Shown here: positions 1-35,878 of the stretch, piece by piece
Position numbering within the stretch: the first letter of the stretch is position 1
Layout: each line of letters starts with the position of its first letter
From: a gamma proteobacterium symbiont of Ctena orbiculata
GTDB taxonomy: Bacteria; Pseudomonadota; Gammaproteobacteria; Chromatiales; Chromatiaceae
Length of the DNA: 35,878 bases
Direction of reading: 5' to 3'
NCBI GenBank assembly: GCA_003094535.1
Contig: NATV01000082.1
Coordinates: 1 to 35,878 of the forward strand
The notes under the pieces: generated by a model
The model's database searches: none
What the model was told of the DNA's origin: nothing
Seen by the model: the letters and a program-made list of their open reading frames with translations, nothing else
Position numbers and translations under genes: made by a program

Positions 1-346
1 ACCGAATGAACTATTTATGGGGCAGCGAGAAGATTTGCTCGTTGCGTAATTGAATTGCAGTTATTACTTGAAACCGCGCATAACTATATTAACAGTATTT
101 AATACTTAATATCCCATTCTGTTCTCTGGTATGGGGCGTTGGGCTTTCCTTCGGAGGCAATATAGAAAGTTGTAAAATGATCGTTTTGGGATCGGAAGGC
201 CAATGAAATATTGCAGGCTTAATTAGTGTAGCGTTACTGTAATAATAGTTTAAATTATTTTCAAATAATCATAATTGCGAAGATAGCGGTAATTACATTT
301 ATATTTCATCTACATTTTCTCTGATATTTTGTAGATTACAGGAGCA
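1..346. other. AT-rich stretch without a supported gene
   Basis: I see no supported gene here. The stretch is AT-rich and has stops in every frame. An imperfect dyad near 24-47 (GCAGCGAG facing CTCGTTGC) could form a hairpin, but no T-run follows it, so I do not call a terminator. The exosortase-linked gene to the right may have its promoter here. No convincing sigma-70 or sigma-54 element could be picked out by eye. Confidence 0.4.
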
Positions 347-553
347 ATGCGGATTGACACGTTTCTGCCATATTTAGGAATCATCCGACTGAAGAAATTC
401 TTCACACTGTCTATGCCAAAAATCCTTCTGTACATTCAGTTAGCTTTTTTTATCATGGCTTGCTTTTATATCTCTTGTTTGCTGAGTCGTTCATTCCCTA
501 GTTTTTACTTGGATAACAAAACAAACAAAGTGTTAATTTATTCCCTACTTTAG
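347..553 (+). CDS. Small hydrophobic hypothetical protein (doubtful)
   Basis: This is a possible 68-residue protein starting at ATG 347. An AGGAG lies just upstream, but only two bases from the ATG, which is closer than usual. Residues about 24-46 form one hydrophobic stretch that could span the membrane, and the flanks carry Lys and Arg. It ends immediately before the broken oxidoreductase gene, so the two could be co-transcribed. I do not recognise a family. AT-rich DNA makes such hydrophobic frames by chance, so it may not be a gene. Confidence 0.25.
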   Translation: MRIDTFLPYLGIIRLKKFFTLSMPKILLYIQLAFFIMACFYISCLLSRSFPSFYLDNKTNKVLIYSLL

Positions 554-574
554 TTGATTGAGAAGATGGAAAAG

Positions 575-2588
575 ATGTTAAAAGTAGCATTGGTTGGCTA
601 TGGTAAAATGGGCAAGCACCATATCAAGGCAATCGAAATTCAGCCCAATTCCGAGTTGGTTGCTATAGCAGACCCGCTGTTTGCGGACGATAGTGCCAGT
701 CATCAAATTTCCGGTTCAATTTCATTGTTTTCCGATGTGGAGGAGATGTTCGACAAGGCAAAGCCTGACGTCGTGCATATAGTTACCCCCCCCCGAAACG
801 CATACAGATTTATCCCGCCTTGCCATCAAGCACGGTTGTCATATTTATGTTGAAAAACCTTTCGCGCTCACTCTGGAAGAAGCCGAAAAGACTCTTGAAC
901 TGGCCGATGAAAACAATATAAAGGTTTGCGCCGCTCACCAAGTTTTATTCCAAGATTCTGGGCAAAGATATCGCAAGGATTTAGAGTTACTTGGCAATAC
1001 AATTCAAATTGAAAGCTATTTTTCCTTCAAAACAGTACGCCAATATACACCGGTTGAACAATTAATTGATATTTTACCCCACCCTGTTTATTTGTTGTTA
1101 GATGCATTTGAAAAATCGAATAACAAGTTAGAAGACGACGATGCCTTGGAGCTAGTCAATATCTATACTGACCCCCGCGGTGAAATATTCGCTTTGGTTC
1201 AGCAAAATAACATCACTGGACACCTGAACGTATCCCTACGGGCAAGACCTATCGAATCCTACCTGCACCTACGTTGCAGCAATGGCTCCACACATGCGGA
1301 CTTTGTATTGTCTGGGATTCAAAAACTCCCCGGACCTGGTGTTTCAGCGATTTCCCAAGTATTTATCCCATTCAGTCGTGCTCGCCAGCTGATGTGGGGT
1401 ACTCTCTCGACAATTGTAAAAACCATATTCAAAAAACATAAAAGTTATGCCGGACTCGGCGAGCTTGTTGCAGCATTCCACAACAGTATCCACGACAATA
1501 CTCAACCCCCAATTGATTACAAAACAATCCTCAACACAGTTAGTATTTGTGAAAATGTTGTAAAACAGTTGAAGGAACATGAGAGCACATATTTAACCAA
1601 TGAAGAGCAGAAACTATCAGACATCGAAGCGTCACTTTCTGAAACCGATAGCCAGTTAGGGACGATATTAGTCACCGGAGGTACAGGTTTCCTCGGAAAA
1701 GTCTTTTGTCAAAGTATGCGTGACGACAATTGGGGTGTTCGTGTCATCACTAGAAAGCTTCCCCTACCTTTCGACAGAGTGCCTGGTGTTGAGTATGTCA
1801 TCGGAGATATTTCTGACGACCTACCCGATCATTACTTCAAGGATATCTCAATTGTTGTCCACCTTGCCGCGGAAACTGCGGGCGGAAAGGAAGAGCATGA
1901 AAAAAATACAATTGAGGCTACTAGAAAGTTAATCACAACTGCGAATAAACACAATGTGAAACACTTTGTTAATATCAGCAGTATTGCTGTTTTGAAGCCC
2001 AGCAGGGAAGTTGGCGGTCCGCTTAATGAAGATTCCCCGGTAGATCGTGATAATTTAAGCAGGGGACCTTATGTATGGGGTAAGGCGAAAGCTGAGGATA
2101 TCGTCGTTGATATATCCAAAACAGAAGATATATCCAGTAAAACGATCAGATTGGGCCCGTTAGTCGACTACAGAAATTTTTCTGCCCCCGGCCGCCTTGG
2201 CAGAGAAGTCGGTCCTTTCTACGTTGCCATGGGTAACCCATGGGAAAAACTATTCCTCTGTGACGTTAATACGGCATCGGATGTAATCAAATACTATTGC
2301 AAGGAATTCGATGATTGCCCCGATACAATAAATCTAGTTGAGCCAGAGCCGAAGAAACGCAGTGAACTGGTCAAAATGCTAAAAAGCAGAAGAAAGGAGC
2401 TATCCGTTATCTGGATGCCCAGTCTGCTACTACGGCTGATTTCAGTATCCTTAAAGTTTACGTTAAAACTTCTTCGACCGAGCAAGAAACCATTGGATTT
2501 GTATGCTGCATTTTCGTCGGAAGTCTACGACACAACATTGGCGAACAACGTTGTCAACAAGAGCAGAATCAGGCGTCCCTCAAAGTAA
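575..2588 (+). pseudogene. Gfo/Idh/MocA oxidoreductase-NAD-dependent epimerase fusion, frameshifted
   Basis: Two open frames together encode one fusion of about 670 residues. The first starts near ATG 575 (566 or TTG 554 are alternatives) and begins MLKVALVGYGKMGKHH, a GxGxxG Rossmann motif of Gfo/Idh/MocA dehydrogenases. At a run of nine C (786-794) it leaves frame. Removing one C restores TPPETHTDL and then HIYVEKPFALT, the family's EKP motif. The second half (from about 1665) is an extended SDR: TGGTGFLG binds the nucleotide, and YVWGKAKAE supplies YxxxK. Such fusions occur in exosortase-linked exopolysaccharide clusters, and xrtA lies 1 kb away, so a role in nucleotide-sugar modification is inferred. 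Both halves look otherwise intact, which suggests a sequencing error, a very recent mutation, or phase variation rather than an old pseudogene. Confidence 0.8.
786..794. repeat. Nine-C homopolymer at the frameshift point
   Basis: Nine consecutive C lie inside the oxidoreductase half of the fusion gene. Eight would keep the reading frame open through to 2588, while nine sends it to a stop at 851-853. Homopolymers of this length are prone both to base-calling error and to slipped-strand mispairing. Confidence 0.9.
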
Positions 2589-2599
2589 GGAGTATATGA

Positions 2600-3484
2600 C
2601 TAGAAACCGTTTCTTTCTAAAACATCGGAAACAGTTGAGAATTTGAAGTCCTGCAGGAGCTTCCTCAGTCGTTGATCGAACTTCGAAATGTTATTGTAGT
2701 GTCTGAACTCAGATAGCATATTCGACTTGATTCTGGGTTGGCCCGTGTCGATCTCCCAGGGATGCATATAAAAAATAAACGGCTTTTTTTCTTTTTTGTT
2801 TATTTTATTCAAGCCACTTCGGGTAACCCAATAAGGCAATAGCCTAAAATAGCCACCGCCACTGATCGGTAGCCTGGTATTCCCCAATCCAACAGTTGAT
2901 ATGGGGAACTCTATGATGGAATTACCACTTTCCGTCTTGTATACGTGCGGTTCTGTCTTTGCTCCAGGTATGCCATATCTGTCGTGTACAATAGGAAAGA
3001 TACTGGAGTCGTATGTAAATCCCAACTCTGTCAATACATCGAGTGCCCAAATTGATTTTTCCACTATTGAGTAGCTCGCAGCCCGGTAGCCATAAATTGG
3101 TTTATTAATGATATTTTCCAATATTTCCTTTGTCCTCCTTGTCTCCTCCCTGAACTCAGCTACCGTTTGGTTATAAACCAAGTCATGACTGTAGCCATGG
3201 CTGGCGATTTCATGACCTGACTGTTGTATGTCATTTATGAGGTTGGGAAATCTTTCAGCGATCCATCCCAATACAAAAAAGGTACCTTTAGTATTATATT
3301 GGTCGAAAATTTCTAACAGTTTATGGGTATTTCTCTCCACACGAGATTCATAGTCACTCCAGTTATTTTTTTCTATATTTTTCGCAAACGCAGATACCTG
3401 ATAGTAATCTTCAACGTCGACCGTAATCGCATTGATAACATGATCGGCAGAGTATAGCTTTTGTTCGTTTAGCATCAGGTTCAC
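2600..3484 (-). CDS. XrtA-linked polysaccharide deacetylase (PEP-CTERM locus subfamily)
   Basis: This 294-residue protein is a NodB-type carbohydrate esterase 4 of the kind found at exosortase A loci. Visible signatures are ITVDVEDYYQV near the N-terminus (D23, E25, D26), HEIASHGYSH at 91-100 whose H96 and H100 would bind the metal, GYRAASYS, and FYMHPWEID near the C-terminus. No signal peptide is seen, so it probably acts on exopolysaccharide precursors at the cytoplasmic side; that is inference. The start is GTG 3484, with ATG 3475 as an in-frame alternative; neither has a clear ribosome binding site. It lies about 100 bases downstream of xrtA on the same strand and converges with the fusion gene 11 bases away. 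Confidence 0.92.
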   Translation of the reverse strand: MNLMLNEQKLYSADHVINAITVDVEDYYQVSAFAKNIEKNNWSDYESRVERNTHKLLEIFDQYNTKGTFFVLGWIAERFPNLINDIQQSGHEIASHGYSHDLVYNQTVAEFREETRRTKEILENIINKPIYGYRAASYSIVEKSIWALDVLTELGFTYDSSIFPIVHDRYGIPGAKTEPHVYKTESGNSIIEFPISTVGLGNTRLPISGGGYFRLLPYWVTRSGLNKINKKEKKPFIFYMHPWEIDTGQPRIKSNMLSEFRHYNNISKFDQRLRKLLQDFKFSTVSDVLERNGF

Positions 3485-3586
3485 TTCATGTGGCTGTAAT
3501 TGATCTACTGATATATCTGTTAGCGAAACATTGTAAATTTTTTGTTTTTTTATTGCCCTTATCCCATGAATCTAGATACAAATTCG

Positions 3587-5143
3587 CTAATGAACATCAT
3601 TATTTTCGCCTGAGTCAAAATGGTGTGCGTCTATCTGCTGTTCAATTTCATTAATTGAATTATTCAATAATTCTTTCATGTGCATCTTGGTGTTTTTCAC
3701 ATCATCGACTACTTCTGTGGAGATCAATATTGCAGTAGCGTCCGATCTTCCGGAAAAAATGCCTGACAAGGCAACCAGTTTTGCCTTCAGTGCATCAGCA
3801 ACAACATTACCCCCAATGTAATACCATGTCCATATCAGTCTTTTATTTCCTGAACCATTCTGTACCAACTCCTCTATTACAGGCAATAATCCTTTCGCCT
3901 CCAGCTCTATATCCCTTCTTCGCAGTTCGATCCGAGACCACTGTTTTTCATCATATTTTCTGTTTCTGGAGTTTATCACCTCCTTTCCCTGTGCCTGTGT
4001 TGAGTAATAGGCAAGATACAAATCCAGGCGCCTGCCCCCATCATCAGTAAATGAAAAGTAATTATCAGCGTCAGCCGACACCCAAGTTGGTTGCCACAAA
4101 CTATTGTCTATACTCGACTCCCAACCTTTCAGATCGATAGTAATGGTTTGTTTTTTGTTTTCGGCCCTTTCTATCGATACGTTATATGCGGACTTTAGTA
4201 ATGGTCCTACCGCGGCAAACAAGACAAGCATCCCAGTAACGATAGTGGTTTTTATAAATCCGGCTTGTTGGGTTTTATTGTGATCTTGAATTGTACGCTT
4301 TGAATATACATACTTATGGGAAAATTTGTTCCACAGATAAAACAGACAGACAAAGCTTATAAAAAACACAACCCATCCCAGCCATATATGGTCGTGCAGG
4401 AGGCTGTGGGTCATATTTGTGTAATGCCCTGAAAGAACCACTATATATATACGAATGACATTGGAAAGAAACGCTGTCCCGATTGCAGATAATATATATA
4501 TGATTGATGTTAGTAGTTTTAATCGAGTGAAATAGCAATAGATAAATGCAATTGATACTGCTGCAATCTGGTACCTTAATCCGCTGCATCTGTCACCAAC
4601 TTCAAATGCACCTTCAGGAATTGTAATTATATAGCCTTCTCGAATCGATACGTAACCCGTCAGGCGCAGCAGGTTGTCAACAAGCGTGGCCGTCGGCACT
4701 TGAAGAGGTTTTTCAAAAAATGCCCAAATCAGTATTGCGCACAACAGCATTATAATCGGAATTAGAAGGGTTGTTGCTCCTTTACTGCCGTACAACCCCA
4801 ACACAAATCCAATCAAGAGAAAAATAAAAATTAATTGTGAAGCCGTCTGCAGATAAGTTAGTTCAGAGAATAGCCAGGCAACAGAGAGAAATAGCAAGAT
4901 AATTCCATATATAAATCGATATTCTATTTGAAGACTTGTCCTTTTGTCTCGCCATTCCTTTACTAATATATAACATGCAACAGCAAACAACAGTATGCCA
5001 TGTGAATACATACCGCTGCCGTATATCCAAATATCAAAAATACTGAAAACACTCGAATGGTATATAACAGAAAGCAGCAGGATCCCAATAAACAGCGGCC
5101 ATGCGGAGATCAACTGTTCTTTATTGATTGTAAAATTTTTCAT
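3587..5143 (-). CDS. xrtA: Exosortase A with C-terminal EpsI domain
   Basis: The 518-residue protein has eight or so membrane helices in residues 15-275 followed by an EpsI-type extracytoplasmic domain (about 295-500) after a further helix. The proposed exosortase catalytic triad is present: C186 in DRCSGLRY, R231 in SNVIRIY, and H252 in LLHDHIWLGW. Exosortases cleave and sort proteins bearing a C-terminal PEP-CTERM signal in exopolysaccharide-making Gram-negatives. XrtA fused to EpsI is a common arrangement. The polysaccharide deacetylase follows directly. No PEP-CTERM substrate protein is visible in this window, so the substrates lie elsewhere. The start at ATG 5143 fits the first transmembrane helix. 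Confidence 0.95.
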   Translation of the reverse strand: MKNFTINKEQLISAWPLFIGILLLSVIYHSSVFSIFDIWIYGSGMYSHGILLFAVACYILVKEWRDKRTSLQIEYRFIYGIILLFLSVAWLFSELTYLQTASQLIFIFLLIGFVLGLYGSKGATTLLIPIIMLLCAILIWAFFEKPLQVPTATLVDNLLRLTGYVSIREGYIITIPEGAFEVGDRCSGLRYQIAAVSIAFIYCYFTRLKLLTSIIYILSAIGTAFLSNVIRIYIVVLSGHYTNMTHSLLHDHIWLGWVVFFISFVCLFYLWNKFSHKYVYSKRTIQDHNKTQQAGFIKTTIVTGMLVLFAAVGPLLKSAYNVSIERAENKKQTITIDLKGWESSIDNSLWQPTWVSADADNYFSFTDDGGRRLDLYLAYYSTQAQGKEVINSRNRKYDEKQWSRIELRRRDIELEAKGLLPVIEELVQNGSGNKRLIWTWYYIGGNVVADALKAKLVALSGIFSGRSDATAILISTEVVDDVKNTKMHMKELLNNSINEIEQQIDAHHFDSGENNDVH

Positions 5144-5300
5144 TATCTGCTTGTCGTCTGGTATCGCTGATCCAACCAGCTCCCACGCTGGTCATGCTAT
5201 AATCTTTCTGAGTGGGCCGGGTGATAGACGGTCGCATAACATTCACTGATGGCAGCACCAATCTGTGATTGTTGGGCATAGCGTACAATATATTGGGATC

Positions 5301-6305
5301 TCAAAACCATAATTTACTCCATATTCCAGCCCTCAAGACTCTGCTGTTAACATTATATACACCACCTGAACAATCAAGTATTACAATATCTTTTTTTGTT
5401 TTTCCATTCATCTTGCCGACTAGCCGTAGCAAGCCTTCATGCAGCATACTGGCCGAGCCATGCCATTTTTCAAGTTCAATCTCAGATTTCGATACTTGAA
5501 AATCGTTAATTACAGCGATAGTTGTTTTTTTGTTAAGGCCAATTTCATCGATATCGCCAGGCATTACGTACTGGGTAATATTTGCAATTCTGCAAAGTCC
5601 TTTTGCCAGGATATGCGATGAATATACCACATCAATATCTGTCTTGATCTGGGGCATGAATCCGAACCCCGCAGGCCATATACCGTTAATGTTCAATTTT
5701 CCATCAGCAATTCTGGACTGGTTTACTTCACTGCCATAAAACAGCATTTGTGTTTCATTGATCACCTGCAACCAGTCCATGCGCTCTTCCCCTATTGGGA
5801 GGTGTTCGCCAACATCGCAGCCGACAACTGACTCCAGTAAATTCGTTTTAATTTTTGGACACTTTGGTTGCTTTAAATACCAGACATTCGGTTGCTTGAA
5901 AACAAGTGAAAGATCATCTTGTTTGAAATGGGCATTAAATAGGGCAACAAGGTTACCGGCTTCTTCTTCAGTAATATTGAGCTGTGCGGAATCCACGAGG
6001 TAGAGTTTGTCTTTATCCGCAACGAAGTGTACCGGGGAAGCATACGCCCAACATTGAGTTCCAGGTTCTCCCCCCTCACCATAGTATGAAACGGCTCCTG
6101 CGGGAAGATCAGTATCGTCGCCCGGTTCAAAACCAAACAAGCTGAACAACGTCTCAGACAGACCTTCAGCATGCAATATATTCCTCTCCTTAGCTTGCGA
6201 CTTGAGCCTTGCAAGAAATGGTGGAACCTTTAAACTCTCCAGCCGCTGCATCTTGGTCGGCCAAAAAAGATCAGGGATCAGCAGGATTAGTTTATCTCGA
6301 ATCAT
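5301..6305 (-). CDS. RpfE-type conserved protein (phosphoglycerate mutase-like)
   Basis: This is a protein of about 334 residues. Its N-terminus, MIRDKLILLIPDLFWP, matches the opening of the RpfE-type family, cytosolic proteins distantly related to cofactor-independent phosphoglycerate mutases. The middle part with PVHFVADKDKLYLVDS and the WYL motif (NVWYLKQP) also fit. The function is not established. The family is often found next to threonine-biosynthesis genes or recJ, and here it follows thrC. Start choice is difficult. The frame is open to TTG 6368, and a strong AAGGAGG sits only one base before that codon. I chose ATG 6305 because the family begins at the LLIP strand; its AGAGG is also very close. 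About 290 bases separate it from thrC. Confidence 0.75.
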   Translation of the reverse strand: MIRDKLILLIPDLFWPTKMQRLESLKVPPFLARLKSQAKERNILHAEGLSETLFSLFGFEPGDDTDLPAGAVSYYGEGGEPGTQCWAYASPVHFVADKDKLYLVDSAQLNITEEEAGNLVALFNAHFKQDDLSLVFKQPNVWYLKQPKCPKIKTNLLESVVGCDVGEHLPIGEERMDWLQVINETQMLFYGSEVNQSRIADGKLNINGIWPAGFGFMPQIKTDIDVVYSSHILAKGLCRIANITQYVMPGDIDEIGLNKKTTIAVINDFQVSKSEIELEKWHGSASMLHEGLLRLVGKMNGKTKKDIVILDCSGGVYNVNSRVLRAGIWSKLWF

Positions 6306-6593
6306 GCCTCTTACTGAATGTAAAAATAATTTGCCTAGAGACGGAATGGGTACGCAGTTGCTATGCAAACCTCCTTGTTGCCACTACCTCCAGTTGTGGC
6401 GGGAATTGTGTTTCACAATAGCATCGACGGCATTGACTTCAGGCTCATCAATCCCATAAGACTCTGGGAAATCACAGGCGGTAATCGAGCTCCATGTCGT
6501 GGCCGCCGTACAGCCCGAACAACCATTACGACGTTTTATTCGTTCAACATCGCCAACCGCTGCGTTGTGTTTGAAGATTGCCTGAGACGCATA

Positions 6594-7736
6594 TCAACTC
6601 ATATTATCGAGGATCGCCTTTTTAACCTCGTCAAGCTGAGCGTTGATTGTCATTACCGGGGAAGTGGACTGTTGGATTGCTGTGTCCGGGTCTTTCAGTC
6701 CGTTACCGGTCAGGGTGCAGACTATGCTTGATCCTTCCGGTATCTTTCCCGACTGTATGTCTCTAATTGCTCCAGCCAGGGAAGTAGCCGATGCAGGTTC
6801 GCAAAACACACCCTCTTTGTCGGCAAGTAGCTTTTGCGCCGCCAGTATGACTTCATCCGTACATTCATCGAACCAGCCTACCGATTCCTCCTGAACCTTC
6901 CATGCCTGGTTCCAGGATTGGGGATTTCCAATCCGAATGGCCGTGGCAATCGTATCCGGATCCTTAACCGGGCCACCGCGAAGGAAGGGCGCCGAGCCCG
7001 ACGCCTGATATCCGACCATTACCGGTCTCTTTCCCGTTACCGCACCCCCGGCAAATTTACATTTCCCACCGCAATAGGCGCATGCTGCTGTAACATTGTC
7101 TCCCGTTGTACACGAATACTCACTGTAACCTATCCAATGGGCAGTGATGTTCCCTGCATTGCCAACAGGGAGGCAATGATAATCGGGGGCGTGACCAAGC
7201 TCTTCAACGATCTCAAAGGCAGCTGTCTTCTGTCCCTGTAGTCGATATGGATTGATTGAATTGACAATTGTTACCGGGGCATGGTCAGCGACATCCTTAA
7301 CCAGTTGCATACCATCATCAAAGTTTCCCTTGATCTGGATGGTGATCGCACCGTACATCATTGCCTGCGCCAGCTTTCCCATTGCAATCTTGCCATCCGG
7401 TATCACCACAAAGGCAGTAATACCCGCCCTCGCCGCATATGCCGCAGCTGCAGCTGATGTATTACCTGTCGAGGCGCATATTATGGCTTTACTGCCCTCT
7501 TCAACAGCCTTTGTTACCGCCATGGTCATACCGCGGTCCTTGAATGATCCGGTTGGATTTAATCCTTCGTACTTGACAAATATATCCACATCCTTGCCAA
7601 GCTCGCGGGGGATATTGTTGAGACGTATCAGTGGCGTATTACCTTCGCCAAGACTGATAATCCGCGTATCGTCATGAACGGGAAGCCTGTCACGATATCT
7701 CTCAATTAAACCGGTATAGCGGGAACGGAATGCCAT
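6594..7736 (-). CDS. thrC: Threonine synthase
   Basis: This PLP-dependent enzyme of 380 residues converts O-phosphohomoserine to threonine. The PLP lysine is K66 in [24 protein letters not shown] (89-100) and the [13 protein letters not shown] phosphate-binding region also match. Length and sequence are of the short, Bacillus-like class rather than the roughly 430-residue E. coli type. Between the phosphate-binding region and [11 protein letters not shown] there is a Cys-containing insert with C209, C219, C222 and C226 that could bind a metal. The start is ATG 7736 with AGAGG about ten bases upstream. It follows hom on the same strand after a 140-base spacer containing a hairpin. Confidence 0.96.
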
Positions 7737-7754
7737 GATTTATAAACCTCTTTG

Positions 7755-7793
7755 GTACAATTCGCTCCTTCTGAGCCAAGCGATCAATTGTAC
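7755..7793 (-). other. Hairpin in the hom-thrC spacer
   Basis: A perfect 8-bp inverted repeat (GTACAATT/AATTGTAC) is extended by CGCT/AGCG with a three-base bulge. On the minus strand the loop side carries AGAAGGAG, which resembles a ribosome binding site. It lies 19 bases before the thrC start codon. It could be a processing site, an operator or a weak attenuator. No T-run follows, so it is not a standard terminator. Confidence 0.45.
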
Positions 7794-7876
7794 AGTACGA
7801 ATGTGACGTCTTGTCAGTTGTTTTAAGTTAAATTCTGCATGCTCTCTGGCTATGCATAGCTTGTATGAGTCCCATC

Positions 7877-9190
7877 TCACCCATCTAGACGTTCGACGCG
7901 TATACGCATGACTTGGCCGAATACCGAATCAAGCTGCTCAATCTCAGATATAGCTTTGTTGAGTTGCTTCTCGATTACTTTCTGGGTAAGCATCACCAGG
8001 GGTACGGTATTGTCTCCTTCAGCGGGCTCCTTTTGCTGAATCGCCTCTATGCTGATTTGCGATTCAGCCAATATGCTGGCGATTTTTGCAACTACTCCCG
8101 GCTTATCGACAACCTGCATGCGCAGGTAGAAGGTCGTTTCCACCTCTTCGATAGGTAAAATCGCCAGATCGACCAGTTTTCCCGGTTGAAATGCGAGATG
8201 CGGGACGTGGTTTTCCGGATCCGTGGTCAGCATGCGCACCACGTCGACTACATCCGCCACTACGGCTGAAGCGGTTGGTGCTGAACCAGCGCCGGCACCA
8301 TAGTAGAGCGTGGGACCCACCGCATCGCCTTTGACCAGTACAGCATTCATCACACCGTCCACATTGGCTATCAGGCGGCGCTGGGGAATCATCGTGGGGT
8401 GGACCCGCATCTCTATTCCAGCCTCGGTCTTGCGTGTGATTCCAAGATGCTTTATCCGGTAGCCGAACTGATCGGCATACTCGACATCCTGCGGTTCTAT
8501 TTTCGTGATCCCCTCGGTATAAGTCTTTTCAAACTGCAGGGGAATACCAAAGGCGATCGATCCGAGGATTGTCAGCTTGTGGGCGGCATCTATACCTTCC
8601 ACATCAAAGGTGGGATCCGCTTCTGCATAGCCCAGAGCCTGAGCCTCTTTCAGGACATCACCGAACTCGCGCCCTTTGTCACGCATTTCGGTGAGTATGA
8701 AATTGCCGGTACCGTTGATGATTCCAGCAATCCATTCAATGTGATTCGCCGCCAATCCTTCGCGAACCGCCTTGATAATCGGAATTCCACCGGCAACGGC
8801 AGCTTCAAAGGCAACCATGACACCTTTTTTTTGCGCCGCTTCGAAGATTTCATTGCCATGCATGGCAATCAGCGCCTTGTTGGCGGTCACAACATGCTTG
8901 CCATTCTCGATCGCCTTTAGAACCAATTCGCGTGCAGGAGAGTAACCGCCAATCAGTTCGATGATGATATCCAGCTCAGGGTTATCCACCACTGTAAATG
9001 CATCATCACTTACATCGACATGCTCAAGCCCGATCAGGTTGCTGGGATCATACTGTTTTGCCGCTGCGTGCGTAATCTGAATACCCCGTCCTGCCCTGCG
9101 AGCGATTTCATCGGCATTTCGAGTCAGAACATTCAACGTACCGCCACCCACGGTCCCCAGTCCCAACAAACCAACTTTAACTGGATTCAA
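7877..9190 (-). CDS. hom: Homoserine dehydrogenase
   Basis: This enzyme reduces aspartate semialdehyde to homoserine, the branch point to threonine and methionine. The N-terminal Rossmann motif is VKVGLLGLGTVGGG, and the catalytic region includes NGTGNFILT and GYAEADPTFDVEGIDAAHK. The last about 85 residues form an ACT domain (FYLRMQVVDKPGVVAKIAS), so feedback inhibition by threonine is expected from the family. I place the start at TTG 9190 because GCAGGAG lies eight bases upstream and the product then opens at NPVKVG, giving 437 residues. A TTG at 9211 would add seven residues without a binding site. It lies 34 bases after alaC, probably in one transcript. Confidence 0.96.
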   Translation of the reverse strand: MNPVKVGLLGLGTVGGGTLNVLTRNADEIARRAGRGIQITHAAAKQYDPSNLIGLEHVDVSDDAFTVVDNPELDIIIELIGGYSPARELVLKAIENGKHVVTANKALIAMHGNEIFEAAQKKGVMVAFEAAVAGGIPIIKAVREGLAANHIEWIAGIINGTGNFILTEMRDKGREFGDVLKEAQALGYAEADPTFDVEGIDAAHKLTILGSIAFGIPLQFEKTYTEGITKIEPQDVEYADQFGYRIKHLGITRKTEAGIEMRVHPTMIPQRRLIANVDGVMNAVLVKGDAVGPTLYYGAGAGSAPTASAVVADVVDVVRMLTTDPENHVPHLAFQPGKLVDLAILPIEEVETTFYLRMQVVDKPGVVAKIASILAESQISIEAIQQKEPAEGDNTVPLVMLTQKVIEKQLNKAISEIEQLDSVFGQVMRIRVERLDG

Positions 9191-9224
9191 AATTTCTACT
9201 CCTGCTGTCAATAGCCAAAATAAC

Positions 9225-10430
9225 TTATGATGCCTTCAAGCCATCACTACGAAACATATCACGGATCCCACGTACCGCCTGTCGGGTACGGTGTTCATTT
9301 TCGATCAACCCGAACCTCACATGATCGTCACCATGCTCACCGAATCCGATGCCCGGGGAGACCGCCACTTTCGCCTCCTTGAGCAGTTTCTTGGAAAATT
9401 CCAGCGACCCCATCGATTTGTATACATCAGGAATAGGCGCCCACACGAACATTGTGGCTTTGGGTTTCTCCACCTGCCAGCCGATATTGTTCAATCCGTC
9501 GCAAAGCACGTCGCGACGATTTTGATACATGCTGCAGATCTCTCTGACTACTTCCTGGGGGCCCTCGAGGGCAGCGATAGCGGCCACTTGAATAGGTGTG
9601 AAGGTTCCATAATCCAGATAGGACTTTATACGAGCCAGCGCAGCCACCAGGGTCTTGTTACCTGACATGAACCCTACTCGCCATCCCGGCATATTGTAGC
9701 TTTTTGATAAAGAAAAGAATTCAACCGCGATCTCATCAGCACCGGGCACCTGCAGAATTGAAGGCGCCACATAGCCATCAAAAACAATGTCCGCATAGGC
9801 AAGGTCGTGAACGACCCATATATTGTACTCAGTAGCGATCTCTACAACCTTCTCGAAAAAATCGAGATCGACGCACTGGGTCGTAGGATTACCCGGAAAA
9901 TTGAGAACCAGCATTTTCGGGCGCGGCCAGGAGTCTTTGATCGATTTAACCAGTTCATCGAAGAAATCGACACCCGGAATCAACGGAACGTGGCGTACAT
10001 CCGCGCCTGAAATGATAAAGCCGTAGGGGTGTATGGGGTAGGCCGGATTCGGCACCAGCACCGAATCACCCGGCCCCATGCACGCCAGCGCAAGATGAGC
10101 CAGACCCTCCTTTGAACCGATGGTGGCAATGACCTGGGTCTCGGGATCCAAGGTTACATCGTAGCGGGACTTGTACCAATTGCTCATGGCACGCCGCAGT
10201 CTTGGAATGCCTTTCGACATGGAGTAGCGATGGGTGTCCTTGCGGTTCGCCACTTCACATAGCTTGTCGACGATGTGCTGAGGCGTCGGCTGATCAGGAT
10301 TTCCCATACCGAAGTCGATGATATCCTCACCACGCGCTCGCGCCGCAGCCTTGAGTTCATTGACAATAGCGAACACATAGGGCGGCAACCGCTTGATTCT
10401 GCGGAATTCTTCCATCTCTGGCGTAGACAC
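9225..10430 (-). CDS. alaC: Alanine transaminase, class I/II aminotransferase
   Basis: This 401-residue fold-type I PLP aminotransferase closely resembles AlaC (YfdZ), which makes alanine from pyruvate and glutamate. The PLP lysine is K243 in [25 protein letters not shown] and NFPGNPTTQ are typical of the subgroup, and the C-terminus has [11 protein letters not shown]. The start is GTG 10430 with CGAGG five bases upstream. Placement directly before hom and thrC is common in gammaproteobacteria and suggests co-expression with the aspartate-family genes. LL-diaminopimelate aminotransferase is a related alternative, but the sequence reads more like AlaC. Confidence 0.9.
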
Positions 10431-10673
10431 GAAAACCTCGACTCGTCATACAGGTTAAAGGAGTTAAAGTTAACTGACCCTCTATCAAAGATCAATTGAC
10501 ATAAGTAGATGAACCGGACCGTTTCGTCGGACCGGTGACATAAAAGACCAGAAAACAGAGATTTTGCATCGTGGATGTAGGTCGTACAGGATCGCCGCGC
10601 CTGCAGTGGACGGATCTGTCCAGCAACAAGAAACCGACTTTTTTCATGGGTTGGAATAGGGTATGGTCAGGGG

Positions 10674-11045
10674 ATGAAATTCATACTCGACGATAGCGGT
10701 AAAGGCCATACCATTCAGCGTTATGATCAGGGTGAGGTCACTGTCAGCAACGTCGTCTACAGGGAGAATTGTATCGTTCTTCCCGATCGGATCATCAGCC
10801 CCTGGCACCCCGGCGATTTTCTCGACCTCAAAACTGAGGATTTCAGCTTTCTGGCCGAACTTGCAGCTGAAATCATCATCCTGGGTACCGGTGCCCGGCA
10901 ATGCTTTCCCCATCCAGGCCTTACTGAACCGCTGATGCAGCGTCGCATCGGTCTCGAGGTAATGGATACGGCAGCAGCCTGCAGGACCTACAACATCCTG
11001 ATGTCGGAAGGGCGGCGTGTAGCGGTTGCCCTGTTCATGATTTAG
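10674..11045 (+). CDS. Mth938-like domain protein
   Basis: This 123-residue protein belongs to the Mth938/NDUFAF3-like family (DUF498). The bacterial role is unknown; the mitochondrial relative helps assemble complex I. Recognisable segments are VVYRENCIVLPDRIISPW and LGTGARQCFP, with the usual ending where a mutable residue precedes a short hydrophobic strand (RRVAVALFMI). The length is normal for the family. An AGGGG directly abuts the ATG. It is divergent from alaC, and its last 11 bases overlap the end of the convergent membrane-protein gene. Confidence 0.85.
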   Translation: MKFILDDSGKGHTIQRYDQGEVTVSNVVYRENCIVLPDRIISPWHPGDFLDLKTEDFSFLAELAAEIIILGTGARQCFPHPGLTEPLMQRRIGLEVMDTAAACRTYNILMSEGRRVAVALFMI

Positions 11046-11607
11046 CCTCCCCCTCAGCTTCCTCAGGTATTGGTGCCGCGGTCGTCGCATCCTCGCTCTC
11101 ATCATCGAGCACCACAACACCCTCCGGATAGGGATATTTTTCCACAATCCGCTTACTCAGCTGACGAAGATTGGCCTGATGCAGCGCATCCGACTCCATC
11201 AGAATCAGAATCAACACGGTGACCATGATCGGCAATATGCCACCCCCACCAATCATTGCCATAACAGCAACCTTCTTCATTTCGAAATAGGTAAAACCGA
11301 TCCAGCCCAGCAGCCAAACCATAAGGATAGCGATCAACATATAGATGAAGACGCGACTGCGCTCTGCCGCAATCTGCCAATGGACCCAGACATACCATTC
11401 GTCCTTGGAACGCTTGGCCCGCCATAAGGTGTAGAAAAGCGCTGAGAATGAGACGATCGGCACCATCGCCAGTGGCTGCCAGAAGGAGCGAACAAGCCCC
11501 AGGGCCGCGACAAACCACAGGATATGATTACCGATCAGATTGGTTAGAAAGATATCGTGGGGTATCTTGGCTTTGTGCACCAGATCATCGGAAATCTCAA
11601 ATTTCAT
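11035..11607 (-). CDS. Four-helix membrane protein, unknown function
   Basis: This protein of about 190 residues begins MKFEISDDLVHKAKIPHD and has four likely membrane helices: NHILWFVAALGLV, PLAMVPIVSFSALFYTL, VFIYMLIAILMVWLLGWIGF and a last one around ILPIMVTVLILILM. The C-terminal tail is cytoplasmic in character, acidic and Ala/Pro-rich (EDATTAAPIPEEAEGE). I do not recognise a characterised family. The frame is open to 11691, but ATG 11607 is preferred because it is preceded by GAGAGAG and gives a sensible N-terminus. It overlaps the convergent Mth938-like gene by 11 bases. Confidence 0.7.
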   Translation of the reverse strand: MKFEISDDLVHKAKIPHDIFLTNLIGNHILWFVAALGLVRSFWQPLAMVPIVSFSALFYTLWRAKRSKDEWYVWVHWQIAAERSRVFIYMLIAILMVWLLGWIGFTYFEMKKVAVMAMIGGGGILPIMVTVLILILMESDALHQANLRQLSKRIVEKYPYPEGVVVLDDESEDATTAAPIPEEAEGEAKS

Positions 11608-11945
11608 CTCTCTCAGCACCCGGCAGTCATCAAACTGAAACAGGAGGCTACCATTTGATCCAGATGATTGCATCCCTGTCACACCGGTCACCTTTCCTCA
11701 AAACCTGATCACGCTCCACACCAACACCAGCGCAACTTCCTCACATGATTGGAATTCCTGTTTAATTATCATTAAAAACAAGGAGATATCCTTTGAAAAC
11801 AAACACGAGCGACAGACCTTGATAAATCTTATAACGCAAACACCGATTCCCATTGTAGAATCCCCATCTGATAGCAAAAAGAGGTAAATCGGTGCCGATC
11901 GGGGATAGTCTCTAGCGCATCCGTTTAAGCGTCGGTTTTGAATTC

Positions 11946-12626
11946 ATGGAAAAAAAGATCATCTTTTGGGTTGTATCACTCTCATTGGTAGCAATAGCGC
12001 TTGCCATTCTGCTGCCGGGAGGACGAAAGGTTGACTCCGATCCCAAACTACCCTGGGAAATCACCATCAATGCCAACAACGAGGTTGAGGTCTTTGACCT
12101 TACCCTGAACCGCAGCCGGCTGACCGATGCCCGCACAGTCTTTCAGGAACAGGGAGAGGTCAATATGTTTGTTCCAGAGACCGGAGACCCCTCTCTGGAG
12201 GCCTATTTCGAACGCGTCTTCCTGAGTGGCCTGAGGGCCGATATCGTCCTGGTTCTGAGGGCCGATTCCGCGCAATTGCAGGGATTGTTCAATCGGGGTT
12301 CACGCATAAGCAGGTCCTCGGAGGCGATTCGCAAGGTGGAACTCTCCAGCGAGGACCAACTCGCGGCGGCTGACCTTCCCATCGAACTGATAAACTACAT
12401 TCCCGCGGCTAATCTCGACGAGTCGCTAATTCTGAGTCGCTTTGGTGAACCATCTGAACGGATCAGCGAACCCGATAGCGGCGTTACTCACTGGATCTAT
12501 CCAGATAGAGGTTTGAGCATCGGGGTCAATCCCGAGGGGAAAGAGCTGATTCAGTATATGCCCCTTGAGAGGGTCCCGACCTTCGTGGAGCATATCAGCC
12601 GCGACCGGGTCAACAGCGGAAGCTGA
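11946..12626 (+). CDS. Membrane-anchored periplasmic protein, unknown
   Basis: This 226-residue protein has an N-terminal hydrophobic segment (residues 5-25) after a KK pair. It could be an uncleaved anchor or a signal peptide, and no lipobox Cys is present. The rest is soluble. The second half contains DESLILSRFGEPSERI followed by THWIYPDRGLSIGV, reminiscent of BamE/SmpA-like small domains in which an FG.P..R turn precedes a strand pair; that resemblance is weak. No obvious ribosome binding site precedes ATG 11946. It ends ten bases from the convergent ccoS. The function is unknown. Confidence 0.75.
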   Translation: MEKKIIFWVVSLSLVAIALAILLPGGRKVDSDPKLPWEITINANNEVEVFDLTLNRSRLTDARTVFQEQGEVNMFVPETGDPSLEAYFERVFLSGLRADIVLVLRADSAQLQGLFNRGSRISRSSEAIRKVELSSEDQLAAADLPIELINYIPAANLDESLILSRFGEPSERISEPDSGVTHWIYPDRGLSIGVNPEGKELIQYMPLERVPTFVEHISRDRVNSGS

Positions 12627-12636
12627 GTGCGACTAA

Positions 12637-12843
12637 TCACTCCTGATCTTCGGCATCCGGCATCATCTGTTTAGGCATTTTGCGTTTCTTTTTATCCGCC
12701 TTGAGATCATCATCCATCAGGATACGGTGTGCTTCTCCTTCCAGGTCATCGAATTGACCGCTCCTGGCAGCCCAGAACAGCACGCCGACTGCCGCGAGCC
12801 CCAACAGAATCATACCGGGTATCAGGCCGTAAATGACTTCCAT
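12637..12843 (-). CDS. ccoS: cbb3 oxidase assembly protein CcoS
   Basis: This 68-residue protein has one N-terminal membrane helix (IYGLIPGMILLGLAAVGVLFWAA) followed by SGQFDDLEGEAHRIL, the hallmark of CcoS. CcoS is needed for cofactor insertion into the cbb3 oxidase. The tail is rich in Lys and Asp and somewhat longer than in short homologues. It is the last gene of the cco cluster, 94 bases downstream of ccoI, and is convergent with the upstream anchored-protein gene. Confidence 0.93.
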   Translation of the reverse strand: MEVIYGLIPGMILLGLAAVGVLFWAARSGQFDDLEGEAHRILMDDDLKADKKKRKMPKQMMPDAEDQE

Positions 12844-12937
12844 CCAATTGCTCCAATAGATTGTCTCACCTTAGCCGAGGAGACCTCGTAATCCCAACTA
12901 AAAACCCACTGGCAAACAGATTGAGCGTCTGCTTGCG

Positions 12938-15472
12938 TTAGCGCTGTGCCTTGATGCCTTTGAACAGGGTTCGGATTCGTGCCGAATTCCCTATTACCGC
13001 CAGTGAACTCATAGGCATCGAAATTGCGGCAATCAGCGGCGTCACAATCGCCGCCATGGCCAAGGGAACCATAATAATATTGTAGACGATTGATATACCG
13101 ATATTCTGCCGGATGGTGAGAAGCGTCCTCCTGGAGAGACCGATGGCAAGCCTCACCTTTTCCAGTTCGCTGCTCATCAGTACGATATCGGCGCTGGCGA
13201 TGGAGACATCGGTTCCTGAGCCCATGGCAATGCCTACATCGGCACGGACCAGTGCCGGGGCGTCGTTGACGCCATCCCCAACCATGGCTACGCGTTGGCC
13301 CTGTTCCTGGAGCTGCCTCACCACCTGGTCCTTCTGCTCCGGTAATACCTCGGCGATTACATCCATCCCCCCAAGGCGCTGGGCGATGGCCTCAGCCGCA
13401 TGGCGACGATCACCACTCAACAGGGTCAGGTGCATGCCTTCTGCCTTGAGGGTGCCAATCAACTCCCTTGCATCCGGACGCATTCTATCCTCGACGGCGA
13501 TCAATCCGGCTAGCTGGCCATCGACAGCGAGGTAAAACGAGCCTATCCCCTGCCCGGCCAACTGCTTGGCGAGTTGTTCCAACCGATCCGACAGAACAAC
13601 CCCTTCACTACTCATCAGTCCATCATTACCGGCCATCAGCTGTTGACCGGCAGCCCTACCCATGACACCCAAGCCGGGCCGATAGTTGAAGTCACTGCCC
13701 TGCAACTGGGATGCCTCCTGGGTATAAGCCTCAAACCATGCGACCACCGCCTGTGCCGTAGGATGTTCGGAAAACCGCTCTATGGCAGATGCCTTCTGCA
13801 TCAGCGCCATTATCGATTCGCTTGGCGGAAGATCATCTTTGCTGATCTCCCATTGATCCCCATCCATATAGATCCCAACCACTGACATACCACCCTCGGT
13901 CAGGGTGCCCGTCTTATCGAATATGACATGATTGATCGTTGACAGGGACTCCAGCACCTCCCCGTTTTTCACCAGAATCCCGTACTTGGCACCCAGCCCC
14001 GATGCCACGGCAATGGACATCGGGGTAGCCAGACCGAAGGCGCAGGGACAGGTGATGATAAGGACGGAGGTCGCCGCCAGCAGCGCCACCTCGAATGATG
14101 TGCCCACCCAGAAGAGGAACGTCGAGGTTCCCAGGGCAAGGGTTACCGCCACGAACCAGGGAACGATCTGATCCGCCAGGCATTGAATCGGCGCCTTGGA
14201 TCCCTGGGCCTCCTCTACCAACCGGATAATGCGACCGAGTGCGGTGTTTTTCAGCGAACCGGTAACCCTGATCTGCAATACGCCATGACCATTTATCGTA
14301 CCCGCGGAGACCTTGTCGCCTTGACCCTTGTTGACCGCCATGGATTCGCCCGTGAGCATGGCTTCATCGACACTGCTCTGGCCCTCGGTTACCACGCCGT
14401 CCACTGGTATTCTGTCACCCGGTTTCACCAGAACCCTGTCATCGGTATTGACCGCCCGAATGGGAACGATCTTTTCATTGCCGTCGACCAGGCAGGTCGC
14501 CACCCTGGGCTGCAGATCGAGCAGGCGTTGGGTTGCAGCCACTGCCTGGCGTTTTGATATCGATTCCAGATAGCGTCCGACAAGTATCACAAACAGGAAG
14601 TTGACCACCGTGTCGAAATAGACTTCGCCGACCAGGGTCCCGGTTACCGTCACATAGACCGAATAGAGATAGGTGATCGATGCGCCGATGGCGATCGGCA
14701 GATCCATACCCAGGTGAAGATTGCGTAGACCGGACCAGGCCCCGTGATAGAAAGGATAACCCGAGTAGAGCAACACCGGCGTCGCCAGGGCAAATCCGAT
14801 CCAATGAAACATCGACCTGAACTCACCTTCGCTGGCCCCTGCATAGAGCGCAATCGACACCCAGAGCAGATTCATCATGCCGAAGCCGGCGAATGCCATC
14901 CGGTAGAGCAGCTGGCGATTCTGCCTTTTCAGCGTGCCTTCGGCAATCTCCGGATCGTAAGGCACGGCCGCATAACCAATCTGACCCAAACGACTGATGA
15001 TCTGTGAGAGGCTGACGACACTGTTGTGCCACTTCAGGTGGAGGCGTTTACCCGAGAGGTTGACCTGTGCAGAAACCACCCCGGGTTCAGCGCTTAGGCT
15101 ATGTTCAATGAGCCAAACGCAAGCGGCACAGTGGATGCCTTCGATCAGTAGATGAATCTGCCTCTCCTCGCCAAGATCATCAACAAACTCCTCCTGTACC
15201 TCGTCCAGGTCGTAGAGGGCGATCTCTTTGGGAATCTCCGGTGGCGGCGCCAGACAGGCATCTTCAGGCGTACGCCGATAGAAGCCGTCCAGACCGGCAG
15301 CGTAGATCGCTTCGCAGACCGCCTTGCAGCCCATGCAACAGAAGTGCTGGGACTCGCCTTCGATCTCGGCGACGATATCCTCTTCAGCTGGAACAGGTAG
15401 ACTACAGTGAAAACAGAATTCCTGGTTCTCTGTCTGCGAAGTTTCGGTTTGGAGTGTTGGAGAGAGGCTCAA
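12938..15472 (-). CDS. ccoI: Copper-translocating P1B-type ATPase CcoI
   Basis: This 844-residue pump supplies copper for cbb3 oxidase assembly. From the N-terminus there is a Cys-rich metal-binding module (CFHC at 20-23 and CCMGCKAVC at 45-53), then a heavy-metal domain with GIHCAAC (C115, C118), membrane helices, TGES at 374-377, the transport motif CPC at 475-477, the phosphorylated aspartate D519 in DKTGTLTEG, and GDGVNDAP near the end. The Cys-rich N-terminus distinguishes CcoI/FixI from general CopA. The start is TTG 15472, which overlaps the ccoH stop as TTGA, so translation is probably coupled. No separate ribosome binding site is evident. Confidence 0.95.
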   Translation of the reverse strand: MSLSPTLQTETSQTENQEFCFHCSLPVPAEEDIVAEIEGESQHFCCMGCKAVCEAIYAAGLDGFYRRTPEDACLAPPPEIPKEIALYDLDEVQEEFVDDLGEERQIHLLIEGIHCAACVWLIEHSLSAEPGVVSAQVNLSGKRLHLKWHNSVVSLSQIISRLGQIGYAAVPYDPEIAEGTLKRQNRQLLYRMAFAGFGMMNLLWVSIALYAGASEGEFRSMFHWIGFALATPVLLYSGYPFYHGAWSGLRNLHLGMDLPIAIGASITYLYSVYVTVTGTLVGEVYFDTVVNFLFVILVGRYLESISKRQAVAATQRLLDLQPRVATCLVDGNEKIVPIRAVNTDDRVLVKPGDRIPVDGVVTEGQSSVDEAMLTGESMAVNKGQGDKVSAGTINGHGVLQIRVTGSLKNTALGRIIRLVEEAQGSKAPIQCLADQIVPWFVAVTLALGTSTFLFWVGTSFEVALLAATSVLIITCPCAFGLATPMSIAVASGLGAKYGILVKNGEVLESLSTINHVIFDKTGTLTEGGMSVVGIYMDGDQWEISKDDLPPSESIMALMQKASAIERFSEHPTAQAVVAWFEAYTQEASQLQGSDFNYRPGLGVMGRAAGQQLMAGNDGLMSSEGVVLSDRLEQLAKQLAGQGIGSFYLAVDGQLAGLIAVEDRMRPDARELIGTLKAEGMHLTLLSGDRRHAAEAIAQRLGGMDVIAEVLPEQKDQVVRQLQEQGQRVAMVGDGVNDAPALVRADVGIAMGSGTDVSIASADIVLMSSELEKVRLAIGLSRRTLLTIRQNIGISIVYNIIMVPLAMAAIVTPLIAAISMPMSSLAVIGNSARIRTLFKGIKAQR

Positions 15473-15972
15473 GGTACCCAGTCGATTCCAACGCCGATCC
15501 GTTTCGGCGTATTGTATTCATCTTCCCCGTTCTTGATGCTGACCAAGGTATCCCAGGCACCTTTCAATGGGAAGCTCACTTCAGCTTGGTATATACCTGG
15601 AGCTACCTGCTTCATTGGCAAGGAAAAGTCCTGTCTGGCATCGGCGGGGCGATAGGCATAGAAGATAACATCATCCCTGGAAATGGGATTTCCATCCTTG
15701 TCTTTAACCGAATATTGACAGATAACCGGATGACCGACTTCGATCTTCTTGGGTAGATCGACCTTCATGACCCACCCGGGAAATCTGGCCTGACGCTTAA
15801 GCATGTTCTCTTCATAATCCTCGCCCCGTTCGTAGAAGTCGTCTACCACCAAACCAGGATTATTGTCGATGGCGAGATAGATCATGATCATGTTCATGGT
15901 GAAGAAAACCACTACCATGGCCACCCAAGCGATGACCCATGGACTCTGCCAGGCTGATTTTTTCTCTGTCAT
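15469..15972 (-). CDS. ccoH: FixH/CcoH family protein
   Basis: This 167-residue protein has one N-terminal membrane helix (about 12-34), followed by NPGLVVDDFYERG, the signature around which FixH/CcoH proteins are recognised, and then a periplasmic beta-rich domain. CcoH associates with the cbb3 oxidase during assembly. The start ATG 15972 has no ribosome binding site at the usual distance. A perfect TATAAT lies nine bases upstream, which raises the possibility of a leaderless transcript. A strong terminator separates it from ccoG. Its stop overlaps the ccoI start. Confidence 0.92.
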   Translation of the reverse strand: MTEKKSAWQSPWVIAWVAMVVVFFTMNMIMIYLAIDNNPGLVVDDFYERGEDYEENMLKRQARFPGWVMKVDLPKKIEVGHPVICQYSVKDKDGNPISRDDVIFYAYRPADARQDFSLPMKQVAPGIYQAEVSFPLKGAWDTLVSIKNGEDEYNTPKRIGVGIDWVP

Positions 15973-15980
15973 AACAATGA

Positions 15981-15986
15981 ATTATA
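15981..15986 (-). promoter_or_regulatory. Possible -10 element for ccoHI
   Basis: A perfect TATAAT on the minus strand lies nine bases from the ccoH start codon and just below the terminator at 16005-16034. The matching -35 region (around 16004-16009, TTTAAT) is poor. If used, transcription would begin at or within a few bases of the ccoH ATG. Confidence 0.35.
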
Positions 15987-16004
15987 ACTTTTCCAGGAGC
16001 ACAA

Positions 16005-16034
16005 TTAAAAAAGGCGGACAAAAAATTGTCCGCC
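16005..16034 (-). terminator. Intrinsic terminator after ccoG
   Basis: On the minus strand GGCGGACAA-TTTT-TTGTCCGCC forms a perfect 9-bp stem and is followed at once by six T. It lies 22 bases downstream of the ccoG stop and before ccoH, so it ends the ccoG transcript. Confidence 0.9.
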
Positions 16035-16056
16035 CTCGAGTTCAGACTTGTCTATT

Positions 16057-17493
16057 TTACCGCTTGGGACCGATAAAGACACTATTTCGACTACCCTGCA
16101 GCAGCTGGCCGTCCGACTCGCCTTGCACGCTAAACTTCACCGGTGTGGTCTCCGCCGTCAACAGCTCCTTTGGCACGCGCAGAAATACGGTTCGGGCCGT
16201 GACCTTACCGTGTCTTGCGGTGGTTACCAGATCCTCATCCACCATGATCAATCCTTCAGGTCCTTCCGCACTGATCGTAACCGAGATATCTTCAGTCATT
16301 TTGTTGAGAATCTTCAAGGTATACTTGTTCTGGATACTGCCGTCACTCTGCAGTACGAAGAGCGGCTGGCGATCGTGGATTGCCTTCAGTTCCAGCGGTG
16401 CCAACGAGGTGAGTCCGTAGACGATACCGATTACTGCCAATGACATGATTGCGGAATAGATCCACACCCTGGGACGCATGTAGAGTGGTTTCGGTTTGGT
16501 GTTGGTCTCCAGCGACTCGTAGGACTCATAGCGAATCAGCCCCGTAGGCCGGCCTACCTTCACCATCACCTCGTCACAGGCATCGATACAGAGGGCACAC
16601 ATGATGCAACCCTCCTGCTGACCGTGACGAATATCCACGCCGGTGGGACAGACCGCAATACACATTTTACAATCAACGCAATCCCCGGTCGTTCTCTCCT
16701 CTTCTGACTGCCCCTTCTTGATTCTTCCCCTGGGTTCACCACGATGGAAGTCGTAAGCGGGAACCACCGTGGTCTTATCTATCATGACGCCCTGAATACG
16801 GGCGTAGGGACACAACCAAAAGCAGGCCTGTTCACGCATATAGCCGGCGAGTACATAGGTACCGGCAGTAAACAGGGCGATTGTGCCATAGGCGACCGGG
16901 CTGGCCTGCATGGTAAAGAGATCACGCCAGAGATCGAAGGCGTCATAGAACCAGGCGACGAAACTGATACCGGTCAATACCGAGATCATGAGCCAGAGGA
17001 TGTGCTTGAGTACCTTAACCCTTGCCTTAGTAAAGCTCAACGGCGCTTCATCGAGTTTACGCCGTTTTTGTGGAGGTCCCTCTAATTTGTCTTCCAGCCA
17101 GGTAAAAATATCGGTCCAGACGGTTTGAAAGCAAAAAAAACCGCAATAGACCCGACCGGCCAGCGCTGTGGCAACTGCCAACAGAAGGGCGAAAAAGAGC
17201 AAGGTCAGGGAGAGCATCCAGAAGTCTTGGGGTAAAATTGTGATGCCTAATATGTGGAACTGACGATTGGGGATATCGAACAGAACCGCCTGGCGCTCGC
17301 CCCACTGAAAGTAAGGACCGATGAAAAAGACGATCCAGACAGCAGCTGACAGCCATTTGATCTTGCGCCAATAGCCCCCCATGCGTTTGGCGTGGATCGT
17401 CTCCTCACCGGTATTGAGATGCCAGTGCACCGATTCAGCATACAGGTCATCAACCACAGACTGCCTGGTAGCAGCGTTGTCGTTTCCGCTCAA
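16057..17493 (-). CDS. ccoG: cbb3 oxidase accessory iron-sulfur protein CcoG
   Basis: This 478-residue membrane protein reduces copper during cbb3 oxidase assembly. Several helices precede and surround RVYCGFFCFQTVW and EQACFWLCPYARIQG. A 2x[4Fe-4S] ferredoxin region follows: CVDCKMCIAVCP and CIMCALCIDAC, both with the CxxCxxCxxxC pattern. After a last helix comes an Ig-like C-terminal domain. The frame is open to 17565, but TTG 17493 is the better start because AGGAG lies eight bases upstream and the product then has the usual length. It is bounded on both sides by intrinsic terminators. Confidence 0.95.
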   Translation of the reverse strand: MSGNDNAATRQSVVDDLYAESVHWHLNTGEETIHAKRMGGYWRKIKWLSAAVWIVFFIGPYFQWGERQAVLFDIPNRQFHILGITILPQDFWMLSLTLLFFALLLAVATALAGRVYCGFFCFQTVWTDIFTWLEDKLEGPPQKRRKLDEAPLSFTKARVKVLKHILWLMISVLTGISFVAWFYDAFDLWRDLFTMQASPVAYGTIALFTAGTYVLAGYMREQACFWLCPYARIQGVMIDKTTVVPAYDFHRGEPRGRIKKGQSEEERTTGDCVDCKMCIAVCPTGVDIRHGQQEGCIMCALCIDACDEVMVKVGRPTGLIRYESYESLETNTKPKPLYMRPRVWIYSAIMSLAVIGIVYGLTSLAPLELKAIHDRQPLFVLQSDGSIQNKYTLKILNKMTEDISVTISAEGPEGLIMVDEDLVTTARHGKVTARTVFLRVPKELLTAETTPVKFSVQGESDGQLLQGSRNSVFIGPKR

Positions 17494-17535
17494 GGGATCA
17501 GCTCCTATGAAGTCATTGATGCAGATGAAAGCAAA

Positions 17536-17565
17536 ATCATAAATGGTAGCATAACAGCGAGCCAA
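17536..17565 (-). promoter_or_regulatory. Possible ccoG promoter
   Basis: On the minus strand TTGGCT (17565-17560) and TATGAT (17541-17536) are separated by 18 bases. They lie 43 bases before the ccoG start and downstream of the terminator at 17656-17683. This fits a separate ccoG transcript but is only a pattern match. Confidence 0.3.
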
Positions 17566-17655
17566 TGCGATTTATCAATACATTAGCATCAATTAAACAA
17601 CCATTACGGCCAATTTACCAGCCGCGGATTTTAAGGGAATCACGCGATTTTTTAC

Positions 17656-17683
17656 AAAAAAAAGGGGGGTGTTACCCCCCCTT
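17656..17683 (-). terminator. Intrinsic terminator after ccoNOQP and the 41-residue gene
   Basis: On the minus strand a G/C-only stem (GGGGGGT, loop AAC, ACCCCCC) is followed by eight T. It lies 23 bases after the stop of the 41-residue gene and about 160 bases before the ccoG start. Confidence 0.9.
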
Positions 17684-17706
17684 GACGATAAAATCAGTTT
17701 ATCAGC

Positions 17707-17832
17707 TTAGCTATTGTGCTTTTCGGCATCACTCTTGATGAGGCTTCTTACCTTGAAGGCAAGAAATACGACAATAATCACCGCTATCGCTACGGTAGCC
17801 ATCGAACCCCAGAAAACTGCATCTCCGTTCAT
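17707..17832 (-). CDS. 41-residue single-helix membrane peptide in the cco operon
   Basis: A short gene lies between ccoP and ccoG. It encodes MNGDAVFWGSMATVAIAV, continuing through a hydrophobic core to FKVRSLIKSDAEKHNS: one membrane helix (about 8-27) followed by a basic, then polar tail, as expected of an N-out, C-in peptide. TTAGGGG stands six bases before the ATG. It shares the ccoNOQP transcript up to the terminator 23 bases downstream. It is not CcoQ, which is present between ccoO and ccoP. It resembles small single-helix proteins such as DUF3149 only in general layout. Its role in the oxidase complex or its assembly is unknown. Confidence 0.8.
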   Translation of the reverse strand: MNGDAVFWGSMATVAIAVIIVVFLAFKVRSLIKSDAEKHNS

Positions 17833-17926
17833 AGCAAACCCCTAACTTTTCTTTATACCCCGTGAGGCATCCAGCCTCCCGGGGTAATCGTGGAAAATGT
17901 GCCTATACAGTTAATTATATCCCAAC

Positions 17927-18778
17927 TTACTGACCGCCACCGAACTTGTGGACATAGACAGCTAGCTTCTTGATATCGTCTTCCGACAACCTGCCGCCGA
18001 ATGCCGGCATGACAGCCTCTCGTGATTTCGGCTCGGTGGCATCATTCACACCATATTTGATGGTGAATACGATGCTATCAAGTAGAGACTCACCTTCTGC
18101 AGGCGTGAAGCGGTAGATGCCATCGGTCAGATTTGCCGAGCCGAGGACAGCCATACCTTTTCCGTCCATACCATGACAGGCGATGCAGCCCTTCTGGGTA
18201 AAGTTGGGATCAGAGGTGGGATCACCTGCCTCAATGGCCTTTGCCAGGCTGTTGATTTCAGCGTCCGACAGGATCTTGCCATGTGCAGTCATGATGCCTT
18301 TACGGCCCATGGCGATGGTCTGCTGAATGGTGTCGATGCCACCGCCATAGAGCCAGTCATCGTCGGCGAGTACGGGATAGCCCGGACCGCCCTGTCCACC
18401 ACCGCCATGACAGGCGGCGCAGTTGTCACCAAAGAGCACCTTGGCTGAAGCCACGGCATATTGGGAAAGGCCCGGGGCCGCCAGGATATCCTTGGCCGAC
18501 ATGCCTTTGATCTGAGTCTCGAATTCGGCGCGTACCGCTTCCACCTCGTCGACACCCTTTTTGTACTCATCCATCTGAGTCCAGCCCATGATTCCCTTGT
18601 TTGACTCATGACCAACTGGCCACATGGGATAGAGGACACCATAAACTGCCCACCAGATCACCGATGCCCAGAAGGCCAACATCCACCAACGTGGAGGGGG
18701 ATTCGTCAACTCCCGGAGGTTGTCGTCCCACACATGTCCGGTGTTGTTTTCACCCGGGTAAGGATTGTTATCCGCCAT
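17927..18778 (-). CDS. ccoP: cbb3 oxidase subunit III, dihaem cytochrome c
   Basis: This 283-residue subunit passes electrons from soluble cytochrome c to CcoO/CcoN. It opens with the conserved WDDNLRELTNPPPRWW, has an N-terminal anchor (about 32-53), and two c-haem sites, CAACH at 120-124 and CIACH at 198-202. The axial Met candidates are in GIMTAHG and AVMPAFGG. ATG 18778 overlaps the ccoQ end by 11 bases, with GGAGAG four bases upstream, so translation is likely coupled. Confidence 0.97.
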   Translation of the reverse strand: MADNNPYPGENNTGHVWDDNLRELTNPPPRWWMLAFWASVIWWAVYGVLYPMWPVGHESNKGIMGWTQMDEYKKGVDEVEAVRAEFETQIKGMSAKDILAAPGLSQYAVASAKVLFGDNCAACHGGGGQGGPGYPVLADDDWLYGGGIDTIQQTIAMGRKGIMTAHGKILSDAEINSLAKAIEAGDPTSDPNFTQKGCIACHGMDGKGMAVLGSANLTDGIYRFTPAEGESLLDSIVFTIKYGVNDATEPKSREAVMPAFGGRLSEDDIKKLAVYVHKFGGGQ

Positions 18779-18980
18779 TTTTCTCTCCGCTATCTATTGC
18801 ATCATCATCCATCGGGATAAAGCGGTTCTTCTCCAGCTTGTCCCGATTTTTCGGACGTAAGGCGTAGAAATACACGCCTATCATGAGGAGGAAGGTGACC
18901 ACCGTCATGATCAGACCCACCCAATCACTGGTGGTCATAGCCTCCCAATCAGTATGAAAATAGTCTCTGAAACTACTCAC
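18768..18980 (-). CDS. ccoQ: cbb3 oxidase small subunit CcoQ
   Basis: This protein of about 70 residues starts at GTG 18980, inside the last codons of ccoO (8-base overlap), with AAGG six bases upstream. It reads [20 protein letters not shown], then a single helix ([21 protein letters not shown]) and [10 protein letters not shown], the CcoQ signature. CcoQ stabilises the interaction of CcoP with the CcoNO core. ATG at the MTTSDW position is a shorter alternative. It overlaps ccoP by 11 bases. Confidence 0.92.
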
Positions 18981-19683
18981 GATAGACCTTGTTTTCGTCA
19001 AGCTTTGCCATGGTCCCCAAGACCTGCAGATATGCCACCATGGCATCCTCTTCGGTCTTACCCGCCAGTTCAGCATTGGCACTGGCGATGTCCTCATCGG
19101 TATAAGGGACACCCAGCAGTCTCATGACTTTGAAACGCGCTGCCATATCCTTGCCCTCGACCAGACTATCCTTCAGCCAGGGGTAGTTGGGCATGACAGA
19201 CTCAGGCACAACCGAGCGCGGAGCGCGCAGATGCTTGCGTTGCCAATCATCCGAGTATTTGCCACCGAGTCTGGCAAAGTCAGGACCGGTACGCTTGGAA
19301 CCCCACTGGAAGGGGTGGTCGTACATCGATTCTGAAGCCAGAGAGTAGTGGCCATAACGCTCTTTCTCATCGCGGAAAGGACGTACCATCTGCGAGTGAC
19401 AGGTATAGCAGCCTTCTCGCTGATAGATGTCGCGTCCTGCGAGCTCGAGAGCGGTGTAGGGGCGTACTCCATCGCCGGGTTTGTGGTCATGCAGAGTCTG
19501 ACCGGGTTGACGCTGCCAGACCAGTTCGGGTGCAGCATTATGCTCCATCGTGGTTTTCATGGTGAACAGCGGCACGATCTCGACGATACCGCCCACGGTG
19601 AGAGCCAAAGCCAGGATCAGCAGAAGCAACCATACGTTCTTCTCCATCTTCTCCTGGAAGCCAGTTGATTGGTTATCAGCCAT
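18973..19683 (-). CDS. ccoO: cbb3 oxidase subunit II, monohaem cytochrome c
   Basis: This 236-residue subunit has an N-terminal anchor (about 17-38) and one c-haem site, CYTCH at 92-96 in [15 protein letters not shown]. Downstream are [16 protein letters not shown]-like sequence and the Met-bearing VMPNYPWL. All are standard for CcoO. The ATG is preceded by GGGAGG at a normal distance. It lies 20 bases after ccoN and overlaps ccoQ. Confidence 0.97.
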
Positions 19684-19703
19684 TTTGCGAAACCTCCCTT
19701 GAA

Positions 19704-21137
19704 TTAAGCAGTTGCCGCAGCAGTACGGGCTTGCTGCAGGCTACCTTCACTGGATGCTTTGGCAACGGTCATGAGAACGTTGATCAGCATCATCAATGCA
19801 CCGAGCAGGAAGATCGCACCACCTACCGTACGCATGGCGTAGTAGGGATGCATGGCTTCAACAGATTCGGCGAAGGTGTAGGCCAGGGTGCCGTACTCAT
19901 CATAGGCACGCCACATCAGGCCCTGCATGATACCGGATACCCACATCGCGACGATGTAGATCACCGCACCGATGGTGGCTGTCCAGAAGTGAGCGTTGAT
20001 CAGCTTCATGGACCACATTTCGGTGTGGAAGGTACGCATCATCAAGTGGTAGATGGCGCCGATGGCAACCATCGCCACCCAACCCAGAGCACCGGAGTGG
20101 ACGTGACCCACGGTCCAGTCGGTGTAGTGGGAGAGCGCGTTGACAGTCTTCAACGACATGACCGGTCCTTCGAAGGTGGACATGGCATAGAAGGCCAGGG
20201 ACATGATCATGAAACGCAGGATGTAATCGGTGCGCAGTTTGTCCCATGCCCCGGAGAGGGTCATCATGCCGTTAACCGCACCACCCCAGGAGGGGATGAT
20301 CATCGCCAGAGAGACCGCGGCGCCAAGGGAGCCGGCCCAATCAGGAAGAGCGGTGTATTGCAGATGGTGGGAGCCCAGCCATACGTAGCCGAACATCAGC
20401 GCCCAGAAATGAACCACTGAGAGGCGGTAGGAGTAGACCGGACGACCGGCCTGCTTGGGTACGAAGTAATACATGATGCCAAGGAAGCCGGCTGTGAGGT
20501 AGAAGCCCACCGCATTATGTCCGTACCACCACTGAATCATCGCATCCTGAACGCCGGAGAAGGCTGAATAGGATTTGAACAGATCAACCGGGACAGCCAG
20601 GCTGTTGACCACATGGAGGTAGGTGATCATCACCATCATGCCGAGGAAAAACCAGTTGGAGACATAGATATGGGATGTCTTACGGGTTGCCAGGGTCATG
20701 ATGAAGTTGAAGGAGTAGACCAGCCATACCACGGCGATCGCCAGGTCGATGGGCCACTCCAGCTCGGCGTACTCCTTAGCGGTGGTGATGCCGAGAGGAA
20801 GGGTAATCACCGCGGAAACGATGATCAGATTCCAGCCCCAAAAGGTGAACCACGCCAGTTTGTCACTCCATAGCCGAACGCCGCAGGTGCGTTGAACGCT
20901 GTAGAACGATGTTGCCATCAGAGCACACCCGCCGAAGGCGAAGATGACAGCATTGGTGTGAAGCGGACGAAGACGCCCGAAGGTGATGTACGGTAGATCG
21001 AAGTTTAGAAACGGCCAGGCCAGTTCGGCGGCGATATATACGCCCACCAATGCGCCTACGACTAAGTAGACTACGGCCATGACGGTAAACCAGCGTACAA
21101 CTGCGAAGTTGTATTTCTGCTCGGCTGCGGCGTCCAT
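19704..21137 (-). CDS. ccoN: cbb3 oxidase catalytic subunit I
   Basis: This 477-residue haem-copper oxidase subunit of the C-type family reduces oxygen at a haem b3-CuB centre with high affinity. The expected ligands fall at canonical positions: H60 in RPLHTNAV and H347 near HVHSG for haems, H207 in GHNAVGF plus H257 and H258 in SHHLQY for CuB, H345 also in the HVH motif, and Y251, the cross-linked tyrosine of C-type enzymes. The ATG is preceded by a strong GAGGGGGG. A 400-base leader with an Fnr box lies upstream. It heads a leftward operon. Confidence 0.98.
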
Positions 21138-21236
21138 GAACCCCCCTCATTAAGACTAAAATTGAACAAGACTTTAAAACTGACTTTTATGAAAAGTCCA
21201 AACCACCCCAACTGTGTGAAATGACACAATTGCAGC

Positions 21237-21250
21237 GTGACATATATCAC
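21237..21250. promoter_or_regulatory. Second Fnr/Crp-like dyad upstream of ccoN
   Basis: GTGAC-ATAT-ATCAC is a palindromic Fnr/Crp-type element centred about 106 bases before the ccoN start and 118 bases from the better Fnr box. The outer bases differ from the Fnr consensus, so a different Crp/Fnr-family regulator could use it. A further dyad, TGTGTGAAATGACACA, lies at 21213-21228. Confidence 0.4.
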
Positions 21251-21354
21251 TCTTAAATGGCCCAGATGTCAATACAAACATTAGAAAAATCTAATAGCAG
21301 GCAAGATACATAACATATTGAAATATATAGATAATTACAGACTCACCACGTTAA

Positions 21355-21368
21355 TTGACATAGATCAA
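21355..21368 (-). promoter_or_regulatory. Fnr box in the ccoN leader
   Basis: On the minus strand the site reads TTGAT-CTAT-GTCAA, one base off the Fnr consensus TTGATNNNNATCAA. About 21 bases further toward ccoN is an AT-rich run (TATCTATATA) that could serve as a -10 element, so a class II activation geometry is plausible. The box is about 220 bases before the ccoN start. Apart from these sites and a dyad at 21491-21506 (ATCGATA-AA-TATCGAT), I see no gene in 21138-21537. Confidence 0.65.
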
Positions 21369-21537
21369 CGAAAGTTAAAAAAACAGTTTCTCTACGAATA
21401 AGGTGGACATGGTTTATAAGAATTGGTCTGTTTAGCACAATCATTGGCTTGGAGGAGCCTTTGCTTGACGACTCATGAACAGTCAGGGGGATCGATAAAT
21501 ATCGATTTTCTTTATAGACCCATAAGAGACAAAACGA

Positions 21538-22281
21538 TCAACTGCATGTCGCGACTTGACGCAACCCCTTTTCATCGAGCAGTGTCAGGCTCTGTTTGCG
21601 GAGTTTGATCAAGCCCGTTTTTTGAAACCTTGTGAGCCCACGGCTTATCGTCTCCCGCGCGAGTCCGAGGTAGCTCGCCATGTCACTTCTCGACATGCTC
21701 AAGTTGAGCTGTTTCCCCCCCAAGCCGCGTATCGAGGCTCGAAGCGAGAGCGAGAGAATGAAGGCGGCCAGCCGCTGATCCGCGTTTTGCCGTATCAGCG
21801 ATGCGGTGAGCCTGTGATTCAGCGCCACTTCCTGCCCCAGCATCTCGATCAGCGCCTGTTGTACGGCCGCTAGGGGACGTCCGCTCTCCTGCAGCCGGGC
21901 GATCTCCAGTACGCATACCCTGCTGGTCTCGAGTGCCCGTACCGAGTGGGTATAGTAGCGGTTGGCCATGCCTTCGGCTCCAATCAGATCCCCCGGCAGA
22001 TAGAACCCGACAACACGCTCATTGCGGTTGAGATCCGGGACCGTGGCCTTGAAGGATCCCGATTTCACAGCGTAGACGGCTGTAAATGGCTGCTCGACAT
22101 GGAACAGTTGCTCGCCCTTCGTTACCGGTTGCCTTCTGAGCAGAATCCCCGGCGGCACCCCGCTGCCCGGTTCGGCATAGTCCAGAACCTGACACATGGG
22201 ATCGAGGCCGCACTCTCTGCATGCCACCTCCAGCAGGCGCTCACCATTGTAACTGTCTGTTAAGCAGCAGGATTTTAACAC
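21538..22281 (-). CDS. fnr: Fnr/Anr oxygen-sensing transcription regulator
   Basis: This 247-residue Crp/Fnr protein carries all four cysteines expected to hold an oxygen-labile [4Fe-4S] cluster: C21, C24 and C30 (CxxCxxxxxC) near the N-terminus and C123 in SRVCVLE. The cyclic-nucleotide-like sensor domain is followed by a helix-turn-helix ending LARETISRGLTRF, whose E, S and R match the Fnr recognition helix. TTGAT-type boxes are therefore its predicted targets, and one precedes ccoN directly downstream. The start is taken as GTG 22281, but no good ribosome binding site is seen, so the first few residues are uncertain. Confidence 0.95.
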   Translation of the reverse strand: MLKSCCLTDSYNGERLLEVACRECGLDPMCQVLDYAEPGSGVPPGILLRRQPVTKGEQLFHVEQPFTAVYAVKSGSFKATVPDLNRNERVVGFYLPGDLIGAEGMANRYYTHSVRALETSRVCVLEIARLQESGRPLAAVQQALIEMLGQEVALNHRLTASLIRQNADQRLAAFILSLSLRASIRGLGGKQLNLSMSRSDMASYLGLARETISRGLTRFQKTGLIKLRKQSLTLLDEKGLRQVATCS

Positions 22282-22332
22282 TGTTCAGTGGTTGCCGGGT
22301 GTAGCGAGAGTACCACCCACCCGAGGGTGTAA

Positions 22333-23343
22333 TCACTTGAAAATCGACTCCACGGAGAAGCCGTCCCTCTCTAGGATATCACGTAGGCGTCTGAGTGCGT
22401 CCATCTGAATCTGCCTGACCCGTTCACGGGTGACACCGAGTTCGTTAGCCACTTGTTCAAGGGTGGAATTTTCATAGCCGTGGAGGCCGAAGCGACGCTC
22501 AACCACTTCCCGCTGCTTATCATTGAGCTTACTCAGCCAGCGGTCGAGATTGGCATTCAGGCCATCGTTCTGAATGTCCACCGTAGGATCCATGCTCTTC
22601 TCATCGGCGATGGTATCAAGCAGGGGCTTGTCGGCATCCTTACCGAAGGGTGTATCCACCGAGGTCACGCGCTCATTGAGCCCCAACATCCGCTTGACCT
22701 CGTCGATAGGTCTGTCCAACAGATCGGCGATCTCCTCGGAACTGGGTTCGTGATCGAGGGTTTGCGCAAGTTTTCGCGCCGCTCGCAGATAGACATTGAT
22801 CTCTTTGACCACATGAATCGGAAGACGGATCGTACGTGTCTGATTCATGATCGCCCGTTCGATGGTCTGTCGGATCCACCAGGTGGCGTAGGTTGAAAAA
22901 CGAAAGCCGCGTTCCGGATCGAACTTCTCCACCGCCCGGATCAGTCCCAGGTTCCCCTCCTCGATAAGATCGAGCAGCGCAAGGCCGCGATTCATATAGC
23001 GACGGGCGATCTTCACTACGAGGCGGAGATTACTCTCGATCATACGCTGCCTCGCGGACTGATCGCCTTTTTGCGCGAGCCTTGCGTAGTGGACCTCCTC
23101 TTCCGCGGTCAGCAGCTTCGATATCCCTATCTCATTGAGATAGAGCCGCGTGGCATCCATCTGTGCATCCCCCGGCTCGGGAGATTTGAGCTTCAGGACA
23201 TCACCGATATCATCGTTGGTTTTCTCCTCTACGATCTCTTCACTCTCGACCTCTTGCTCCGACAGGATGACTCCCTCATCCGCGAGATCGTCAATGAGCG
23301 GACTATCATCCGATTCATCAGGCTCTTCAGGACTTTTACTCAT
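22333..23343 (-). CDS. rpoS: RNA polymerase sigma factor RpoS
   Basis: This 336-residue group 2 sigma-70 factor carries an acidic N-terminal extension, then [11 protein letters not shown] (region 1.2), [37 protein letters not shown] and [19 protein letters not shown] (region 2), region 3, and region 4 with [19 protein letters not shown]. Its place right after nlpD identifies it as rpoS, the stationary-phase/general-stress sigma factor. ATG 23343 has GGAG seven bases upstream. By analogy its promoter would lie within nlpD. Confidence 0.96.
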
Positions 23344-23466
23344 CTCACATCTCCATCAACGAGGACATGCATTGACATCAAGCCGATCAGGGTCGTTGTT
23401 GCTCCCGAGCCGGCCCTCGGCATGTGCCTCAATCACCCTTGTAAAGTGGGGTGGACATCTTATTAT

Positions 23467-24453
23467 CTATCTTCTTGGCAGCAGCGGAAGTGGGTTGATT
23501 GGCTTACCCTGCCTCCTCACTTCAAAGTGGAGCATCGGCTGGCCGCCACTATTCGCCGTACCCATATGCGCCACTATATCGCCTTTGGTCAGTTTATCAC
23601 CCTCTTTTACCAGCAGTTTACGATTGTATCCATAGGCACTCAGAAATCCCTGGTCATGTTTGATGATAACGAGGTTGCCGTACCCGACCAATCCCCCGCC
23701 CGCATAGACCACCTTTCCCGCCTCCGCGGCCTTTATGGGCTGACCAATACTACCCTGAATTCTGATCCCTTTTCGGTGTTGATCCAATTTCGAAAAGGTC
23801 TGCACCACTCTACCTTTGGTCGGCCATGCCCAGCTTAACTTGACGCTTTTTTTCACGGCTTCCGGCTTCGCAGCGGTTACCCGCTTCAACGGCTTAGTCT
23901 GCGTCTTCGCCGTCATTGTGACAGGCTTTGCAGGCGGCGGTTTGGAACTGGGTGTCAGTTTTGTCCTAGGCGGTGCCTGTTGCGCCGGTAGCGGATAGCG
24001 GACCTCCCTGCCCTGCCTTGTCACCGGCGGTTTCAGGCGCAGCCGCTGTCCGGGATAGATGGCGTATTCCGGGCTCTTGATCCCGTTCCAGGCCGCCAAT
24101 AGCTGATACGAGAGATCGTGCCGCCATGCGATGGAAAAGAGGGTGTCCCCGGCCTGTACCAGGTAGTAGGTACGGGATCTCTCGCCCTTGACCACCCGCT
24201 TCTGGCCCTGCCCCCCCGGCTTGGTAGCCACCCGCTCCTCGGAACCCGGAACCGGCGTCCGGTTGTAGACGGGGGCACTGCCTCTCGATGAACAGGCGGT
24301 CATATAGAACAGCATGCCCGGTAGCAGCATGAGACCCAGAGATCCCAGCAGCAATCTACGGAGTCGGCTTCTGACAGGCAGAGTTATGATACCTAACCCC
24401 CTGACTACTTTAGATAAATAATGAGCACTAAAAAAACGACCACCAAGATCCAT
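23467..24453 (-). CDS. nlpD: NlpD-type murein hydrolase activator
   Basis: The protein has a signal peptide ending in a lipobox (MTAC, C54 of the maximal frame), a LysM domain (about 96-140, YYLVQAGDTLFSIAW), a Pro/Lys-rich linker, and an M23/LytM domain (about 208-325). Metal-binding residues are missing: the expected Asp is Arg in KGIRIQG, and the HxH histidine is Tyr in SAYGYN. It is therefore a non-catalytic activator like NlpD/EnvC. The start is uncertain. ATG 24453 lies inside yqaA and leaves an unusually long N-region; an AGGGGG at about 24398-24403 precedes only ATC, ATA or CTG codons. It sits upstream of rpoS as expected. Confidence 0.9.
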   Translation of the reverse strand: MDLGGRFFSAHYLSKVVRGLGIITLPVRSRLRRLLLGSLGLMLLPGMLFYMTACSSRGSAPVYNRTPVPGSEERVATKPGGQGQKRVVKGERSRTYYLVQAGDTLFSIAWRHDLSYQLLAAWNGIKSPEYAIYPGQRLRLKPPVTRQGREVRYPLPAQQAPPRTKLTPSSKPPPAKPVTMTAKTQTKPLKRVTAAKPEAVKKSVKLSWAWPTKGRVVQTFSKLDQHRKGIRIQGSIGQPIKAAEAGKVVYAGGGLVGYGNLVIIKHDQGFLSAYGYNRKLLVKEGDKLTKGDIVAHMGTANSGGQPMLHFEVRRQGKPINPLPLLPRR

Positions 24454-24980
24454 CCGAGGCGATCCACATAGCGGTGGAGCGCCCTCTCCATGCGCTCACC
24501 CCCCCATGACATCAGTGCCGCCACCAGAAAAAAGCGCGCCCCGCGTCCAATCGTGGAGGCAACCACAAAGGGCAGGAACGCCATGCCTATGACCCCGGCG
24601 GTAATCGTGAAGATCTTGTAGGGGATTGGCGAGAAACCGGCCAGGAATACTGCCCAGAATCCCCACCTGCCGAACCACTCCTTGGCAGACAAATAACCCT
24701 CCCAGTATCCCCAACTATGAAGCCAGGGCTCTATCAGATCGAACGCATACAAACCGATGAGATAACCGAGCATGCCGCCAAACACCGAAGCCAGGGTAGT
24801 CAATCCTGCGAAATACCAAGCCTGTTTCGGCTTCGCCATGCTCATTGGCGCCAGCATCACATCGGGGGGGATGGGAAAGAAGGAGGATTCGGCGAAGCTG
24901 AGTCCCGCAAGATAGGCAGGGGCGTGGGGATGACGGGACCATTGCATGGTACGGGCATAGAGCGATGAAAAGAGACGCAT
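24405..24980 (-). CDS. yqaA: YqaA family membrane protein (SNARE-associated/DedA-like)
   Basis: This 191-residue membrane protein has the DedA/VTT-like layout: ESSFFPIPPDVMLAP near the N-terminus, several helices, a re-entrant-type segment FLAGFSPIPYKIFTITAG, and TIGRGARFF. The family is related to lipid-transporting DedA proteins, but YqaA's own substrate is not established. Its ATG overlaps the pcm stop by one base (TGATG), and its end overlaps the maximal nlpD frame. The pcm-yqaA-nlpD-rpoS order is conserved in many gammaproteobacteria. Confidence 0.93.
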   Translation of the reverse strand: MRLFSSLYARTMQWSRHPHAPAYLAGLSFAESSFFPIPPDVMLAPMSMAKPKQAWYFAGLTTLASVFGGMLGYLIGLYAFDLIEPWLHSWGYWEGYLSAKEWFGRWGFWAVFLAGFSPIPYKIFTITAGVIGMAFLPFVVASTIGRGARFFLVAALMSWGGERMERALHRYVDRLGWILVVVFLVLIIYLK

Positions 24981-25612
24981 CAGGCCATCCCACCCATCAA
25001 AGGTACGAAATTCGCTGATTCCAGGCGCTCCTGGTGAAAACCGTCGTTACGCCTCGTAATCCTTACCATGACCTGTCCTTTATGATTCTGGATCGGTATC
25101 ACCAAGCGGCCTCCCACCGCCAATTGCTCAACCAACGTTTGTGGCAATCCCATCGGTGCGGCAGTCACCAGTATGCCATCGAAAGGGGCATATTCAGGCA
25201 GGCCGATACCGCCATCACTATGCTTGAGACGGATATTACGCAGACCAAGTTCCCGGAACCTGAGGCGAGCCTGATCGAGCAGTGCCGAGATCCGTTCAAC
25301 GCTGTACACCCGTCGCACCAGTTGCGCCAGGATGGCGCACTGATAACCGGAGCCGGTACCAATTTCCAACACCATCTCCGGAATCCCGCCTTCAATCAAT
25401 GCCTCGGTCATGCGAGCCACGGTATAGGGTTGCGAGATGGTTTGACCATGACCAATGGGAAGGGCCGTCTCTTCGTAGGCGCGACTGGCCAGCGCCTCGT
25501 CGACAAAGATATGCCGCGGGGTGTTTCGCATCGCTTCAAGCACGGCGGTGCTGTGAATCCCCTTTTTGCGCAGGCGTTCTATCAAACGCTCCCGGGTACG
25601 CTGGGAGGTCAT
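24980..25612 (-). CDS. pcm: Protein-L-isoaspartate O-methyltransferase
   Basis: This 210-residue enzyme methylates L-isoaspartyl residues from damaged proteins using S-adenosylmethionine, which starts their repair. [17 protein letters not shown] is the substrate-site signature, [11 protein letters not shown] binds SAM, and [10 protein letters not shown] is the third family motif. I use ATG 25612 because AAGGG stands about seven bases upstream and it aligns with the E. coli N-terminus. ATG 25639, two bases after the surE stop, would add nine residues. The frame is open further back into surE. It overlaps yqaA by one base. Confidence 0.95.
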
Positions 25613-25641
25613 GCCGATCCCTTGATGCTCGGGACGCATGA

Positions 25642-26385
25642 TCACTGTTCGAGCCACTCGCTGACTGTCTGCAGTGCGCTGTGTCGGGTCAGATCGACCT
25701 GCAGTGGCGTCACTGAGACAAATCCCTGCCTTACCGTGTAAAAATCGGTACCCGGCCCGGCATCCTGCTCGGCGCCCGCGGGACCCACCCAATAGATGGT
25801 CCTTCCCCGCGGATCGCGTGCCTCTATAACAGGCTCCGCCTTGTGGCGGTGACCCAGGCGCGTGGAGCGTACCCCCTGTAACTGTTGGTAGGGTAGATCC
25901 GGTACATTGACATTCAGTATGACATTCTCCGAAAGCGGAAAGCGCAGCAGTCGCGTGACCAGTTCCTGAGCAACCCGGCCACCTGTTTCCAAGTGTTGCG
26001 GATCATGGGAGTTCATCGATACGGCAATGGCGGGAAATCCCAGAAAACGTCCCTCGGTGGCAGCTGCCACTGTTCCCGAATAGAGCACATCGTCTCCCAT
26101 GTTCGGCCCTGCGTTGATGCCTGAGACAACCAGGTCCGGCTCTTCGTCGAGGAGCCCCGTGATCGCCAGATGGACACAGTCGGTGGGTGTGCCATCCACC
26201 CGGATAAAGCCGTTTTCCATGGTCCGGGCGCGCAGCGGATTGACCAGGGTCAGCGAGTTGCTGGCGCCGCTGCGGTCCTGATCCGGGGCCACCACCGCGA
26301 TATCGCCTAGCGCCGACAACCGGTCGGCCAGTATCCGCAGACCAGGAGCCTGATACCCGTCGTCGTTGCTGAGGAGGATTTTCAT
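25642..26385 (-). CDS. surE: 5'/3'-nucleotidase SurE
   Basis: This 247-residue phosphatase hydrolyses nucleoside monophosphates and, in some bacteria, short polyphosphate. It opens [15 protein letters not shown] with the metal-binding D8 and D9, then [11 protein letters not shown], and [23 protein letters not shown], all SurE signatures. The frame is open upstream to 26472, but ATG 26385 starts the family sequence exactly. Its ribosome binding site is weak. It heads the surE-pcm-yqaA-nlpD-rpoS block and diverges from the Smr gene. Confidence 0.96.
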
Positions 26386-26443
26386 ACCGGGCACAATATA
26401 CTGGAAAGTCACTGCCTTCTCACCCCTCGTCTGCATAGGCTGA

Positions 26444-26472
26444 TTGAGATTCCCAGCGCCAGCCCATACCAT
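26444..26472 (+). promoter_or_regulatory. Possible promoter of the Smr gene
   Basis: TTGAGA and TACCAT are separated by 17 bases and lie 30 bases before the ATG. The -35 matches consensus at five of six positions and the -10 at four of six. Confidence 0.35.
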
Positions 26473-26502
26473 GGTTACAAAGATCTGCAGGGTTTATGAA
26501 AA

Positions 26503-27048
26503 ATGGGTGACGACGAAAAGAAAGCTGAAGACAACATGCTGTTTTTCGCGGCATTCGATGATGTGAAGCCGATAAAGCAGCAGCGTGCCGAGCCCTACCG
26601 CCGCAGACTGCCGCCGAAACCGTTGAATCTACCGGTAGGTGATGAGGGGGAGGTTGAGCGGGATCACTACTCCGATCAGGAAATCGAGACCGGCGAGGTG
26701 CTCGATTTCGCACGCCCCGGTGTACAGCTGCGCCTGATGCACGATCTGCGTCGCGGTTACCTGGAGGTAGGCGCCGAACTCGACCTGCATGGCTTGACCG
26801 TGCGCCATGCCCGGGTGGATCTGAACCGCTTTCTCAAGGCGTGTCAGCAGCGGGATATCCGTTGTCTGCGCATCATCCATGGAAAAGGCTATCGTTCCGA
26901 GGGGAAACAACCGATTCTCAAGCAAAAACTCAATCTATGGCTGAGACAGCGGGATGAAATCCTCGCCTTTACCTCCGCTACCCGCCGGGACGGCGGTACC
27001 GGTGCTGTCTATGTACTGCTGCGTAATCCAAGAAAGAGCCGTCTCTAG
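26503..27048 (+). CDS. Smr domain protein (SmrA/SmrB-like endonuclease)
   Basis: This 181-residue protein has a charged, probably flexible N-terminal part with a basic RRRLPPKP stretch and a C-terminal Smr domain (about 90-178). The two Smr signatures are present: ELDLHGLTV (LDLHG at 93-97) and RIIHGKGYRSEG (HGKG at 126-129). Stand-alone Smr proteins of this size are nickases or ribosome-linked RNA endonucleases. Gammaproteobacterial SmrB acts in rescue of collided ribosomes, while SmrA is less understood; I cannot decide between them from sequence alone. It is divergently arranged with surE. Confidence 0.88.
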   Translation: MGDDEKKAEDNMLFFAAFDDVKPIKQQRAEPYRRRLPPKPLNLPVGDEGEVERDHYSDQEIETGEVLDFARPGVQLRLMHDLRRGYLEVGAELDLHGLTVRHARVDLNRFLKACQQRDIRCLRIIHGKGYRSEGKQPILKQKLNLWLRQRDEILAFTSATRRDGGTGAVYVLLRNPRKSRL

Positions 27049-27092
27049 GCAGATCCAGATTAATCGAATGTTACCGATCGATAGCCTAAGCG

Positions 27093-27120
27093 TTGCAAAT
27101 CAGTCTATACCCAGTAAAAT
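27093..27120 (+). promoter_or_regulatory. Possible promoter of the MoxR/VWA gene set
   Basis: TTGCAA and TAAAAT are spaced 16 bases apart, about 150 bases before the first gene. A small dyad (CCGTCG-cagc-CGACGG) follows in the leader. The match is moderate. Confidence 0.3.
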
Positions 27121-27269
27121 ACTTGGTTATTGAGTCAGCAGTACAAGCACCATCCGTCGCAGCCGACGGACTTTCCCCTGAGCGACTTGACTGCCCATGG
27201 CCTCTAGGGCCAATTGGATTAGTGTTAACAGGCCTTTAGTCTATCGATGTATGAGAGAGGAGATCTGTT

Positions 27270-27827
27270 TTGGCAATCAGAATCAAAAGTCAGTGGCACG
27301 ATGAGGATGCCTCGCGCTCCGCGGAAGAGCTCGGTGGCGCCATTGCGTTCATCGCCTGGCGCATCGCCCTGGACAAGGCCATCACCCTGCATGGCAAACA
27401 CTTTGTCTATGAAAACGACGATCAGCGACTCGCGGTCATTGCCGAATATCTATGCTACGAGGCGCAAATCAGCGACCGCATGATCCATGCCATGGTCGAC
27501 AACGAGGCCCGGGTTGCCATCGTTACCGCACTGGTGATGAAAATGGCCGACCACTTCCAGGACAACGCCGCCGACCTGCTTGGTCCCGGAGATCATGCCA
27601 ACCGGTTCATCACCCTCTATAACCAGCGTTCGGGGGAATACGCCGAATTCAATTTCGACAAGACGGGTCCAAGCTATCCCTTTTTGCGTCACCTCGGTTT
27701 TGAGATCCAGCAGATAATGGGCAGTGAGGAGCACGATAACCGCTGGGTCATCGATCAGGTGATGGATGTGGACGCTCCCGAAGTTTACAAACAACTGGCT
27801 CGCGCGGTCAGAAATCTTTTCGATTAG
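27270..27827 (+). CDS. Conserved-looking protein of unknown function, first of a MoxR/VWA set
   Basis: This 185-residue soluble protein starts at TTG 27270; GAGAGGAG stands seven bases upstream, which decides the start. I do not recognise a domain. Features are a mostly helical N-terminal part (GAIAFIAWRIALDKAITLHG), repeated acidic/amide stretches, and LGFEIQQIMGSEEHDNRWV toward the end. There is no signal peptide, helix anchor or Cys-rich motif. It ends nine bases before the AAA ATPase gene, so the two are almost certainly co-transcribed. That makes it a likely partner or substrate adaptor of the ATPase; this is inference from context only. Confidence 0.85.
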   Translation: MAIRIKSQWHDEDASRSAEELGGAIAFIAWRIALDKAITLHGKHFVYENDDQRLAVIAEYLCYEAQISDRMIHAMVDNEARVAIVTALVMKMADHFQDNAADLLGPGDHANRFITLYNQRSGEYAEFNFDKTGPSYPFLRHLGFEIQQIMGSEEHDNRWVIDQVMDVDAPEVYKQLARAVRNLFD

Positions 27828-27836
27828 GAACTCCCT

Positions 27837-28883
27837 ATGCGCCCCATGCAGCTAATCACCATACTCGAGCAAGAGTTCATCAGTACCCGCGCCGGCCACC
27901 ATACCCCGGTCATGCTCTGGGGGCCACCCGGTGTCGGCAAATCCGACATGGTGCGCGAAGTAGCAAACAACCACCAGGCACCAGTGATCGATATCCGACT
28001 CTCACAGATGGAACCCAGCGACCTGAGAGGTATCCCTTTCCGGGTCAACGGCAGCGTGGAATGGGCGATCCCCTCGATCCTGCCGGATAATCAACGCCAC
28101 GGCGCGGAGGGAATACTCTTTCTCGATGAGATCACATCAGCGCCGCCAACCGTCTCCGCCGCCGCCTACCAGCTGATTCTCGATCGTCGACTGGGTGAAT
28201 ATCAGGTGCCGGAGGGTTGGGCCATATTCGCCGCAGGTAATCGTCAGGGTGACCGGGGCGTAACCTATAGCATGCCGGCACCCCTGGCCAACCGCTTCTC
28301 CCACTTTGAAGTCGACACCAACCTGGATGACTGGGTTGCCTGGGCCTATCGCAATACCATCGATGAGCGGATAATCGCCTTCCTGCGTTTTCGTCCCGAA
28401 CTGCTGTTCGATTTCGACCCGGCGCACAACCCTGTCGCCTTCCCCTCACCCCGGTCCTGGGAGTTCGCCCACCGCGCGCTGCAGAAGTTCGATGGCCATC
28501 CGCAACTCCTGCAGGGTGCGCTGCAGGCCTGCGTCGGGCCCGCCGCGGGCATTGAGTTGAATGCCTTTGTCAACAGCCTCGACAAGATGCCCGACCTGGA
28601 TGCGATCATCGCCGGGGATGAGGTATCGGTACCCGATGAGATCGACCTGCAATATGCTGTCGCAGCCGCACTGGTGGGACGTGCCATACGCGCTCATGAC
28701 GCCGGCGACGGAGAGATCACCCATGGCCGGATCCTCGAGTATGCCCGTCGGTTTCCGCAACGGGAGATGGGGGTGATGCTGGTCTCCGATATGCACCGCG
28801 CCATCGGCGAGGCGATCTTCTCGGTGCCCCAGTTCAGCGATTGGGCTCAGGCCGTGTCGGACGTGATGCTGTATGAATCTTAA
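27837..28883 (+). CDS. MoxR-type AAA+ ATPase
   Basis: This 348-residue ATPase has Walker A GPPGVGKS at 29-36, Walker B ILFLDE at 93-98, and a sensor-1 asparagine in AAGNRQGDRG. DRRLGEYQVPEGW is typical of MoxR/RavA-like members. MoxR ATPases usually pair with a VWA-domain protein to act as chaperones or to insert metal cofactors, and a VWA-like gene follows here. The gene start (ATG 27837) lies nine bases after the preceding gene. Its stop is immediately followed by a small inverted-repeat element. The client is unknown. Confidence 0.9.
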   Translation: MRPMQLITILEQEFISTRAGHHTPVMLWGPPGVGKSDMVREVANNHQAPVIDIRLSQMEPSDLRGIPFRVNGSVEWAIPSILPDNQRHGAEGILFLDEITSAPPTVSAAAYQLILDRRLGEYQVPEGWAIFAAGNRQGDRGVTYSMPAPLANRFSHFEVDTNLDDWVAWAYRNTIDERIIAFLRFRPELLFDFDPAHNPVAFPSPRSWEFAHRALQKFDGHPQLLQGALQACVGPAAGIELNAFVNSLDKMPDLDAIIAGDEVSVPDEIDLQYAVAAALVGRAIRAHDAGDGEITHGRILEYARRFPQREMGVMLVSDMHRAIGEAIFSVPQFSDWAQAVSDVMLYES

Positions 28884-28885
28884 AA

Positions 28886-29058
28886 AGTCCGCAAATGAAT
28901 GCGAATAAAACGCAAATGTTTTCAACTTCGCGATATGAACAATACCCAGGGTGCGGCTTGCCGCACCGTCCAAACGGGTGTTGGTGGCATGCGGTGCGGC
29001 TAGCCGCACCCTACCCCTGCAACAATCATTTGCGTTCATTCGCATTCATTTGCGGACT
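28886..29058. repeat. Inverted-repeat (MITE-like) element with two REP-like hairpins
   Basis: An element of 173 bases is bounded by near-perfect inverted repeats of 32-33 bases (28886-28918 and 29027-29058), each rich in the word CGCAAATG and differing by about two changes. Inside are two copies of a short palindrome: GGTGCGGC-TT-GCCGCACC at 28950-28967 and GGTGCGGC-TA-GCCGCACC at 28993-29010. The whole is roughly symmetrical and contains no gene. It starts three bases after the ATPase stop and ends nine bases before the VWA gene. This form fits a non-autonomous mobile or REP/BIME element. I see no clear target duplication. Confidence 0.85.
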
Positions 29059-29067
29059 CAAACATCA

Positions 29068-30300
29068 ATGACCCAGGAACATATCGAAACCAAGCTGGCG
29101 GCGGCCCGCACCAAGCTGATCCTCGACAAGCCATTCCTCGGTGCCCTGGTGATGCGGCTGCCGATGGAGGCGGCGAATCCCGACTGGTGCCCCGCCACCG
29201 CCACCGATGCGCGCAAGTTCTATTACAACCCTGAGTTCATCGATCAACTGAGCCTCGACGAGACCCAGTTCATGCTCGCCCATGAAGCACTGCATTGCGC
29301 CCTCTCCCATTTCGCCCGGCGTCAGCATCGCAATAAACTCCATTGGGACATGGCCTGCGATTACGCCATCAATCCGCTGCTGATCGAGGATGGCCTGAAA
29401 CCGCCTCCCGGTTCCCTGTTCCTCCCCCAGTTCGAGGGTATGACCGCGGAAGAGATCTACCCCTGTCTGGATGAAAAGAACGATGACGAGCCGTTGGACA
29501 ACCATCTCTACGACCAGGAGAACACCAAGGGATCAGGCAGCGGTACGAGTGAGAAAGATATTTCCAACAACAACGACCAGACCGAAACGGAGAATGAGGG
29601 TGAAGAAAACAGCAACCGGCAGAGCGGCTCCGGATCTGACGCCGATCAACCACCACCTCTCAATCCCGATGAGGCGGAAACACTGAATATTCAATGGCAG
29701 CAGCGTCTGGCGGGCGCCGCGCAACAGGCGATGCAGGTAGGTAAACTTGATGGCGCGATGGCGCGCATGGTGGACCATCTGCTGCAGCCACAGCTCCCCT
29801 GGCGCCTGCTGCTTGCCCGTTATATGACTGCCATCGCCCGGGACGATTTCAGCTATATGCGCCCCTCCAGGCGCGAGGGTGAGCACATACTTCCCAGCCT
29901 GCGCAGCAGTCAGGTAGAATTGGTTGTTGCCCTCGATAGCAGTGGTTCGATACAGGATCATGAAATGGGTGAGTTCCTCTCGGAAATCAATGCCCTGAAG
30001 GGACAGATGCGGGCGCGCATCACCCTGCTTGCCTGTGACTCGGCGATCGCCGAGGAGGCACCCTGGACCTATGAGGCCTGGGAGGATTTCCAGCTACCGG
30101 AAAGAATCACGGGTGGCGGCGGCACCAGTTTCGAACCGGTATTCGAATGGATCTCCGCGCAGGGTATCAGACCCGATCTGTTGGTCTATTTTACCGACGC
30201 GGAGGGCGCCTTTCCCGAGTACGCGCCGCACTATCCGGTCATCTGGCTGGTAAAAGGCAAACAACCTATACCTTGGGGACAGCGCATCCAGCTCAATTAA
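29068..30300 (+). CDS. Zincin-like/VWA-like protein (DUF2201 type)
   Basis: This 410-residue protein pairs two domains. The N-terminal half has HEALH at 72-76 (HExxH), the zinc-binding signature of metallopeptidases, followed by HFARRQHRNKLHWDMACDYAIN. A low-complexity linker rich in Gly, Ser, Asn, Glu and Gln covers about 150-200. The C-terminal half is a VWA-like domain with a MIDAS motif DSSGS at 290-294, the later GGGGTSF, and YFTDAEG. This matches the COG3864/DUF2201 family. It is preceded by a MoxR ATPase, its usual partner type. ATG 29068 fits the family start; the frame runs back to 28951 through the repeat element. Its Shine-Dalgarno is poor. Confidence 0.88.
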   Translation: MTQEHIETKLAAARTKLILDKPFLGALVMRLPMEAANPDWCPATATDARKFYYNPEFIDQLSLDETQFMLAHEALHCALSHFARRQHRNKLHWDMACDYAINPLLIEDGLKPPPGSLFLPQFEGMTAEEIYPCLDEKNDDEPLDNHLYDQENTKGSGSGTSEKDISNNNDQTETENEGEENSNRQSGSGSDADQPPPLNPDEAETLNIQWQQRLAGAAQQAMQVGKLDGAMARMVDHLLQPQLPWRLLLARYMTAIARDDFSYMRPSRREGEHILPSLRSSQVELVVALDSSGSIQDHEMGEFLSEINALKGQMRARITLLACDSAIAEEAPWTYEAWEDFQLPERITGGGGTSFEPVFEWISAQGIRPDLLVYFTDAEGAFPEYAPHYPVIWLVKGKQPIPWGQRIQLN

Positions 30301-30329
30301 ACAAGGTGCAGGCCTCGGTCAAACCCAGC

Positions 30330-30905
30330 CTAGAACCGCTTCTTGAGAGTGAAGGCACCCCGTAAATCACCCACTTTGTAACCACGGGCCTTATCAGCGG
30401 GATAGAGCTCATCCAGCTTGGCCGCGACGGGCTCTGCAATCGCATCTCCATGGCACTTGGTACATACCTCTGCCGTGGGGATCGCCTTCATCATGCGGAA
30501 GACCTTGCGACCCTGCTCCTCAACGATTTCGCCCTTGACCAGCTTCATTGGATCCTCTCCCGCCGCCTTGCGCGCCTCGAACTCCTTCAAGACCGTAATT
30601 TCCCAGGCATCAGGGGCATTATTCGGATTGCGCAGCTTCAAGCTGGTCCTGCCCACATCCCAGCCGCTCATCTGAGAATGGGCCTCGGCCAGGCTTGGCG
30701 CCACCTTGTTACAGGTGGCAATGGTGCTCACAGGTCCGCCCGCCTTCATACCCTTGACCAATTCTCCTTTGAGATCGCCAAAGAAGGCCTTAATTACCCC
30801 TTTTCCCTCTTCGAGATTGGCCTGCAGGGACTGATCGGCCTGTACGGTTCCCGCCAGTGAAACCGTGGTCGCTAGGACTATCGCGTTTACGTTTTTATAC
30901 ATCAT
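30330..30905 (-). CDS. Periplasmic c-type haem protein, Tll0287-like (DUF3365)
   Basis: This 191-residue protein has a signal peptide (MMYKNVNAIVLATTVSLAG, cleaved near VQA-DQ) and one haem c site, CTKCH at 148-152. The surrounding GWDVGRTSLKLRNPNNAPDAWE and the C-terminal DKARGYKVGDLRGAFTLKK match Tll0287-like haem domains, a redox or gas-sensing type also found as the sensor part of larger proteins. Here it stands alone. ATG 30905 is chosen since GGAG lies six bases upstream. The gene converges with the VWA gene (29 bases apart) and diverges from bepA. Confidence 0.88.
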   Translation of the reverse strand: MMYKNVNAIVLATTVSLAGTVQADQSLQANLEEGKGVIKAFFGDLKGELVKGMKAGGPVSTIATCNKVAPSLAEAHSQMSGWDVGRTSLKLRNPNNAPDAWEITVLKEFEARKAAGEDPMKLVKGEIVEEQGRKVFRMMKAIPTAEVCTKCHGDAIAEPVAAKLDELYPADKARGYKVGDLRGAFTLKKRF

Positions 30906-31270
30906 ATGAATCTCCACTATTACTCAAAGGTCAACCGGACCGACTCTGTCCGATTGTCAAAATACCGGTTAAGCGTATACAAATTGATCACAACTCAACA
31001 ACCCGATTTTCCGACCCCACTCGCATTCCGGGGTTCCCAATCATCAACAGCAGGGACACTGGCAGCAGCGCGGACACGGTATGCAACTGTCTTACCCAAT
31101 TCCCGCTATTCGGGGTCCTGGAAGCTGACAAACAGGGAAATACCATGTGAAGATGGAAAATCTCCTTGGTGTATTCGATATAATTATGGTATTAGGCAGA
31201 TGTACGGCTGCTACCGCGCATCACTAAATTCTGAGGAACTATCCGTATTCGCCGGGTATCAGTTAAAGGC
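30906..31270. other. Divergent intergenic region between the haem protein and bepA
   Basis: I see no supported gene in this 365-base region. A perfect TATAAT at 31179-31184 on the plus strand, about 87 bases before bepA, could be its -10 element, but the -35 position (about GAAAAT) is poor. The other divergent promoter could not be located. Confidence 0.4.
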
Positions 31271-32755
31271 ATGATCAGAAGAGTTCTGAAGAAACTGTCC
31301 ATTTGTCTCCTGTTAGCCAGCCTGATGGTGATGGCGAGCGCCCATTCGCAAGAGGGTGATTCCATCCAACTGCCGGAACTCGGCTCTCCATCGGATCAAT
31401 ATCTGACTCCGCGGGATGAAGCCCGGTTTGGCAGGGAATTCATGCGCAGTGTCCGTAAAACGGGAAAAGTGCTGGATGATCCCCAGATCACAGAATATAT
31501 CCAACAGCTGGGGGAGAAGCTGCTGAAGCAGAGTGATGCGGTTGGACAGAAGTTCACCTTTTTTGTCGTCGATCAACCTGAAATCAATGCCTTTGCCGGT
31601 CCAGGCGGCTACATCGGCATCTATAGCGGTTTGATCCTGGCGACGCAGAGTGAGAGCGAACTGGCCTCCGTGATTGCCCACGAGATCGCCCACGTCACGC
31701 AAAAACACCTGCTGCGCGCATTTGATGCCGCCAACCGCATGAGCGGCAAGACTGCTGCCCTGTTGCTGGCTTCCATACTGGTGGGCGTTGCCGGTTCGCC
31801 GGATGCCGGCCTCGCCATGGCCACGGGTGTCCAGGCCAGCACCATTCAAGAGCAGATCAACTTCACTCGCAGCAACGAAGAAGAGGCCGATACCGTCGGT
31901 ATTCAGATACTTGCGAAATCCGATTTCGATCCCCGCGCGATGCCGGTCTTTTTTGAGCGCATGACCCACGCCAGCCGACTCTACGAATCGGGTATACCGG
32001 AAATTCTCCGCACCCATCCAGTCACCACTAATCGTATTGCTGACGCCCTGGGGCGCGCGGAGAAATACAGCTATCGCCAGTTTCCGGGCAACCTGAGCTA
32101 CCACCTGACCCGCGAGGCCTTGCGAGTAAGACAGTTCAAAGATCCCAGCAAGGCAGTCACCCACTTTGCCACTGGGCTTGACGAAGGGCGTCATCTCAAC
32201 AAGGAAGCCCACATCTATGGCCACGCCCTTGCCCTGACCACCAATCGCCAATTCGACAAAGCAGAAGAGATCGTTGAAGCGTTGCTGCGAAACAACCCGA
32301 ATCAGATCGAGTATATCCTCGCCGCGGTAGAGATAGCGGGGAAAAAGGGAAATAATGAGAAAGTGCTCAAGATACTTGATACCTACTACAGCTTGATGCC
32401 GGAGAACTATCCCCTGGCAACCGCCTACATCGAAGCACTCACGGCGGCCAACAGACTCGGAAAAGCCCGTGAAATCACCCAACAATCAATCACTTTACGT
32501 AATAACGAACCGCGGCTCTATCGCCTGTTAAGCAAAATCGAGGAACTGGACAACAACCAGGCGGAATCACACCGCATGTTGGCCGAAGCCTTTGTCGCCA
32601 ATGGCGAACTCGAACCTGCCGTACAACAGCTGGAGATTGCCTTAAATAATGTGAACCAGCCGGACTTCTACCTAACCTCCCGGATCGAGTCGCGCTTAAA
32701 CAAGCTGCGTGATCTTCTAAAAGCTGAACAGATGGATGATAAAAAAAATAACTAG
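31271..32755 (+). CDS. bepA: BepA-like M48 metalloprotease with TPR repeats
   Basis: This 494-residue periplasmic protein has a signal peptide (RRVLKKLSICLLLASLMVMASA), an M48 protease domain with HEIAH at 137-141 and the downstream NEEEADTVG glutamate, and a C-terminal half of tetratricopeptide-like helices (about 285-480). BepA helps fold LptD and degrades stalled outer-membrane proteins at the BAM complex. Length and domain order match. ATG 31271 is preceded by a weak AAAGG. No terminator is obvious after it. Confidence 0.93.
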   Translation: MIRRVLKKLSICLLLASLMVMASAHSQEGDSIQLPELGSPSDQYLTPRDEARFGREFMRSVRKTGKVLDDPQITEYIQQLGEKLLKQSDAVGQKFTFFVVDQPEINAFAGPGGYIGIYSGLILATQSESELASVIAHEIAHVTQKHLLRAFDAANRMSGKTAALLLASILVGVAGSPDAGLAMATGVQASTIQEQINFTRSNEEEADTVGIQILAKSDFDPRAMPVFFERMTHASRLYESGIPEILRTHPVTTNRIADALGRAEKYSYRQFPGNLSYHLTREALRVRQFKDPSKAVTHFATGLDEGRHLNKEAHIYGHALALTTNRQFDKAEEIVEALLRNNPNQIEYILAAVEIAGKKGNNEKVLKILDTYYSLMPENYPLATAYIEALTAANRLGKAREITQQSITLRNNEPRLYRLLSKIEELDNNQAESHRMLAEAFVANGELEPAVQQLEIALNNVNQPDFYLTSRIESRLNKLRDLLKAEQMDDKKNN

Positions 32756-33450
32756 GTCCATACAGGCTTTGGATCAGGATGGAAATCGCAGATAGCCCCA
32801 TGATCCGAGATCACAGCGTCATGCAGCCGATTCCGACCGATCCGGCTCAACCCAGTTGGCATCCGATTCCGCGGCATCTATTCAGGTAAACCCCAATCAG
32901 GCACGCATAAAACCCAAGCCCGGTATGCAGAAGACACGCCCAGAAAATCACAAATCACTAATATCTCAACAATTTTTACTTGATATCGTCGATCGTTTAG
33001 GTATTCTTACGTGCTACCTGAATAAGGTAAAATATGTAACGGCAAGTCAACATCTACAGAACAACTATTGAAGCGGTCTTGCCGTGGAGTGACATGCAAC
33101 AAGGATGAATGGGTGCAGGTTGTCGCAACTTTTTATTATAAAAATTGTTCTAAAGCGTCTGATGTCGCATGATTTACCGGGTCTCCGGGGTCTTGAAGGC
33201 ATAAAGCAGCTCAAGACTTTGCATAGACCCGATAGCCGACTTCAGCAGTTTTGTCTGACATACGCAAGCAAACAATGACGACGGCAGATAGCGTGCACTC
33301 AACCCGGTAGTCATGGTGCAACAGCTCATTTATCGATGGGTGGATGTAGCATTCCGACGAATAAAATAGCCGGGGAATGAAATTGACCAACCAACTCAGT
33401 TTCATAATATAACTGTTAATCACTAACCTTTCTCAGTCTGGAGAGAATGA
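32756..33450. other. Long intergenic region upstream of soxYZ
   Basis: Nearly 700 bases lie between bepA and soxY. Frames at 32856-33071 (+) and 33211-33423 (-) are open for about 70 residues but have no ribosome binding site or recognisable sequence, so I do not call them genes. The middle is AT-rich. The soxY promoter is probably at the right end. A small RNA gene could be hidden here, but I see no specific structure to support one. Confidence 0.5.
33383..33410 (+). promoter_or_regulatory. Possible soxYZ promoter
   Basis: TTGACC and TAATAT, 16 bases apart, lie 40 bases before the soxY start. The -35 matches consensus at five of six positions and the -10 at four of six. Confidence 0.4.
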
Positions 33451-33927
33451 ATGAGCACTGAAATAAAACGCAGGATCTTCCTCAAAAGATCGCTTGCAGC
33501 AGGCACTGTAGGCATTGCTGCCGCCGCCGGTTTACTGGCACCTCAAAGGGTACTCGCTGCCTGGAACAAAGAAGCATTCGAAGCAAAAGAGCTCCCTGCG
33601 GCACTCAATGCATTGTTGGGTAGCTCCGATGTGGCAGAGTCCGCCGACATAACCGTAAAGGCACCCGATATCGCAGAAAACGGCGCCGTAGTTCCGGTTA
33701 CCGTGGACACAGGAATGGAAGGCGTAGAATCGATTTCCATCATTGCATCGAACAATCCCGTACCTTTGGTAGCTAACTTTGTTATGGGTACCGGCGCCAG
33801 CGGTTTTGTCTCCACCCGTATAAAAATGGGTAAGACCGGCGATGTCGTCGGCATAGTCAAGGCCGGTGGCAAACTCCACAGCGCAAAAAAAGAAGTTAAA
33901 GTCACCATAGGTGGTTGCGGCGGTTGA
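33451..33927 (+). CDS. soxY: Thiosulfate-oxidation carrier protein SoxY
   Basis: This 158-residue protein carries sulfur intermediates on its C-terminal cysteine; the conserved GGCGG end is intact. The N-terminus has a Tat signal (KRRIFLKRSLAAGTVGIAAAAG) with a likely cleavage after VLA or AA near residue 36, so it is exported folded with SoxZ. The start ATG 33451 is preceded by GGAG seven bases upstream. soxZ follows 45 bases later. No soxA, X, B or CD gene is nearby, as in many sulfur-oxidising gammaproteobacteria where sox genes are scattered. Confidence 0.97.
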   Translation: MSTEIKRRIFLKRSLAAGTVGIAAAAGLLAPQRVLAAWNKEAFEAKELPAALNALLGSSDVAESADITVKAPDIAENGAVVPVTVDTGMEGVESISIIASNNPVPLVANFVMGTGASGFVSTRIKMGKTGDVVGIVKAGGKLHSAKKEVKVTIGGCGG

Positions 33928-33972
33928 TCCCTGCAGGGCGATCTCAGCAACACAGTACACGAGGAACAGAAC

Positions 33973-34287
33973 ATGGCTAAATCGATCAAGATCCGCGCTA
34001 AAGAGAAAGGCGGTGTAACCACCGTAAAGGCCCTGATGACCCACCCGATGGAGACAGGTGCCCGCAAGGATTCAAAGACCGGTAAAAAAATACCGGCCCA
34101 TTTCATCCAGGAAGTTGTCTGCAAGCACAAGGGAAACACGGTGATGACCGCTGAGTGGAGTGGCGGTGTCTCCAAGAATCCCTACATATCGTTTAAGTTC
34201 TCCGGCGGCGCCAAAGGCGACGAAATCGAACTCAGCTGGAGCGATAACAAGGGTGGTAGCGACAGCATGAAAAGCGCTATCAAGTGA
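33973..34287 (+). CDS. soxZ: Thiosulfate-oxidation protein SoxZ
   Basis: This 104-residue partner of SoxY has an immunoglobulin-like fold. MAKSIKIRAKEKGGVTTVKALMTHPMETGARKD-type sequence, FIQEVVCKHKGNTV, and SKNPYISFKFSGGAKGDEI are clear SoxZ features. There is no signal peptide, as expected: it is co-exported with SoxY through the Tat signal of SoxY. It closes the two-gene operon, ahead of a strong terminator. Confidence 0.97.
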   Translation: MAKSIKIRAKEKGGVTTVKALMTHPMETGARKDSKTGKKIPAHFIQEVVCKHKGNTVMTAEWSGGVSKNPYISFKFSGGAKGDEIELSWSDNKGGSDSMKSAIK

Positions 34288-34350
34288 GGTCAAACAGCTC
34301 ACGCTGCCGGCAGGCTATCCCTATCGCTAAGATAGCATAGCCAAACAGTA

Positions 34351-34379
34351 AAAAAGGACGCCTTCGTGCGTCCTTTTTT
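34351..34379. terminator. Bidirectional terminator between soxZ and the acidic-protein gene
   Basis: AAAAAGGACGC and GCGTCCTTTTT form an 11-bp stem with a CTTCGT loop, flanked by A and T runs. It can stop transcripts from soxYZ on the plus strand and from the convergent acidic-protein gene on the minus strand. Confidence 0.92.
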
Positions 34380-34410
34380 ATCAGCCACGCTGTTACCCTT
34401 GCTACGGATG

Positions 34411-35628
34411 CTATTCCTGCTTTTTGCTGTTTTCAGCATCCTCTTCGAGCAATTTCGCCCACTCCTCTTCCAGCGATCCCGCCTCAAATTCGGAGCTATC
34501 CACCAGTGTTCCATCCTCGTCAGGAATCTCGATATCGATCTTCTCAAGATCATCGACCATGGATTCACTGGCTCGTTTCCCCGTATCTAGATCTGTTTCT
34601 GGATCTGTTTCTGGATCTGTTTCTGGATCTGTTTCTGGATCTTTTTCTGGATCTGGTTCTGGTTCTGGTTCTGGTTCCTTTTCTGTTTCCACCTGAATAT
34701 CGGACTCTTCAATCATCTCATCGGCCAATTCCATGACCTCATCGATAATCTCCGAAACATCCTCATCCGTTTCTGCCGCATCTTCATCCAAACTGGCATT
34801 CTGCGCGGAGTCAGTCTGATCCGAGACCTCTCCATCTTGGGCGTCACTCTCCTCGAGATAGGAGGATTGCTCTATTTCTTCGGCGCTAAAATCGGGTATC
34901 TCAGTGTCAATCGCTGGCGCAGAAGCCATTATCTCCGTCTGCAGGTCATCCATCATGGAATCCGTTGACTCTGTCGGCTGTGGCGACGATTCCTCTTCGC
35001 CGCTCTCAAGGGCGGATTCCGCGCTCTCTTCAGGAGACTGCTGATCATCACTCGCAGCATCGGTAGCCTGGGTTGCAGCGCCAGGGGCCGACGCCGCACC
35101 ACCGGAAAACATGGTCGAGTACTCATTCAGCATTCTGCCCATGGTGTCCATGGTTACTCGCAGCTCTTCAGATAACCTTTCATTCTCCTCTTTGAGCTTA
35201 GCGATATCCTCGCTATCTTCCGTCACAGAACCCTGATCCGACTTGCCGACGGAGTCGGGCACCCCCAGTCCCTGATAAGAAAGGACCAGGTTTTCCACAT
35301 CAACATCCAGCTGCTGCAGGTGTACCTGGTCATCCTTGACAAAACCGTTTATGACGTTTTGATAGAGTTGCATTTCCGTCTGCATCATGTTGTGCAGGGT
35401 CTGTTCGAGATCACTATCGGCCAGTTTATAATTATCCTGTAAAAGCACTTTCAAGCGCTGTTCACGGTTGGCTTTATCGCTTTGCACCCGCTCAGCCAGA
35501 TGGGCTGCGGCCTTGCGTATTCTCCCTTTACGCATCAGGGTGAAAAAGAGCAGCAGGCCGCTCAGCACCAGCAGGCCGACGAAAACCTCAGCAACAATCA
35601 GCGCTACCAGGGAGCTGACTTCAACCAT
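34411..35628 (-). CDS. Acidic single-helix membrane protein with Asp-Pro/Glu-Pro repeats
   Basis: This protein of about 405 residues starts at ATG 35628 (GAGG three bases upstream), overlapping the preceding gene by eight bases. One N-terminal membrane helix (VALIVAEVFVGLLVLSGLLLFF) is followed by a basic patch, a helical region likely to be coiled coil (LKEENERLSEELRVTMDTMGRM), and a long, very acidic, Ser/Glu/Asp-rich region. Near the C-terminus lies EPEPEPEPDPEKDP and a run of DPET repeats encoded by a 12-base tandem repeat. The C-terminal end is again acidic and helical (EEEWAKLLEEDAEN). The family is not recognised; FimV-like acidic proteins are only superficially similar. Confidence 0.8.
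   Translation of the reverse strand: MVEVSSLVALIVAEVFVGLLVLSGLLLFFTLMRKGRIRKAAAHLAERVQSDKANREQRLKVLLQDNYKLADSDLEQTLHNMMQTEMQLYQNVINGFVKDDQVHLQQLDVDVENLVLSYQGLGVPDSVGKSDQGSVTEDSEDIAKLKEENERLSEELRVTMDTMGRMLNEYSTMFSGGAASAPGAATQATDAASDDQQSPEESAESALESGEEESSPQPTESTDSMMDDLQTEIMASAPAIDTEIPDFSAEEIEQSSYLEESDAQDGEVSDQTDSAQNASLDEDAAETDEDVSEIIDEVMELADEMIEESDIQVETEKEPEPEPEPDPEKDPETDPETDPETDPETDLDTGKRASESMVDDLEKIDIEIPDEDGTLVDSSEFEAGSLEEEWAKLLEEDAENSKKQE
34589..34672. repeat. 12-base tandem repeat coding for DPET units
   Basis: Four units close to GGATCTGTTTCT (34589-34636) are followed by one variant (34637-34648), a partial unit and three GGTTCT units (34655-34672). All are in frame on the minus strand, giving DPET repeats and then Glu-Pro pairs. 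Length change by whole units would not break the gene. Confidence 0.9.
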
Positions 35629-35878
35629 TTTCCTCTGCCTCGTCCTCGTTAGCCTTGGCGGCACTCTCATCCACCAGGCTTACCATTGCGCGTTTGTTGC
35701 GTATAAAGAACCACCAATAAGCAGCTCCGCCGCCGCCAATCAAAAGCAGGTTGATAACTCCAAACCAAATCAGCGCGGAAACCCAACCTCCCTCCTCTTC
35801 ACTCTTAGCTTCCGGCTCAGGTTCAGGCACGACTTCCGGCTGTGGTTCCGGTTCCGGCTGTGGTTCCGGTTCCGGCTG
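35621..35878 (-). CDS. C-terminal part of a Pro-Glu-rich membrane protein (truncated by window)
   Basis: The frame is open to the right edge, so the start lies outside the window. The visible 85 residues begin with alternating QPEPEP units, run through PEVVPEPEPEAKSEEEGGW, then a single hydrophobic helix (ALIWFGVINLLLIGGGGAAYWWFF) followed by RNKRAMVSLVDESAAKANEDEAEENG. This is a periplasmic Pro-Glu stalk, an anchor and a short acidic cytoplasmic tail, if the positive-inside rule applies. It overlaps the next gene by eight bases. The family is not identified from this fragment. Confidence 0.8.
   Translation of the reverse strand, partial: QPEPEPQPEPEPQPEVVPEPEPEAKSEEEGGWVSALIWFGVINLLLIGGGGAAYWWFFIRNKRAMVSLVDESAAKANEDEAEENG

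Follow-up and report, generated by a model that had tools for sequence, protein, structure and literature searches.

Three consecutive genes, here called U, M and V, on contig NATV01000082.1 appear on balance to encode an accessory machine that matures or remodels proteins of the reverse, sulfur-oxidising Dsr pathway found in Gammaproteobacteria. Purple sulfur bacteria, like many marine and symbiotic bacteria, rely on oxidative Dsr as a major route for oxidising their stored sulfur. Relatives of the trio co-occur with, and sometimes sit inside, sulfur-oxidation genes, and the client is therefore probably in that pathway. We base this reading on which genes are present, how well they are conserved, how they are distributed relative to dsrA and dsrS and where they lie in operons, and from these we infer the assembly, mechanism and client proposed below. 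Within the trio M and V form a pair that probably works with DsrS.

Gene content of the locus

The window, i.e. the whole stretch of 35,878 nt analysed here, carries the trio at 27270-30300 on the forward strand, where a reading of the sequence alone had already noticed three open reading frames. The features referred to in the text are:

27270..27827, forward strand: U, a 185-aa protein without family match, predicted all-helical, tracking dsrA in Gammaproteobacteria (open reading frame, relatives, model)
27837..28883, forward strand: M, a MoxR-type AAA+ ATPase of 348 aa (open reading frame, Pfam, alignment)
27921..27944, forward strand: Walker A of M, GPPGVGKS (sequence and alignment)
28116..28130, forward strand: Walker B of M, LFLDE (sequence and alignment)
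28886..29058, no strand assigned: repeat element separating M from V and bounded by inverted repeats of 24 nt (genome repeat search)
29068..30300, forward strand: V, 410 aa, DUF2201_N (zincin-like) plus DUF2201 VWA-like (Pfam, alignment)
29281..29295, forward strand: HEALH motif, V residues 72-76 (sequence and alignment)
29359..29361, forward strand: D98 of V, candidate third zinc ligand (alignment)
29935..29949, forward strand: MIDAS DSSGS, V residues 290-294 (alignment)
30124..30126, forward strand: T353 of V, MIDAS-type (alignment)
30196..30198, forward strand: D377 of V, MIDAS-type (alignment)
30274..30297, forward strand: conserved C-terminus of V, WGQRIQLN, a candidate docking tail for M (alignment; suggested by analogy with NorD)

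U starts with a TTG codon at 27270, preceded by GAGAGGAGAT, and alignment shows its N-terminus, MAxRIKSxW, to be kept in relatives; M starts with ATG at 27837. The sequence-only reading located V correctly, but its 449-aa version begins at a GTG (28951) inside the repeat element, whereas alignment with relatives points to a conserved ATG at 29068 and a protein of 410 aa. It had also described the three genes as tightly ordered, which holds for U and M, spaced by 9 nt, but not for M and V, whose 184-nt spacing is occupied by a repeated element of ~173 bp. This element is present in many partial copies in the genome and is not part of the machine. Beyond V the window continues with a bepA-like gene and then soxY.

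U had been called unrecognised, and it indeed gave no Pfam match at E <= 0.1. Its predicted structure is good (pLDDT 90.1, pTM 0.86), and a search of the model against the PDB returned no match at E <= 0.001. Given that relatives of U are found in 74 of 229 gammaproteobacterial genomes, its own included, it is more than a chance open reading frame. A phage or plasmid origin of U was rejected, as searches of phage and plasmid records gave no match at E <= 0.01. We also rejected the idea of a defence system, since PADLOC returned weak AAA matches to M alone and none to U or V. A CRISPR link of a Cas6-like neighbour was discarded as well, a crude repeat scan of 15 loci yielding no array-like repeats; the scan flagged L047 and L235, and the apparent array in L047, the one inspected, is an 81-nt tandem repeat.

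The ATPase and its VWA partner

M matches the Pfam AAA_5 model (E 3.2e-10), with MoxR-type models scoring weaker. It displays the MoxR AAA+ core of Walker A, Walker B, sensor 1 Asn, Arg finger and sensor 2, the last three being roles that we take to be filled by N135, R153 and R206. These residues, together with G29, G32, G34, K35, S36, D97 and E98, show no exception in 64 aligned rows (window copy counted twice), in agreement with the claim that the Walker motifs are intact. M also has the VWA neighbour of a MoxR protein: in 64 of the 66 V genomes it precedes V in the same orientation, and 43 of these 64 have no more than 25 nt between the two genes; in G032 and G116 no M was found within the 7-8 kb surrounding V. 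The 16 aligned relatives of M share 71% identity or more with the window copy, and the best 20 of 47 AAA_5 places in its own genome (own place set aside; places not assigned to CbbQ or NorQ) reach 26-35% identity to it over 88-147 aa only. MoxR subfamily names given in two earlier papers include PA2707, YehL, TM0930 and APE2220/CoxD (PMC3893208, PMC11432383).

V contains both DUF2201_N (E 2.2e-45; 155.8 bits against a gathering score of 23.2) and DUF2201 (E 2.1e-25; 89.6 bits against 26.4), and the HEALH and DSSGS motifs picked out in the sequence-only reading are both present. All 65 readable rows retain the MIDAS residues D290, S292 and S294, and T353 is kept in 63 of 64 and D377 in all 64, so that V has the full DxSxS...T...D signature of a VWA domain with MIDAS, which upholds the proposed MoxR/VWA pairing. 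The HExxH motif, though intact in the window, is not kept throughout the family as a zinc metallopeptidase would have it: of the 66 genomes, 60 keep it unchanged, three read HDxxH (G042 and G183, of the same genus, and G219), and three more have lost the first His, His72, along with the catalytic Glu (G044 and G185, again of one genus, and G019), all six retaining the MIDAS, M and DsrS. Because the motif is changed in these six genomes, remodelling coupled to proteolysis does not hold as a general claim; loss of HExxH and MIDAS from most homologues, which would have told against the proposal altogether, did not occur. The suggested alignment of HEALH thus showed that H and E are not invariant, and it pointed to D98 as a candidate third ligand, since this residue co-varies with His72, becoming Glu solely in the three genomes without that histidine.

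The structure model of V is poor overall (mean pLDDT 69.7, pTM 0.49), and therefore domain-level matches alone were used. The N-terminal domain shows a weak profile match (E 0.089) and, from this poor model, weak fold matches (probability 0.84-0.95, E 0.057-0.15) to M. jannaschii selecase (MJ1213) around the HExxH, with E-values that alone are not significant, and the V model gave one weak match to chain 9qhe_G of the NorQD complex (probability 0.47, E 0.10). These observations bear on an alternative in which V is an active zinc metallopeptidase and M delivers a Dsr protein or regulator to it, or holds one in place, for cleavage, the pair being a regulated protease and not a chaperone. The predominance of intact HExxH, its retention in all four aligned phage and plasmid relatives and the selecase likeness agree with such an enzyme, as does the replacement of D98 exactly where His72 is lost, the pattern of a co-evolving metal ligand; set against these are the three genomes that keep MIDAS, M and DsrS without His72 and Glu, and the Glu to Asp change in G042, G183 and G219, of which the first two carry M-V within the dsr operon. 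We regard the protease as unlikely.

Co-distribution and gene order with dsr genes

The survey of 229 gammaproteobacterial genomes used raw counts, with genomes treated as independent of kinship. Of these, 74 contain U, 66 a close relative of V, 78 dsrA and 68 DsrS; the V count is what remains of 70 after four weak matches were dropped (G076, G106, G108, G146; 30-39% identity), and the dsrA count comprises 73 genes above the cut-off and five fragmentary ones (G033, G079, G187, G208, G219). U and dsrA occur together in 70 genomes, U alone in four and dsrA alone in eight (phi 0.88), V and DsrS together in 64, V alone in two and DsrS alone in four (phi 0.94), and U and V together in 60 (phi 0.80), all values being for the 229 genomes with kinship ignored; the last overlap remains 60 with all 70 V genomes. 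DsrS was identified by position, there being no family model naming it: its gene (gene D) directly follows dsrR, the dsrS position, in G000, G015, G117 and G088. For Allochromatium vinosum, the 2011 genome paper describes the functions of DsrL, DsrR and DsrS as not resolved (PMC3368242).

Because 8 of the 78 dsrA genomes are without U and 16 without V, neither protein is essential to Dsr. U occurs without dsrA in G067, G093, G127 and G186, and V in G067, G127, G178 and G186. Completeness is 81% for G186 and 72% for G178, and a congener of G093 has dsrA; G127 (listed as 100% complete) and G067 (95%, ~500 contigs) have no such excuse. A second sample of 299 genomes held U in four, all with dsrA, at most 4 kb away in three of them, the fourth being the window's own genome. 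U was absent from 48 dsrA genomes outside Gammaproteobacteria, a set that pools genomes irrespective of the direction of Dsr.

The bepA-like gene and soxY that come after the trio could instead mark the Sox thiosulfate-oxidising system as client, and the window shares the order V, bepA-like, soxY with G088 and G015. A soxY control weakens this reading, since 30 genomes with soxY and without dsrA include U in two and V in one, whereas 13 with dsrA and without soxY include U in nine and V in eight; we consider a Sox client very improbable.

Gene order points to Dsr. M-V lies inside the dsr operon, in the order dsrABEFHCMKLJOPNR-M-V-dsrS, in G042 and G183, where V has HDxxH, and in G087 M-V-dsrS is immediately upstream of dsrA. 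Among the 64 genomes with both, V and DsrS are at most 3 kb apart in 34, farther apart on one contig in five (four of them by more than 160 kb) and on different contigs, the distance being undefined, in 25. The genome from which the window comes carries dsr and dsrS on contigs separate from that of the trio, so that the likely client pathway, encoded on contigs C107 and C53, is not visible in the window.

This separation, the 16 dsrA genomes without V and the presence of V relatives in 627 of 50,697 phage and 84 of 72,556 plasmid records (V queries against viral contigs gave one locus overall) would fit M-V being a mobile general-purpose module that settled near dsr and was co-inherited without acting on the pathway. 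Such a module would not readily account for the tight V-DsrS association despite the 30 genomes in which the two genes are distant or on different contigs, for the placement of M-V between dsrR and dsrS, or for the high identity of M across its aligned relatives, and we think it quite improbable.

The sequence-only reading counted U as a member of the set and would have been refuted had homologues of U never occurred with the ATPase. Co-occurrence stands, V being present in 60 of the 74 U genomes, but adjacency does not: U and V are within 3 kb in 4 of those 60 and on different contigs in 39, and M is beside or near U in 26 of 80 named loci, many of which end at contig edges. We therefore rejected the view that U is, as a general rule, an obligate partner encoded beside M-V. 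Commonly, U is accompanied by a divergent Sfum_1244 gene and by the dsr cluster; U and dsrA share a contig in 34 and are within 20 kb in 30 of the 69 genomes positioned out of 70 (G219 entered by a weak match, probably dsrB). The dsr clusters adjoining U contain dsrE, F and H and often dsrL, genes that an earlier study ties to sulfur oxidation (PMC11406059).

The proposed machine and its known relatives

For the M-V mechanism we take NorQ/NorD as model, following a published account (PMC13036017). By this analogy M would assemble into an AAA+ ring to which V binds through its VWA half, the conserved V C-terminus docking onto the ring. The client may be held by the MIDAS face and the zincin-like domain of V, and ATP-driven movement of V would open or strip it, permitting insertion of a cofactor or subunit or the reset of a dead complex. 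DsrS would most likely join M-V as a third partner or as the adaptor for the client, and U would be another Dsr partner, associated more loosely; as client, a Dsr metalloprotein appears most likely, either DsrMKJOP or DsrAB, which carries a siroheme-type cofactor. We offer only tentatively, as possible but doubtful, a more specific form, in which dissimilatory sulfur oxidation would have here its first dedicated MoxR/VWA maturation machine, M-V and DsrS inserting or repairing a Dsr cofactor or membrane subunit, the zincin-derived domain of V being in most lineages a still active, client-trimming peptidase, and U a new Dsr protein. A targeted literature search found no paper connecting MoxR/VWA with Dsr.

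The sharing of genomes by V and DsrS (64 of 66) and by U and dsrA (70 of 74) makes DsrS function directly testable and puts Dsr forward as a possible further client pathway of the MoxR/VWA chaperones. A dedicated Dsr maturation machine, if real, would assign a role to DsrS and bring siroheme-type sulfur enzymes within the reach of AAA+ cofactor-insertion chaperones.

Among known systems, phage N4 gp24/gp25 and plasmid pairs of an ATP-binding and a VWA-like protein have the same gene pair and domains as M-V, with homology over most of the length of both genes: gp24 (annotated as an ATPase; its start missing in the fetched stretch) is 30% identical to M over 329 aa, and gp25 is 28% identical to V and keeps HExxH and MIDAS. 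The deposited name of gp25, HNH endonuclease, is probably wrong, and the protein gains a probable identity; for Delftia phage RG-2014, VWFA and DUF2201_N are given for one protein in its description (PMC5735904). These pairs differ from the trio in having no match to U at E <= 0.01. Selecase is a stand-alone protein of ~110 aa, whereas the comparable domain of V is fused to a VWA domain. DsrS of the A. vinosum dsr operon, the partner candidate, lies outside the window. With NorQ/NorD, CbbQ/CbbO and RavA/ViaA, M-V shares a MoxR-type AAA+ gene adjoining that of a C-terminal VWA protein, an intact MIDAS and a conserved C-terminal tail; it differs from them in the zincin-like N-terminal half of V and in that its genes track dsr.

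The three-gene locus in the window

The genome behind the window measures 4.29 Mb in 182 contigs, the window itself being contig C82, and the nearest named records by U come from lucinid-clam symbionts, namely that of Ctena orbiculata (98%) and Candidatus Thiodiazotropha endolucinida (88%). The trio noticed in the sequence-only reading is confirmed as three plus-strand genes, here termed U, M and V, with a repeat element separating the latter two and further genes downstream.

27270-27827, plus strand: U, 185 aa, TTG start at 27270
27837-28883, plus strand: M, 348 aa, AAA_5/MoxR-type ATPase
28886-29058: repeat element, ~173 bp, 24-nt terminal inverted repeats
29068-30300, plus strand: V, 410 aa, ATG start at 29068; DUF2201_N ("putative metallopeptidase") and DUF2201 (VWA-like)
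30330-30917, minus strand: Tll0287-like protein
31271-32755, plus strand: BepA-like M48 protease
33451-33927, plus strand: SoxY
34411-35670, minus strand: 419-aa ORF with only weak family matches, all under curated cut-offs

V had been called correctly as a gene, albeit from a longer start that falls within the repeat element. This element gives 89 BLAST matches in its own genome, itself counted and mostly of just 30-40 nt; in related Thiodiazotropha loci the M-V spacer is almost nonexistent (L124, L127) or has similar ends with different cores. The order V, bepA-like gene, soxY recurs in two further genomes (G088, G015). Searches of Pfam, NCBIfam, PHROGs and PADLOC, at the cut-offs applied, gave nothing for U, and its predicted structure, six helices modeled with high confidence, found no PDB match at E <= 0.001.

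Association with the Dsr pathway

No client gene was seen beside the trio in the window. In other genomes the neighborhoods of U include dsrA, a marker of the sulfur-oxidising dissimilatory sulfite reductase (Dsr) pathway, as well as genes resembling that for DsrC and a Sfum_1244 gene in divergent orientation. Given these dsr-type genes, we profiled 229 gammaproteobacterial genomes, a mutually related and incompletely assembled sample for which the overlap statistics ignore kinship. U was found in 74 of them, V in 70 (66 of these being close relatives), Sfum_1244 in 53, the gene termed D in 68, and dsrA in 73 above cut-off plus five with fragmentary copies. With kinship ignored, U and dsrA co-occur in 70 genomes, with U alone in 4 and dsrA alone in 8 (phi 0.88), while V and dsrA share 62, with V alone in 4 and dsrA alone in 16 (phi 0.80). 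U and V occur together in 60 genomes, and V and gene D in 64, leaving 2 with V only and 4 with D only. As a control we used soxY, another patchy sulfur-oxidation marker, which is above cut-off in 95 genomes and correlates less strongly than dsrA with both U (phi 0.61) and V (0.54). Among the 30 genomes with soxY but lacking dsrA, U is present in 2 and V in 1, as against 9 and 8, respectively, of the 13 with dsrA but lacking soxY.

A second, phylum-wide sample of 299 genomes yielded U in only 4, all of them Gammaproteobacteria with dsrA; in every one except the window's own genome U lies less than 4 kb from dsrA. U is absent from all 48 dsrA-bearing genomes outside the class, and hence it is a mark of gammaproteobacterial Dsr rather than of Dsr in general. 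The Sfum_1244/DUF6866 protein (e.g. L061:8019-9071, plus strand), usually encoded divergently from U, is accompanied by U in 53/53 of its genomes, as compared with the 74 that possess U. One genome (G127) has U, M, V, DsrS and Sfum_1244 with no dsrA above cut-off, though it is listed as 100% complete; an assembly gap is possible, since its U contig stops ~4.5 kb past the Sfum_1244 gene. A Cas6/Cmx6-like cluster gene lies near U in 15/41 loci (e.g. L032:1876-2580), the one member tested matching PF09559 (E 1.4e-60); 13 of these 15 loci also encode a DsrC paralog, mostly cysteine-free, that ends in a form of RKGGY, and a crude scan of the 15 revealed no CRISPR-like array.

Contig C107 of the window's genome carries the order dsrA-B-E-F-H-C-M-K-L-J-O-P-N-R-D, and because D follows dsrR it is, by position, DsrS. 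Here dsrA was named by TIGR02064; dsrB, E, H, M, O, P and N had fitting NCBIfam matches (dsrM and dsrP under cut-off, dsrN as CobB type), and the names of dsrF, C, K, L, J and R rest on where each sits in the published gene order. This order is given as dsrABEFHCMKLJOPNR (PMC5024460), with dsrN-dsrR-dsrS in A. vinosum (PMC10892978). DsrS so defined had no NCBIfam match for two proteins and no Pfam match for one. Examples are:

L063:2448-3563, minus strand: DsrS by position
L228:14891-15997, plus strand: DsrS by position

As to physical linkage, 64 of the 66 genomes with a close relative of V have M upstream of it in the same orientation, and in 43 of these the two genes are separated by <=25 nt; in the remaining two of the 66 (G032, G116) M was not found within the surrounding 7-8 kb. 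V and DsrS are <=3 kb apart in 34 of the 64 genomes with both, and U shares a contig with dsrA in 34/69 genomes, within 20 kb in 30. In two genomes of one genus (G042, G183) the dsr operon itself contains M-V, between dsrR and dsrS; another (G087) has the order M-V-dsrS followed by dsrA; and G124 and G137 have U, then other genes, then M, V and dsrS in succession, with dsr on the same stretch.

Conserved residues and predicted fold of V

Across V from the 66 genomes the MIDAS residues D290, S292 and S294 are kept in all 65 readable rows, and the key ATPase residues of M show no exception in 64 rows. The HExxH motif of V is intact in 60/66 genomes: E73 is replaced by Asp in three (G042, G183, G219) and by Gln in three (G044, G185, G019), the latter also having lost His72. 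In exactly these last three, and nowhere else among the 66, D98 is changed to Glu; as this coincides with the loss of His72, D98 is the leading candidate third metal ligand, judging from the alignment. Since G044 and G185 belong to one genus, the changes may represent only one or two events. As HExxH is lost in these three while the MIDAS is kept, the catalytic site of V is dispensable in some lineages. Overall, the interpretation offered in the sequence-only reading is upheld in part; remodeling coupled to proteolysis is not supported as a general rule.

The model of V is weak overall, but its matches include VWA domains, at best with E 7.7e-4 and probability 1.0. It also resembles selecase weakly (E 0.057-0.15), in agreement with a weak profile match of residues 45-80 to selecase (E 0.089). 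At least 54 of the 66 V sequences carry some form of WGQRIQLN at the C-terminus. Given that NorD lacking its last two residues did not co-purify with NorQ, according to PMC13036017, docking by the V tail would be a reasonable inference.

A proposed mechanism and its relatives

The trio is a variant of the MoxR/VWA theme whose pathway link to Dsr is well supported; its putative client is most likely a cofactor-bearing Dsr protein. No MoxR/VWA-Dsr link was found in the literature searched, which covered few subscription papers and none of the primary work on DsrS. DUF2201 is mentioned in four of the papers covered, and the main text of a study of Dsr evolution (PMC11406059) mentions no MoxR, AAA or DUF. 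By analogy with NorQ/NorD, as described in PMC13036017, M would form an ATPase ring that turns or pulls V, whose MIDAS face would grip an acidic patch on the client. The zincin-like N-terminal domain of V would act as a client-side lever or, where intact, as a trimming peptidase. DsrS would be the best candidate for a third component, because it is almost inseparable from V in distribution.

V has relatives in 627 of 50,697 phage records and in 84 of 72,556 plasmid records. Phage N4 gp25 (L223:1165-2307) is deposited as an HNH endonuclease, yet is a DUF2201-type relative of V; the same label is carried by 17/20 phage V-relative rows among the matches listed and by phrog_1314. V is 28-33% identical to the phage and plasmid relatives aligned, gp25 among them, and M shares 30-33% identity with N4 gp24 and two plasmid ATPases, and 27% with a Vibrio phage ATPase. 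As such kin pairs are found in both phages and plasmids, the mechanistic class of M-V is a general one, and its association with Dsr would represent a lineage-specific application.
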